Shown in pieces: positions 1-52,006 of a DNA stretch of 52,006 nucleotides; position 1 is the stretch's first letter, and each line of letters begins with the position of its first letter. The translations under genes and the position numbers were made by a program. The stretch comes from Verrucomicrobium sp. BvORR034 (lineage in GTDB: Bacteria; Verrucomicrobiota; Verrucomicrobiia; Verrucomicrobiales; Verrucomicrobiaceae): the NCBI RefSeq assembly GCF_000739635.1, contig NZ_BATQ01000138.1, positions 1-52,006 on the forward strand, read 5' to 3'. The notes under the pieces are model-generated. The model was given only the letters and a program-made list of their open reading frames with translations, was not told the origin of the DNA and made no database searches.

Positions 1-1
1 T

Positions 2-505
2 GGGTCATTGCATCTGGCTGCGGTGGCGGGTTCATTTCTTCTGGGTGCCGTGCTGAGCGGCATGATCATACAGGACAGCACGCTAAAGCTCGGTCGGCGT
101 TACGGGGTGGTACTGGTGCTGGAGGCCCTGATGCTGGCGGCGGCCGTGCCGCTGCTCCAGGCACATCATGATGCAGGGGCGTATCTTGCATCCTGCGCCT
201 GTGGACTGCAGAATGCCATGGCCACCACCTACAGCGGGTCCGTGATCCGCACCACCCACCTCTCCGGCATGTTCACGGACCTGGGCATCTTTCTGGGGCA
301 CGCCGTGCGAGGGCTGCCGGTGGATGGCAGGCGGTTGCGCATCGCGCTGCTGATCATAACGGGATTCTTCTGCGGTGGCCTGGCCGGAGCACTGGCGTTC
401 CACCGGTGGTCGTACTCGGCCCTGTACTTTCCCGCAACCGTCACCGGAACGGTGGGATTGGGGTATGGGCTTTACAAGCTTAGGAGGGGAAAGATGGGCG
501 GGTAG
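2..505 (+). CDS. DUF1275 (YoaK-like) membrane protein, 3' part
   Basis: The reading frame is already open at the window edge, so the true start lies upstream; an in-frame TTG at 8 is not convincing as a start. The visible 167 codons give four or five hydrophobic segments. Between roughly residues 60 and 95 there is the stretch CGLQNAMATTYSGSVIRTTH, followed by SGMFTDLG, which is the most conserved block of DUF1275/YoaK proteins. That family consists of six-helix inner-membrane proteins of unknown function, usually 220-250 residues, so about one third is missing. The gene ends before an A/T-rich intergenic repeat and shows no link to the kinase genes downstream. The family call is fairly safe; a function cannot be given. 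Confidence 0.75.
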   Translation, partial: GSLHLAAVAGSFLLGAVLSGMIIQDSTLKLGRRYGVVLVLEALMLAAAVPLLQAHHDAGAYLASCACGLQNAMATTYSGSVIRTTHLSGMFTDLGIFLGHAVRGLPVDGRRLRIALLIITGFFCGGLAGALAFHRWSYSALYFPATVTGTVGLGYGLYKLRRGKMGG

Positions 506-600
506 AACAATAAACTTCAAAATCCAAACCTCAAAATTCAATATTCAAGGCAGTCGCCTCCGTACTTCAAGACTGGTTCATGATGAGCCAAGCAGCCCTT

Positions 601-698
601 TGGCATTTGGCATTTGGCATTTGGCATTTGGCACTTGGCATTTGAAGTTTGAAGTTTGAAGTTTGAAGTTTGAAGTTTGAAGTTTGAAGTTTGAACTT
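601..698. repeat. 7-bp tandem repeat, two unit types
   Basis: Fourteen consecutive 7-bp units lie in the gap between the DUF1275 gene and the histidine kinase. Six are TGGCATT (one reads TGGCACT), and they switch without interruption to eight TGAAGTT units (the last reads TGAACTT). There are no spacers, so this is not a CRISPR array. The array ends about 50 bp before the kinase start codon, so copy-number changes could affect its leader. Flanking DNA (520-570) carries looser matches such as CAAAATTCAA and CTTCAAG. Confidence 0.9.
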
Positions 699-750
699 TC
701 CCCCACCTTCCATTTGCTTTCGATTCAGCAGGGACAACGGTTGATTCAGG

Positions 751-2187
751 ATGAGCTTGCCGTCTTCCAAGACACCGGGCAAAGGAGGTTCGCTGAACAT
801 CTCCCTGCCCATGCGGCTGACTGCTCCGCTGCTGGTGTTGGTCTTTGGGGTGATGGCCACCTGGCTGAACTACACACTGACGCTGGATGCCAATCTGGCG
901 AGGGATCTTTCGTCCGTACGGCAACGCGCCGGAGGCGTGGCAGCCCGGTTGGCGGCGATGAGCGAGCACCTGCTGGCGGGCAATCTGCAGCGGGTGGTGC
1001 AGCTGGAGCTGACCAGCATGTTCGATGTGCCGGAACTGGTCTCGGCGGGGATTGTGGACAGCCGGGGGATCATTCTGGCAGACTCTTCTGGGCGATGGGC
1101 AGGGTTTCCCGTGCAAGGGACGACACTGGCCCCGGCGGCCACCCTGATCCGGCCGGTGAACAAAGTGGTGATCGAGATCGGTGAAAATGCGGAACGCGTG
1201 TATGCCGCCAGCCCCTTCGCCCTGCCGCGTGGCGGGGTGGGCTGGGCGCTGGCAGAGCTGAACCGGCAGCAGGCCATCAATGGCGCACGCGAGGATGCCC
1301 GGACGCAGTTCTACTGGATCTCCGGGGCCATGGCACTGCTGAGCTTCATGCTGTGGGCGGTGCTGCACTACGGATACGCCAGCCGCATCGCCCGGCTGGC
1401 GGGCGGCATTCAGGAGTGGGGAGCAGGACGCCGGGACCTCCATCACATGCCCGGGGGCGGTGATGAGGTAGGCCGTCTGGCGGAAGTCTTCAACACCATG
1501 GCCGACCGCCTTCAGTCCCAGGAAGTGGACAAGCTGCGGCTCGAACGGGAGGTGCTGAACATCTCTGAGCGGGAGCGACGCCGAATCGGCCATGACCTGC
1601 ATGACAGCCTGGGCCAGCGTCTCACGGCGGCTTCCATGACGGCCAATGGGATGCTGGAGCAACTGAAGGGCACAGCTCCGGCTCTGGCGGCGCATGGGGA
1701 GCTGGTGGCGCAGCAGTTGCGCGAGGCGATCGCGGAGGCCCGCTCCCTCTCCCATGGTCTGGCACCGGTGTCACTGGAGGCGGACGGCCTTATGGCTGCT
1801 TTACAAGAGTTGGCCACCAGCGTGTCCCGCAGTGGAAAGGTGCGCTGCGTGCTGGATTGCCCTCAGCCGGTATTGCTGCCCAATGTAGAGACAGCGACGC
1901 ATCTCTTCCGTATGGCTCAAGAAGCGGTGAACAATGCACTCAAACATGCCTCCGCCTCGGAAATTCGCATCGGATTGGAGGTGCAGGGTGACAACGTGGT
2001 GCTGGAAGTCGATGATGATGGCGTGGGATTCGAGGACGAATCGTTGCCAGCCGAAGGCGGATCCAAGGCAAATGGTCTGGGCATGCGAGTCATGCGATAC
2101 CGGGCCCAGCTCATTGAGGGACAAGTGGAGTTCGGCCCTGCCCCGGCTGGCGGCACACGCGTGCGGTGCGTGGCCCCGGTGAAATAA
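751..2187 (+). CDS. NarX/LiaS-type sensor histidine kinase
   Basis: A 478-residue membrane sensor kinase that would autophosphorylate and pass phosphate to the response regulator 69 bp downstream. Hydrophobic segments at about 21-43 and 186-207 bracket a periplasmic sensing region of roughly 140 residues without recognisable motif. A HAMP linker follows (about 207-258, ending GRLAEVFNTMADRL). The HisKA_3 dimerisation domain carries the H-box RRIGHDLHDSLGQRL with the likely phospho-acceptor His284. The HATPase_c domain has the N-box FRMAQEAVNNALKHA and the G-box DDDGVGF. This order is that of the NarL-partner kinase subfamily. The ATG at 751 gives a short polar cytoplasmic N-terminus before the first helix. 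The stimulus is unknown; the HtrA protease downstream hints at envelope stress, but that is inference. Confidence 0.93.
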   Translation: MSLPSSKTPGKGGSLNISLPMRLTAPLLVLVFGVMATWLNYTLTLDANLARDLSSVRQRAGGVAARLAAMSEHLLAGNLQRVVQLELTSMFDVPELVSAGIVDSRGIILADSSGRWAGFPVQGTTLAPAATLIRPVNKVVIEIGENAERVYAASPFALPRGGVGWALAELNRQQAINGAREDARTQFYWISGAMALLSFMLWAVLHYGYASRIARLAGGIQEWGAGRRDLHHMPGGGDEVGRLAEVFNTMADRLQSQEVDKLRLEREVLNISERERRRIGHDLHDSLGQRLTAASMTANGMLEQLKGTAPALAAHGELVAQQLREAIAEARSLSHGLAPVSLEADGLMAALQELATSVSRSGKVRCVLDCPQPVLLPNVETATHLFRMAQEAVNNALKHASASEIRIGLEVQGDNVVLEVDDDGVGFEDESLPAEGGSKANGLGMRVMRYRAQLIEGQVEFGPAPAGGTRVRCVAPVK

Positions 2188-2256
2188 AGCCGTCGCCCGC
2201 TCAATTAGTAATACTTTCCTAGAACCCACTCTTCGAAAATTCCGATCCTCTCCACC

Positions 2257-2928
2257 ATGCCTGCCGAGCCTGCCGCCATCACCAAATCCCGGGTCCTGCT
2301 GGTGGATGACCACCGCATGGTGCTGGAAGGCTACCGATTCATACTCAACGCCCAGCCAGATCTGGAGGTGTGCGCCACGGCGGTGAGTGCGGCGGAAGCA
2401 CTGGGGCTGCTGGATAAGGCACAGCCCGACCTGGTGGTGACGGATCTCACTCTGGGTGGCAGAGGTGGTCTGGATCTGATCAAGGACATCATGGCTCTGA
2501 AGCCGGAGACGAAGATCCTGGTCTGCTCCATGCACGATGAAATGCTGTGGGCCAACCGCGCTCTCCAGGCCGGGGCACGCGGCTACGTGATGAAGGACGC
2601 CGACGGCCCCACCTTCCTGACAGCGGTGCGTGCCGTGCTGGTGGGCCAGCGCTACATGAGCGCCCGGCTGGCTGCGAGCGTACTGGAGTCTTTTGGTCAG
2701 ACTAAGCCCCGTGGCAGCAACTCCCCCATCGAGAAGCTCAGCGACCGGGAGTTCGAGGTATTTCGCCTCTTTGGCGAGGGCAAGACGGCAAAGGAGATCG
2801 CTGCCCAACTCAATCTCAGCCCCAAGACTGTCTCGGTGCACAGGGATCACATCAAAGAAAAGCTCGGCTTCACAACCAGTGCGGAGATGATCCGTCAGGC
2901 AGTGCGGCACGTGGAGAGCCAAGGGTAG
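2257..2928 (+). CDS. NarL/FixJ-family response regulator
   Basis: A 223-residue DNA-binding response regulator. The receiver domain (about 11-130) begins RVLLVDDHRMV, has the phosphorylation site Asp63 in VVTDLTLGG, and the conserved lysine in GYVMKDADG. A LuxR-type helix-turn-helix follows at about 153-215, with the usual LSDREFEVFRLFGEGKTAKE block and SPKTVSVHRDHIKEKL recognition helix. Length and domain order match NarL/FixJ regulators. It lies directly after the HisKA_3 kinase, its obvious partner, in the same orientation. Targets are unknown; the small membrane protein and HtrA protease that follow on the same strand are candidates. Confidence 0.95.
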   Translation: MPAEPAAITKSRVLLVDDHRMVLEGYRFILNAQPDLEVCATAVSAAEALGLLDKAQPDLVVTDLTLGGRGGLDLIKDIMALKPETKILVCSMHDEMLWANRALQAGARGYVMKDADGPTFLTAVRAVLVGQRYMSARLAASVLESFGQTKPRGSNSPIEKLSDREFEVFRLFGEGKTAKEIAAQLNLSPKTVSVHRDHIKEKLGFTTSAEMIRQAVRHVESQG

Positions 2929-3053
2929 CAGCCGGTCCTTGAATAACTCGGAAGGCGAGAGAAGCCTATGATGGCTGCCGATAGGCATTCTGCCTAGCGA
3001 AGGACGGTCCCTGGGCCGATTTTGGGATCTACAGGATATGGGAACATGGCGTC

Positions 3054-3353
3054 GTGATCCACGCCCCTCGCCCCGATACCCAGCCTGACAAATGCAGCGC
3101 TTCCCCCGCGCCGCACTGCCGTGTTGATGACCGGTTGGGGCGTGGGGCATTGCTGACCGCAGTGGTGATCGCGTGCGGCCTCTGTTTGCTTGCCGTGACC
3201 TGGTTCACCGCGCACCGGAGCCGGTTGCAGCCGTCAGTGGAAGCCCCCACCTCCGCACCGGTCACTGCTGGTGCCACGCAGATTCTGCCAGGTGACGCGC
3301 TGCACGAAGCCGCCTATGCGCCGCTCTCTCCTGTCCCCTCCCAGAAGCCTTGA
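3054..3353 (+). CDS. Small single-pass membrane protein, unknown
   Basis: A 99-residue frame starting at a GTG; no in-frame ATG lies upstream. It has a polar N-terminus of about 31 residues, one strong hydrophobic helix (GALLTAVVIACGLCLLAVTW, about 32-51) and a proline/alanine-rich tail predicted to be disordered. No family is recognised. The stop codon lies 20 bp before the ATG proposed for the HtrA protease, so the two are probably co-transcribed and the protein might be an accessory of the protease. The short length and GTG start leave some doubt that it is translated. Confidence 0.5.
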   Translation: MIHAPRPDTQPDKCSASPAPHCRVDDRLGRGALLTAVVIACGLCLLAVTWFTAHRSRLQPSVEAPTSAPVTAGATQILPGDALHEAAYAPLSPVPSQKP

Positions 3354-3373
3354 CCCATTTTCCCAAACAACCC

Positions 3374-5005
3374 ATGCAACCTGACCCAAATACACCCCAG
3401 CCTTCCCCATTCGTAACACCCGCTCCCATCAAGGAGCCAACATCCCCTGCCAAATCTATGAAAACACCCAAAACCATCCTCGGCCGCACCGCGGCCATCG
3501 TTGTCGGCGGTGGCGCCATCGTGGCCACGGCCCTCGCCTTGGAGACCAAGATCCTCCCCAACAAAGACAGCGGCACCCCGCCAGCCATCACCCTCGATGA
3601 AAAGCCCATCGACCGCGCCGCGGGCCTGCCCATGAGCTTCTCCAGCGTGATCAAGCGCGTCACCCCCTCCGTGGTGAAGATCGAAGTGGTCGGCAAGGCC
3701 CAGCCTGCGGTAGACCTCGGCGGCTCCGGCATGCAGCTTCCCTTCGGAGACCTCGGCAGCCCCGACCTTCGACAGTTCTTTGAGCGGCGTGGCAACGGCG
3801 GCAATCGCGGCGGACAAATGCGGATGCCGCGTGAACACGGTGCCGCCAGCGGCGTGATCGCCACTGCTGACGGTTACGTGCTCACCAACAACCACGTGGT
3901 GGATCGCGCAGACAAAGTGGAGGTGACCCTCCATGACGGTCGCACCTTCACCGCCAAGGTGGTGGGCACCGATCCGAAGTCGGACCTCGCCGTCGTCAAG
4001 ATTGATGCCTCGAACCTTCCCGCCATTCCCTTCGCTGACAGCAGCGCGGCAGAAGTGGGCGATGTGGTGCTCGCCGCCGGGAATCCGTTTGGCCTGGGAG
4101 AATCCGTCACACTCGGCATGATCAGCGCCACGGGTCGTGCGACCATGGGCCTAGACTATGAGGACTTCATCCAGACGGATGCGGCCATCAACCCCGGCAA
4201 CTCCGGTGGCGCCCTGGTGGACGCTCAAGGCCGCCTCATTGGCATCAACACGGCCATCGTGAGCCGTGGCGGTGGCAATGACGGAGTGGGCTTCGCCATT
4301 CCCGCCAACATGGTTCGCAGTGTGATGAATGATCTCATCACCGACGGCAAGGTGACCCGCGCCTATCTGGGGGTGATGATCCAGGATCTGACGCCTTCTC
4401 TGGCCAGCCAGTTCAAGGTGCCCGCTGAAACCAAAGGTGCGCTGGTGGGTGATGTGCCCGCCAAGTCCCCTGCTGCCAAAGCCGGCCTGGAAAGTGGCGA
4501 CGTGATCACCCACTTCGACGGCAAGCCAGTCAAAGATGCCCGCAGCTTGAAACTGGCCGTAGCCAGCGAGAAGCCAGGCGAGAAGGCAGAACTGAAGGTC
4601 CTGCGCGAGGGCACGGAAAAGACCCTCACTGCCACGCTGGCTCCCCAACCCGGCAGTGACAAGGCCATCCCTGCCAAACACAACGGCAACCGCGACAACG
4701 AAGGCACGCTGAACGGCGTGGGTGTGGCTGACCTGAACCGGGCGCTGCGCCAGGAGAATAACATCCCCTCTGATGTGCAGGGAGCCGTCATCACCAATGT
4801 GGAACAGGACAGCCCCGCCTGGGAGGCTGGACTGCGCCCCGGGGATGTCATCCAACAGATCAACCGCAAGAGCGTGAGCAATGCGGAAGAAGCGGTGAAA
4901 CTCACCGAAGATGCCCCCAACGGGGACACGCTGGTGAAGGTGTGGAGCCGCGGCGGCAGCCGATTCGTGACCGTGAACGAAACCGCTGGTTCGGTAAGTC
5001 AGTAA
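3374..5005 (+). CDS. Do/HtrA-family periplasmic serine protease (DegP/DegQ-like)
   Basis: A 543-residue envelope protease and chaperone that degrades misfolded periplasmic proteins. A proline-rich N-terminus is followed by one hydrophobic segment (TAAIVVGGGAIVATALALET) acting as anchor or signal. The trypsin-like domain has the triad His174 (LTNNHVVD), Asp204 (DPKSDLAVVKID) and Ser277 (NPGNSGGAL). Two PDZ domains follow; the second contains GAVITNVEQDSPAWEAGLRP and is shorter. This is the DegP/DegQ plan (usual length 450-500), with extra length in the N-terminus and in a glycine/arginine-rich loop before the catalytic His. The ATG at 3374 was chosen; a TTG at 3350 and an ATG at 3458 (MKTPKTILGR, closer to the helix) are alternatives. 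A strong terminator follows at 5111. Confidence 0.95.
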   Translation: MQPDPNTPQPSPFVTPAPIKEPTSPAKSMKTPKTILGRTAAIVVGGGAIVATALALETKILPNKDSGTPPAITLDEKPIDRAAGLPMSFSSVIKRVTPSVVKIEVVGKAQPAVDLGGSGMQLPFGDLGSPDLRQFFERRGNGGNRGGQMRMPREHGAASGVIATADGYVLTNNHVVDRADKVEVTLHDGRTFTAKVVGTDPKSDLAVVKIDASNLPAIPFADSSAAEVGDVVLAAGNPFGLGESVTLGMISATGRATMGLDYEDFIQTDAAINPGNSGGALVDAQGRLIGINTAIVSRGGGNDGVGFAIPANMVRSVMNDLITDGKVTRAYLGVMIQDLTPSLASQFKVPAETKGALVGDVPAKSPAAKAGLESGDVITHFDGKPVKDARSLKLAVASEKPGEKAELKVLREGTEKTLTATLAPQPGSDKAIPAKHNGNRDNEGTLNGVGVADLNRALRQENNIPSDVQGAVITNVEQDSPAWEAGLRPGDVIQQINRKSVSNAEEAVKLTEDAPNGDTLVKVWSRGGSRFVTVNETAGSVSQ

Positions 5006-5110
5006 TTCAGTAAAACGTTGATTCAGTGAATCAACTGAGTCGATCAGTCGTCAGTATGTGAACGGTATTGTATTGTAGTTAACTCTCAGCCTGTTTGCTG
5101 AGCCCCAAGG

Positions 5111-5145
5111 CGCCCTCCGTTTCGGCAAGAGACGGAGGGCGTTTT
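5111..5145 (+). terminator. Rho-independent terminator after the HtrA gene
   Basis: A perfect 10-bp stem (CGCCCTCCGT pairing with ACGGAGGGCG) closes an 11-base loop and is followed by TTTT. It lies about 105 bp after the protease stop codon and ends the kinase-regulator-protease transcript. Confidence 0.85.
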
Positions 5146-5232
5146 CCGTTCGACTCAAGAACGAGAGTAACACTTGATGGTGACACCTTGATTCGACTCG
5201 TCAGAGACTGACCACCGACAATCGAAAAAATC

Positions 5233-5264
5233 TTGACATCACATACATTCATCCACCATACATT
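5233..5264 (+). promoter_or_regulatory. Possible sigma-70 promoter of the TSP3-repeat protein
   Basis: A perfect TTGACA at 5233-5238 lies in an unusually A/T-rich stretch about 75 bp before the start codon of the secreted repeat protein. The downstream element is poorer: CATACA at 18 bp or TACATT at 20 bp. Only the -35 match is strong. Confidence 0.35.
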
Positions 5265-5313
5265 TACATTTGTATCGCAAAACCACTAAAATTAACCACT
5301 TGAACCAACCCTC

Positions 5314-5913
5314 ATGAAATTCACAATCTCCCTCAGTACGACTCGGTGGGCGAAGAGCGTTTTCAGCTTCGGCCTCCTTGTACTCTGCTCAACGGCTGCC
5401 ATGGCGGCCGATTCCGACGGGGATGGGATGGACGACACTGTGGATCCCGATCCCTATTCACACGATAACTTTAGCACGTACAACGGGATACTTTGGGGGC
5501 CAGGAGACGGAGCCATCGGGGACAATGACAATGACTCCATCCTCAACTACTATGATAGCACCCCCTACCCTGACTCCGACGGAGATGGTCTCTACGATTA
5601 CTCTGATGGCATCCTGTTCATCACAGATCCAGCTCCCAATGACAGCACCAACTACAGCAGTACTAACGGCATAGCTTGGTATGGCGACTTGTTTGGAGAT
5701 GCAGACGGTGACCTTTCTCTAAACTTCTACGATGCCCTTCCCTATGATGCCGACAACGACGGCTTCGACGATAGCAGTGACCCCTTCCCAAACGACTACA
5801 CCAACTACAGCAGCATCAACAACACAGGCTGGTACTCTGACGTGCTTGGGAATGCCGACCTCGACAGTCTGCTGAATTGGGAAGACCCGAATCCCTACGA
5901 CTACGACTATTGA
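5314..5913 (+). CDS. Secreted protein with thrombospondin type-3-like calcium-binding repeats
   Basis: A 199-residue exported protein. The N-terminus is a clear Sec signal peptide (basic start, hydrophobic core FSFGLLVLCSTAAMA), with cleavage expected before ADSDGDG. The mature part is almost entirely acidic Asp/Asn-rich repeats: DSDGDGMDD, DSDGDGLYD and DADNDGFDDSSDPFPND resemble the calcium-binding DxDxDG units of thrombospondin type-3 and dockerin-like repeats. They alternate with a degenerate segment containing NYSS.NG..WY (three copies). There is no C-terminal sorting signal. The gene is less GC-rich than its neighbours and has its own A/T-rich upstream region. The role, perhaps a surface or matrix calcium-binding protein, is inference. 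Confidence 0.8.
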   Translation: MKFTISLSTTRWAKSVFSFGLLVLCSTAAMAADSDGDGMDDTVDPDPYSHDNFSTYNGILWGPGDGAIGDNDNDSILNYYDSTPYPDSDGDGLYDYSDGILFITDPAPNDSTNYSSTNGIAWYGDLFGDADGDLSLNFYDALPYDADNDGFDDSSDPFPNDYTNYSSINNTGWYSDVLGNADLDSLLNWEDPNPYDYDY

Positions 5914-5978
5914 GTGGCTCCGAACAATCTCTCCCTCAGATGGCGGGTGAGTGAGACCTTGCCCGCCAATATGACCCA

Positions 5979-6207
5979 CTGAGAACCTGTTTGAATAAAA
6001 ACGCCGGGGGTGTTGCGAGTCATTTTGAGTCTGGACAAGGCGCGAAGAGGGCGTGAATCGAGATTCACTACCGATGAGCAACGCAGTCCATGCTCAAAAT
6101 GACCGCAACCCGGAGGGGCAGTTCTCAGGCTCGGCGAAGCCGCTCTTATCTCATTCCCTTAATTGAACCTGCCACACCCGGATGTTTTTATCCAAACAGG
6201 TTCTCAG
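5979..6207. mobile_element. MITE-like element with nested inverted repeats
   Basis: The ends form a long imperfect terminal inverted repeat. CTGAGAACCTGTTTG then AATAAAAAC at 5979 matches the reverse complement of the right end (finishing at 6207) with one mismatch in the first 23 bases, and weaker similarity for about 12 more. Inside, GTCATTTTGAGTCTGGAC (6019-6036) pairs with 6086-6103 at 16 of 18 positions, and the centre GTGAATC-GA-GATTCAC (6053-6068) is a perfect palindrome. No significant gene fits inside and no clear target-site duplication is visible. A partial internal copy of the end (TTCTCAGG at 6122) suggests a composite or rearranged insertion. Confidence 0.65.
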
Positions 6208-6299
6208 GGAGACGAATGCCAGATGTTGGCAATGTTCTGCAGACTGCGACAACACGAAGACTTGTCGTGCTGGGGGTGCCCCACCGTATTTCCAAGACC

Positions 6300-6719
6300 T
6301 CACGGAAACGGCCGGCCGCGCATACGCCCAAGGGCGACGAGGATGCCGCGGCAGAACTCGTCAATGTCGAAAGGTTTGGAGAAAGCAGAGAGCACGGCGT
6401 CACCCCCTTGCTCCTGAGTCGTGGCAAGATCCGTCTTGGAGCCGCTACAGAGAACGATGCCAAGCTCAGGCCGCATGCTCCGGATGTGCTCCAGGGCCTC
6501 GGCACCAGACATGCGAGGCATGGCCAGGTCTAGGATCACCAAGTCTGCGTGGTTTTCAGGACGCATGAGCCACTCCACGGCATCGAGACCGTCGATGGCC
6601 AGATTCACCTTCAGCCCCACCCGCCTCAGCAAGGCGGTCATAATGGACCGAATGCTCTGGTCGTCATCGACGACGAGAACTTCGGACTGATGGGCAGGAG
6701 ATTCAATGGTAGTCAGCAT
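6300..6719 (-). CDS. Single-domain CheY-like response regulator
   Basis: A 139-residue stand-alone receiver domain with no output domain. It has VLVVDDDQS for the acidic pocket, phospho-acceptor Asp64 in LVILDLAMPRMSG, the Thr/Ser switch position in VLCSGS and the invariant Lys115 in SAFSKPFD. Length suits a CheY/Spo0F-like diffusible relay protein. The ATG at 6719 (MLTTIESP) was preferred over a TTG 48 bp upstream. It is transcribed away from the SMR efflux gene, sharing a spacer of about 237 bp. No kinase lies beside it; the NarX-type kinase at 751 already has a partner, so the cognate sensor is probably elsewhere. Confidence 0.9.
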   Translation of the reverse strand: MLTTIESPAHQSEVLVVDDDQSIRSIMTALLRRVGLKVNLAIDGLDAVEWLMRPENHADLVILDLAMPRMSGAEALEHIRSMRPELGIVLCSGSKTDLATTQEQGGDAVLSAFSKPFDIDEFCRGILVALGRMRGRPFP

Positions 6720-6956
6720 GGTTAATATGGTTTTTATACACTTTACCTCGCGATTGTCCAGCGGCAAAATCGGAAAGGCCTTACGCCAAAAGGGGTACCT
6801 CCCAAGGGTCAGTCAAAATCGAGACAGCCCGCCAGCATGGTAGCTTCAGCGCTCCTGGAGTGGGGTCGGGCGACCATCCTTTCACGCCCGCAACACAGCG
6901 CGCAGACATTTGCCGAAGGCTTGCCCTGACTGGGGATCGTACCCTTCACTTTCATC

Positions 6957-7298
6957 ATGTCCCCTTTCATTACCTACGGCACCCTCATGGCAGCCATCGT
7001 CCTTGAGGTGATTGCGACGTCCTATTTGCAAAAGACAGAACAATTTACCAAACCTCTGCCGACTGTCGTCACGGCACTTTGCTATGCGGGGGCGTTTTAC
7101 TTTCTCTCCATCTCCCTCAAGACCCTGCCGGTCAGCATTGCCTATGCTATCTGGAGCGGATTGGGCATCGTGCTGATCGCAGCGGTGGGATGGATCTTCT
7201 TCAAACAGAAACTGGATGCGCCCGCCATCATCGGCCTCGCCTTCATCATTATCGGCGTGGTGATTGTGAATGGCTTTTCGAAGTCGATTGCACACTGA
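6957..7298 (+). CDS. Small multidrug resistance (SMR) efflux protein, EmrE/QacE type
   Basis: A 113-residue, four-helix inner-membrane antiporter expected to export cationic toxic compounds in exchange for protons as an antiparallel dimer. The essential membrane-embedded glutamate is present in helix 1 (Glu17 in AAIVLEVIATSYL). The helix 3 signature LPVSIAYAIWSGLGIVLI and helix 4 GLAFIIIGVVIVNG follow the Qac/EmrE pattern rather than that of guanidinium exporters. It is monocistronic and starts at ATG 6957. The 160 bp upstream was examined for a guanidine riboswitch and none was recognised. Confidence 0.93.
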   Translation: MSPFITYGTLMAAIVLEVIATSYLQKTEQFTKPLPTVVTALCYAGAFYFLSISLKTLPVSIAYAIWSGLGIVLIAAVGWIFFKQKLDAPAIIGLAFIIIGVVIVNGFSKSIAH

Positions 7299-7644
7299 GC
7301 TGCCAAGGGCACTGGAATTCCTCTTCGGACTCTACCGGCAACTTGAGGATGGATTTTCCCTTCTGCGGACCAGCGGAGAACCGGGCGTCGGGAAAGACCA
7401 CAAAAATTCCAGCTTCCGCGCAACCGGTCGCGGCGCACGGTCGTTATCGGGCATGACTGAGATTGCCATGCAGCACCTATGGGGAGCGAGCGGCGAGCCA
7501 GTCTGACAGCCCCCTGCATGGGGATTCATGACGAAATCAGGTGGGGCGACGTCGCATCGCCCTCCTGGATCGCGATGAAGCGGCTGTCTGCCATGAGCGC
7601 CCTCCGCAAGAAGGAAACCAACCACCAAGCCTGTGTCTGCTCCC

Positions 7645-8343
7645 ATGAACCTGCGCGCCCCTTCGTCTTCCCCTGCTGGCATCTCTGCCAGTTCTCACAC
7701 GAACGAGACCAAGAAACTCCTCATCCTCGTGGGCAGTCCACGTCGTGAGGGCAACTCCGCCACCCTGGCCTCTGCTGTGAAACTTGGAGCCGAGGAGGCT
7801 GGCGCAGAGGTTGAGCTTCGGTTTGTAGACGATCACATCTCCAGCTTTTTGCGGGACTGTCGCACGTGTCGGCGCGCTGATGGAGAGTGCGACATTCAGG
7901 ATCGTTTCCGTGAACTGTTTTATGAGGCGTTTTTACCGGCGGATGGCGTGGTCTTCTGCTCTCCTGTATACTGGTACGGGCTCTCTGCACAGATGAAGGC
8001 GTTCTTTGACCGCACCTTCTGCTACTACGCAGCTTCTCATCCAGATTCGGAGAAGGCCCTCAGGGGGATGTCCGGTAAACGGATCGGCCTTGTGCTGGCG
8101 TCTGAGGAAACGTACCCCGGTGCCTCGCTCGGAATTGTGCACCAGATTCAGGAATATTCGAGATACACTCACTCAGAGTTCGTCGGAGTGGTTCGAGGAG
8201 CCGGCAACCGTCGTGGAGAAGTGGCGGCAGATCCTGGCGGGCCGTTGGAACAGGCGGAACGGCTGGGTCGGGAATTCTTCGGTAGGAAATACACGGACTA
8301 CCGGCTGGACACGCCGCGAAGTGGGAAGGTGTGGGGAGTGTGA
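7645..8343 (+). CDS. NADPH-dependent FMN reductase / flavodoxin-fold oxidoreductase
   Basis: A 232-residue flavoprotein of the NADPH-dependent FMN reductase and iron-sulfur-flavoprotein superfamily. The N-terminal phosphate-binding loop of the FMN site reads LILVGSPRREGNSATLA. The second diagnostic block, FCSPVYWYGLSAQMKAFFDR, packs against the flavin. A cysteine pair in the RDCRTCRRADGECD segment sits where iron-sulfur flavoproteins carry their compact cysteine motif, but the four-cysteine pattern is incomplete, so a cluster is uncertain. The ATG at 7645 was chosen; a GTG at 7633 in the same frame is possible. The last 40 residues are less typical of the family. It stands alone, and the electron acceptor is unknown. 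Confidence 0.85.
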   Translation: MNLRAPSSSPAGISASSHTNETKKLLILVGSPRREGNSATLASAVKLGAEEAGAEVELRFVDDHISSFLRDCRTCRRADGECDIQDRFRELFYEAFLPADGVVFCSPVYWYGLSAQMKAFFDRTFCYYAASHPDSEKALRGMSGKRIGLVLASEETYPGASLGIVHQIQEYSRYTHSEFVGVVRGAGNRRGEVAADPGGPLEQAERLGREFFGRKYTDYRLDTPRSGKVWGV

Positions 8344-9107
8344 AGACTCCGTATTGATTTGACGAGAAAGGCAGCCGGGCAGCAACGTCCATGATGCTGG
8401 CTTCGTGGCTATGGTCGCTTTCGCCTGCCGGTGATAGGTTCCCCGACATTGTTTGGGGGCCAGCAGGTGTAAGGAGCGCCGAGGGTGGCGAAACGCGGTC
8501 TGGCGCTCTCTCAAAATGGCCTATGCAGGAGAAGCCAGGGGAGCGCACGCATCTGCGTGCTGTTTCCGGCAGCTTGCCGGGAACGTCAGTCAGCGGGTGG
8601 CCTCGCGAGGGGAGGTGCAACCAAACATTCGTGCGACCTGGAGGCGTTGAAGACGTTGGGGAGAAGGCGGATGCGGTCGGCTTTCCCACCTGATCATGCT
8701 CCGCGGAGGTACCCAGGGTTGACTCGTCCAACCACTGGGCTGTGCTACAAATCCCTTTTAAGGGATTGACTGCGGACTGAGCCGGAGCCTAGGCGGCCAC
8801 CCCAAAACGTGCGCGGTTGGGGGGCACCAAGGAACCAGCGCAGTGCGGAATGCTCAGTTGAAGCACTTCCTCGAAGAGGATGGGCGACAAGCCCAACGTT
8901 GGAGAGCTTCCAGCGAACCTACGTTGGGTATACAGCATTCAAAGTCTACTCCGAAGGAGTTGTGGCGGTCTGACAGCCTTTCATATCCAAGGTTCCTTGG
9001 CAGGCACTTGATGTCCCATAGACGACGTCTCGCCTGTAGAATGCAACCGCGTGCCCAGGGGTGAGGTCGTCTTGACGTTTGTGTTTAGGCGACATCACCG
9101 GACCTCT
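8344..9107. other. Intergenic region without a convincing gene
   Basis: About 760 bp separate two convergent genes. Open frames exist (for example 8391-8769 on the plus strand) but have arginine/cysteine-rich composition, no recognisable motif and no start-site support. Short palindromic pieces occur, such as ATCCCTTTTAAGGGAT near 8751 and CCAACGTTGG near 8897. The segment resembles the repeat-derived filler seen at 10.4-10.9 kb and 31.8-32.2 kb. Confidence 0.6.
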
Positions 9108-10379
9108 TTACGAATCCGCATCCCCATCGATTTCAATTTCCCGGCGGGGAACTTTGTCGAAGTGGTCAGGATGATCGAGAACGAACTTGAGCAAAAGCCG
9201 GTTCGTGTCCTCGAACTCCTCAAACTTGCTTTCCATCTCCTCACGGGCCTGGATCCATGCCTCGCCACGATTTTCGACATACTGGCTGCGGGCGAGATGA
9301 TCTCTTGGCGGCCCATCTGGGCCAAAGAGCTCACAAAAAGCCTCCAAACGACGGGCATTGTAGGTGGAACCGACCTCTCGCAGCGCACTGACAATCTCGG
9401 GAAGATGATTGCCCACTTCTTCATCCTCAAAGGTGCCGAGACCTCCGCAGTAGATGGCGTAGTTGTAGCGATCCACGAGCCAGGCAGCGCGTTCGTATTT
9501 GTTGAGCGAAGCCCCTTCATCTTTGGCAGCCTTGTCTGAGAGCTGAAATCTGGGATGCGGCAGTTCCCGCATCTGCAATAGAACTTCTGAGGCATTGGCA
9601 CTTACCTCCCCCGGGGAGAGAACAATCTTGTACAAGCCAGCGTCTGCCGCCGCCTCATCATGGAAAGAAAGGGCCTTGAGAACTTCAATCGCCACCCGTC
9701 CCTCACTATAGGACAGGTCAGCCTTGTCCCAGCGAGGCAGCCATGAATCAATCATACTCCGAGGGATGATCACTCCGGTGGCACTGAACGCATTGAGGAT
9801 ATCGTCAAAATAGTCGTAGTCCGGATTCAAGTACTCGGGTGCCTTCAGGACGCGCTCACCCCAGGCCGGATCGAGTTTGAGCAGAAGAGCGGGAACGTCG
9901 TCCGCATAGACGGAGGACCAGTCGTCGTGGCCATCCAAAGCTGGGAGCAGAATCTGGAACACCTGCACCTTGAAGTGATCGGTCGCGCGCCCGGATCGAA
10001 CGGCTTCTAGAGTACCGGGTATCAGAGCCCGTTGCCCGAGGTGAGGCACAGCCTGCAGCCACCTGCGAATAGCAGGCAGTGCATCATCCTGGCCAGTGGC
10101 GACGATTGCTTTCCTGATCTTGTCCCCAGAAAGAAAGACGTCTCCGTATTTTCGCTCCAGGGTTAGCAACGCAGACAACTGCTGTTCCGGAGGAAGGGCC
10201 AGGCAGGTCTTCAGGCTTTGATCCGCCTTCGCTACGCGGAGTTGCAGCCTGGTATTGGAACTAAACCACTCTCGCAATCTCACCGTTCTCCCGTGAAGGG
10301 TCCCGATGGGAAGCCACTGCCACGCCGCGTAGCCAGCAGAGATCAGCACGATGGGGATGAGGAGATAGATGAACTTCAT
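9108..10379 (-). CDS. Membrane-anchored protein with possible DUF4375/DMP19-like C-terminus
   Basis: A 423-residue protein of unknown function. The chosen ATG (10379) places a signal-anchor immediately at the N-terminus (MKFIYLLIPIVLISAGYAAW); ATG 10418 and a TTG at 10445 would add a polar leader. The middle 230 residues are helical and charged without known motif. Roughly the last 120 residues, including VDRYNYAIYCGGLGTFEDEE and a long helical tail, resemble the DMP19/DUF4375 fold, in which a conserved Y/N-x-GG segment precedes an acidic helix. That assignment rests on a weak visual match. It is monocistronic and convergent with the flavoprotein region. Confidence 0.65.
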   Translation of the reverse strand: MKFIYLLIPIVLISAGYAAWQWLPIGTLHGRTVRLREWFSSNTRLQLRVAKADQSLKTCLALPPEQQLSALLTLERKYGDVFLSGDKIRKAIVATGQDDALPAIRRWLQAVPHLGQRALIPGTLEAVRSGRATDHFKVQVFQILLPALDGHDDWSSVYADDVPALLLKLDPAWGERVLKAPEYLNPDYDYFDDILNAFSATGVIIPRSMIDSWLPRWDKADLSYSEGRVAIEVLKALSFHDEAAADAGLYKIVLSPGEVSANASEVLLQMRELPHPRFQLSDKAAKDEGASLNKYERAAWLVDRYNYAIYCGGLGTFEDEEVGNHLPEIVSALREVGSTYNARRLEAFCELFGPDGPPRDHLARSQYVENRGEAWIQAREEMESKFEEFEDTNRLLLKFVLDHPDHFDKVPRREIEIDGDADS

Positions 10380-10763
10380 GAAGGCACGGCTTGGTGGCGG
10401 GACACGGTGACCAATCATCGGTATTTTTCCATGGAAGGTCAACATTTCAGCCAGGGAGTTGCTGAATCTCCAAGGAACTGGAGGCTGTCCTCACAGCAAA
10501 GGGCAAGCGACGTTGCGGCTCATTCCCAGAGGGCTGCCCATCGGGGATCCATATACTTGGACAGATGGCCCGTCCTCAGGCACGCCAGTGTCTTGGAGTG
10601 CTGGCGGCTTGGCGCCGCTTTCGCCAGCCGGTGAAAATTTCCTCAGTCTTGTTGAGTGGCGTCAGCGAACGTGCGTGGCAGGCGGGCTGCCTTTCCTATG
10701 GGAGACTTGGGCAGTCAGACGCCAGAGGGAGGAGGGTCGCGCAATATCCTTCGCTCCCGCCGT

Positions 10764-10787
10764 CGGTTGGGGACAACCGGACTGCTC
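10764..10787 (-). repeat. REP-like palindrome (degenerate copy)
   Basis: CGGTTGGGGACAACCGG followed by ACTGCTC. Read on the minus strand this is a GCAG head followed by the CCGGTTG...CAACCGG hairpin, a degenerate relative of the REPs flanking the transposase at 25.1 kb. Confidence 0.6.
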
Positions 10788-10843
10788 CCGCAGCGACATC
10801 AAGGAACGCTCATGGCAGGCGAAGCGCCCGCCCTACAGGTCCA

Positions 10844-10865
10844 CCGGCTGGGACAGCCGGACTAC
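10844..10865 (-). repeat. REP palindrome with GTAG head
   Basis: On the minus strand: GTAG, then CCGGCTG...CAGCCGG around a short loop, the same element as at 24976, 25088 and 25918. It lies about 75 bp before the stop-codon end of pyrC. Confidence 0.75.
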
Positions 10866-10939
10866 GCCAGATCGAAGCACGGATGCCTCAAGTCTGATGT
10901 CTTGTGTCTTCCAGTCTGGTGTCTCCGGCGAAGCCGGTC

Positions 10940-12214
10940 CTACCGATTCAGCAGAACCTCGTCCTTCAACACCACCACATCCACACTGCCCTTCAGGGTC
11001 TGGTTCAAGAACGGCGTGTTGCTGCTCTTGGACTTCATGAACTCCTTGGTGAAGGTGGTGCTGCCGTTGGGGTCGAACACGATGAACTCTGCAACGCCGC
11101 CTTCCACGACGGGGACGGGAGGAAGCTTGATGATGCGGCGGGGTTCGGCGGAATAACGTTTCACGATCACATCCCAGCCAAAGACGCCCTTGCTCATGAA
11201 GCGGTCATAAAGACAGGGCAGCGCGGTTTCCAGCCCGGTGATGCCGAAGGGCGCGCTCTGGAAGTCGTTCTTCTTCTCGAACTCCGTGTGCGGAGCGTGG
11301 TCCGTGGCGATGACGTCGAAGACACCGTCAATGAGTCCCTGCAGAAGAAGCGCATTGTCCTCCGGCGTGCGGAGGGGCGGGTTCATCTTGTACGAGGTGT
11401 CATAGTCCCGGATGTCCTCGTGGTTGAAGATGAGGTGGTGCGGGGCGATTTCGCAGGTGACCTTCACGCCTTCTTCCTTGAACCGGCGGATGGTGTTCAT
11501 GCCACGCGCGGTGGTGACGTGCTGAATGTGCACGTGCGCCCCGGTGTACTGGGCGATGCGGATGTCGCGGTCCAGGCAGATCTCCTCACTGATGGCGGGA
11601 ATGCCTTCCAGACCGAGGCTGTAGGAGACTTTGCCCTCGTGCATGGAACCCTTGCCGCTGAGCTCCATGGTCTCGCAGTGGCTGGCCAGGATGAGGTCAA
11701 AATTCTTTGCGTACTCCATGGCGCGGCGCAGCACCACGGGATTACTGACCGGGTAGCCATCGTCGGTAATCATCACGACCCCGGCGGCCTTCATGGCCCC
11801 GATGGCGGCGAGCTCCTTGCCCTCACGTCCCTTGGTGATGGCCCCAGTGGTGTAGAGGGGAATGCGACACTTGCGCGCCGACTCCAGCACGGTCTTCACC
11901 ACGCCAGCCGTATCAATGGCCGGTGCCGTGTTGGGCATCATGACAAAGCCCACCACACCGCCGTTGATGGCGGCCTCACTGCAGGTGAAGATGTTCTCCT
12001 TCTGCTCCTGCCCGGGCTCGCGGGCATGCACATGCACGTCAAAGAGGGCGGGCAGGATGACCTTGCCAGTGCAGTCCACCACCTCGGTCCCCTCCCCGGC
12101 AGTGATGCCAGGGGCAACTTGCACGATCTTGCCGTCCTCCACGAGGACATCGGCACGGGTGAGCTTGGGGGAATCTTCGGTGGCGATCTCGCCGCCTTTA
12201 AACAGACGCTTCAT
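10940..12214 (-). CDS. pyrC: Dihydroorotase
   Basis: A 424-residue class I dihydroorotase, catalysing reversible cyclisation of N-carbamoyl-aspartate to dihydroorotate, the third step of UMP synthesis. The amidohydrolase metal site is complete: HxH in DVHVHAREPGQE (His61 and His63), SHCETMEL, and the late aspartate in ATDHAPH. The MMPNTAPAID block after the metal motif is also typical. It is the last gene of the pyrR-pyrB-pyrC set, about 38 bp after pyrB and presumably co-transcribed. Length and start (MKRLFKGGE) agree with the family. Confidence 0.96.
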   Translation of the reverse strand: MKRLFKGGEIATEDSPKLTRADVLVEDGKIVQVAPGITAGEGTEVVDCTGKVILPALFDVHVHAREPGQEQKENIFTCSEAAINGGVVGFVMMPNTAPAIDTAGVVKTVLESARKCRIPLYTTGAITKGREGKELAAIGAMKAAGVVMITDDGYPVSNPVVLRRAMEYAKNFDLILASHCETMELSGKGSMHEGKVSYSLGLEGIPAISEEICLDRDIRIAQYTGAHVHIQHVTTARGMNTIRRFKEEGVKVTCEIAPHHLIFNHEDIRDYDTSYKMNPPLRTPEDNALLLQGLIDGVFDVIATDHAPHTEFEKKNDFQSAPFGITGLETALPCLYDRFMSKGVFGWDVIVKRYSAEPRRIIKLPPVPVVEGGVAEFIVFDPNGSTTFTKEFMKSKSSNTPFLNQTLKGSVDVVVLKDEVLLNR

Positions 12215-12252
12215 GTGGGAGGAACGGATAGAGGAAACAGGAACAGGATGGA

Positions 12253-13194
12253 TCAGGGCTTGTCTTCGACCGTGCTGCCGGGCTTCAGCCAGTACAGCAC
12301 GCTCATGCGCACGGCGATGCCGTTCTCAACCTGCTGGTCGATGAGGCTGCGCTCGTACTCCATGACGGAGTCAGTGAGCTCCACACCACGATTCACGGGA
12401 CCGGGGTGCATGACCCAGATGCCGTTGTCACGGGCCCACTTGAGGCGCTCATCGGTGAGACCGAAGAGACGGTGGTACTCCCCGATGCTGGGGAAGAAAG
12501 GCACATTCTGCCGCTCCGTCTGCACGCGCAGGAGGTAAATGACATCGGGCTTCCAGGCGTAGAGTTCTTTCCAATCCTGGAAGACGGCGATCTCCTGCGG
12601 CAGTTCCCGCGGGATCAGGGAGCCAGGGGCGAGCATGGCGGTCTGCATGCCCATGCGGCGACAGAGCAGGTTCGTGGAGCGGGCCACACGGGAGTGCTGG
12701 ATGTCGCCGATGAAGGCGACACGAGCGCCCCGGACATCGCCGCCAAAGACCTCACGCAGGGTGAACACATCTAGCAGGCCTTGGGTAGGGTGCGCATGGA
12801 AACCATCGCCCGCGTTGATGACGGACGCATTCGTGTGCTTCGCGATCAGATTCGGAATACCCGACATGCTATGACGCACCACCACATAGTCCGTGCGCAT
12901 GGCCTCCAGGGTGGCCACGGTGTCCAGCACGCTCTCCCCCTTCACCACAGAGGAAGTGCTCACGGAGAAGTTCGTGACGTCGGCCGAGAGGCGGCTGGCG
13001 GCGATCTCAAACGAGGAACGCGTGCGGGTGGAGGGCTCGTAAAAGAGCGTGAGCACGGTGCGCCCCTTCAGGGTGGGCACTTTCTTCACCGACCTCTTGA
13101 AGAGGTTCTTGAAAGGGACCGCGTTGGAGAGGATGAACTCGAGCTCCTCATCCGTCAGGCTCTGGATGTCCAGCAGGTCTTTACGGGGGGTCAT
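12253..13194 (-). CDS. pyrB: Aspartate carbamoyltransferase, catalytic subunit
   Basis: A 313-residue ATCase catalytic chain, joining carbamoyl phosphate and aspartate in the committed step of pyrimidine synthesis. The carbamoyl-phosphate signature is at 54-63 (PSTRTRSSFE, within FYEPSTRTRSSFEIAASRL). GDIQHSRVARS and HPGPVNRGVE are the aspartate-side motifs. Its start codon overlaps the pyrR stop by four bases (ATGA), giving translational coupling. No regulatory pyrI gene is present, so the enzyme is probably of the unregulated trimer or dihydroorotase-associated kind, as in Bacillus and Aquifex; the adjacent pyrC fits this. Confidence 0.97.
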   Translation of the reverse strand: MTPRKDLLDIQSLTDEELEFILSNAVPFKNLFKRSVKKVPTLKGRTVLTLFYEPSTRTRSSFEIAASRLSADVTNFSVSTSSVVKGESVLDTVATLEAMRTDYVVVRHSMSGIPNLIAKHTNASVINAGDGFHAHPTQGLLDVFTLREVFGGDVRGARVAFIGDIQHSRVARSTNLLCRRMGMQTAMLAPGSLIPRELPQEIAVFQDWKELYAWKPDVIYLLRVQTERQNVPFFPSIGEYHRLFGLTDERLKWARDNGIWVMHPGPVNRGVELTDSVMEYERSLIDQQVENGIAVRMSVLYWLKPGSTVEDKP

Positions 13195-13733
13195 CGGCGG
13201 GCTCCTCCTTGTTGCACATACACGGCGTCCTCGCCGTCCACTTCCACAAATCTCACGGCAATGCGTTCTTCAGGTTTGATGGTCACACGTTCTCCTACGT
13301 AGTCGGCAGCGATGGGCAGCTCCCTGCCCTCGCGGTCCACCAGCACGGCCAGCTCCACCTTGCGGGGGCGGCCGTACTCGAGCAGCTCATCCAGCGCGGC
13401 ACGGGCCGTGCGCCCGGTGTGCAGCACCTCATCGCAGAGGATGACGTGGCGCCCGTCGAGATCGAAGGCGAGCTCCGAGCCAATGAGCTTCGGGATGAGC
13501 TCCAGGGCTTTCAGGTCATCCCGGTATAAGGAAATATCCACCCGGCCGATGTTCAGGTCGGGGAAATGGGGCTTCAGCAGCGTGTAGAGCCGCTCAGCCA
13601 GGGGCACTCCACGGCGGTAAATGCCCACGAGGGCGAGGTCCTTGCCCGGGGAACGCTCTTGAATGGCCTGGGCAATGCGCTCAATGCGCTGCGTGACGTC
13701 TTGTTTGGAGAGGATCGGCGCGAGGTCCGGCAT
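13191..13733 (-). CDS. pyrR: PyrR: pyr operon regulator / uracil phosphoribosyltransferase
   Basis: A 180-residue phosphoribosyltransferase-fold protein, first gene of pyrR-pyrB-pyrC. The PRPP-binding loop VILCDEVLHTGRTARAALDE is the PyrR signature, and LALVGIYRRGVPLAERL is the N-terminal hallmark. In Gram-positive bacteria PyrR binds an mRNA anti-antiterminator in the presence of UMP. Here no match to the PyrR-binding loop was found in the upstream 100 bp, so attenuation cannot be claimed and the protein may act mainly as a UPRTase or by another RNA site. The ATG at 13733 is preferred to a start 36 bp upstream. A weak promoter-like pair (TTGCCT, 17 bp, CACACT) lies just before it. Confidence 0.93.
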   Translation of the reverse strand: MPDLAPILSKQDVTQRIERIAQAIQERSPGKDLALVGIYRRGVPLAERLYTLLKPHFPDLNIGRVDISLYRDDLKALELIPKLIGSELAFDLDGRHVILCDEVLHTGRTARAALDELLEYGRPRKVELAVLVDREGRELPIAADYVGERVTIKPEERIAVRFVEVDGEDAVYVQQGGARR

Positions 13734-13834
13734 GGGTGAGGTGGTGCCGCAGTGTGGCAAAGAATTCACCCGCAGGCAAGCGATCCCTCCCCCAATCCGC
13801 GGATGGAATCGGGGGCTCGTGCAGACACCGGGGC

Positions 13835-13874
13835 AAAAAAGACCCCGCTCCCGCCCGGAGGCGAAAGTGGGGTC
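13835..13874 (-). terminator. Terminator between purE and pyrR
   Basis: A 15-bp imperfect stem (GACCCCRCT...CGCC type, with G-T pairs) closes a CGGA/TCCG loop and, read on the minus strand, ends in TTTTTT. It begins 25 bp after the purE stop codon. A-runs on both sides make it potentially bidirectional. It separates the purine genes from the pyr operon. Confidence 0.75.
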
Positions 13875-13899
13875 AAAAATACAGGCTCCAACCTGGGGC

Positions 13900-14307
13900 T
13901 TAGGCGCCCAGCTTGAGAATGCGGTGGGCGAACATGCAGGCGTTCAGACCGGCCTTGCTGTGCAGGCCCACGGTGCCGAGCGGCACCTGTCCTGGCACCT
14001 GGCAGATGGCCAGAAGAGCGTCGATGCCATTGAGCGGGCCGCCAGGAACCGGCACGCCGATCACCGGATACTCCGTGGCCACAGCCACCACGCCAGGAAG
14101 GGCGGCGGAAAGGCCAGCCACAGCGAGGATGACGATCTTCTCGCCGCTCTTGTTCAGCTCCTCAAGGTAGGCCAGCAACTCAGGAAGATTGCGGTGGGCG
14201 GAGAGGACTTTTTCCTCATAGGCAACGGCCTCCTTGTCGAGGTAGTCGCGGCCGGGCTGCATGAACGCCATGTCGTTGGCGCTTCCGTAGATGATGATGG
14301 CTTTCAT
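13900..14307 (-). CDS. purE: PurE-like AIR/N5-CAIR carboxylase or mutase (atypical)
   Basis: A 135-residue PurE-fold protein handling the carboxylation step that yields CAIR in purine synthesis. It retains the N-terminal nucleotide-binding loop in altered form (IIYGSANDMAFM instead of GSxSD), the SAHR motif (36-39), VIGVPVPGGPLNGIDALLAI and a C-terminal AGLNACMFAHRIL helix. The usual GGAAHLPG active-site block is replaced by AGLSAALPG (64-72), so the second histidine of class I enzymes is missing. Class II enzymes have AGRSNALSG at this place. The protein is about 25 residues shorter than typical PurE, and no purK is seen nearby. It may be a class II-like AIR carboxylase using CO2 directly, but that is inference. 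Confidence 0.85.
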   Translation of the reverse strand: MKAIIIYGSANDMAFMQPGRDYLDKEAVAYEEKVLSAHRNLPELLAYLEELNKSGEKIVILAVAGLSAALPGVVAVATEYPVIGVPVPGGPLNGIDALLAICQVPGQVPLGTVGLHSKAGLNACMFAHRILKLGA

Positions 14308-14387
14308 GGGTGGGGAGTAGGTGGTGGTGTCTTGGGTTGTGGCTGAGGGGAAAACGAAAAGATTCGCGCAGGAGCGGTCGGTTGGTT

Positions 14388-15635
14388 TTACTCAAAGTGC
14401 ATCTGGCCGATGTCGGATCGGCGCTGCTGGCCGTCAAAGGTGATGCCGCTGGCACTCTGGTAGGCCCTCTCCCGGGCCTCCTGACGGGTGTCGCCTTGGG
14501 CTACCACGGCCAGCACGCGACCACCATGGGTCTCGAAGCCAGCATCGCCGCGGCGGGTGCCGCAATGAAATACCCGGGAACCATTGACGCTCTCCAGGCC
14601 GCTGATGACATCACCGTTGCGGGAGGAGGCAGGGTACCCGGCGCTGGCCAGGATGACGCAGATGCTCCAGCCTTCATTGAAGCTCACCAGTTCCGGCTTG
14701 AGTTCGCCTTTCGCGGCGCTGAAGAGGTATCCGGCAAAGTCGCCCCGCACCATGGGCAGCACGGCCTCAGCCTCGGGATCGCCGAAGCGGCAGTTGTACT
14801 CCAGCATCTGCGGCCCGTTGGGGGTGAGCATGATGCCAAAGTAGAGGAAACCACGGTAGTTCAGACCGTCCTTCAGCAGGCCGGCCACGGTGGGCTTCAC
14901 CATCTTTTCCTCGATCTCGGCGAGGAGTTCTGCGGAAATAATCTGGCGGGAGGCCACGGCCCCCATGCCTCCGGTATTGGGACCGGCATCGCCATCGCCG
15001 ATGCGCTTGTAGTCGCGCGCCGGCATGAGGATGTGGTATTGATCGCCGCAAACGGAGACGAAGATGGAGATCTCCGGACCGGTCAGGCACTCCTCCACAA
15101 TGAGGTCACCCTCGCCGAAGGAACGCTTCGTGAAAACCTCGTCGAGGAACTCCGTGGCGGCGGCTTCATCAGGGCACACGGCGACGCCTTTGCCCGCAGC
15201 AAGACCGTCGAACTTAAGCACCACAGGGTACTTCGTGATGGCGCGCTGGGCCTCGTGCTTGGTGTGCACCACGCTGAAGGCGGCGGTGGGGATGTTGTGG
15301 CGCTGAAGAAAGTTCTTTGCGAAAGCCTTGCTGGCCTCCAGCTGGGCGGCCTCCTTGATGGGCCCCCAGCAGGGAATGCCGACTTCTGCGCAAAGATTGG
15401 CCAAACCGCGGTCTTTTACCAGGTAGGCTTCCTCACCGGCGACGCAGAGATCCACCTGCTCCCGCTGCATGAAGGCGATGAGATCCAGCAGATCTTTGGC
15501 ATCCACACGAGTGGCGAGGTCCGCAATGGCGTCACTGCCTGGGTAGGCGTACAGGGTTGCGTCCGGGGCGCTTTCGCGGAGCGCGGTGATGATGGCGTGC
15601 TCGCGTCCTCCTTTTCCAGTGACGAGTATCTTCAT
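14388..15635 (-). CDS. purD: Phosphoribosylamine-glycine ligase (GARS)
   Basis: A 415-residue ATP-grasp enzyme forming GAR from phosphoribosylamine, glycine and ATP. It opens with the family hallmark ILVTGKGGREHAI and contains the ATP-grasp block VVLKFDGLAAGKGVAVC and the late RFGDPEAEAVLP. Length matches PurD exactly. Its ATG overlaps the purF stop codon by four bases (ATGA), so it is translationally coupled to the enzyme that supplies its unstable substrate. purE follows 80 bp downstream. Confidence 0.97.
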   Translation of the reverse strand: MKILVTGKGGREHAIITALRESAPDATLYAYPGSDAIADLATRVDAKDLLDLIAFMQREQVDLCVAGEEAYLVKDRGLANLCAEVGIPCWGPIKEAAQLEASKAFAKNFLQRHNIPTAAFSVVHTKHEAQRAITKYPVVLKFDGLAAGKGVAVCPDEAAATEFLDEVFTKRSFGEGDLIVEECLTGPEISIFVSVCGDQYHILMPARDYKRIGDGDAGPNTGGMGAVASRQIISAELLAEIEEKMVKPTVAGLLKDGLNYRGFLYFGIMLTPNGPQMLEYNCRFGDPEAEAVLPMVRGDFAGYLFSAAKGELKPELVSFNEGWSICVILASAGYPASSRNGDVISGLESVNGSRVFHCGTRRGDAGFETHGGRVLAVVAQGDTRQEARERAYQSASGITFDGQQRRSDIGQMHFE

Positions 15636-17608
15636 GGCTCAAACAACATGTCGTAGGCACGGCCCGTCTTCCCGCGGTAGTAGCGGATGAAGGCCTCATT
15701 GGCGACCACATGACCGCCAGGGGTGGGATAGTCGCCGCTGAAGTACCAGTCGCCGCAATGCGGCTCCAGGGCGCGACGCATGTCAGGGATGGTCTGGTAG
15801 ATCACGTCCACCTCGCCCTTCCAAGTGGTGGTCTGGGGACGCACCAACTCGGCGACCTTGGCGGAGATTTCCTCCGCCGCGAAGGGCGCGTAAATGTCTT
15901 GCACCACGTTGCGCTGCTGCACAGCGGGTTTCTTGAGTTCGGCCAGGCAGTTCTCGTAGGTCTGGTCGATGAGGTCCCGGCGGTTGCGATCCTTGAGCAG
16001 GGCAATAGCGGCCTGGAACGCGATGAACTTGCCCAGTTCGCTCATGTCAATGCCGTAGCAGTCCGGGTAGCGGATCTGCGGAGCAGTGGAAACGACGATG
16101 ATGCGTTTGGGATTTGTCCGGGCCAGGATACGCAGGATGCTCTGCTTGAGCGTGGTTCCGCGCACGATGGAATCATCCAACACGACAAGGTTGTCCGTGG
16201 GCTTTACAACCTCGTAAGTGATGTCGTACACGCTGGAGACGAGTGCATCACGCCCCTCTTCCTGGGAGATGAAGGTGCGGCTCTTGATGTCCTTGTGCGC
16301 GATCTTCTCACTCCGCGGCCAGTTGCGCAGGATGAGGTCGTCCACCTTGGACTCGTCCAGTTTCCCGGAGGCGAGCATGTCCATCAGGGCCTTCTTCACC
16401 TCGAACCGGCGGGACTTGCGCAGACCGTCCATGAAGCCGTAAAAAGCGGTCTCAGCCGTGTTCGGCACAAAGCTGACCACGGTGTTTTCCAGGTCATTGC
16501 CGACTGCGTCCAGCAACTGCGGGACGAGGGCTTCCCCCAGCGCCTTCCGCTGGGTGTAGATGGTGGCACCGTTGCCACGGGAGAAATAGATGCGCTCAAA
16601 GGCACATGGCGTCGGCGGGCGGACCTGGGTGAAAGGTTCCACGCTGAATCGACCGTCGCTCTTTACCACGGCCACGTGAGCCGCTGGCATGATCTGGGTG
16701 TCCTCTTCCCGCACCTCAAACACAGTGCGCAGCGCGGCGCGCTCACTGGCGAAGGCGATGAACTCATCCGTCTGCAGGTAGAAGCAAGGGCGGATGGCAT
16801 TCGGATCACGCATCACGAACATGTCGCCGTTGCCGATGACCCCGGCGATGGCGTAGCCACCGTCCCAGATGGCGGCGGAATCGCGGATAATCTGGGTGAC
16901 ATCCATGCGCTTGCTGATCTCGGATGGAATGGCCAGGCCATCCATGCCGTCGTCGCGCAGCTCATGGTAGAGGCGGTTGTGGGCCTCATCCAGATGGAAG
17001 CCAATCTCCTCCAGCACGGTCTGGGTATCAGTGTCCACCACCGGGTGCTGCCCACGGCGACGCATCACGTCGTTCAGCTCGCGGGTGTTGGTCATGTTGA
17101 AGTTCCCCATGACCATGAGGCTGCGCGTGGGCCAGTTGCTCCGGCGCAGGTAGGGGTGGCACGAGGCCTTGCCGAAGCCGCCGCTGGTGCCGTAACGCAG
17201 GTGGCCCATGAGGACCTCCCCGCCGAACTCGAACTGCTCTTTGATCGCGTCAGGGTCGTGCTCGAACTTCACGTACTCCTTGTTCCGCTCCAGAGCGATC
17301 TGCTTGCGATCCTTGTTGGCCTTGCGGGCGACGTCTTTGAAGTCATCCATGACCTCCCCAAAAACCTCCTCGAGCGAGTCATTCTTGCTGGAGCGTACGC
17401 GGAACATGTATGGGAGCCCGGGAGGCATGTTCAGCTTGCAACAACCCACGCCCATGCCGTCCTGGCCGCGGTTGCGCTGCTTGATCATCAACGCGTGGAG
17501 GCGGTCCAGCCCCCAGAGCGCGTTGCCATATTTATGTTCGTAGTAGCCCAGAGGCTTCAGCAGCCTTACCGCGGCGATGCCGCACTCATGCCTAATGGGG
17601 TCGCTCAT
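15632..17608 (-). CDS. purF: Amidophosphoribosyltransferase, long Bacteroidetes-like form
   Basis: A 658-residue PurF, first enzyme of purine synthesis: PRPP plus glutamine gives phosphoribosylamine. The start MSDPIRHECGIAAV was chosen at 17608; the open frame continues upstream but with no family-like sequence. Cys9 in HECGIA is the glutaminase nucleophile, and a short propeptide would be removed to expose it. QRNRGQDGMGVG and LRYGTSG are class II amidotransferase motifs. The PRTase domain has the PRPP loop VVLDDSIVRGTTLKQS. Classical PurF proteins are about 470-510 residues; this one is of the longer kind common in Bacteroidetes, with extra sequence in the glutaminase half and after the PRTase loop. 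The CxxC ligands of an iron-sulfur cluster are not evident. Confidence 0.92.
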   Translation of the reverse strand: MSDPIRHECGIAAVRLLKPLGYYEHKYGNALWGLDRLHALMIKQRNRGQDGMGVGCCKLNMPPGLPYMFRVRSSKNDSLEEVFGEVMDDFKDVARKANKDRKQIALERNKEYVKFEHDPDAIKEQFEFGGEVLMGHLRYGTSGGFGKASCHPYLRRSNWPTRSLMVMGNFNMTNTRELNDVMRRRGQHPVVDTDTQTVLEEIGFHLDEAHNRLYHELRDDGMDGLAIPSEISKRMDVTQIIRDSAAIWDGGYAIAGVIGNGDMFVMRDPNAIRPCFYLQTDEFIAFASERAALRTVFEVREEDTQIMPAAHVAVVKSDGRFSVEPFTQVRPPTPCAFERIYFSRGNGATIYTQRKALGEALVPQLLDAVGNDLENTVVSFVPNTAETAFYGFMDGLRKSRRFEVKKALMDMLASGKLDESKVDDLILRNWPRSEKIAHKDIKSRTFISQEEGRDALVSSVYDITYEVVKPTDNLVVLDDSIVRGTTLKQSILRILARTNPKRIIVVSTAPQIRYPDCYGIDMSELGKFIAFQAAIALLKDRNRRDLIDQTYENCLAELKKPAVQQRNVVQDIYAPFAAEEISAKVAELVRPQTTTWKGEVDVIYQTIPDMRRALEPHCGDWYFSGDYPTPGGHVVANEAFIRYYRGKTGRAYDMLFEP

Positions 17609-17675
17609 GCCTGGAATTTCGGGGAAAGAACCTATGCCTGCATTCCAGCAGTTGGCAAGGCGGGAAACATTTTCT

Positions 17676-18266
17676 TCAGTTTTTGGCGGTGAAACGTGGG
17701 ACACGCCGGGAGGGCTCCGACTGCCGCCCCGGTGCTGCGACCACCGTGGCGCTGGATCCCACGGCGGCGTCGTGAACAGTAACGCCTGGAGGGACGGGAT
17801 TGGACTTTGCGAAATCGGTGCGGGTCGGGCCACGCACGATGATGTCGCTGGTCAGGTGGCCCCAGCGGATCTCCAGCTCCGTGTAGGGGGCGGTCGCGAT
17901 CTGGGTCATCTTTTCCCGCTCCAGCATGGCATGGCCGTGGAGCATCACCCACTGGTCGCGCCGGTCAAAGGCTGCCCGCTCGGCATAGCCGTGCTCCACC
18001 AGCCAGCCGTAGCGCCCCGCCGGTCCCACTTCCAGATAGACCCGACCGACCGCCTCCCCCGCCCGGCGACGTTTGTCGTGGTAGTCGATACGGTCGGCAT
18101 GGAGCGTGACGTCCGTGTCCAGCATGACACTGGGGCGATTGCCCTTCAGTCGCAGGGACTGGAGGTTAGTCATGGACTTGGCGTCAGGATTCCAGACGAG
18201 GTCAGGGGTGCTGCATGAGTTGAGCCCCGTGAGGAGCAGGGCGATAAAGAGAAAACTGAAGCGCAT
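17676..18266 (-). CDS. Lipoprotein with OstA/LptC-like features
   Basis: A 196-residue exported protein. The N-terminus MRFSFLFIALLLTGLNSCS is a type II signal peptide with Cys18 as the likely lipidation site. The mature region has short beta-strand repeats (TLHADRIDYHDK, EAVGRVYLEV, WVMLHGHAMLE) whose 'DADRIDYD...G.G.V' cadence resembles the OstA/LptA/LptC beta-jellyroll of lipopolysaccharide transport. That match is weak and no lpt neighbour is seen. It is upstream of purF on the same strand, with a gap of 67 bp, and could share its transcript. ATG 18266 was chosen because it begins the signal peptide. Confidence 0.6.
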   Translation of the reverse strand: MRFSFLFIALLLTGLNSCSTPDLVWNPDAKSMTNLQSLRLKGNRPSVMLDTDVTLHADRIDYHDKRRRAGEAVGRVYLEVGPAGRYGWLVEHGYAERAAFDRRDQWVMLHGHAMLEREKMTQIATAPYTELEIRWGHLTSDIIVRGPTRTDFAKSNPVPPGVTVHDAAVGSSATVVAAPGRQSEPSRRVPRFTAKN

Positions 18267-18307
18267 GAGAATAACAGGAACGGAGGCCAGAGAAGGAGTC
18301 TTCCCCG

Positions 18308-18346
18308 GTAGTTCGGCTGTCCTCTCCATCCTGAAAGCCGAATCGC
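18308..18346 (+). repeat. REP-like element, GTAG head with long loop
   Basis: GTAGTTCGGCTGTCCTC starts like the REP at 24976, but the pairing arm (AGCCGAA) is about 20 bp away at 18339-18345, giving a TTCGGCT...AGCCGAA hairpin. It lies in the divergent spacer between two genes. Confidence 0.5.
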
Positions 18347-18438
18347 CCCCCTGATTGTGGGCAAGGTAGAAGAAAAAACGCCCAAGGAGGATCGCTTCAG
18401 CTTCGTCTTCCTCTGTAACCTTCACCTCCCAACAGACC

Positions 18439-18912
18439 ATGTTCCGGTTGATCCTGCTTTCCCTCACCCTTCTCGCCGGAACGCTCCCCTCCTTTGCAGG
18501 CGGTGGCGGTGCAAGCATCGTTGCAGAGCTGAACGGCTGGACCCTCACCCTCAATGGCAGCGATGGATCCAGTGCTTACATCTCAAAACCAGAGGGCGAC
18601 AAGGAGCTAATCGCCCGCATCGCGTTTCGCCAATTCGCGGATTACCTCCTGGTGGCAGAGAGACTGCCCCGCACCACCAAGAACCAGAAATCACCTTTCA
18701 AGATTGTGGAGGAAGATCACCCATCACGTGGCATCTACCTCGCTCCAGAGTGCGCGCGCCCCCTTTTCGAGTTGATGCTGCTCAATCATCGCACCGCCCT
18801 TTCGAGCGCCGACGCGGCTCGTGTGGAAGCAGAACTCAACAAGAACCCACCTATTGATCGAACGCTGCTTCCCAACGCGAACTTCGTTTTCAAAGTGGCG
18901 CCCATTCCCTGA
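18439..18912 (+). CDS. Secreted protein of unknown function
   Basis: A 157-residue protein with a clear Sec signal peptide (MFRLILLSLTLLAGTLPSFA). No domain is recognised. The mature region is soluble-looking and ends with a helix rich in Ala/Glu (SSADAARVEAELNKNPP). It precedes another secreted protein by 71 bp in the same direction, and the two may form a small operon. Coding quality is good: the frame is uninterrupted and the signal peptide starts precisely at the ATG. Confidence 0.7.
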   Translation: MFRLILLSLTLLAGTLPSFAGGGGASIVAELNGWTLTLNGSDGSSAYISKPEGDKELIARIAFRQFADYLLVAERLPRTTKNQKSPFKIVEEDHPSRGIYLAPECARPLFELMLLNHRTALSSADAARVEAELNKNPPIDRTLLPNANFVFKVAPIP

Positions 18913-18983
18913 ACTAGCAACTCAACGCCTTTCTTCACCAAACTCAGAAGATGGCTCATTCCTCCTGTTTCCCCTTCCCGGCG

Positions 18984-19592
18984 ATGCTCCATCGACTCAT
19001 CCTCACCACCGCCCTCGTTGGCATTCTCTCCCTGCCTTTGAACGCAGATTCCGGCGGTCCCTACGTAGCTGTCCCGGATGCCACTGCGACCGAGCGGGGC
19101 CCGGTTTTCCAGATCCCCCACTCTGAAAGACCGCTTCGCCACTACCTCACCCACATGCCGAAACTGGAGTGGAACCCGCGCCTCAATGAGCCAGACACCT
19201 TCACCTGGGTTCTCATCTCCGGATGTCATGCCTCGGTGAATTCGCTTGGCCAAGTTGGCGGTCACGAAATCCTCTGCATCCGGTACATTTCCGATCTGCG
19301 CCTTGATCAAGGGCTCGACCATGCAGAAACCATCCTGATCCTCGCTCGCGGGGAGCAATCGGACTCTTCACCAGTTTCCTGTGTACCCATCTTCCTCTCC
19401 AGTGGAGGACCGGACGTTTACAATCTGACTGCCCAGGCATCGCCACGTGAAGGCGAAGGGGACCGCGGCGCCATCAAGATTACAGGCTACATCTCCGGCA
19501 CCGGCGGGTTCCGGAATGAGACCCACCTCCGCTTTCAGGATGGCAAATTCATCCGTTTCACGCCAGCCACGGTATCCAAACGGTCGAAGTAA
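18984..19592 (+). CDS. Secreted protein of unknown function
   Basis: A 202-residue exported protein. The ATG at 18984 begins a signal peptide (MLHRLILTTALVGILSLPLNA); an in-frame ATG at 18951 would put 11 extra residues before it. The mature part looks like an all-beta domain (for example TFTWVLISGCH and IKITGYISGTGGF), with no known motif or transmembrane segment. It follows the 157-residue secreted protein and precedes a repeat-rich gap. Confidence 0.68.
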   Translation: MLHRLILTTALVGILSLPLNADSGGPYVAVPDATATERGPVFQIPHSERPLRHYLTHMPKLEWNPRLNEPDTFTWVLISGCHASVNSLGQVGGHEILCIRYISDLRLDQGLDHAETILILARGEQSDSSPVSCVPIFLSSGGPDVYNLTAQASPREGEGDRGAIKITGYISGTGGFRNETHLRFQDGKFIRFTPATVSKRSK

Positions 19593-19722
19593 CGTCGACG
19601 GACCCGCCACTTGCATCTAGCGAGGCGGTTTACCTAGGTGATCTTCACCTGAGTTGACTCGATGAAATAACCGCGGCCGCCCGAAGCTTTCTTGCCTGCG
19701 CTGCGCCTTCAGCATCCCTGAG

Positions 19723-19747
19723 CCGTCCCGCATGCGGGACGGTACTC
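19723..19747 (-). repeat. REP-like palindrome with GGAG head
   Basis: A perfect 20-bp palindrome, CCGTCCCGCATGCGGGACGG, is followed by TACTCC. On the minus strand this is GGAG, TA, then the hairpin. The same CCCGCATGCGGG core recurs at 37370-37391. Confidence 0.65.
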
Positions 19748-19770
19748 CAACCCTCTCCGATCCCGCCCTC

Positions 19771-19800
19771 CATCACTCCATCACTCCATCACTCCATCAC
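19771..19800. repeat. 8-bp tandem repeat
   Basis: CATCACTC is repeated 3.75 times without spacers in non-coding DNA. Confidence 0.85.
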
Positions 19801-19810
19801 CTAACTCCCG

Positions 19811-19830
19811 CAGGCTGAAGCCTGTACTCC
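19811..19830 (-). repeat. REP-like hairpin with GGAG head
   Basis: CAGGCT-GA-AGCCTG followed by TACTCC; on the minus strand the order is GGAG, TA, then the hairpin. It has the same layout as the palindrome at 19723. Confidence 0.55.
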
Positions 19831-19983
19831 GTACAATTTCAGCGCCAACCCGCCCTGCGCCCAGCCACTGCCTACTAGCCTCCATGTGGATTTCAGGTAG
19901 GTCATTGTGTGTTATCTGCTGCCTCCGTAAGACAAAAACGAGCACCACCCCCCGTATTCCTGTGAGCCGCCACTCGTCTGCTC

Positions 19984-22548
19984 ATGCTTTTCCCACCCGC
20001 CAGCAAAGTCCCTTTTCAGAATCCGCTCCCTGGCAGCCTGATTGCCTTCGTTGCCTTGCTGCCCGCCCTGCCCTGCCACGCCTCGGCGGCTGACCAAGTC
20101 ACATCCCGGATCAACCAGTCCTGTCTCGAATGCCATGATAAGGACGTGCAAAAAGGCGGGCTTGACCTGACCGGCCTGCCGTTTGATCTCGGCGACCGTT
20201 CCCTGCGCGACCGCTGGGTGCGCATTCATGACCGCGTGGAAAAGGGAGAGATGCCTCCCGATGCAGAAGATCTCCCGGCGGCGGATCGCGCGGCCCTCGT
20301 GGGCACACTGGGTGACGAACTCAACAAGGTTGACCTCGCCGATGTAAAGTCTCACGGCCGGGGGCCCGTGCGACGGTTAAACCGGGACGAGTACGAGCAG
20401 AACCTGCGCGATGTCCTGCATCTGCCAGACCTGGATGTTCGCGACATCCTGCCTGAGGACCGCGAAGGCCATCACTTCAACAAGACCACCGCCATGCTCG
20501 ACATGTCGCGGGTGCAGCTCGCCGCTTATCTGGATGCTGCCGAGGTCGCCTTGCGTTCCGCCTTGACGACGGAACCGGCACCACCTCCCGTGGCCAAATG
20601 GAGGGTGATGGGCACAGGTTTATTTCCGGAAACCAGCACCTTTGGCAATCGCGAGTCCATGTTCTTCGCCCGCGATGGCAAGTTCATCGACTGGGGCGCG
20701 ATCAAGGGCAAAGACAAAGAAAGGGACGCCATCAAGAAAGGTGCCACGGATGAGAGCATCGAGATGGCGCTCTTTCGCTCCGCAAGCTGGCCCTACATCG
20801 GCTATCCCAAAGGCATTCTTGCCAAACACTCCGGCCACTACCGGGTGCGAATCTCTGCGCGAGCTGTGCTCCAGCAGCCCGGCTACGTGATCATCCCTGC
20901 CAAGGCCTCCGTCCCGCTGACCTTCCGCACCCGTAAGCCTGCAGGTGCCGATATCATCAATGAAGTGCGCGCGGAGGGTGGCATCATCGACGTCCAACCC
21001 GAACAACAGGTCTATGAAACCACTGTCCGCTTGCGGGAGGGGGAGTCCTTTGAGTACAGCCTGCTGGGACTGCCCATGCCTCTGGCGAGGAATCCCAATG
21101 GATCGGCCCCCTCCTATCGATATCCCCCGTTCCCAGAGGGAGGACAACCCGGCATCGCCGTGCAGTGGCTTGAGGTTGAAGGCCCCCTCGCCCCGCCCAC
21201 CTGGCCTCCCGCCTCGCACCACGTCCTGTTTGATGACTACGGCATTGAGGTGAAGCCTGCCAACGCTCCCGAGGAGGCAAAGCGACTGCTGCGCCGCTTT
21301 GCCTCCCTTGCCGCACGGGAACCCGTGTCGGAGGAGGATCTCGCCCGGTTTGATGCCCTCATCCAGCAGCGTCTGGACAAAGGTGCCCCCTTTGTCGAGG
21401 CCGTGCTCGCAGGCTACAAGGCTTTCCTCGCCTCCGGCGATTTCATCTTCCTGCGCGAGCCGAAGTCGACAGCCGATACTTTCGCGATCGCCTCGCGCCT
21501 GTCTCATTTTTTCACGAACTCGCGGCCTGACGCCCGCCTGCTTGAACTCGCTGCGAAAGGCCAGCTGCAAGATTCGAAAGTGCTTCGTGAAGAATCCCAA
21601 CGCCTCATCAACGAACCCGGCTTTGACCGCTTCGTGAAGAGCTTCACCGACTACTGGCTCAGCCTCCGGCACATCCGCCGTGATGACCCCGACATTCGGT
21701 TGTTTCCTGAGTATCGCTTTGACGAATACCTCGTGGAGAGCATGGAGCGGGAGACCCGTACCTTCTTCACCGCCATGGTGCGAGAGAACCTTCCTGCCAG
21801 CGCACTGGTGAAGTCTGACTTCATCTTCGCCAATGATCGCCTTGCCCGCCACTACCAACTCCCTCCATTGACCGGTTCCGCCATGCGGAAGGTGGCCGTG
21901 CCCGCCGGCAGCCCCTTTGGCGGCCTGCTGACCCAGGCTGCAGTGCTGAAAGTCAGCTCCAATGGCACCACCACCTCCCCCGTCGTTCGCGGCGCGTGGG
22001 TCACAGAGCGTCTCATCGGCAAACCCATCCCACCGCCACCGCCGAGCGTCGCAGCGGTCGAACCGGACATCCGCGGGGCCAAGACCATCCGCGATCTCCT
22101 CGCTCTTCATACGAAATCCAAGTCCTGCGCCGCCTGCCACGCCCGGTTTGATCCGGTGGGTTTCGCCCTGGAGAATTTTGACATCCTGGGCGGCTGGCGC
22201 GCCCGTTATCGCGGCCTGGAAGAGGGCGAGCGCATCAGCGGCATTGATCGCGCTGGTCATGACTTCAGCTACACCCTGGCAGGCCCTGTCGATGCCAGCG
22301 CCAAACTCCTGAACGGCCCTTCCTTCAAGGACGTGAACGAACTGAAGGCGATCCTTGCCTCTGATCCCCGCCAACTGGGTCGGAACATGCTCCATCAGTT
22401 CACCCTCTACGCCACCGGCACGCCCGTCCGCTACTCCGACCGCCCCGAGATCGAGTCCCTGCTCGATGCCTGCGCCGCCGATGGCTACCGCGTACAGGAC
22501 CTCATGCTCGCCCTGGTGCAGAGCCGCATCTTCCGCGGCAACCTTTGA
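19984..22548 (+). CDS. DUF1592-family protein with cytochrome c-like N-terminus
   Basis: An 854-residue exported protein of the multi-domain family common in Planctomycetes and Verrucomicrobia. After a signal peptide, a haem-binding motif CLECH (47-51) starts a planctomycete-type cytochrome c domain. RLNRDEYEQNLRDVLHL marks DUF1587. DUF1595/DUF1592 follow in the middle, and DUF1588 contains SCAACHARFDPVGFALENFD, a second CxxCH. The C-terminus (MLHQFTLYATGTPVRYSDRP ...) is DUF1585. Function is not established for the family; a periplasmic redox or polysaccharide-linked role is usually proposed. The DUF1552 gene follows after 31 bp, the usual partner, so the two form an operon. Confidence 0.92.
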   Translation: MLFPPASKVPFQNPLPGSLIAFVALLPALPCHASAADQVTSRINQSCLECHDKDVQKGGLDLTGLPFDLGDRSLRDRWVRIHDRVEKGEMPPDAEDLPAADRAALVGTLGDELNKVDLADVKSHGRGPVRRLNRDEYEQNLRDVLHLPDLDVRDILPEDREGHHFNKTTAMLDMSRVQLAAYLDAAEVALRSALTTEPAPPPVAKWRVMGTGLFPETSTFGNRESMFFARDGKFIDWGAIKGKDKERDAIKKGATDESIEMALFRSASWPYIGYPKGILAKHSGHYRVRISARAVLQQPGYVIIPAKASVPLTFRTRKPAGADIINEVRAEGGIIDVQPEQQVYETTVRLREGESFEYSLLGLPMPLARNPNGSAPSYRYPPFPEGGQPGIAVQWLEVEGPLAPPTWPPASHHVLFDDYGIEVKPANAPEEAKRLLRRFASLAAREPVSEEDLARFDALIQQRLDKGAPFVEAVLAGYKAFLASGDFIFLREPKSTADTFAIASRLSHFFTNSRPDARLLELAAKGQLQDSKVLREESQRLINEPGFDRFVKSFTDYWLSLRHIRRDDPDIRLFPEYRFDEYLVESMERETRTFFTAMVRENLPASALVKSDFIFANDRLARHYQLPPLTGSAMRKVAVPAGSPFGGLLTQAAVLKVSSNGTTTSPVVRGAWVTERLIGKPIPPPPPSVAAVEPDIRGAKTIRDLLALHTKSKSCAACHARFDPVGFALENFDILGGWRARYRGLEEGERISGIDRAGHDFSYTLAGPVDASAKLLNGPSFKDVNELKAILASDPRQLGRNMLHQFTLYATGTPVRYSDRPEIESLLDACAADGYRVQDLMLALVQSRIFRGNL

Positions 22549-22579
22549 TTTCCTCATCCCCATCTCGCCGATCTATTTC

Positions 22580-23878
22580 ATGAACTCCCCCTACATCGCG
22601 AAGCCCTTTTCCCGACGCCGATTTCTTCGCAGCGCCGGGGTCACCCTGGCTCTGCCACTGCTCGAGTGCATGACGCCCGTCTTCGGTCGGGCTGCAGAAG
22701 CGAAGGCGCCCCGCCGCCTGCTCCTCATATCGAACAACCTCGGCTTCCTGCCGAAGCCCTTTTTCCCCACCACCACAGGTCGGGACTACGAACTGACGCC
22801 CACCCTTTCCCCGCTTGCCGATGTCCGTGGTGAGTTCAGCATCTTCAGCGGCATCTCCCACCCTGACGTGAATGGCGGCCATAGCGCGGAGAATTGTTTC
22901 CTCACTGCCGCCCGTGGACCCACGAAGAGCGGCTTCCGCAACCAGATCTCGCTTGACCAGTTCGCGGTGGAAAAGCTCGGTCAGCTCACCCGCTTTCCCA
23001 CTCTGAATCTCGGGGTCAACATCGACAAGGCCAACCGCAGCCTCTCCTGGACGCGCGACGGGGTGTTGCTCCCTGCAGAAGACAGCGCCACCGCCCTCTT
23101 CCGTCGCATGTTCGTCCAGGGCGATCCGGAGGCTGTCAAAAAGCAGCTTAACCGCCTTGATGAACGCGGCAGCATCCTGGACACCCTCCGGGACCACATG
23201 GGCAGTCTCAACCGCACTCTCGGCAGTGAAGACCGTGCCCGTCTGGATCAATACCTGACCTCCGTGCGGGAAGTGGAGGAACGCCTCGTCACCGCCCGCG
23301 AGTGGGAACTGAAGCCCAAGCCCCTCACCGCCCTACCCGAGCCCACGGACATTCAGGACAAGAAGCTCATCTTCGACAAACTGGAACTCATGCTCAGCAT
23401 GGCCCAGCTCGCCTTTGAGTCGGACTCCACCCGCATTGTCACGCTCATGGTGGACGCCTTCGCCACGCCGGCCTTCAAGATCCACGAAGACGCCGACACC
23501 ACCGAGGGCTATCACGGCCTGAGTCACCACGGTCAGGCCCCTGACAAGGTCCGCCAGCTCGCCGATGCCGACCGCCAGCAGATGGTGATCCTCAACAAGC
23601 TCATCCAAAACCTCGCCTCCAAGCGGGAAGACGCGGACCGCTTGCTCGACCGCACCATGGTCCTCTTTGGCAGCAACATGGGCGACGCCAACAAGCACGA
23701 CAACACCAACCTCCCCATCCTCCTGAGTGGCGGCGGTTTGAAACACGGCCAGCACCACGCCTTCAAACACGACAACAACACCCCCCTCTGCAATCTCTTC
23801 GTCACCCTGCTCCAACAAATGGGCGTGGAGACCGACAAGTTCGGCAGCAGCACCGGCATCATGAGCGAACTCGTGTAG
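22580..23878 (+). CDS. DUF1552 protein, Tat-type export signal
   Basis: A 432-residue partner of the DUF1592 protein. The ATG at 22580 gives a twin-arginine-like leader (SRRRFLRSAGVTLALPLLE), implying folded export; the open frame extends upstream only as an overlap with the previous gene. The body has the DUF1552 features RRLLLISNNLGFLPKPFFP, FSIFSGISHPDVNGGHSAE and a C-terminal LFGSNMGDANKHDNTNLPI block near a histidine-rich segment. This arrangement recalls sulfatase- or DUF1501-like metal sites. The biochemical role is unknown. Confidence 0.92.
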   Translation: MNSPYIAKPFSRRRFLRSAGVTLALPLLECMTPVFGRAAEAKAPRRLLLISNNLGFLPKPFFPTTTGRDYELTPTLSPLADVRGEFSIFSGISHPDVNGGHSAENCFLTAARGPTKSGFRNQISLDQFAVEKLGQLTRFPTLNLGVNIDKANRSLSWTRDGVLLPAEDSATALFRRMFVQGDPEAVKKQLNRLDERGSILDTLRDHMGSLNRTLGSEDRARLDQYLTSVREVEERLVTAREWELKPKPLTALPEPTDIQDKKLIFDKLELMLSMAQLAFESDSTRIVTLMVDAFATPAFKIHEDADTTEGYHGLSHHGQAPDKVRQLADADRQQMVILNKLIQNLASKREDADRLLDRTMVLFGSNMGDANKHDNTNLPILLSGGGLKHGQHHAFKHDNNTPLCNLFVTLLQQMGVETDKFGSSTGIMSELV

Positions 23879-23993
23879 CAAGTGACACAGGCATCCTGCC
23901 TGTGCGTTCCACCGGCGTCCCGCCGGTTTGCCTTTGCCCACATGTCCCCGGACGACCAGCTACTGTAGCGCAGATTGGTAATCGGCCCAGTCA
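23874..23993. repeat. Cluster of three short palindromes after DUF1552
   Basis: Three hairpins follow the DUF1552 stop: CACAGGCATCCTGCCTGTG (23886-23904), ACCGGCGTCCCGCCGGT (23911-23927) and GTAGCGCAGATTGGTAATC (from 23965). The first is preceded by GTAG in the stop-codon region. The third begins with GTAG directly and recurs at 51493. Confidence 0.65.
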
Positions 23994-24025
23994 CCGCTCT
24001 AAACTCGCCCCGACTCATATCGATC

Positions 24026-24235
24026 ATGAATTGGCCCAATCGTCTGGAATGGATGACCCTGGTCCTCACTCTGCTGGTGGCGGCAGTCATTGCCGCCCTG
24101 GCTTATTTTGCTCCGCTAGCAGCTGGTCTGTTTTTCTTGAGCCTGCTCGCGATGGCGGCGGCATCGAAGCGTTACCCGGTCGGGAAATGGGACCGACTGC
24201 TGTGGTTACTCCGCAACCTGCTCGCAGGGTGGTAG
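24026..24235 (+). CDS. Small two-helix membrane protein, unknown
   Basis: A 69-residue frame from ATG 24026 with two hydrophobic helices: TLVLTLLVAAVIAALAYFAP and GLFFLSLLAMAAA. A basic, tryptophan-rich C-terminus (KWDRLLWLLRNLLAGW) follows. No family is recognised. Composition supports a real small inner-membrane protein, but only length and hydrophobicity argue for it. Confidence 0.5.
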   Translation: MNWPNRLEWMTLVLTLLVAAVIAALAYFAPLAAGLFFLSLLAMAAASKRYPVGKWDRLLWLLRNLLAGW

Positions 24236-24339
24236 CAACGGGTCCAAAGGCGGTGTTAGACCTTGAGTTCCACGCACCTGACATGGGAAATCCACCTCAA
24301 AAGTTACCACCAACGGGCCAACCCTTGCCTTCGTGCCAT

Positions 24340-24951
24340 ATGCAGCGTCTCCTACCCCACTCTTGCTCACGAGACCTAAAATTCCTGGTGCGGCAAATTT
24401 TCACCATCACCTCAATCACCTCCGCACTCATTTCAGGAGGTTGCGCTACTCCTCCACAGATCAAAGACACTGCCTCGCTGGAAGGTGCCCAACACGCATT
24501 CTTCCCTGAACGCTATGAGCACACCGTCGGGGACTTCGTTCTTTCCCTTCCGATTGGCTACTACGAGTATACCATAACGAGATTGAAATTCGCTGAGCAC
24601 ATCCTGGCAGAAGGCACACCGAAACCTGTGACGGACCAGGAGCGATATCTCGCCCTCCCCTCGGATGCGCTGGCTCCTGCTCGGCATTTCCTGCTGCTGG
24701 ATCAACGCCACCTGCTCGTGTACAGCGAGGCCAAATCACTGGATGGAGGCTATCCTCCCTCTCTAGAAATACTTGAGCGCACCAGCGACGCAGGGTGGAC
24801 CGATGTGACGACTGCCACCGTGCCGAAATGGGCAAGAAGCCCCAACGCAGTGAAGTTTGGGCGGGGCCCTTCGTATGTCGAGGTCGTTGGGGATGATCAA
24901 GCCTCAAGGAAACTGCGCTGGAATGACAGCCGATTGCTTGAGATGAAGTGA
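24340..24951 (+). CDS. Probable lipoprotein of unknown function
   Basis: A 203-residue protein. From ATG 24340 there is a basic N-region, a hydrophobic core (FTITSITSALISGGCA) and Cys35 as probable lipid attachment site. The start is uncertain, since the leader is longer than usual and the frame is open upstream. The mature part mixes strands and loops (LSLPIGYYEYTITRLKFAEH, ARHFLLLDQRHLLVYSEAKS) with no known domain. It is followed by the REP pair and the RAYT transposase, which read the other way. Confidence 0.62.
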   Translation: MQRLLPHSCSRDLKFLVRQIFTITSITSALISGGCATPPQIKDTASLEGAQHAFFPERYEHTVGDFVLSLPIGYYEYTITRLKFAEHILAEGTPKPVTDQERYLALPSDALAPARHFLLLDQRHLLVYSEAKSLDGGYPPSLEILERTSDAGWTDVTTATVPKWARSPNAVKFGRGPSYVEVVGDDQASRKLRWNDSRLLEMK

Positions 24952-24975
24952 TCGCGATGTCTGCCGCCTCAGAAA

Positions 24976-25110
24976 GTAGTTCGGCTGTCCCAGCCGTTCA
25001 GTACGCCGGAGTGGCACATAAACATCACATCGGTGACGTCAAGAAAACTACAATGTGAAAAGATCGCGGAGCCACTCCGTTCACGCACCGGCTGAGGACA
25101 GCCGGACTAC
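24976..25110. repeat. Inverted REP pair (BIME-like) at the 3' end of the RAYT gene
   Basis: The left REP (24976-24996) reads GTAGTTCGGCTGTCCCAGCC on the plus strand. The right one (25088-25110) is in the opposite orientation, ending CCGGACTAC. They are separated by about 90 bp that contain a further inverted repeat (GGAGTGGC near 25009 and GCGGAGCCACTCC near 25068). The transposase stop codon TAG is the TAG of the right REP's GTAG head. Confidence 0.8.
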
Positions 25111-25781
25111 TCTCCTTCCGCACCCCGTGCAGATCTGTAGCAAGTATAGGATCCGTCATCGAGTCCGGCCTTTGCAGGATTCTCTGCAATGTAGCTCCGA
25201 TAGTGCGCATACTCTCGCTGATCCCTGACGATGCGATCATAGCTTTCTGCCTGCCAGAAGGATCCAGGTGCTTGACGATGATGGTTTATCCTTCTGGCAG
25301 AGTACTTTTTCAATGAAGTGAGGATTTCTTTGAGGACGTTTCCGCTACAGGGCTGCATCAACACATGCACGTGATTGGGCATGATGACGTAGTCTCCCAG
25401 AAGACACCGGCTTCCGTCACCGTGCTGCAACGCCTCCTCCACGATTTTGCGCGTAGATGACTCCTTTAACCAGCATCTGCCGTGACCCGCATCCAGCAGG
25501 CCATGGAACTCTGTTGAGAACTCCCTGTTGAAGGCTTTGCGATCCTCTGCGGAGAGAGACTGTATCGCCTCTCCCCATGGACGGCCGTCCGAAAACTTCA
25601 CCCCCTTGCATTCCAGCCAATGCTCACGCTTCCATCGGAACAAGGCTGCCACCTCTGCAGGAAGCGAGTCTGCAGTACGGAACGTGAGGAAATAGCAGAC
25701 CTCAGACTGCTCCCAATGCGGGAGCCTGCGACGCGTCACCATCGGATTTAGGTCGAAGTTGTAAAAGCGAAACCGCGACAT
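25107..25781 (-). CDS. REP-associated tyrosine transposase (RAYT, Y1/IS200-like)
   Basis: A 224-residue HUH single-strand transposase of the RAYT group. The metal-binding HUH motif is in MPNHVHVLMQP. A conserved aromatic block (SFWQAESYDRIVRD) precedes YRSYIAENPAKAGL, which is the C-terminal RAYT/Y1_Tnp signature and offers the catalytic tyrosine region. The N-terminus (RRRLPHWEQSEVCYFLTFRT) matches the first strand of Y1_Tnp. ATG 25781 (MSRFRFYNFD) was chosen; ATG 25742 is possible and the frame is open further upstream. RAYTs are domesticated single-copy relatives of IS200/IS605 transposases that act on REP palindromes. REPs lie on both sides of this gene, and one contains its stop codon. 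Confidence 0.92.
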   Translation of the reverse strand: MSRFRFYNFDLNPMVTRRRLPHWEQSEVCYFLTFRTADSLPAEVAALFRWKREHWLECKGVKFSDGRPWGEAIQSLSAEDRKAFNREFSTEFHGLLDAGHGRCWLKESSTRKIVEEALQHGDGSRCLLGDYVIMPNHVHVLMQPCSGNVLKEILTSLKKYSARRINHHRQAPGSFWQAESYDRIVRDQREYAHYRSYIAENPAKAGLDDGSYTCYRSARGAEGE

Positions 25782-25917
25782 GGAACACTCGATGCAATGC
25801 GATAGAGCAAATCGCAACGAGCAAATGGAGAGGGTGCCACATCCACTGAAAAGCGGCGGGCTCAGGAACGGCAAAGGAGCAGTCAGGCAAGAGTTCGCTA
25901 CGCGCTACGCTCACCCC

Positions 25918-25940
25918 CCGGCTGGGGACAGCCGGACTAC
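25918..25940 (-). repeat. REP palindrome with GTAG head, upstream of the RAYT gene
   Basis: CCGGCTG-GGGA-CAGCCGG followed by ACTAC. On the minus strand it is GTAG plus the hairpin, in the same orientation as the copy at the transposase stop codon, and lies about 140 bp before the transposase start. Confidence 0.8.
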
Positions 25941-25961
25941 GATCCCTGGCATGCAGCGATC

Positions 25962-25996
25962 AAAAAAAGACCGGGGAATACCCCGGTCTTTTTTGT
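25962..25996. terminator. Bidirectional terminator
   Basis: AAAAAAA, then AGACCGGGG-AATA-CCCCGGTCT, then TTTTTT: a strong perfect hairpin with runs on both sides. It would end the YHS-like transcript arriving on the minus strand and insulate it from the RAYT gene. Confidence 0.88.
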
Positions 25997-26043
25997 GGTC
26001 TGAAATTGGATTGCTGGGACCGCGTGGCGATGCCCCGCTGACC

Positions 26044-26250
26044 TTACTTCACCTTGTCAGCGTACTTGGCAGGATCCGCATCGAACTTCTTTTTGCAGTT
26101 GTTGCAGCAGAAGGCGATTTCCTTGCCGTTGTAGGTGGAGGTCACGTCTGTACGCGCCGGACGGGCACCGACAGGGCAGGTCTTGTTGACAGGGGCTGCG
26201 GAGGCGAAGCCAGCGACGGCAACGAAGGCGAGGGTAAGCAGAGTTTTCAT
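26044..26250 (-). CDS. Small secreted YHS-like cysteine protein (copy 1)
   Basis: A 68-residue exported protein: signal peptide (MKTLLTLAFVAVAGFASA), then a 50-residue domain with CPVGARPAR...YNGKEIAFCCNNCKKKF. The spacing of one CP motif, a GKE...FCC turn and CxxC resembles YHS/TRASH domains, which bind heavy metals such as copper in periplasmic sensors and ATPases. It is paralogous to the protein at 26518. A REP/RAYT segment follows, insulated by a terminator. The metal-binding role is inferred from cysteines alone. Confidence 0.8.
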   Translation of the reverse strand: MKTLLTLAFVAVAGFASAAPVNKTCPVGARPARTDVTSTYNGKEIAFCCNNCKKKFDADPAKYADKVK

Positions 26251-26436
26251 CAAGGTCAGTTTTGCAGGTGGGGGTCCCGGTGTGTGGCCTAGGACCAAAG
26301 GGTTATGAACGGGAATTAATTAATGATACAACGCACCAGATCGCAAGAAATTGGTGATCAAGATCAGAAATCGCGGAGAAATTTGCGCATTGGAGGGGCC
26401 CTCTTTCTGACTGATAGAGCCCTCCGGCTATTCACC

Positions 26437-26476
26437 AAAAAATGAAGAAGCGGAGCCGGTTTCCCAGCTCCGCTTC
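26437..26476 (-). terminator. Terminator after YHS-like copy 2
   Basis: A perfect 10-bp stem GAAGCGGAGC / GCTCCGCTTC with a 10-base loop; on the minus strand it is followed by TTCATTTTTT. It lies 41 bp after the stop codon at 26518. Confidence 0.8.
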
Positions 26477-26517
26477 GAAAGAGAGGTCGATCTCGCGTCC
26501 CTCACGGGACCGGGAGA

Positions 26518-26727
26518 TTACTTGGCCTTGCCGAGGTACTTGGCGGGTTCTTTCTCGAACTTGCCTTTGCAGTTGTTGCAGCAGAAGCCGTACTCTTTGC
26601 CTTCATGCTTGGCGGTGATGCCGTCTTTAGCAGGCTTGCCGCTCACAGGGCAAGTGTCAGCTGCCGAAGCGGTGGAAAGACCGGCCATGGCCAAGGAGAG
26701 GGCGAAAACGGAGAGCAGAGTTTTCAT
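26518..26727 (-). CDS. Small secreted YHS-like cysteine protein (copy 2)
   Basis: A 69-residue paralogue of the 26044 protein: signal peptide (MKTLLSVFALSLAMAGLSTASA), then CPVSGKPAKDG...GKEYGFCCNNCKGKF and a PAKYLGK tail. The pairwise match covers the whole length, including the PAKY ending, so the genes arose by duplication. Each has its own terminator, so they are transcribed separately. As for copy 1, periplasmic metal binding is likely but unproven. Confidence 0.8.
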   Translation of the reverse strand: MKTLLSVFALSLAMAGLSTASAADTCPVSGKPAKDGITAKHEGKEYGFCCNNCKGKFEKEPAKYLGKAK

Positions 26728-26883
26728 GTGTTTTATGAATATGACGGTTGGTCGTAGAATGAAACTGCCGGACCTCCCCCCCGGTATGGGCGGAGGACCA
26801 TCGGTTTAATAACGATCAGAAAGACGTTTTCTTGTCACGAAATATTTGAGCGAGCCGTCCAGAATCTGTTGCGGCTCAGCATT

Positions 26884-27933
26884 TCAAACCAGCTCGACCG
26901 TGACTTCGCCACTGCCGTCGATTTCACCGAGCACCACCGCGCCTTCGCCACAGGCCAGCGCCTTGTCGACGTCTTCCTTGGCGACGATAGCCACCCAGCC
27001 GAAGCCCATATTGTAGGTGTCGAAGGCGTCCTTGGGATCCACGTGGGCCAAGATCTTCTGCACGACGGGATTGTTCCAGGTGGGAACTTTCAAATGGGTA
27101 CCGTGACCACCAAAGACAAGAAGACGGCCAAGGTTCTCGGGGAGACCGCCACCCGTGACGTGGGACATGGCACGAAGGGACGGGACGTTCTTACGAAGGG
27201 CCTCAGCTTCAACATGGTACAGCTTCGTGGGAAGCAGCAGGGTCTGATACTCCTCATCGGTGAGCTCAAGTTTCTCGGCTTCAAGCACGCGACGCACCAA
27301 GCTGAACCCGTTGGCATGGAAGCCTGCACTGGGGAAACCGATGAGCACATCCCCACGCTGGATAGTGGTCGGGTCGATGAGACTGTCTTTTTCGGCAGCG
27401 CCTATGGCAAAGCCGCTGAGTTCCACCACACCATCTGCCACCATGCCAGGCATCTCGGCCGTCTCGCCGCCAGCGAGGATGCATCCGCAGGCTTCCAGGT
27501 ACTCCACCATACCAGCGATGCAGCGGGTGATCTTGTCTTTTTCAAGCCGACCGATGCCCACATAGTCCAGGAAAAGGATCGGATCTGCCCCGGTGGTGAG
27601 CACATCGTTGACGTTCATGGCCACGAGATCCTTGCCAGCGTTCTCCAGCAGGTCGTGCTTGAGGAGCAGTTCCAGCTTGGTGCCGACGCCGTCGCAACCC
27701 GTGACGATTACCGGGTGCTTGTACGCGCTCAGATCATACGCCGCGGCGAAAAGGCCGAAGGCCCCTGCCAGCTGCCTGCGCTTCTGGGTACGCTTTACAA
27801 GCTGGCCAATGTCGCCCACAAGGGCTGCCGCTTCACGAATGTCCACCCCGGCCTGCTTGTACGTATGCCCTTTCGGGGGCTCGGAGGACTGGTGGGTGGA
27901 GGAAGAGGTGTAGAACGAGGCGGCGTCGGACAT
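26884..27933 (-). CDS. purM: Phosphoribosylformylglycinamidine cyclo-ligase (AIR synthetase)
   Basis: A 349-residue ATP-dependent PurM converting FGAM to AIR. It contains KQAGVDIREAAALVGDI near the N-terminus, HPVIVTGCDGVGTKLELLL, MNVNDVLTTGADPILFLDY, GGETAEMPGM and a C-terminal MGFGWVAIV, all in family order. The start at ATG 27933 follows a GTG two codons upstream. It stands alone rather than beside purN or purF, between the YHS-like genes and a GYF_2 protein. The upstream neighbour is divergent, so it has its own promoter in the 187-bp gap. Confidence 0.96.
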   Translation of the reverse strand: MSDAASFYTSSSTHQSSEPPKGHTYKQAGVDIREAAALVGDIGQLVKRTQKRRQLAGAFGLFAAAYDLSAYKHPVIVTGCDGVGTKLELLLKHDLLENAGKDLVAMNVNDVLTTGADPILFLDYVGIGRLEKDKITRCIAGMVEYLEACGCILAGGETAEMPGMVADGVVELSGFAIGAAEKDSLIDPTTIQRGDVLIGFPSAGFHANGFSLVRRVLEAEKLELTDEEYQTLLLPTKLYHVEAEALRKNVPSLRAMSHVTGGGLPENLGRLLVFGGHGTHLKVPTWNNPVVQKILAHVDPKDAFDTYNMGFGWVAIVAKEDVDKALACGEGAVVLGEIDGSGEVTVELV

Positions 27934-28120
27934 GGTCACCTAGGCATAATATCACTGTGGGGCGGTTGCAAGCTGAACCCGCCGGGATGAAAGGAAGCCT
28001 GCCGATGCGAAGCCAAGGGTGCCCTCTGTGCCCCGTTCGATGCGGCAGCTCGATCCAGCGCGGGATCCGGGCCGTAATAATGGAGAGAGCGCCTTTCGTT
28101 ATCAAACGGGCACTATTCCC

Positions 28121-28435
28121 ATGAAAAAGCCACCGATGACCAATTCGTACTGGCTGAGCCGCGACGGGGCGGAAGTGCAGGGACCGTATTCGCTCCAGCA
28201 GATCCTGAAGATGCATCAGGTGGATCCGTTTCCCGCCGAAACGCCCATGAAGGATGAAGGATCTGAGGAATGGAGCACGCTGGAACACTGGATTCCCTCG
28301 GCAAAACCACGAGCCGCAGGCCCAGTGCCCCACCCGACCGCGCTGGAGCAACCGCCTCGCTCTAAGGTGTTTATCTGGCTGGTGCTAGCGGTTCTCCTAC
28401 TGATGGTCCTGGCCTATTGGCTGACAGCACTGTAG
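28121..28435 (+). CDS. GYF_2-domain (DUF4339) tail-anchored membrane protein
   Basis: A 104-residue protein from ATG 28121. The N-terminal half is a GYF_2 domain (SYWLSRDGAEVQGPYSLQQI and a W-rich WSTLEHW), a fold that usually binds proline-rich peptides. A proline-rich linker and a C-terminal helix (VFIWLVLAVLLLMVLAYWL) anchor it. Many Verrucomicrobia and Planctomycetes carry such small GYF_2 proteins. It is convergent with the exosortase gene, and its partner is unknown. Confidence 0.8.
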   Translation: MKKPPMTNSYWLSRDGAEVQGPYSLQQILKMHQVDPFPAETPMKDEGSEEWSTLEHWIPSAKPRAAGPVPHPTALEQPPRSKVFIWLVLAVLLLMVLAYWLTAL

Positions 28436-28477
28436 CTGCCGGCAGCGAAGACCCAAGACAGAAGACAGTTCCCGCTC

Positions 28478-30211
28478 CTAGTCCACCACGATGGCGGGCA
28501 GGGAGGCGGAGACGAATTGCATGAGGGCATCCATGGACTGAAGCTCGCCCAAGGGATCTGTGTCCACCACACCCAGTTCCTTGTCTGGCAGGCGCATGAA
28601 GTAGGAGGCCATGCCCCAACGGTGGTTGAGGTTGAAGAGGATAGCGTCCCGGTAACTGATGAAGTTGCTCATCAGATAACTGGGCGTGCTGACGCCACTG
28701 GAGCCCTCATACCAGAAGATGTTGAGCCCCCAGGACCGGACGCGGACACCGGGAGCGGTCTCCTGATCACGGAAAACGCGCATGAGCGTGACTTTCTTGA
28801 ATCGGCCGTCCTTCATGGCGATGGGCACCTCCTGGGTGCTGGCGATGATCCAGCCCTGGTTGGGAAGGCAGATATCGGGCTGGTGCAGGCTCTTTTTGGC
28901 CGGGCCGCTCATGACCAACGTGCCGAGGATCTGTCGCTGGCCATTGCCATAGACGCGACGGTCCAACTTGACCCCAGGCTCGAAAATGGAGGCCTCCTTG
29001 GCCGTCATGGTGAGCTGCATGCTCTGGTAGCTGTCCACCATGGCAGGCAGCTCCATTTTCAGGCCGGGCTCCGCGAGGGTGGGAGCAGTGGGAGTGGTCC
29101 AGCATAGGACGATCCCCACCAGCGCCAACGCGACCGCAGCACCAGACTTCACGAGCGCGGCGTTGAAGCGCTCCTCCGTGCGACCGCTGGTAACAGCATC
29201 CCCTTCCGCACCCGCCCAGAGCCGCAAGCGGTTCCAGTGGCGCCCCTCCAGCAGCGTCGCGAGTCCGAACATGCCTGCCAAAGCGACGCCGAAGACCATG
29301 AACCCGGCCAAAAGGTGAAAGGCGGAGTCCACCTGCTTGCCGTCCACCTGACGCCCCACGGCGAACTCCTGGCCAAACCACAGGGAGCCCACAGCGAGCA
29401 TGAGCAGGCGGAACACATTTCCCGCCACGGCCAGCGGGATCGTACTGGCCGCCAGCAGAAGCCGGGGGCCGGTGCGACGCAGGCTGAGATACCCATAGAG
29501 CACCCCTACCATCATCAATGCGTACAGGGAGCGCATGCCGCTGCAAGAGTCGGACACGTCAAAGGTGAAGGAAGCGCCCTGCTTGAGCCCGGTGGCAAAG
29601 TTCGCCGCCGACTGGACCGTGGACCCCTCCCGCACCACTTCCACACCAGTCCACGAGAGGATCTGGCAGGCGATCTGGGCGGTGGGGATCTTCAACTTGG
29701 CAGCCAGCAGGCTGTCCAGAGGGAAAAATGGCCAGGCAAAGGCGAGAAACAACCAGGGGAAGAACAGCGCCCGCATCCACGCGGTGCCCGCCAGGAGCAA
29801 CACCAAGCCTGCCACGGCAAGCTGGAGAGCGGCAAACCCGAGGTACCCGGTGTCCACCTTGTAGCCGAGCCAGTAGCAGATCACCGCCAGCCCGAGCACG
29901 ACCGCTCCGGACCAAGAGCCGGCGACGGGCAGGCGGGCCAGCGTATCCCGCACCCGGTACACGAGGAACCCGACGATAAAGGGGACGAACAGGCAGAACT
30001 GCCACTCGGCATTGTCCGCCAGATTGAGCACCTTGTACCAGCCTTCCAGCACGCTGCCGCGCCGGGCGAACTGCCAATGCTGGTACGGCCAGATGGCAAA
30101 GAGCACAATCATGACCCCCAGCCCAGTGCCCAACGCCAGCCACGGCACACGACGGCCCTGCTGCACAGCAGGCGATAGCTTGGTGTCAAGGGCAGTGGAG
30201 GCGGGGTTCAT
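28478..30211 (-). CDS. Exosortase fused to an EpsI-like C-terminal domain
   Basis: A 577-residue polytopic membrane transpeptidase that cleaves a C-terminal sorting signal (PEP-CTERM or related) from exported proteins. The exosortase half (about 20-340) has the proposed catalytic triad: Cys223 in SDSCSGMRSLYALMM, Arg268 in GNVFRLLML and His299 in SAFHLLAGFMVF. From about 365 to the end is a soluble EpsI/DUF3485-like domain containing PAKKSLHQPDICLPNQGW. Exosortase-EpsI fusions belong to exopolysaccharide-linked sorting systems. ATG 30211 was chosen because it starts just before the first helix. No protein with a recognisable CTERM tail is encoded in this window, so its substrates must be elsewhere. 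Confidence 0.92.
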   Translation of the reverse strand: MNPASTALDTKLSPAVQQGRRVPWLALGTGLGVMIVLFAIWPYQHWQFARRGSVLEGWYKVLNLADNAEWQFCLFVPFIVGFLVYRVRDTLARLPVAGSWSGAVVLGLAVICYWLGYKVDTGYLGFAALQLAVAGLVLLLAGTAWMRALFFPWLFLAFAWPFFPLDSLLAAKLKIPTAQIACQILSWTGVEVVREGSTVQSAANFATGLKQGASFTFDVSDSCSGMRSLYALMMVGVLYGYLSLRRTGPRLLLAASTIPLAVAGNVFRLLMLAVGSLWFGQEFAVGRQVDGKQVDSAFHLLAGFMVFGVALAGMFGLATLLEGRHWNRLRLWAGAEGDAVTSGRTEERFNAALVKSGAAVALALVGIVLCWTTPTAPTLAEPGLKMELPAMVDSYQSMQLTMTAKEASIFEPGVKLDRRVYGNGQRQILGTLVMSGPAKKSLHQPDICLPNQGWIIASTQEVPIAMKDGRFKKVTLMRVFRDQETAPGVRVRSWGLNIFWYEGSSGVSTPSYLMSNFISYRDAILFNLNHRWGMASYFMRLPDKELGVVDTDPLGELQSMDALMQFVSASLPAIVVD

Positions 30212-30387
30212 GGCGGAAGCATAACATGCGGGTACCCGGGGTACATTGGCAACTTTCAACTCGCCAAAATGCGGGAACTCCCTATCTTTCCTCCCGGTTA
30301 CGTCCGGTCCGGTCTCTCAGGAACCCGCCCTTACGGCGTTGCCTGTCTGATTTCCCTTTTCGTCCCGTTATCCCCCCTTCCCCACGC

Positions 30388-31779
30388 ATGGAGAACCGCC
30401 CTCCCTCCGCCCCGACGCCGTCCTATGACGCTCAGCAGGTGCCGGTCCCGGACTTCGGGACCTTTGCTTCGACCCCGGCTCCCGAACCGCAAGGATTGGA
30501 TGCAGCGTGGCCAGAGGTCCCGCCCGGAGGGTGGCCGGAAGATCATGGTGAGCACGCCGACCCTGCTCAGTACGGTGCACACGATCATTTTGCCCAGGCA
30601 GTGCACGATCAGGTCAACCCGGACCAGCCCAACAGCCCCAAAGTGTACATCTCCCCCAAGCGCAAGGCCATCCTCAACGAGAGCATGGACAAGGCCTCCC
30701 AACTCGGCCTGCCCGACCGGGCTGCCCCTCCGCAGCCCACCACCTATATTTCCATGAATCCCACGCGGCCGGCGAACACCAAACGCAATCCGCGAATTGG
30801 GCGCTTCATTTTCCTCCTGCTGGTGATGAACACGCTCATCACTGCGGCAGCGGGTGCCTGGATCTACAACCGGCTGGTCACGGACATCGAGACCCGGCTG
30901 GCGGACCTCGTTTCTGTGAACGCGGGGCAGTCCCACAGCGGTGGAAACTCCGGCACGGCTGCACCGAGCACCCCGCCTCCAACATCGGATGACCTGAGCG
31001 TCGTCGAAAGCCGGCTGGAGAACAGGCTGGCGGATGTGCAAGCGCAGCTCCTGGCCACGCAGAAGCGCCTGTCAGAAGCGGAGCAGCTCAACAAACAGCA
31101 GACACAGACTCTGAAGGATCTGATGGAGAACACGGCGAACCGTGGCGCGATCGCGACAGCCCCCAACGCATCCGGAGCCCAAGGAGCAGGCTCCAACGCA
31201 GGCACCGCACCAGCGCTGAGCCCCAGCACCCAGGGTGAACTGGTGCTGCTGAAGGAGCGCAACCGTCTGGCAGGTTACGCAGATGAGGCGATTGCCACGG
31301 GCGCGCGTGCTCCCTATGACCGCCTCTGGGAGGCCCTGGACGATCCCCGTCTGGCCAGCCTCGTCCATGCCGCCCGTGCCGAAATTCTGCGCGTGCAAAA
31401 CTACTACCTCAGTGGCTCCCGCCTGGATGCGTATGACATCCCGGTCGCCAGTTATTTCCCGGATTCCGCCGCACTCAAGGACAGCCAGCTCAAGGAGGAC
31501 GAACTGGTCACCCTGTTGGCCAACCCCAAGCATCCGTGGCAGGTCCGCATGAAGGCCGCCAACCTCATCGGCCTTCGCCGCTCCAAGAACGCCGGCGACG
31601 CTCTGGTGAAAGCGATTCTGGAAGATCAGAATCTGGATGTTGTGAAGGAGGCTTCCTTCAGCTTCGAACAAATGACCGGCTTCCGTGCCCGTCTGTTTGA
31701 ACCCGCCTCCGTGAAAGCCTGGTGGGACCAGTACAATTCCACCTCAGGTGGGCCTGCTCCGACCGCGGCGAAGAAGTAG
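30388..31779 (+). CDS. Membrane-anchored coiled-coil protein, unknown
   Basis: A 463-residue protein. It has a disordered proline/histidine-rich N-terminus (1-139), one transmembrane helix (140-160), and an alanine/threonine/serine-rich linker. A coiled coil at about 205-245 (VESRLENRLADVQAQLLATQ) comes next, then a helical repeat region of TPR/HEAT-like character (PYDRLWEALDDPRLASLVHA ... NPKHPWQVRMKAANLIGLRR). The topology places the C-terminal domain outside the cytoplasm if the helix is a signal anchor. It is divergent from the exosortase across a gap of about 175 bp. No family is recognised. Confidence 0.75.
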   Translation: MENRPPSAPTPSYDAQQVPVPDFGTFASTPAPEPQGLDAAWPEVPPGGWPEDHGEHADPAQYGAHDHFAQAVHDQVNPDQPNSPKVYISPKRKAILNESMDKASQLGLPDRAAPPQPTTYISMNPTRPANTKRNPRIGRFIFLLLVMNTLITAAAGAWIYNRLVTDIETRLADLVSVNAGQSHSGGNSGTAAPSTPPPTSDDLSVVESRLENRLADVQAQLLATQKRLSEAEQLNKQQTQTLKDLMENTANRGAIATAPNASGAQGAGSNAGTAPALSPSTQGELVLLKERNRLAGYADEAIATGARAPYDRLWEALDDPRLASLVHAARAEILRVQNYYLSGSRLDAYDIPVASYFPDSAALKDSQLKEDELVTLLANPKHPWQVRMKAANLIGLRRSKNAGDALVKAILEDQNLDVVKEASFSFEQMTGFRARLFEPASVKAWWDQYNSTSGGPAPTAAKK

Positions 31780-32198
31780 CAGCCCGCTGCGCGGGAGACA
31801 AAAGACTGGAAGACAGAAGACCTCAGACTTGAAGGCTGGGGTTTCAGTGGGCGTATTCGCGCAAGCTGGGGATGTCATTGGCTTGCGACGCCGGAGGCAG
31901 GAAATGCCTTCCCTACCCAGCACCACCTCCACCTGATCCCGCTTGCGGGATTTTGGGTGAGAGCATCGCCGCTTTGGCAGGGCCTTGCGACAGGCTTGAA
32001 CCTTTGGATGTCCTTTACCGCGCGATCGGAGGCTTCGGCGGGCGCGCTGGGTAAATTGTTTCACACAGGGCTCCCCAAAGCGGTGATTCTCACCGCAGTC
32101 CTAAAGATGCTCCGCATCCAGGTGTTGGATGCTTGGAGCGGCTTGCCAAGAGCATCGGCCTGCGGCGACCAAGGAGGTCAAACATCCACCGCTGTGAG
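31780..32198. other. Intergenic repeat-rich region
   Basis: About 420 bp without a gene. It holds a GACAAAAGACTGGAAGACAG-type repeat near 31798, the hairpin GATCCCGCTTGCGGGAT (31935-31951), and direct similarity to fragments such as AAAGCGGTGATTCTCACCGC near 32078 with a further GATGCTCCGCATCC hairpin near 32106. The sequence looks like repeat debris between convergent genes. Confidence 0.6.
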
Positions 32199-32924
32199 CT
32201 ACTGAACCCCCGTCGCTGGCCACTGGGGTGGCGACGTCTGATTCAACTGAGAACTTTGCTTGCCAACCAGCCAGTTGTACGTCGTGTAGCCTGCCACGGT
32301 GGCGTAGGCGAATACCACATCCGAGACGAGCGCGATGCCGGCATCCAACAGCCAATTCTCGTACTCGGGGAAAAGCAACGCCGGCACCAGCAGGACTCCG
32401 AAGTAGAGGACCACCATCAGCAGGAAAAGCATCCCCAACCCAAATAGCGGCCAGAATTGCCCTTTGGTCAGCTCAAAGCTTCGACGCATGGCTGTAGGAC
32501 CTGAGATGCTCTCACACACCGCCAGGGTCTCCACTTGGGACAGCCGGACCAACAGATAAATACCCGGGAGGATCAGGGCGACCAACCCGAGCACAATCAA
32601 GAGCATGGAAAGGAACCGCGACCACCACAACCTCCCCCATGCCTGAAGTCCCGCAGAGAACGAGCCCCCCAGAGTCACCTGCTGCCCGAGCGTGGAAGCC
32701 TCAACCAGAGCCACAGTAGCTCCGATGGCAATGATACCGAAGAAATTGTCCAGAAACTGGTAAAACTTGAACGACCGGTGCATGTCTTCGGGATCAAAGA
32801 CATACGTGTCCATGTAGCCGCTCAAGAACTCCAGCGGTCCCCAAACAATGAGGGTGATCGCGGTGATAAGAACGAAGTGTTTGCGATAAAGATGCCAGGC
32901 GTTGCCAAGAATTTCCGCGAGCAT
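32199..32924 (-). CDS. Polytopic membrane protein, unknown
   Basis: A 241-residue protein with six or so hydrophobic segments, including FVLITAITLIVWGPLEFLSG, FLSMLLIVLGLVALILPGIY and LFGLGMLFLLMVVLYFGVLL. Its layout resembles glycerophosphodiester phosphodiesterase membrane-domain and DUF975-like proteins, in which a conserved ILPGIY sits after the third helix (here ALILPGIYLLVRLSQVE). No catalytic domain is attached. ATG 32924 (MLAEILG) was chosen; a TTG lies three codons upstream. It is downstream of the 1082-residue membrane protein on the same strand, separated by about 220 bp with a tandem repeat, so co-transcription is possible but uncertain. Confidence 0.72.
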   Translation of the reverse strand: MLAEILGNAWHLYRKHFVLITAITLIVWGPLEFLSGYMDTYVFDPEDMHRSFKFYQFLDNFFGIIAIGATVALVEASTLGQQVTLGGSFSAGLQAWGRLWWSRFLSMLLIVLGLVALILPGIYLLVRLSQVETLAVCESISGPTAMRRSFELTKGQFWPLFGLGMLFLLMVVLYFGVLLVPALLFPEYENWLLDAGIALVSDVVFAYATVAGYTTYNWLVGKQSSQLNQTSPPQWPATGVQ

Positions 32925-33065
32925 GAAGAGCAATGGAGGTTGTTGCGGGCGATCTTAGAAGCGCGTTCTGACAACGCAATGGGGAAAATGGGTTCTTGGT
33001 TCTTGAGCCCCCCATTCCAGCGCAAGCAAGAAACCTCACCAGCACGCCCATTACCTCGAACCCAA

Positions 33066-33137
33066 ACTGACGCACTGACGCACTGACGCACTGACGCACT
33101 GACGCACTGACGCACTGACGCACTGACGCACTGACGC
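33066..33137. repeat. 8-bp tandem repeat, nine copies
   Basis: Nine perfect copies of ACTGACGC with no spacers end six bases before the 3' end of the 1082-residue protein gene (stop codon at 33144). The repeat is non-coding and could influence mRNA 3' structure. It is a likely site of copy-number variation. Confidence 0.93.
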
Positions 33138-33143
33138 ACCGGC

Positions 33144-36100
33144 TCAACCTCCCACAAGCAACCGAACCAGAGGCTCGGCGACAGCGGTGCTGCCGAAGAC
33201 CCCGATGAAGGAAACAAGGGCGACGACGACGGGCTGCTCATACCAACGGGCAAAGGCACCGGCACTGAGCTTTTCAATCTCCACCAATTCATCTTCGTGC
33301 GCCTTGGCCGCGGCTGCATCGCGTGGGGCGAAATGCTGGCGTTTCTCCTTCACCACAGAAAGACAGAGCTGCCGCAGTTCGCGGGCGGCAAAGACAAGTA
33401 CCAGTGAGATGCCGAGCAGGGACACCGCGCCCAGTCCAAAGGTGATCATAAGACTGGGGTGCATGGACCAGTTGTCGAAGATTCGGAAGCGGGAGACAAT
33501 CATGAGCAGCAGCACCATCAGGGGATAGAGGAGCGTGCGGCCCACGGAGGACGTGAAATCTGCCACGATGGCGAGAATGCAAGCCCAGTTCAGGGTGGGA
33601 GGAAATTCCGGACTGCGATCAAGGCGTGCGAGTTTTTTGAGCGCCCGGATCAAGTGCAGCGCGGAAAGATGGAGATCGATGCAAAACACCAAATGCACGA
33701 TGTACATGGCCACTCCGAGCAGAAGGATGAATCGCTCCACCACGAAGGCAAAGTCTCCGCGTGCCGGAACAAACGTGGGCCAACGCACAAAGAGCCAGCC
33801 ACAGAGAAGCAGATACACCACTGCGAAGACTGCCACGCGGCAGAGCCGGGTGCGCTGGGACCGCACAAGCAGGAAGATCTTCTTCATGGACCGTGGAGGT
33901 TCCCCTTCAGGCAAATTGGAGGGCACCCGATAGGGAGACAGCCCCACGGACTGGCGGAGCAACTCCCAGCAACTGATGGCGATGGGCACGTCCACCTTGT
34001 CGTAGGCCTTTTCCAAATGTCTCTCCAGAGCAACATCGAGCTCCCGTCGGCGAGTCTCCTGGTCTCTCAGGGCCGTCTTAAGCAAACTGATGGCCAACAT
34101 GAAAGCCACCAATCGAATGAGGATGCTGGGCCAGATGCTGGTACCCGAAGCCCAGGCGACATCTTCCAGGCCGAGGTTCCAGTCAAAAAGGAACGCAGCG
34201 AGGAGCAGCACCAGGCTCGTAGTTCCCAATACCTTGACAGTGATCAGCACGGCGTTCGCCAGGGAGGGCAGACGGGTGTTGTTGAGCAATTCGTCCACCA
34301 GCTTCAGGCACCATTCTTTCCGGCTCGCCGACGTGGAAGGAAGACGCTCGCTTCTCTTCCTTCGCGGAGCCGGCGCGGATGCCGTGTCGTTGGAGCTCGG
34401 GAGATCTGACCCGACTTCTCCTTCCTCTTTCTCCAACAGCCGCCGTCGCTGCCGCTCCACGACCATGATGCAACCCAGCAGGCCGAGCCCGACAAAGGTA
34501 GCGAGGAAATAGAGTTCTCGAGACCATGCCGCCATGGTGTCGTTGAGCCAGTGCAGGAACGGCAGATCTCCAGGTGAGGGCTGCTGCTCCACCTCCTGCC
34601 CTGCGGCGATTTCATAAACCCTGGCAGATCGATCACCTGTGTCCAGCGGGTGCTCCGTGCGAGGCCCGCGCAGAGCATGCCAGGTCTGCTCCACCAGGAT
34701 CGTCTGGTAGCAGTCTCGCAAGGGCGGGAGTCGCCACGTAATGTCCGGCATCCCCGTCGGCACCCTGGGCACAAGTCCGGCGGCACTGGCCACGACGAGA
34801 TTTCGGGTGAAGTTCTGGAAGTCTCTCTGGAAGTAGAGGCTGTCCAGATCGGTGGTAAAGAATACGGCCGAGGGCAGCTCTGGCCGCACCGCCTGAAGAA
34901 CGAGCATCTTGTCCCAGCGATCACTTCCCAGCACACCCACCGCAGCGATCTTGGGCTTGCCGGGCTCCGATTCTTCCCGGGCCAGATGCTGGGCCATGAG
35001 CCGCAGGTAATCCAATTGGGAGGTGCCTTGGGCAGGTTCACTGATGGCAAAAGTGGGGGTCTCATACCGGTGTTCCCCGCCACGGGACGTCCCTCCTTGA
35101 TCCGCATTGCGCCTCTGGTCCGCCTGGCTGCCATCCAGCCCGCGGAGGTAGGTGCGACACTCCAGATCCACTTTCTTGAGGGCAAAGAGCTTCTGCAATT
35201 CCTCAGTGATCGCACGGCTGTAGAGCGTGTCGGACTCAATGAGTATCACCACACGCGGGCGAGGCTCGCCCTCCCGACGCTCTGCTTTGAGTCGCGGCAC
35301 CCGCAGGCAGAGCTCATTCACGGTGGCCTTGGCGGTATCCGCATCGCTCAGGGTGGGCCGCCATAGCCGCAGCCAGTAGCCTGGATCTTCAGTACTGCCG
35401 TAGAGCCGACGGGCAAACTGCCGGGCGGCCTCATCGGGAATGGTGGCTCGCAGAAAGTGAGTCTCGAACGCGGCTGCCTCGGCGGGTCTTGACCGCCACT
35501 CCGAAGTAGGGCTGTAAGCAAAGTCGACGTAGTCATCGCTGTCCCCCAAATGGAAAAAGACGCGCCTCAGGGCTCCAGGCTGATCGGAGTGAATATGCCC
35601 TTTGCTGCAGAAGGCGGCTTCCAAGGAATCCTTGATGCGGGAGGGCGGCACCTTATCGGCGGCGATCCTAGATTTGTCGAGCCAGACAACACAGGCGGAC
35701 TTGATGGTCTGGTCTCCGCGACGGGTGACCACGTCTCCACGCGGACTCCCCGTGCCGAGAAACTCAAAGCGTTCCGACCGGCCGATCACTTCTCCGGGAG
35801 CGGGACTCTGGGCGTCATCCGTTTCTTTTCCATGCTCCGCCGACAACAGCCTGAAATTCTGCATTCTTTGGGTTTTGGACCAATAACCGGCAGCCGAGAG
35901 TGCGGAGGAGATGGCGTAGCGGCTGCGCAGGCGCACTTCCTTGGCTTCCGGAGTGGGTTCGCCGTCGATCGCCACCGTGAGGATGAGCGTGCTGATCCGC
36001 TGCCCGGCCTCGTCGCGGGAAATAGTCTCGGCTTGTGAGGGCTCGTGCAAGAGAGCGGGCGCTTCTGTGGCGGAGATGCCAGGCGCATTCGGCGCATTCG

Positions 36101-36392
36101 GCGCATTCGGCGCATTCGGCGCATTGGTCTTGGCAGGAGCAGCGGGCTCATCGGCTTTGGTGGAATCCGATTGCCCAGGTTTTTCTTCGGACAGCCCTTC
36201 CAAAGGATCCTCCCAAAGCCGTTTGGAAATCGATCCGTCCCCTGCCTTGCCCGCCGACTCTGCTACAACATTGGAGGAAGGCGGGCGGGAACTGCGGAGC
36301 CGGGTCTCCTGGCCCACTACGCCCAGAAGTACGGCAATGATGGCAAAAATCTGGGTACCGAGCAGCCAGAGGCGGTTGGATTCTTGAGGCAT
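33144..36392 (-). CDS. Large membrane protein with receptor-like periplasmic region, unknown
   Basis: A 1082-residue protein of unknown function. An N-terminal helix (residues 8-27) is followed by an extracytoplasmic half of about 600 residues. That half includes a low-complexity run of Asn-Ala-Pro triplets near residue 90, coded by a 9-bp repeat. It also includes a segment (PKIAAVGVLGSDRWDKMLVL, PELPSAVFFTTDLDSLYFQR, NLVVASAAG) resembling the type I periplasmic-binding/receptor ligand-binding fold. The C-terminal 430 residues contain eight or so hydrophobic helices, with a basic cytoplasmic loop around 665-690. Plain reading is a receptor-like or transporter-like membrane protein. No catalytic motif was recognised. 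ATG 36392 begins the first helix cleanly. Confidence 0.78.
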   Translation of the reverse strand: MPQESNRLWLLGTQIFAIIAVLLGVVGQETRLRSSRPPSSNVVAESAGKAGDGSISKRLWEDPLEGLSEEKPGQSDSTKADEPAAPAKTNAPNAPNAPNAPNAPGISATEAPALLHEPSQAETISRDEAGQRISTLILTVAIDGEPTPEAKEVRLRSRYAISSALSAAGYWSKTQRMQNFRLLSAEHGKETDDAQSPAPGEVIGRSERFEFLGTGSPRGDVVTRRGDQTIKSACVVWLDKSRIAADKVPPSRIKDSLEAAFCSKGHIHSDQPGALRRVFFHLGDSDDYVDFAYSPTSEWRSRPAEAAAFETHFLRATIPDEAARQFARRLYGSTEDPGYWLRLWRPTLSDADTAKATVNELCLRVPRLKAERREGEPRPRVVILIESDTLYSRAITEELQKLFALKKVDLECRTYLRGLDGSQADQRRNADQGGTSRGGEHRYETPTFAISEPAQGTSQLDYLRLMAQHLAREESEPGKPKIAAVGVLGSDRWDKMLVLQAVRPELPSAVFFTTDLDSLYFQRDFQNFTRNLVVASAAGLVPRVPTGMPDITWRLPPLRDCYQTILVEQTWHALRGPRTEHPLDTGDRSARVYEIAAGQEVEQQPSPGDLPFLHWLNDTMAAWSRELYFLATFVGLGLLGCIMVVERQRRRLLEKEEGEVGSDLPSSNDTASAPAPRRKRSERLPSTSASRKEWCLKLVDELLNNTRLPSLANAVLITVKVLGTTSLVLLLAAFLFDWNLGLEDVAWASGTSIWPSILIRLVAFMLAISLLKTALRDQETRRRELDVALERHLEKAYDKVDVPIAISCWELLRQSVGLSPYRVPSNLPEGEPPRSMKKIFLLVRSQRTRLCRVAVFAVVYLLLCGWLFVRWPTFVPARGDFAFVVERFILLLGVAMYIVHLVFCIDLHLSALHLIRALKKLARLDRSPEFPPTLNWACILAIVADFTSSVGRTLLYPLMVLLLMIVSRFRIFDNWSMHPSLMITFGLGAVSLLGISLVLVFAARELRQLCLSVVKEKRQHFAPRDAAAAKAHEDELVEIEKLSAGAFARWYEQPVVVALVSFIGVFGSTAVAEPLVRLLVGG

Positions 36393-36878
36393 GACTCAGG
36401 CGGGAGGAGCCGGAACGAGGACGTCCAGGCTGGTGCAGAGCCACCCCGTAGCAGGTAACCACGGCCGGAAGAACGGCGAAAGGGAGCTCCCGCACCACCG
36501 TGGGAAAGAATCCAGGCGCATGCAGACTCCCATCTCGACCGCGCCCAGCTACCGTGGTGAGATCCTACGCGGCGACCAGTGTGATGAAAAAACGGGTGGT
36601 TCTCAGGTGGCGTTGGATGTCGCCTGTCGTTCAGCAATTCTTTGATGGAGAACGCCCGGAGGACGTGGAGTCAGTCTCGTTAGAAATTATAACCGTTGCA
36701 TTTTTCATTGTCAAGACCATGGAACGGCTGTGCCTCTCGCGACCCACTGCCGTCTGGGTGAGAATCCCTTCTTCAGAGAAACCGTGGCGGATGCCGCCTC
36801 CAGGCCCCTGCTCCGCCTGCTGTACGCCGCTCGATAGGACTTGCCCGACTGGAGCACATTGGAGAGGATGTCGCCGAC
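36393..36878. other. Intergenic region, no gene seen
   Basis: About 485 bp separate the divergent 1082-residue membrane protein gene and a small membrane protein gene, so it should hold both promoters. An A/T-rich patch (36684-36720, with TTATAACC and TTTTTCATTG) is the most promoter-like part. No palindromic REP was recognised here. Confidence 0.5.
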
Positions 36879-37298
36879 ATGAAAAACGCTCGCGTCCGCC
36901 ATTGGATCTTCAGCGCCATGATCTTGCTGAGTGCTGTGAGCCTGCCGTTAACCGCCCTATTGGCGGGCGGTATTGCCCGTGTCGCATCGCAAGGGTTCGT
37001 TGCCTATCACGGTGGTCGCCCCATGCCCGCGCTCACCCAGATCCTGGTGACCAATCAGTCTGGCTCGAATACGCCAGCGATCTGTGCGACAGCCTTTGCC
37101 CTGGCCATGGCCGTGGTGGGCATCCAGTCTCTGCGAGATCCGGAATCTGGACATGGGTCGGATCGCCTCGTGCACGCCTTCCTTTGTTTCATCGGTCCCG
37201 CGTTGTCGCTGATGTATCTGGTGCTGGTGCTGCTGGCGATAGCGATGCCGCTGGTCAGCAAAGGGACCGTGATGGTGCCGCTGCAGGTGGACCCGTGA
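36879..37298 (+). CDS. Small polytopic membrane protein, unknown
   Basis: A 139-residue protein with three hydrophobic segments: FSAMILLSAVSLPLTALLAG, TPAICATAFALAMAVVGIQS and LCFIGPALSLMYLVLVLLAI. A short basic N-terminus (KNARVRHW) suggests the start faces the cytoplasm. No family is recognised. It has the upstream gap to itself and no partner on its strand. Confidence 0.6.
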   Translation: MKNARVRHWIFSAMILLSAVSLPLTALLAGGIARVASQGFVAYHGGRPMPALTQILVTNQSGSNTPAICATAFALAMAVVGIQSLRDPESGHGSDRLVHAFLCFIGPALSLMYLVLVLLAIAMPLVSKGTVMVPLQVDP

Positions 37299-37608
37299 GA
37301 CGGTGGCATATACAGCTTGTCGTGCCATACTTTGGCTTGTCAGCGATGGCCTTGCGTGGGCTTGACTGAACAGTCCCGCATGCGGGACTGTGTTGGCTTG
37401 GGCTGGCGCATGCGTGGTTCCCGGGGGATTGATTCGACCGGTGAAGGCGCTGAAGATAGAGATGGCTTTGTCGGCAGGATAAATGGCAAGCAAATGCCCC
37501 AATCAATCGCCTGTAGGCAAGACAAATAGCTTGGGTCATGGGCTCGTCGCTCCACTCCCAAAACTTTCCCCTGCTCTTCACCGGAGTCGCCGCATCCAGC
37601 TCAACACC
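37299..37608. other. Intergenic region with a 22-bp palindrome
   Basis: About 310 bp between convergent genes. The only clear structure is the palindrome at 37370-37391, listed separately. No gene is supported. Confidence 0.5.
37370..37391. repeat. 22-bp perfect palindrome
   Basis: A perfect palindrome with centre CCCGCATGCGGG, flanked by ACAGT and ACTGT. It shares its core with the GGAG-headed palindrome at 19723, but lacks the TACTCC tail. It could serve as a terminator for the convergent genes, though no T-run follows. Confidence 0.65.
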
Positions 37609-38118
37609 TCACACGTCAGTTGTTTCCTCTATCTTAAGCTCTTTCAGAAGCGTCCTCATCTCCTCCTTCTTGAGGAGACTATCAGTCCAGAAGTCAAACA
37701 ACTCCCCCTCCCAGTTGCAGAGAATGGTCCGTTCCAACGGACAATACAGATAGCACGACCAGGCGAATGAGGTTGCGAGGCTGAAAAGCGCCACACCAGC
37801 CTCCCCACTGCTGGCTGGCAGCACATGTCCGGGAGCTTCGCGCAGCGCCCGATATTCCCCAGCTCCGGCCCGAATGCCGGCAATGGCCACCATCTGGCTC
37901 TCCTGATAGAGCCCCCAATCGGTGAAATGGATCAAGGTCTCCGCCTCCGGGATAATCCGATTGTAAAACTGACGAACAAAGTTCTCCAACGCGAGGAAGC
38001 TCTTTGGCACGGAAAACTGGAGATAGTGGTCCGGCACAACTTCCCCACGATACGGATCTTCAGGCAACTCCTGTTTGAGCAACCAACCGGAAATTTCACC
38101 AACACTGATACACTTCAT
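37609..38118 (-). CDS. Small cytosolic protein, possibly immunity-like, unknown
   Basis: A 169-residue protein from ATG 38118 with no signal peptide or membrane helix. Aromatic and acidic residues are frequent (YLQFSVPKSFLALENFVRQF, ETLIHFTDWGLYQESQM, CYLYCPLERTILCNWEGELF). The C-terminus ends with a charged helix (LLKKEEMRTLLKELKIEETT). This mixed alpha/beta, acidic, stand-alone profile is that of immunity or SUKH-type proteins, and an Imm22-like gene lies three genes upstream. The family is not identified, and the immunity idea rests on context and composition. Confidence 0.6.
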   Translation of the reverse strand: MKCISVGEISGWLLKQELPEDPYRGEVVPDHYLQFSVPKSFLALENFVRQFYNRIIPEAETLIHFTDWGLYQESQMVAIAGIRAGAGEYRALREAPGHVLPASSGEAGVALFSLATSFAWSCYLYCPLERTILCNWEGELFDFWTDSLLKKEEMRTLLKELKIEETTDV

Positions 38119-38202
38119 CGTGAGTTGCCCAGTTCGCACCTCAAAGTGGATGACTCGTCACGTTTGCCATGTCGATCCAATCGGACTGTCAGAGCATACA
38201 CC

Positions 38203-38463
38203 TCACCGTTCCAATCCCAAAGCCGCCCGATGTTCTTCAATGGATGGCGCAATCGTCAGGCTACCGCACTTGGTGCAATAGAGACCTTTGGCGCTCCGGT
38301 CTGGCTCCATGAAGGGCATCCAATTTTTACCCTCCAACCGGATCTGCAGTTGCGAACTCCCGAAGGAAGTCGCCAGAACGTTTCCCCAGGTGCGGTTGAG
38401 CGCAGCCTCCACCTCAACAAGGAGATCACCACAGACGGGGCATTGAGTCGGTGTTTCAGACAT
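38203..38463 (-). CDS. DUF6487-like zinc-ribbon protein
   Basis: An 86-residue protein with two CxxC knuckles, CPVCGDLLVE near the start and LYCTKCGSLTI later, separated by a segment with a conserved tryptophan (GKNWMPFM). This is the pattern of DUF6487 (PF20097), small proteins with a zinc ribbon and unknown role. It lies 84 bp upstream of the 169-residue protein on the same strand, probably in one transcript. Confidence 0.75.
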   Translation of the reverse strand: MSETPTQCPVCGDLLVEVEAALNRTWGNVLATSFGSSQLQIRLEGKNWMPFMEPDRSAKGLYCTKCGSLTIAPSIEEHRAALGLER

Positions 38464-38499
38464 GATGTTGCCTCAATGAGGGTTTCGATCCCCTGCTGA

Positions 38500-38691
38500 C
38501 TACCACTCCCCGAACATCGACGACAGCAGAAGCACAATAGCTACAGCCCAAAGCCAGAACCAGATGATCCCGACAAAGTACAGGAGGACCACATTGATGC
38601 CAAGGCCGATGAGTCCGTACACCAGTCGTTGGCGACCCAGAGTGTCGGTGAACCATTCAAGCATGCCAGAATATGATGCACGTTTCTCCAT
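38500..38691 (-). CDS. Very small membrane protein, unknown
   Basis: A 63-residue frame from ATG 38691; ATG 38664 gives 54 residues. It has two adjacent hydrophobic stretches (LVYGLIGLGINVVLLYFVGI and WFWLWAVAIVLLLSSMFG) and an amphipathic N-terminus. It lies 36 bp upstream of the zinc-ribbon gene, in the same direction. Support is from hydrophobicity and operon-like spacing only. Confidence 0.5.
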   Translation of the reverse strand: MEKRASYSGMLEWFTDTLGRQRLVYGLIGLGINVVLLYFVGIIWFWLWAVAIVLLLSSMFGEW

Positions 38692-38789
38692 GCGCAAGGG
38701 TGATGCGACCACTGGCAGCCTTCGCCTTCCACCGCACCGGCAGAGCCTCATGCTTCATGGCATTTGAAAGGCACGGACTCGTCGGCACA

Positions 38790-39149
38790 TCACTCTTCAC
38801 CCCACCCTGGGAAGCTTCCCAGAAAGGCCAGCCCGCCCCATTGATCCGGAGCCCCGCTGCACTCCAGATCATAGCAGACCAGAGCACCATTGGCTTTCGT
38901 CAGCCCACGCACGGCTGCCGCTGCCACCGCGGCAGCAATGAAGGTCTCCCACCCGGAAAAGCCGGTCAGCAACTCAATCATTGGCACTTCCTCCTCCTCA
39001 TATGCCGCCTCGCAAATGTCAACGATGTCCGTGTCCTCAGGAAGCTCGGATTCGACACTATCGGCCACAGACTCTTCAAAATCGTCTTCCGTCGAGAAGG
39101 TGCCTATCCAAACGGATACCGTCCTGTCGGCGGGGTACGTGATTTTCAT
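38790..39149 (-). CDS. Imm22-like immunity protein
   Basis: A 119-residue acidic cytosolic protein. The N-terminal RTVSVWIGTFSTEDDFEE matches the V-S-x-W-x-G-x-F-x-S/T-x-x-x-F opening of Imm22-type immunity proteins, and the acidic middle (DIVDICEAAYEEEEVPM) and IELLTGFSGWETFI correspond to the later conserved D/E-rich and LL-x-G-x-S/SW-x-x-F positions. Such proteins neutralise polymorphic toxins delivered by secretion systems. No toxin gene is seen beside it. ATG 39149 was chosen; the frame runs on upstream without similarity. The assignment rests on these spaced matches and was not searched. Confidence 0.65.
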   Translation of the reverse strand: MKITYPADRTVSVWIGTFSTEDDFEESVADSVESELPEDTDIVDICEAAYEEEEVPMIELLTGFSGWETFIAAAVAAAAVRGLTKANGALVCYDLECSGAPDQWGGLAFLGSFPGWGEE

Positions 39150-39463
39150 GGCGTGATTCAGTGTGGTGTATCCGTCGCAGTCTGCACAAGGTTGCAGCGC
39201 CCCCTTCAGGTCAGCACCGTTCGCCCACCAAAGCTTCACACCCCCATTCTTACAACCGGAAAGAAACCGCGTTGCTCGCATGCACCAATGCCGAAGCATC
39301 TTCAAGTCAACGTCCCAGGTGTCACAACCTCACAACGAGGCAGCGCTTCCCGCTCCAATGCACATTCCCCGACTGGGACCGTGCCTAAAAAAAACGCGGA
39401 CCGCATCTCTGCAGCCCGCGCCCCGGATCAGTCATCCCAATCCAAAATCAAAAATCGCCGCTT
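39150..39463. other. Intergenic region, no gene seen
   Basis: About 315 bp between the immunity-like cluster and the end of purQ. A poly-A patch (CTAAAAAAAACG at 39385-39396) is visible, and no perfect hairpin was recognised. It should contain the purQ 3' end processing signals and the promoter of the immunity-like cluster. Confidence 0.45.
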
Positions 39464-40174
39464 CTACACCGCCTCGCGCACGCTCTTGAACATGTAGTAC
39501 CCCCAGCCGTGGTCGGCATCGCCGTTCCAGTCTGGGTCGTAGTGGTGCTTCTTGAACAGGAAGCGCTCAGGGTGAGGCATGAGGCCGAAGACGCGGCCGG
39601 TTTCATCCTGAAGACCAGCAATCTGCTGGCTGCTGCCGTTCACATCGCTGGTGTAGAGCAGCGCGGCGCGGCCGTTCTGCACGTACTCGCCGGCGGCGTC
39701 ATCGATGCCGACGAAGCGACCTTCTGCATGTGCCACGGGTAGCTCGAACTCATCCGGCAGGCCTTGAAGGTAGGGGCTGGAGGCATTCTTCTTCAGACCC
39801 GCCCAGCGGCAGATGAAACGGCCGCTGGTGTTGTGAATAAGGCTGCCTTCCGGAAGGAGGTGAAGCTGCGTGAGGATCTGAAAGCCGTTGCAGATGCCCA
39901 GCACGTGACCGCCACGGGACACGAACTGCTGCAGTCCGTCACCCACTTTGGCCAGCGTGTTGAGCTTGGCAAAGCGGCCGGACATCACGTAGTCCCCGTA
40001 GCTGAAGCCACCGGAGAAGACCACGAGCTGGGTATTGTCCAGAGCATGGGGTTCGAGGAGGGCGATGGGCAGCACCTGGGTCTCAAAACCCACCGCCTCA
40101 AGGGCGCGGGAGGTCTCGGCGTCACAGTTCGTGCCGGGGTATTTCAGTAGTAGGGCGTGAGGCCGTTTTGCCAT
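39464..40174 (-). CDS. purQ: FGAM synthase, glutaminase subunit
   Basis: A 236-residue PurQ, a class I glutamine amidotransferase feeding ammonia to PurL. The nucleophile is the cysteine in GGHVLGICNGFQILTQL, and the other triad members lie in LMPHPERFL (His, Glu). The N-terminus KYPGTNCDAETSRALEAVGF is typical. The start overlaps the end of purL by 31 bp, so the two are coupled. Length matches PurQ in species with separate PurS, PurL and PurQ. Confidence 0.96.
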   Translation of the reverse strand: MAKRPHALLLKYPGTNCDAETSRALEAVGFETQVLPIALLEPHALDNTQLVVFSGGFSYGDYVMSGRFAKLNTLAKVGDGLQQFVSRGGHVLGICNGFQILTQLHLLPEGSLIHNTSGRFICRWAGLKKNASSPYLQGLPDEFELPVAHAEGRFVGIDDAAGEYVQNGRAALLYTSDVNGSSQQIAGLQDETGRVFGLMPHPERFLFKKHHYDPDWNGDADHGWGYYMFKSVREAV

Positions 40175-42579
40175 AGCGGTTTGAGTTCGGAAATGGAGGC
40201 GTTGATGAAGGTGTTTTCGTCGTCGATGATGACGAGCTGGCCGTCAGCAGTGGTTTCACCGATGGCGGTGAAACCGAGGGACTCGGCGAGAGCGGCATGC
40301 TCGGGGGCCACCTCGAAGACGACGCAGGCCGGCGTTTCGCCAAAGAGGTACTCAGCAGGCTGAAGTTCCACGGTGGTGGGAATATCGCCCAGATTGACCT
40401 TGATGCCGGCTTTGCCGGAGAAGGCCATTTCTGCCAGCGTGACAGCCAGGCCGCCTTCGCTGATGTCATGGGCAGAGAGCACTGCCCCCTTCTGGACGAG
40501 CTGGAAGTAATTCTTGTAAGTCTCGAACGCCGTTTGTTCATCGAACTCCGGCGCATTCGGGAAAACAAGGCCGTCTTCCTCAGGATCCTCGGAGCCCTGC
40601 ATGACCATGCGGGCGAAGACACTGCCGGCGAGGCCGCTGGCCAACTGGCCGAGCAGGAAAAGCTTGCTGCCCACCTTGCGCAGGCTGGAGCCCACGACGT
40701 GCGAGGCCTCCTCCACCACGCCGAAGCCACTGACAAGCAGGGTGCACGGGATGGAGATCGGACCTTCGTCGGTCTTGAAGTAGTTGTAGAAGGAGTCCTT
40801 CCCGGAGACAAACGGCGCACCGTAGATCTCGGCGGACTGGGCCATGCCCTTGGTGGTCTCCACGAGCGCGCCCAGTTCATAGGCGTCGTCCGGGTTGCCC
40901 AGGCAGAAGTTGTCCAAGATCGCGATGCGGTCCGGATTGGCTCCCATGGCCACGAGCTGGCGGATGCACTCGTCCACACAGGCGCGGCCCATGAGGTGCG
41001 GGTGGGTCTTGCCCAGTTCCGGCAGGAGCGAGAGCCCCAAAGCCACGAGCTGGTTGCTGCCATCCACGCGGATCACAGAGCCATCCTGCGGAGCATCCCC
41101 CGTGGCACCGGCCAGAGGTTTCAGGAAAGTATTCCCCTGCACCTCGTGGTCGTACTCACGGATGATGGGTTCACGGGAGACAATGGCGAAGTCCGAAAGC
41201 ACGGCCTTGAGCATCTCATTGCCCGCCTCGGGCTCTTCAAAGGAGATGTAGCAGCCTTCTTCATCGGCATCCACGTTCTGCCACTCAGTCTTGAAGTGGC
41301 GGCGGGGAGCTTCGTGCAGCTTGCGGCAGTCGAGCTCGCACACCATTTCACCATGGTGCTTCACCTTAAGAATTCCGGTGCCATCGGCCTTGGCCAGCAC
41401 ACAGAGTTCTGTTTCGTAGATGTCAGCGAGCTTTTGCATCTCCGGGAGATCTTTCTCCTCGATGGCGATGACCATGCGCTCCTGGGACTCACTGATGAAC
41501 ACCTGCCAGCTCTCGAGATCGGGAGCTTTGAGCGGGGCGTTTTCCAGCCACACTTCACCGCCGGTCTCGCTGAGCATCTCACCTGCCGCGCTGCTGAAGC
41601 CGCCCGCACCGCAGTCGGTGACGAACTGGATCAGCCCCTTGGCACGAGCAGCGAGAATGAAGTCGGCGACTTTCTTCTCTTCAATAGGGTTGCCAATCTG
41701 CACCGCCGTCTGGTCTTCCTCATGGCTGGCGGTGGTGAGGGACACGCTGGAGAAGGTGGCGCCCTTCAGGCCGTCGCGGCCGGTGCGACCGCCCGCGGCG
41801 ATGAGCACATGGCCGGGCTTCACTTCCTTCTGGATGTCCTTGATCGGGATCACGCCCATGGTGCCGCAGAACACCAGGGGATTGTAAATATAGGTATCGT
41901 CGAACTGGATGGCCCCGCTCGTGGTGGGGATGCCCATCCTGTTGCCGTAGTCGCGCACACCGCGCACCACCCCACGCATGACGCCGAGGGGGTGGATCAC
42001 GTCCTTGGCTAGGATGTCCTCCTGCTGGGTGTCAGGGGGTCCAAAGCAGAACACGTCGAGTGAGGCGATAGGCTTGGCTCCCTTCCCGGCTCCCAAGATG
42101 TCACGGATCACGCCACCGAGGCCTGTGTTGGCACCAGCGTACGGTTCGATGGCACTGGGGTGATTGTGGGTCTCCACCTTCAGGCAGACTGCCAGCTCAT
42201 CATCCAGCTTCACAAAGCCCGCGTTGTCCGTGAAGGCGCTGAGCACGAAGTCTGGCTTCTTGGCGATGATGCGCTCTGTGACCTGCTTGATGTAGGTCTT
42301 GAAGAGGCCGTCCACCACCTCTGACTGGCCGTCAACGGTGTGCTCAATGCGGGAGCCGAAGATGCGGTGTTTGCAGTGCTCGCTCCAGGTCTGGGCGATG
42401 ACTTCCAGCTCGACATCGGTGGGCTCGCGGTTTTCCGCTTTGAAGATCGCCTGCACGGCCAGCATGTCCTCGCGGGAGAGCGAGAGCTTGGAGCGCTGGC
42501 TGAGAGCGAGCAATTCATCACCCGACAACCCGGAGATGGGAACGTGTCGGTAAACAGCTTTGGGAGTGGGGTCGGGCAT
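40144..42579 (-). CDS. purL: FGAM synthase, large ATPase subunit
   Basis: An 811-residue PurL of the short (no glutaminase) class, amidating FGAR to FGAM with ammonia from PurQ. Recognisable blocks are SEHCKHRIF, ETHNHPSAIEPYAGANTGLG, GGRTGRDGLKGATFSS, a second half with HDISEGGLAVTLAEM and the AMGANPDRIAILDNF segment. It is slightly longer than the usual 730-750. It follows the PurS-like gene by 24 bp, completing the three-subunit complex. Confidence 0.97.
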   Translation of the reverse strand: MPDPTPKAVYRHVPISGLSGDELLALSQRSKLSLSREDMLAVQAIFKAENREPTDVELEVIAQTWSEHCKHRIFGSRIEHTVDGQSEVVDGLFKTYIKQVTERIIAKKPDFVLSAFTDNAGFVKLDDELAVCLKVETHNHPSAIEPYAGANTGLGGVIRDILGAGKGAKPIASLDVFCFGPPDTQQEDILAKDVIHPLGVMRGVVRGVRDYGNRMGIPTTSGAIQFDDTYIYNPLVFCGTMGVIPIKDIQKEVKPGHVLIAAGGRTGRDGLKGATFSSVSLTTASHEEDQTAVQIGNPIEEKKVADFILAARAKGLIQFVTDCGAGGFSSAAGEMLSETGGEVWLENAPLKAPDLESWQVFISESQERMVIAIEEKDLPEMQKLADIYETELCVLAKADGTGILKVKHHGEMVCELDCRKLHEAPRRHFKTEWQNVDADEEGCYISFEEPEAGNEMLKAVLSDFAIVSREPIIREYDHEVQGNTFLKPLAGATGDAPQDGSVIRVDGSNQLVALGLSLLPELGKTHPHLMGRACVDECIRQLVAMGANPDRIAILDNFCLGNPDDAYELGALVETTKGMAQSAEIYGAPFVSGKDSFYNYFKTDEGPISIPCTLLVSGFGVVEEASHVVGSSLRKVGSKLFLLGQLASGLAGSVFARMVMQGSEDPEEDGLVFPNAPEFDEQTAFETYKNYFQLVQKGAVLSAHDISEGGLAVTLAEMAFSGKAGIKVNLGDIPTTVELQPAEYLFGETPACVVFEVAPEHAALAESLGFTAIGETTADGQLVIIDDENTFINASISELKPLWQNGLTPYY

Positions 42580-42603
42580 GTGAAAGGGAGGAGGAAATAA
42601 AAA

Positions 42604-43056
42604 TCAAGCCGCCGTCTTCAGGACGACTTCCCAGGTGTGGATGGCCGGGTTCACGATGTCGCGAACAAACACGGAGGAGTCCGCGCCTTCACCGAACACG
42701 TAGATGCGGGTCTTGAGCGTGAGTTTCTTGAGCTCGAACCCGGGTTCCGCGAGCTTACGGTAGTAGTTGAGGATCGTCTCCTTCTCCAGGTCCAGAGCGC
42801 CGCCCTTCATCCCGTAGTCGAGAATGAAGGTGGTGTTGTCCCAGAGCGGCAGGCCGTCGTTGTGGTACTCCTGGCTGATGGGGTCCACCAGCACCTTCTG
42901 CACAAAGGCGTCCAGCGCCGCCTCACTGCCATCATACTCAAACAGGTACCGCGTGGTGCGGCGGAAGGTGAGCGGATGGGCTGGCGGAGCGTAGAGCAGC
43001 GACTGGGCATTGCCCTCGCTCTCAAACTTGCCGGTGATTTCGTAGGTCTTGGTCAT
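42604..43056 (-). CDS. PurS-like FGAM synthase subunit, probably duplicated domain
   Basis: A 150-residue protein immediately upstream of purL, where purS stands in PurSLQ organisms. Classical PurS is about 80 residues; this has two related halves. The first contains RTTRYLFEYDGSEAALDAFV and KVLVDPISQEY, and the second LDYGMKGGALDLEKETILNY and VRDIVNPAIHTWEV, both ending in a PurS-like 'NPxI-x-x-[WY]' element. A fused or duplicated PurS is therefore likely, matching the pseudo-dimer of the large eukaryotic-type enzyme's N-terminal region. Position and these motifs support the call, but similarity to known PurS is limited. Confidence 0.65.
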   Translation of the reverse strand: MTKTYEITGKFESEGNAQSLLYAPPAHPLTFRRTTRYLFEYDGSEAALDAFVQKVLVDPISQEYHNDGLPLWDNTTFILDYGMKGGALDLEKETILNYYRKLAEPGFELKKLTLKTRIYVFGEGADSSVFVRDIVNPAIHTWEVVLKTAA

Positions 43057-43089
43057 GAAGGAAAGGGAGCGAATGACAGAGTTCTTTTA

Positions 43090-43207
43090 GACAGAATTAA
43101 CAGCATTTATGGAATTGAGGTTTGACTACCAGTACAGCGAGCCACGAGAGACATTCGCGAGGTCCTGGGGGCTGAGTTCAATTCTGTTATTTCCGTTAAT
43201 TCTGTCT
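43090..43207. repeat. Imperfect inverted repeat between purC and the PurS-like gene
   Basis: The left arm AGACAGAATTAACAGCATTT starts at 43090. The reverse complement of 43178-43207 starts AGACAGAATTAACGGAAATA, matching at 13 of the first 13 bases and partly afterwards (GAATTGA in both). The 118-bp unit is A/T-rich at the ends and GC-rich inside, and could fold into a long hairpin. It might be a second MITE-like insertion or a regulatory hairpin inside the purine operon. Confidence 0.6.
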
Positions 43208-43235
43208 GATTTTTCAGAAGTGCTTCGCCTTGGAA

Positions 43236-44558
43236 TTAGATGGCGTTGGCCTTGCAGTACTCTTCGAAGAGGCCGCGCTGGCGGTAGAAGTCCACTTCGG
43301 CCTCGCCGACTTCGCGAAGGGCAGCCTTGGAGACTTCAGGTTCCGTGTTGCCCAGCACGTGCTGGCGGATGATGTCCATCTTCTTCGCCTGCAGGGCGAG
43401 GAAGTCAGGGTGCACCACCGGGGTGTGCGGCCACTTGCCCTCAGCCTGACCTTCTTTGAGGACCTTCGTGAAGGGGGTACCGGTCTTGTTGGCGAGCTTC
43501 TTGGCATCATTCACGCCAGCGAACCAGGTCGCCTCAGCGATCTTGTAGTAGTCGCGCATGGACTGCTTGTTGTAGTGCAGCACGATCTTCTTGCCTTCAG
43601 TCTCAAGGAAGGCGGTGGCGCGGAAGCTGTCGGTGTCGATGGTATCGACGAAGAAGAACTCACCCTCGTCCACAGCGAACTCCCACTTGATGTCCCAGAG
43701 GAGGAGGCCGATCTCATCGAGAAGCTGACGCACGGCCCAGGCACCCAGGAGGCTGAGCTTGATCGTGCTGACGAAGGCGTCTGCCTCCATCCCGCTCATC
43801 AGGGCGGCTTCCTGCTTGGTCACGTTCCGGTCTTCCGGCTCGTGCTTGCTGGTGAGGTCAAAAATCGGGCGGGGCAGGAACTGCCAGGCCTGCATGGCCT
43901 GGGAAAGACCCAGTTCGTTTTCATACGTCTTCTTGTCGGCGTCGCTCAGGCTGGCGTACTTGCGCAGCACGGAGGATCCACCCGTGATGCCGAAACGGAC
44001 GATGTACTCCAACGGGATCACATATGTGGCCGCCTGGTAGAACATGGAGTAGTCGTAAACGAAGGAACCCAAGATGGGCTTCTGCACCGGCTTCATGACC
44101 GGGAAACGACGCACCACGTTGAAGGTGCTCGGATTCTCCGGCATGCCTGCGGCAATCTCGCCGGTCTGGGAGTCGAGCATGCCGGTGTGGTGGGTATTGG
44201 CTCCACTCACCACCATCTTTTCCAGGGGTCCCACGAGGAGATCCTCAAGAAAAGCCTTGGCCTCGGCAGAGGCCTCCGGCTTGGCGATCTCCTTCTGGAT
44301 GGCTTCCTTGACTTTCACCCAGGTCTCGGGCTTGGCCATGCGGGTGTAAAGGGCGTGGCGGAATGTAGCGCGAGCCACATCACTGCCAGGGATGTCGAAG
44401 ATGCTGCCGACATCGAATACAGAGCCCGCATTGGTGGTCTCGCACACCATGAGGTCTTCGCGGCCCGGAACCGCGTAAAGCCGCTGCACGGAACCCACGT
44501 AAATGGGTTGGCCGAGATCAGACGGACGAACCACCGGAAGGTCAGTAGTAGTGGACAT
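43236..44558 (-). CDS. purC: SAICAR synthase, long form
   Basis: A 440-residue PurC-like enzyme joining CAIR and aspartate with ATP. The conserved core has GKIVLHYNKQSMRDYYKI-type blocks (here KKIVLHYNKQSMRDYY) and LLWDIKWEFAVDEGEF followed by DTIDTDSFRA, the region of the SAICAR signature. GSVQRLYAVPG replaces the usual GKxKxVY start. Classical bacterial PurC is about 240-300 residues; longer homologues exist in some Bacteroidetes and PVC bacteria. ATG 44558 (MSTTTDLP) was preferred over an upstream alternative. It leads the purC-purS-like-purL-purQ series. Confidence 0.88.
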   Translation of the reverse strand: MSTTTDLPVVRPSDLGQPIYVGSVQRLYAVPGREDLMVCETTNAGSVFDVGSIFDIPGSDVARATFRHALYTRMAKPETWVKVKEAIQKEIAKPEASAEAKAFLEDLLVGPLEKMVVSGANTHHTGMLDSQTGEIAAGMPENPSTFNVVRRFPVMKPVQKPILGSFVYDYSMFYQAATYVIPLEYIVRFGITGGSSVLRKYASLSDADKKTYENELGLSQAMQAWQFLPRPIFDLTSKHEPEDRNVTKQEAALMSGMEADAFVSTIKLSLLGAWAVRQLLDEIGLLLWDIKWEFAVDEGEFFFVDTIDTDSFRATAFLETEGKKIVLHYNKQSMRDYYKIAEATWFAGVNDAKKLANKTGTPFTKVLKEGQAEGKWPHTPVVHPDFLALQAKKMDIIRQHVLGNTEPEVSKAALREVGEAEVDFYRQRGLFEEYCKANAI

Positions 44559-44674
44559 GCTCGCTAGATAAAGGAGCAATTTGCTTTAGCAGGGGGATTC
44601 CGGGACGCAAGGGATTTCCGGGGCGAGGGGCTCGCCTCACCTTGTCGGGCTCCACTTCCAGCGTCCTGCCCACC

Positions 44675-46057
44675 TCAAATATGCAGCGCGCGGGAGACAT
44701 AGTCACCCCGCTGCTCCCACCACTGAGCGACGACCTCTGAATAATAGTCTATCGTGGCATCCACCATCTGGCGAGCGTCGAAATGACTTCGGGCGTACTG
44801 AGCCGCCAACTCCCCCAAGGCGGGAAGAGCCTCAGGTGTGGCGATCAGTGCCTGAAGCTGCTGGGCCAGAGCGTCTGGATCCCGGGGCGGGACCAGAATG
44901 CCCCCCTGCCCCGGGACGGCCACCTCGGGTGTGGGCCCCACATTGCTGACCACCGCAGGCAGACCGGACGCCATGGCCTCCGCAATGACCAGTCCAAAGG
45001 TCTCTGCCCGGGTGGCGTGAACAAAGAGATCGGCCGCCCGGTAGTACCCGGCCAGTTCCGCATGCGGATGGTAGCCGACATGATGCACGGTGACGGGGCC
45101 GATCCTCTCCGTGCTGACAGCCCCACCGATGACCGCCAGATGCAGCGGGCGGCTCCCAGCTTCTGCTGGCGGTTGTGTCAGTCGCTCCAAGGCTGCCCTC
45201 AAGGTGGGCCAGTCTTTGAATGGATTCCCTGCCCCGGCATGCGCGACAGAAACCATCAGCAGAGCGTGGAGGGGCAGAGCTCCGGACTGCGCCAGGGGCA
45301 AGTCAGCACGGGCCGCCGCCCTATCCCCAGGATGGAAGACAGAAAGGTCCACACCGTTGGGAATCAAACGGGAGTCCGCCATTGCCGGAGCCAGGATGGA
45401 GCGTTGAGCGAGATCCAGGCTCCAACGGCTGGCCCCAATGATGTAGAGGCGGCTCTTCTCGAAGATGCGGGCCTTGCGCCACCAGTTCAGCGCGGTGGCG
45501 TCCCGCTCGACTGCCGGGGGCAGGCTGAGGTCTGGGCATCGACCACAGCCCACGTGCCGCTGCCAGCGTTCGCACTCAATGGGAAAGGCGCAATGTCCGG
45601 TGGCTGTCCACGCGTCCTGCAGGGTGAGGAACACAGGCACCCGGCGGGACAGCCAGGGCAGCGCCCTGAGGTCGAAGTAGCCGCCGTGGAGGTTATGACA
45701 ATGAACCACATCTGGCACGGAACCGGTGAGTTCCAACAGGGGGCGGGAATAGGGAAACTCAAAGTCGTCCAGCCCAGTGCGCCGGCAAAGCCACTTCAAG
45801 GTCCGCTGCCGCCGCTGCGTCCAGGCACCGGCAAAGAGGCGGTAGTCAAAGAAGGGACTGAGATAGAACGGCATAACCCGATCGTGGGAGGATTTCTTGT
45901 CCCCCACGAGAAACCAGGAGTCGAGCCCCCGTGCGGCACAGGCCTCAAAAATCTGCCAGGCGAGACGCTCAGCGCCGCCCCCCTGGTCGGCGGTATTGAC
46001 CGTAAGAATCTTGCGAAATGCGCCCGCCCCAGGATCTACAGGACGAGCCGGCTTCAT
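44675..46057 (-). CDS. Family 4 glycosyltransferase
   Basis: A 460-residue GT-B glycosyltransferase (GT4), probably acting on a polysaccharide or glycolipid at the cytoplasmic face. The N-domain opens RKILTVNTADQGGGAERLAW, and VPDVVHCHNLHGGYFDL is the usual GT4 acceptor region. The C-domain has the E(x7)E sugar-nucleotide motif in RAETFGLVIAEAMASGLP, followed by GGILVPPRD. Its start overlaps the stop of the upstream GT2 gene by four bases (ATGA), so both act in one pathway. The acceptor and sugar are unknown. Confidence 0.93.
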   Translation of the reverse strand: MKPARPVDPGAGAFRKILTVNTADQGGGAERLAWQIFEACAARGLDSWFLVGDKKSSHDRVMPFYLSPFFDYRLFAGAWTQRRQRTLKWLCRRTGLDDFEFPYSRPLLELTGSVPDVVHCHNLHGGYFDLRALPWLSRRVPVFLTLQDAWTATGHCAFPIECERWQRHVGCGRCPDLSLPPAVERDATALNWWRKARIFEKSRLYIIGASRWSLDLAQRSILAPAMADSRLIPNGVDLSVFHPGDRAAARADLPLAQSGALPLHALLMVSVAHAGAGNPFKDWPTLRAALERLTQPPAEAGSRPLHLAVIGGAVSTERIGPVTVHHVGYHPHAELAGYYRAADLFVHATRAETFGLVIAEAMASGLPAVVSNVGPTPEVAVPGQGGILVPPRDPDALAQQLQALIATPEALPALGELAAQYARSHFDARQMVDATIDYYSEVVAQWWEQRGDYVSRALHI

Positions 46058-47678
46058 GATCTGGCGGTCACCGACCCTTCACCCTTTTTCATCTGCGCGG
46101 TGCTCCACCGCTCCTTCACCGGGCGCACTTCCAGCCCGGCAAAAGGGAAGCCCAAGGCCCGGAGATCCGCCTCACTCCGAAGCGACACTGGCACCAGGAT
46201 ACAGAGTAGACAGGTTCTTCCCTCGGGAGTTTTGGAGGTAATGTCGAAAGACACCCTCGTTCGATGATGTCGGAGGCTCTGCCGTCCGATTCGATGCCGT
46301 CCCCAGTATACGACGAAGGGGAAACGGCAGTCGCCCCCGCGCAGGCCTGCGGATTCGAATGTCACTTCATAGTCTCCTGGAGGCAGTTCTAGAGGAATCA
46401 CCCCCACCCCTCCCGTCCAGCGGAGGGGCGTGTCCCCCTGTCGCTCGAGAGCGTGCATACCCCAGGCACGCAGGCCGGCCAGGCCTTCGCCCCGGTAGTC
46501 TCCCGGCGGATTGCCTCGGGAGAGAATGGCTGGACGGCGGCGGTTCAACAACCACGACACCCGCGTATGATCCACCACCCGCAGCCAGAAGCTGGCAAAG
46601 GCGGCGTAGCGGCGTTTCTCATCGAACCTCCAGATCTGGCAGCCCCACCAGCTCCTCCACAAGGCCATACGCGCCCGCCAGCAGGTGCCAACGCTGCCAT
46701 AGCCCGCTGTGAGGATGCGAAGAAGAAGCCCCAACCAGGCTGCAATACGGTGCCAGCGACGGGTGCGGCCGTGCGGATGCGCCTCCCGCATCAGTTCCCG
46801 GCCAACCAACGGCACGATGCGACGCGCCTCCCGTGGTGGAATCAACGCACTGGAAGTAACTTCCGGAATGCTGAAGTAGCGGTGAAAAAACTCCGGCTCC
46901 AGCTCGCCCGATGCCTGGCACTCATGGTAGGAGTAGTCCCGCGCATGCCCTCCAAGCTCCGCCAGGGAATGACTGTTGACGTGACGCAGCCCGACCTCCG
47001 GCACAACGGCGGCCTCCACGCCCTGCTGATGCAACCGGGCGGCAAAGAGGGCCTCCGCGAACATACCACGGCCGGGAGGGAATCCGCCCACCGCCTTAAA
47101 AGCACGCCGGGTAATGACAAAGCCCCGGGCTCGCAGCTTGTTCCAGTGTCCAGGAGCATGCCAAAGGTCCCGGTTCCCGTCCGTCACCCGCTCTTCCAGC
47201 ATGCCGACGTAGTTGGCATTGATGTGCCCCCATCCGAGCGTCACACACTCCTTGTCCAACTGGTGAATCACCTTGGCGGCTAGCTCGACTCCACCAGGCT
47301 CCGCCACGCAGTGGTCCTCAGTGAAGAGCAAAATCTCCCCACGTGCCACGTCCGCGCCTACGTTGCAGAGCTGAAACCGCTCCGTCCCCTGCGAGCGAAC
47401 AAGCACGTCCTGCGGTCTCAGATGCCGGGCGATCTCCTTCTCAGTCTCCAGATGCCGCCCATCGGAAACCACGATCACCTCATAATGCTGCTCCGGCAGG
47501 GTCTGGCCACGCGTCCAGCTCAGCACATGGTCCGGCTGTGCCCGGACGTCCTCAAAGGCGATGACGATCGAGACGGCCAGCTCGCGTCCGAAAGCACCCG
47601 CTCCCGAGCCTTGATGATCCGGACCGGGGGGCGTCGGCTTTGGTCGCCGGCAGGGATTTGAGAAGAGGGGGCCGACAT
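46054..47678 (-). CDS. Family 2 glycosyltransferase with C-terminal extra domain, frameshifted N-terminus
   Basis: The main frame (46054 to 47526 and open up to 47697) encodes a GT-A glycosyltransferase: VSIVIAFEDVRAQPDHV, YEVIVVSDG, and an EDHC metal/nucleotide element in LLFTEDHCVAEP. It has no ATG or plausible start before the first beta-strand; the only in-frame GTG (47526) would delete that strand. An ATG at 47678 (MSAPSSQIPAGDQ) opens the adjacent frame. Moving back one base in the G6 run at 47626-47631 joins it to the GT2 frame as a natural protein. After about residue 350 an extra beta-rich domain (LELPPGDYEVTFESAGLRGG) is attached. A real frameshift or a sequencing error are both possible. 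Confidence 0.8.
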
Positions 47679-47737
47679 GGAAAAAGACGCCCGGTAGCTA
47701 CACCCTTTTCTCCACGGGGGCGAGCGAAACTCTGTGA

Positions 47738-49132
47738 CTACGCAGCCCCGACCAGCAGCAGACGCCATACCAACCCGAGCACTCCTCCCACAACAACCAC
47801 GGGAATGACCTCCCACTTTCGCCAATGCATGCCAGCAAAGAGGACTGCCGCGAGCACAAGGGCGAAGAGATCGATGGCGCCACCTCCCGGCCAGAGGGTG
47901 TGAATGCCAAACCAGACGGCGAGATTGAGGATGACACCCACCACCGCCGCCGTGATGGCTGAGAGCATCGCCGTGAGGCCGCGCACACGGCGGAGTCGCT
48001 CGATGTATGGAGCGCCCGTAAGCACAAAGATAAAGGAAGGTAGAAAGGTGGCCCACGTGGTGATGGCCGCCCCCAGGGTGGCAGCGAGCAGGGGCGGGAG
48101 TGGACCGGGATTCTGCCAGGCCCCGGCGAAACCGACAAATTGCAGCACCATGATGAGCGGCCCCGGGGTGGTCTCGGCCAGGGCCAGACCACTCATCATC
48201 TGAGGCGTCGTGAGCCAGTGGTACTGGTCCACCGCCTGCTGGGCGACATAAGGCAGCACCGCATAGGCTCCGCCGAAGGTGATCAGGGCCGCCTTGCTGA
48301 AGAAGAAGCCCAGCTTGAACCAGACGCTCTGCCACCCCGCCAACCACCCGGCGAGGAGAATGGGGACCCACCAGAGCAGGGTGCCGCCACCCACCACGCG
48401 AAGCGCATGCGCCCAGCCGGAACGCGATCCGGCAGCCCCCTCCCCCAGCTCCACCCCGGTTGCCGCAGGGCTCGAGGAGCTACCACCCACTGGGGACGAT
48501 TCTCTGCGCCCCTTTGCCTGATCCTGTCCCACGCCGAAGTAACGCGGGGCGAACTGACTGCCAAACCACCCCAGCAGACCGGCTCCCAACATGACCGCCG
48601 CGAAAGGAGCCTTGAACACAAACAGGGCAACGAATGCCATTGCGGCAAGCGCCCACATGACGCTGTTGCGGAGGGCCTTCCTCCCCACCCGCAGCACGGC
48701 TGCTGCGACGATGGCCATGACGGCAGGCTGCAGGCCATAGAAGATGGCCGCCACCCACTCCACATGGCCCAGGCTCATGTACAGCCAGCTCAGAGCCCAG
48801 AGGATGACGACCGCAGGCAGAACGAACAAAGCACCCGCCGCGATGCCACCCCTCACTCCATGGAGACGCCAGCCGAGGTAGGTGGCCAGCTGCTGCGCCT
48901 CGGGGCCCGGCAGTAACATGCAGAAATTCAACGCATGCAGAAAGAGCGGCTCGCTGATCCACTTTTTGCGATCCACCAGCTCGGTGTGCATGATGGCGAT
49001 CTGCCCGGCCGGACCGCCAAAGCTGACGAAACCCAGCTTGACCCAGAACCGAAGCGCTTCGCGAAAGGACGGCGCAGGGGATGGCGTCTCGGAAGTTTGC
49101 GCAAGGACGGGGATCGATGATGAAACAGGCAC
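47738..49132 (-). CDS. chrA: Chromate transporter, ChrA (CHR) family, two-domain form
   Basis: A 464-residue inner-membrane CHR-family protein that exports chromate. The two homologous halves are visible: FVSFGGPAGQIAIMHTELVD and NFCMLLPGPEAQQLATYLGW in the first, ALITFGGAYAVLPYVAQQAV and SGLALAETTPGPLIMVLQFV in the second. This is the long-chain CHR type. The GTG at 49132 was chosen because the sequence then reads VPVSSSIP; an ATG at 49195 would add 21 residues. It is divergent from the secreted repeat protein and followed by the glycosyltransferases, with no obvious link to either. Confidence 0.92.
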   Translation of the reverse strand: MPVSSSIPVLAQTSETPSPAPSFREALRFWVKLGFVSFGGPAGQIAIMHTELVDRKKWISEPLFLHALNFCMLLPGPEAQQLATYLGWRLHGVRGGIAAGALFVLPAVVILWALSWLYMSLGHVEWVAAIFYGLQPAVMAIVAAAVLRVGRKALRNSVMWALAAMAFVALFVFKAPFAAVMLGAGLLGWFGSQFAPRYFGVGQDQAKGRRESSPVGGSSSSPAATGVELGEGAAGSRSGWAHALRVVGGGTLLWWVPILLAGWLAGWQSVWFKLGFFFSKAALITFGGAYAVLPYVAQQAVDQYHWLTTPQMMSGLALAETTPGPLIMVLQFVGFAGAWQNPGPLPPLLAATLGAAITTWATFLPSFIFVLTGAPYIERLRRVRGLTAMLSAITAAVVGVILNLAVWFGIHTLWPGGGAIDLFALVLAAVLFAGMHWRKWEVIPVVVVGGVLGLVWRLLLVGAA

Positions 49133-49202
49133 GGGGAAATGAATAAATTGGCTGGAGTTTACATCCCATGCGAGCGACAATTTCGCCAGATCCATTTGTG
49201 GT

Positions 49203-49772
49203 ATGAAAACCTCATTTGCCCCCTTCGTTGTGGCTCTCGCCAGTGCCGTCACCCTGGTGCCCACTCCCCCAGTCAGCGCCGCGCCACCCAAACCGAAGGC
49301 CAGCTCGGAGACGACCAAGGCACCCTCCAAGCCCTCTCTTGAAGAAGGCAATCTGGATATCCAGATCAGCACGGCCACGCTCTCGCGGATCAGGGAAACG
49401 ATTCGCGATGGGTCCGGGCGCATCGCACGGACGTCGGACGTGTCCCCGACCGGCACGGTCACCACTCGGGACGGATCAGGGAGAATTGTCTCAACCTCCA
49501 GCGAGGATCCCTACACCGGCACCGTGACTCATCGTGACAGCAAAGGGCGAATCACCGGCAACACGCAGAAGATGGCCTCCGGCACGGAAGTGACTCGGGA
49601 TTCCAAAGGTCGCATTGCGGTGACTTCCAGCTCCACCAAGGCGGGCGACTCAGAAACGACGACCTATCGTGATGGCAACGGCCGGATCCTGGGAACCAAA
49701 TATGTGAGCCCCGCGGGCAATGTGACTTACCGGGATTCGAACGGGAGAATCACGGGACCTAACTTCAAGTAG
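49203..49772 (+). CDS. Secreted repeat protein, 'xRDxxGRI' repeats
   Basis: A 189-residue exported protein. The signal peptide (MKTSFAPFVVALASAVTLVP ... PVSA) is followed by a lysine/proline linker. The remainder consists of six degenerate repeats of about 20 residues: TIRDGSGRIARTSD, TTRDGSGRIVSTS, THRDSKGRITGNTQ, VTRDSKGRIAVTSS, TYRDGNGRILGTKY and TYRDSNGRITGPNFK. The regular 'T-x-RD-x-x-GRI' pattern suggests a beta-repeat surface fibre or solenoid. Comparable RD-GR repeats occur in proteins of unknown function in several phyla. The gene is divergent from chrA and followed by a C39-type protease that also has a signal peptide. Confidence 0.82.
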   Translation: MKTSFAPFVVALASAVTLVPTPPVSAAPPKPKASSETTKAPSKPSLEEGNLDIQISTATLSRIRETIRDGSGRIARTSDVSPTGTVTTRDGSGRIVSTSSEDPYTGTVTHRDSKGRITGNTQKMASGTEVTRDSKGRIAVTSSSTKAGDSETTTYRDGNGRILGTKYVSPAGNVTYRDSNGRITGPNFK

Positions 49773-49913
49773 TCCCCCGGCTTTTGCTTCGGACGCGACG
49801 GGTGAAACAGACGCTTTTTGCGAATCTGGATGCGTAGAATGAGAAGACTGTACCGGGCCACTGCCCGGCAGTGGTCTTGCGCATTTGGCCGATTTCTAGT
49901 ATCAAGTGGTCCC

Positions 49914-51434
49914 ATGAAAAAAACCGCTTCTGGTGCCCTGGCTCTTGCACTTCTGATGGCCTCATCCAGTGGGACGGGCGCAGCCCCCTCCCCTGAGTTG
50001 AGAGTCTTCACCAGCCAGCAGGGCAGCACGCTCAAGGCGCGGTTTTCGGCAGCGGTGGGAGATCAAGTGACGATAGTGCGGGAAGACGGCCGCACCATGA
50101 CCCTGCCCCTCAGCGCGCTGAGCGCGGCGGACCAGGAGTATGTGCGCCAGCAATCAGGGGCTCCAGCACCTGCAGGAACGGCGGCGGGACCGGTCGAAGC
50201 AAGCCCCTCAGGATTCAAGCCCGCACCCAATCCCAACGACAAGCTCGCTGTGGAAGAGGTGAACAGTGTGGCGGGACAGCCCTTGTTCTCTGACAAACCG
50301 CTCTGGGAACGCCCTGCGGCGGAAGTAGCGGCGGCCTTGGGACTGCGCCAGGAATCCAAAACTCCCACTCAGAGCAGCTATCGCTCGTACCCAAAGGACG
50401 ACTACCGCCTCTTCGGAGCCCGCCCCTACTCTGTCGCGCTGTACGCCGCCGGGGACAGGGTAACCGCATTGTCGATCGTATACGCCAACAAGGGAGACCT
50501 CTTCGGCTCCAAGGGCAGCGCGGAGATGCACTTCGACAAGGACACGCCGCCGGAAGAAGCAGCGAAGATTGTGAAGACGGCCATGGACAAGGATCTGACC
50601 GCCATCACGGAGACCATGTCTGGCAAACTGGGGGCTCCGAAGAAAGAGCGCTTTGGCGAGGGCAAGGTGGGCCGGATGAACATGCAACGCTGGGACTGGC
50701 GCGGGCAGGCCGTGCTGCTGGCTGAAGCCGAGGGCGAGTATGTGGGCCTGCAGGTGGTGACGGCGCAGTTCGCGGACAGCGGCGGCAAGGTGGCGAGAAC
50801 GTCTGATGCGGTGATTCGTGAGCAGGCGAAGAAGCACCTCGAAAACCGACCGAATGGCGATGTGGTCATCAAAGATATCCCCATGGTGGACCAGGGGCCC
50901 AAGGGCTACTGCGTGCCCGCCACCGCGGAACGTGCCATGCGCTATCTGGGTGTGCCTGCAGACATGTACATCCTGGCGAATGCGGGTGAGACCGGCTTCG
51001 GCGGTGGCACCAGCGTGAACGCCCTTCTGCAAGGCGTGGGCCGCCACATCAAAGCCAAAGGTCGATCCTTCGACTCCTTCCAAGGCGACATGAAAATCAA
51101 GGATCTGGCCCGACATATCGACAAAGGGGTGCCCGTGATCTGGGCGCTCTACAGCACGGATGGCTTCAACAAGACCGCAAACGAACGCACCGCCGCCCGC
51201 AAAGACATTACCGACTGGGCCGCATGGAAGCAGAAAGTCACCACGGAGGCCGCAGCCAATGCGCTCAGCAAAAATGAAAAGACCGGTCACGTGGTGCTAA
51301 TCATCGGCTACAACAAGGACACGAACGAGATCGCCTTCAGCGACAGCTGGGGTGAGCGCTACATGGAACGCTGGATCACTGTGGACGAAGCCAACAAGGT
51401 CTCTCAGAACTCGTTTTACACAATCGGGTTCTAG
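49914..51434 (+). CDS. Secreted SHD1-domain protein with C39-like cysteine peptidase
   Basis: A 506-residue exported protein. The signal peptide is MKKTASGALALALLMASSSG. An SHD1/SLA1-homology domain is at about 28-80 (RVFTSQQGSTLKARFSAAVG, ...MTLPLSALSAADQEYVRQ); such domains are common in Planctomycetes and Verrucomicrobia and may bind peptides. The C-terminal 180 residues look like a peptidase C39-like domain with the nucleophile Cys333 (GPKGYCVPATAERAM), His459 (GHVVLIIGYN) and a late FSDSWGERY that would hold the Asp/Asn. The central region has no known motif. It lies 141 bp after the repeat protein, so it might process it or its partners, but this is inference. Confidence 0.85.
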   Translation: MKKTASGALALALLMASSSGTGAAPSPELRVFTSQQGSTLKARFSAAVGDQVTIVREDGRTMTLPLSALSAADQEYVRQQSGAPAPAGTAAGPVEASPSGFKPAPNPNDKLAVEEVNSVAGQPLFSDKPLWERPAAEVAAALGLRQESKTPTQSSYRSYPKDDYRLFGARPYSVALYAAGDRVTALSIVYANKGDLFGSKGSAEMHFDKDTPPEEAAKIVKTAMDKDLTAITETMSGKLGAPKKERFGEGKVGRMNMQRWDWRGQAVLLAEAEGEYVGLQVVTAQFADSGGKVARTSDAVIREQAKKHLENRPNGDVVIKDIPMVDQGPKGYCVPATAERAMRYLGVPADMYILANAGETGFGGGTSVNALLQGVGRHIKAKGRSFDSFQGDMKIKDLARHIDKGVPVIWALYSTDGFNKTANERTAARKDITDWAAWKQKVTTEAAANALSKNEKTGHVVLIIGYNKDTNEIAFSDSWGERYMERWITVDEANKVSQNSFYTIGF

Positions 51435-51692
51435 GAAGACCAAAGACTAGAAGACAGAAGACGAAAGACCTGAGCTCTGGAGAGGCGACAGCGTAGCGCA
51501 GATTGGCAATCTGCTGTGCCGCCGATTGGTAATCGGCTCAGGTGCGGCGATCGCGCAAAGCAGTTCCACGCTTTGACCAAGACGGACATACCAACTCAAA
51601 ATGAGAAGACGCAAGCGGAGCAACACTCCAGCCTGCGTCTTCCAAATCTCGACGTCCGATCGACTCAGGTCTTCTGTCTCCCGCGCAGCGGG
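51435..51692. repeat. Repeat-derived tail: GAAGAC fragments and GTAG palindromes
   Basis: This stretch has a GACCAAAGACTAGAAGACAG-type fragment next to the protease stop, then GTAGCGCAGATTGGCAATC (51493) and GCCGATTGGTAATCGGC (51520-51536), two hairpins with related arms. The first begins with GTAG and matches the copy at 23965. No gene was found here. Confidence 0.65.
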
Positions 51693-52006
51693 CTACGGCA
51701 CCAAGAAGATCTCACCCGTGCGAGGGTCCTTGACCTTCTGGCCAGGACGAAAGTCGCGAACATCAATCATGTTCTTGGTCTCTTCCTTCACGCCAGGAGG
51801 ATACACGAAGCCCTGCTTGCCGGGAACCGGGCGACCGTAGCGCAGACCTCCATCGTTGCTGCTGGTAGCGGGGCCCGCATCGCCCGTTTTACGGTCTGGC
51901 ATGGGGGCAGGATTGGCCGGGCTGACCGTGCCAGGCTTTTTCATCGAACCTGAGCCGGAGTCGGAAGGAACACCCGATTTTGGCTCGTCATTGAATGGGC
52001 TCTCCG
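51693..52006 (-). CDS. Partial protein of unknown function, 5' end beyond the window
   Basis: The frame is open to the right edge; an internal ATG at 51944 would give 83 residues but the upstream codons continue in the same low-complexity style (serine, glycine, proline-rich). The C-terminal part, RPVPGKQGFVYPPGVKEETK and a KVKDPRTGEIFLVP ending, looks like a small beta-rich C-terminal domain after a disordered linker. No family is recognised. Confidence 0.5.
   Translation of the reverse strand, partial: ESPFNDEPKSGVPSDSGSGSMKKPGTVSPANPAPMPDRKTGDAGPATSSNDGGLRYGRPVPGKQGFVYPPGVKEETKNMIDVRDFRPGQKVKDPRTGEIFLVP

Follow-up and report, generated by a model that had tools for sequence, protein, structure and literature searches.

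A RAYT transposase gene of Verrucomicrobium sp. BvORR034 whose stop codon lies in the GTAG head of a flanking REP, and the recurrence of this overlap among related RAYTs

The REPtrons of Escherichia, Stenotrophomonas, Marinomonas and Pseudomonas comprise hundreds of REPs. A GTAG REP is defined by a GTAG or GTGG lying 0-2 nt before a hairpin, and in E. coli the residues that contact the GTAG are W94, Q95 and R104 (PMC6006769). RAYTs from three genera were reported to cleave single-stranded REPs, with a guide role for the GTAG (PMC8266576). According to Di Nocera 2013 (PMC3733652), GTAG REP termini often supply the TAG stop to flanking ORFs, and Opitutus terrae (Verrucomicrobia) is highly enriched in GTAG repeats; in the same paper, the Figure 8 legend mentions flanking sequences that overlap a transposase gene at either its 5′ or its 3′ end. 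Nunvar 2010 places REPs directly behind the rayt stop or at a very short distance from it and describes four cases in which the rayt 3′ end is part of a BIME, and Quentin 2018 (PMC6006769) reports REPs that interrupt subclass 2.4 genes in frame, with no frame loss. Judging from the available text of these three papers, a stop codon inside a REP thus belongs to an already known kind, and no count of RAYT stops inside REPs was found in the accessible text of the open literature searched.

The window analysed here is a stretch of 52,006 nt from Verrucomicrobium sp. BvORR034. Its frame at 25781-25107 (minus strand) encodes an intact RAYT (REP-associated tyrosine transposase) of 224 aa, counted from the ATG; an alternative, longer frame with a TTG start extends to 25874. 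The predicted protein has an HUH motif (H137/H139), the residues W176, Q177, D182, R183 and R186, and a catalytic-type tyrosine, Y197. In an alignment of 30 sequences H137, H139, W176, D182, R186 and Y197 are invariant and Q177 is nearly so, while the spacing of W176, Q177 and R186 matches that of E. coli W94, Q95 and R104. The earlier note had read this gene as a RAYT with GTAG REPs, and this assignment is borne out by a match to Pfam Y1_Tnp (31.6 bits, above the cut-off of 23) and by the fold of the protein; against the NCBIfam equivalog NF047646 (REP_Tyr_transpos) the RAYT scores 67.7 bits, under the curated cut-off of 80. A sequence search of the PDB gave no match at E 0.01, so a fold search was used instead. 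The AlphaFold2 model (41 sequences, mean pLDDT 92.5) has a RAYT fold: its best PDB match is 4ER8 chain A, the structure of a RAYT in complex with a REP hairpin, at E 1e-5, 12% identity and a TM score of 0.58 normalised by target length. A single RAYT of this type is present in the genome, alongside two other homologues (C35 and C154) that are 40-43% identical to it, and the best named relatives of the protein, among the best 80 of 112 loci, belong to Verrucomicrobiota. A search of 24900-26100 for sigma-70-like promoters gave none, where shuffled sequence has 0.5 on average. Elsewhere in the window, 28478-30259 (minus strand) encodes a 593-aa protein with an Exosortase_EpsH domain (138.5 bits) followed by DUF3485 (31.4 bits).

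The frame, its stop and the three REPs around it, which begin at 24976 (plus strand), 25110 (minus strand) and 25940 (minus strand), were read from the sequence just as they had been described before. The 3′ REP, GTAGTCCGGCTGTCCTCAGCCGG, occupies 25088-25110 (minus strand) and has a 7-bp stem and a 4-nt loop. Bases 2-4 of this REP are the RAYT stop codon (TAG, 25109-25107, minus strand), which confirms that the stop is the TAG of the GTAG head, and the stem begins 1 nt past it. The distal arm, GTAGTTCGGCTGTCCCAGCCG (24976-24996, plus strand), is inverted relative to the 3′ REP, and the two delimit a 135-nt inverted unit at 24976-25110 with GTAG at both outer ends, so that the inverted pair claimed at the 3′ end of the gene is also present. 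Two inverted REPs here form a recurring, REPIN-like unit: one full-length relative was found among the 37 loci searched (L001-L037), at G000:C189:46058-46190, which matches at 71.5% over 137 columns and differs in its flanks, and many other REP sites have half-units. Folded as RNA together with short flanks (161 nt), the pair gives a single hairpin of -82.7 kcal/mol (z -6.1; 200 shuffles, mean -53.7, sd 4.7). It also includes a weak terminator-like hairpin at 25067-25079 (minus strand), the only one in 24900-26100, where the shuffle mean is 1.1. The 5′ REP, GTAGTCCGGCTGTCCCCAGCCGG (25918-25940, minus strand), has the same orientation as the RAYT; an upstream REP had been claimed at 140 bp from the start, and it does exist, ending 136 nt before the ATG. 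A further copy at 10844-10865 (minus strand) is the stop of no callable gene, and a degenerate one at 18308-18322 (plus strand) consists of the head and 5′ arm, without the matching 3′ arm (second hairpin half).

The genome-wide count proposed in the earlier note reveals that the REP is over-represented. The 15-mer GTAGTYCGGCTGTCC has 26 exact copies in the 8.58 Mb genome, against 0 for the reversed control, and the 23-mer REP, with up to 3 mismatches, has 27 sites, also against 0. These lists have 19 sites in common (hand count), which gives 34 distinct REP sites in 8.58 Mb, a family of modest size. Within the window the same 23-mer pattern occurs 2 times, against 0 in 100 shuffles; the shorter loop of the arm at 24976 puts that arm outside the pattern. 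With a GTAG 0-2 nt ahead of a hairpin and this over-representation, the repeats are GTAG REPs. We accept just one of the 26 exact copies as a gene stop, the one at the RAYT. Two further frames end on the TAG of exact copies: one of 476 codons (L032), judged spurious by eye and discarded as a gene, and one of 151 codons (L012), which overlaps a longer ORF. Three copies lie in tandem at 145-nt steps at G000:C116:31804-32116.

The repeats were also counted in 68 same-family genomes, with one degenerate 15-mer spanning three stem variants. The genome of the window (G000) has 28, of which 26 are the GGCTGTCC variant and 2 another; G001, whose RAYT is 53% identical, has 20 (12 GGATGTGC and 8 GGCTGTCC), and G066, with a RAYT 52% identical, has 13 GCCTGTCC. 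In each of these three genomes the RAYT itself is flanked by the predominant variant. G003 has 10 copies, G067 has 2, and the remaining 63 genomes have 0 or 1 (reversed control, 0-2). The stem variants change on both sides with the pairing kept (CCGGCTG/CAGCCGG, CCGCCTG/CAGGCGG and CCGGATG/CATCCGG). The earlier note had allowed that genomes with a related RAYT might have no such REPs; they do have them, and across the 68 genomes the variants go with the clade of their RAYT. The 10 copies in G003 are scattered and this genome has no close homologue of the window RAYT (best 42%), which fits a loss of the RAYT, yet counts against a strict RAYT-REP link. At the closest RAYT, in G001 at a different location (L038), the REP begins 25 nt past a TGA stop. 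A precise empty site for the window RAYT was sought in G001 and G003 and none was readable: blocks on both sides align, but the interval ~23987-25962 is replaced by largely unrelated sequence (about 2060 nt in G001, including a 200-nt stretch that matches at 70%, and 1130 nt in G003), which makes the junction unreadable. The second RAYT of the window's genome (L037, on C35) is flanked by a different hairpin repeat, CGGCGGTTTGTGCTTGCACAACCGCCG, with four copies in 3.6 kb (L037 1365-1391, 2191-2217, 2398-2424 and 2718-2744), which suggests one REP family per RAYT.

To determine how common the stop overlap is, we surveyed 120 RAYT loci (L035-L154) out of a larger number of same-family matches, 115 of them with a readable 3′ end. 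Five loci with a truncated 3′ end were left out (L062, L081, L107, L127 and L140; four are long fused frames), and the fused frames L036, L041 and L042 were kept and scored at the stop of their NUDIX part. The stop context is GTAG in 34 of the 115 RAYTs and another in 81. At 20 of the 34 GTAG stops (20 of all 115 RAYTs) a hairpin starts no more than 3 nt downstream, against 1.35% of GTAG stops when the 40 nt after the stop are shuffled. Between -150 and +200 of the stops there are 36 GTAG-hairpins, 20 placed exactly on the stop, 4 upstream and 12 downstream. The hairpins vary by clade (e.g. CCAGTTGC-gcc, CTTCGAGT-ggc and CATCTCG-ctccgt). On a FastTree tree of the 115 RAYTs, 11 changes account for the overlap label, 9 of which are imposed by starred branches, compared with 18.8 for shuffled labels; on this sequence tree the overlap appears clustered, yet gained or lost several times. 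Of 112 named relatives, the best 80 provided 78 usable loci, with 25 GTAG stops, 18 of them followed by a hairpin; the named loci with the overlap include Verrucomicrobia, Pontiellaceae, Planctomycetes, Chloroflexi and Hymenobacter.

As a control we used 414 non-RAYT ORFs of at least 150 codons, taken from the window and from all loci except L075-L154, a set made impure by spurious frames and many RAYT neighbours; 65 of them end in GTAG and 21 in GTAG with a hairpin. The RAYTs exceed this control (20/115 vs 21/414, p 8e-5), with a p value that overstates the significance, since related RAYTs are not independent. Several of the control ORFs with the overlap are genes adjoining a RAYT and closed by the REP there (e.g. 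L047, L057, L066 and L199). The stop overlap recurs in many RAYTs and is not RAYT-specific. A reading of the merger of gene and REP as special to this gene is therefore not supported, REP heads also ending non-RAYT genes, and the description of the phylum as one with little-described REP/RAYT systems is not quite right either, the available text of Di Nocera 2013 (PMC3733652) having already called Opitutus terrae rich in GTAG repeats.

The locus is, with good confidence, a REPtron, in which the RAYT is bordered by the REPs that it most likely recognises. This reading is based on the intact HUH/Tyr motifs, the RAYT fold, the REP family of a few dozen members and the 135-bp pair at the 3′ end; the NCBIfam score under the cut-off, the small size of the REP family and the 81 of 115 RAYTs with another stop context count against it. 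By analogy with the RAYTs already studied, the protein would bind the single-stranded GTAG-hairpin, with the GTAG as recognition and guide motif, and would cleave and join such REP strands, so that REPs and pairs could move. We infer on these grounds that the window RAYT probably mobilises these REPs. The stop overlap most likely arises because the GTAG itself is the border of the element. In one of the three frames, a unit bordered in this way could adjoin a gene without harm: if a REP or a pair lies directly against the final codons and in phase with them, its TAG would close the frame, or would coincide with a GTAG stop already there. An insertion whose TAG closes the frame would be harmless and persist, and the RAYT, as the gene most often beside its own REP, would show the overlap most. 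A further likely effect is on translation: with the hairpin 1 nt past the stop, inside the 15-nt range in which E. coli REPs were reported to stall ribosomes (PMC12306157), the RAYT may be translated weakly because of its own REP. The coincidence of stops with REP heads, above chance in RAYTs and in some of their neighbours, provides a testable rule.

A comparison of filled and empty sites can tell whether the GTAG is the element's own or its landing site, which bears on how REPs spread. We traced two neighbour genes through 48 genomes of another genus, calling the loci REP-bearing or REP-less by eye. The first is a sigma-factor-like gene, on which Pfam sigma models score just under their cut-offs, with matches in 35 of the 48 genomes; 30 loci were examined (L235-L264) and 17 have a REP hairpin directly at the stop. 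Fourteen of these 17 end in GTAG and the other three in TAA with the hairpin kept, whereas 1 of the 13 REP-less loci ends in GTAG. Close REP-less proteins end in ALR-TAA or ALRGS-TGA, compared with ALRK-TAG in the REP-bearing ones, and a RAYT lies within the fetched flank at 10/17 REP-bearing and 0/13 REP-less loci. This pattern favours the REP donating the TAG, although the K-TAG ending may be older than the insertion. The second, an esterase-like gene (BD-FAE), gave 21 loci, 19 of them usable after L296 and L300, whose frames run on, were set aside; L290 has an internal stop. Here the gene ends in GTAG at 3/3 REP-bearing and also at 8/16 REP-less loci (all eight AAG TAG), a pattern that favours reuse of a pre-existing GTAG and contests donation by the REP. 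The two genes point in different directions, the sigma-factor-like one suggesting donation of the TAG by the REP and the esterase-like one reuse of a GTAG.

It is conceivable, if somewhat improbable, that reuse is the explanation for the overlap: RAYT elements would settle beside an existing GTAG, an in-frame GTAG stop would be the safest site, and the stop would be the gene's own. Such settling would account for the REP-less esterase-like orthologues that end in GTAG, and the stop context it needs is already common (65/414 control ORFs). It does not account for the difference between the REP-bearing and REP-less sigma-factor-like loci (14/17 vs 1/13), nor for REP pairs that carry the motif at both outer ends, though one end alone meets the sigma-factor-like gene, and the GTAG is treated as a guide inside the element in the available text of PMC8266576.

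Another possibility, which we consider doubtful, is that the hairpin at the stop is kept for regulation, because it throttles translation of the RAYT or because the RAYT binds the GUAG-hairpin of its own mRNA. The hairpin begins 1 nt past the stop and the pair would form the -82.7 kcal/mol hairpin in the mRNA strand; in E. coli, REPs within 15 nt of a stop were reported to stall ribosomes (PMC12306157). Regulation of the RAYT leaves unexplained both the 81 of 115 same-family RAYTs that have no GTAG stop and the same overlap in non-RAYT neighbours, and it can be compatible with the REPtron. Chance adjacency in a REP-bearing genome is very improbable, even though a TAG beside a frame is in phase one third of the time and in the window's genome a convincing stop is found at just one of the 26 exact copies, since 20 of the 36 nearby GTAG-hairpins lie at one single offset and the overlap recurs over many clades and phyla.

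Several RAYT homologues lie in very long frames, and such nested in-frame RAYTs are more surprising than the stop overlap. In G066 and G012, which belong to two genera, a motif-complete RAYT is found in frame inside leuS (leucyl-tRNA synthetase), after the editing-domain segment (L273:2545-5850 and L276:3004-6408, both plus strand); it starts just past the segment AVPAHDERDFEFA, and the frame continues to the end of the enzyme. Each nested leuS is the only one in its genome over the TIGR00396 cut-off, among the matches listed (to about E 6e-27). The RAYTs are bounded by inverted REP-like ends, which in G012 are 26 bp long and perfect, with an element of 678 nt, a multiple of 3. The two insertions begin about 11 codons apart; identity between the two copies is 73% in the host parts and 49% in the RAYT parts. 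A hairpin with the same core is clearly enriched in G066 (47 vs 2 in the reversed control), less so in G012 (21 vs 7) and not in G063 (3 vs 14); the counts are 3 vs 1 in G067 and 7 vs 3 in G013. Nested in-frame RAYTs with hairpin-encoded linkers are also found in hsdR (type I restriction HsdR, G066; L274:4005-7883, plus strand) and in an alcohol dehydrogenase / GFO-IDH-MocA protein (G023; L275:2690-5635, minus strand). RAYT and NUDIX form single frames in five genomes of three genera (G000, G001, G003, G066 and G015), fused via a palindromic linker (L036:1465-2772, plus strand; also L041, L042, L277 and L278); the fusion in the window's genome is the C154 homologue. At the junction of three same-genus copies the sole indel seen is of 3 nt, with the frame kept. 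Most of these genomes being in many contigs, the nested RAYTs may be misassemblies, a caveat that is countered by the leuS case being common to two genera. No paper that links a RAYT to leucyl-tRNA synthetase came up in a literature search, and a broader search gave none that fits. If real, a RAYT inside leuS would be a case of a transposase that lives on within an essential enzyme.

These frames lead us to a tentative proposal, more speculative than the REPtron itself, that RAYT-REP units may form mobile elements compatible with translation. Each GTAG border would close the frame of a flanking gene with TAG or, with no in-frame stop, be read through as a peptide linker, and the RAYT may also bind the GUAG-hairpin that ends its own mRNA. 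If this is true, a RAYT could be maintained at the ends of genes and even within essential enzymes, where the nested transposase would be produced as one domain of its host and thereby be protected from loss.

The window locus resembles the REPtrons and RAYTs (TnpA-REP) of Escherichia, Stenotrophomonas, Marinomonas and Pseudomonas in its HUH-Tyr motifs, its 4ER8 fold and its flanking, genome-recurrent, GTAG-headed hairpins. In contrast to those REPtrons, the RAYT scores under the NCBIfam cut-off (67.7 vs 80), its 224 aa include a long stretch ahead of the HUH motif, and the genome has a few dozen REPs. Compared with the available text of Di Nocera 2013 (PMC3733652), which has no RAYT-stop count or empty-site comparison, we here provide counts of 20/115 and 18/78. 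The NHVH, WQ and YIxxNP-type motifs, compared by eye, are like those of TnpA-Y1 subclass 2.4 (Quentin 2018, PMC6006769), but unlike the subclass 2.4 cases reported there, the window REP ends the gene and does not interrupt it. In subclasses 2.5 and 2.7 the same paper describes the changes E100 to D and H101 to R, and the RAYT has D and R at these positions. As in the REPINs described by Bertels and Rainey 2011 (PMC3116915), the inverted REP pair is one hairpin-forming unit with a relative elsewhere, here of 135 nt and with one full-length relative among the loci compared.
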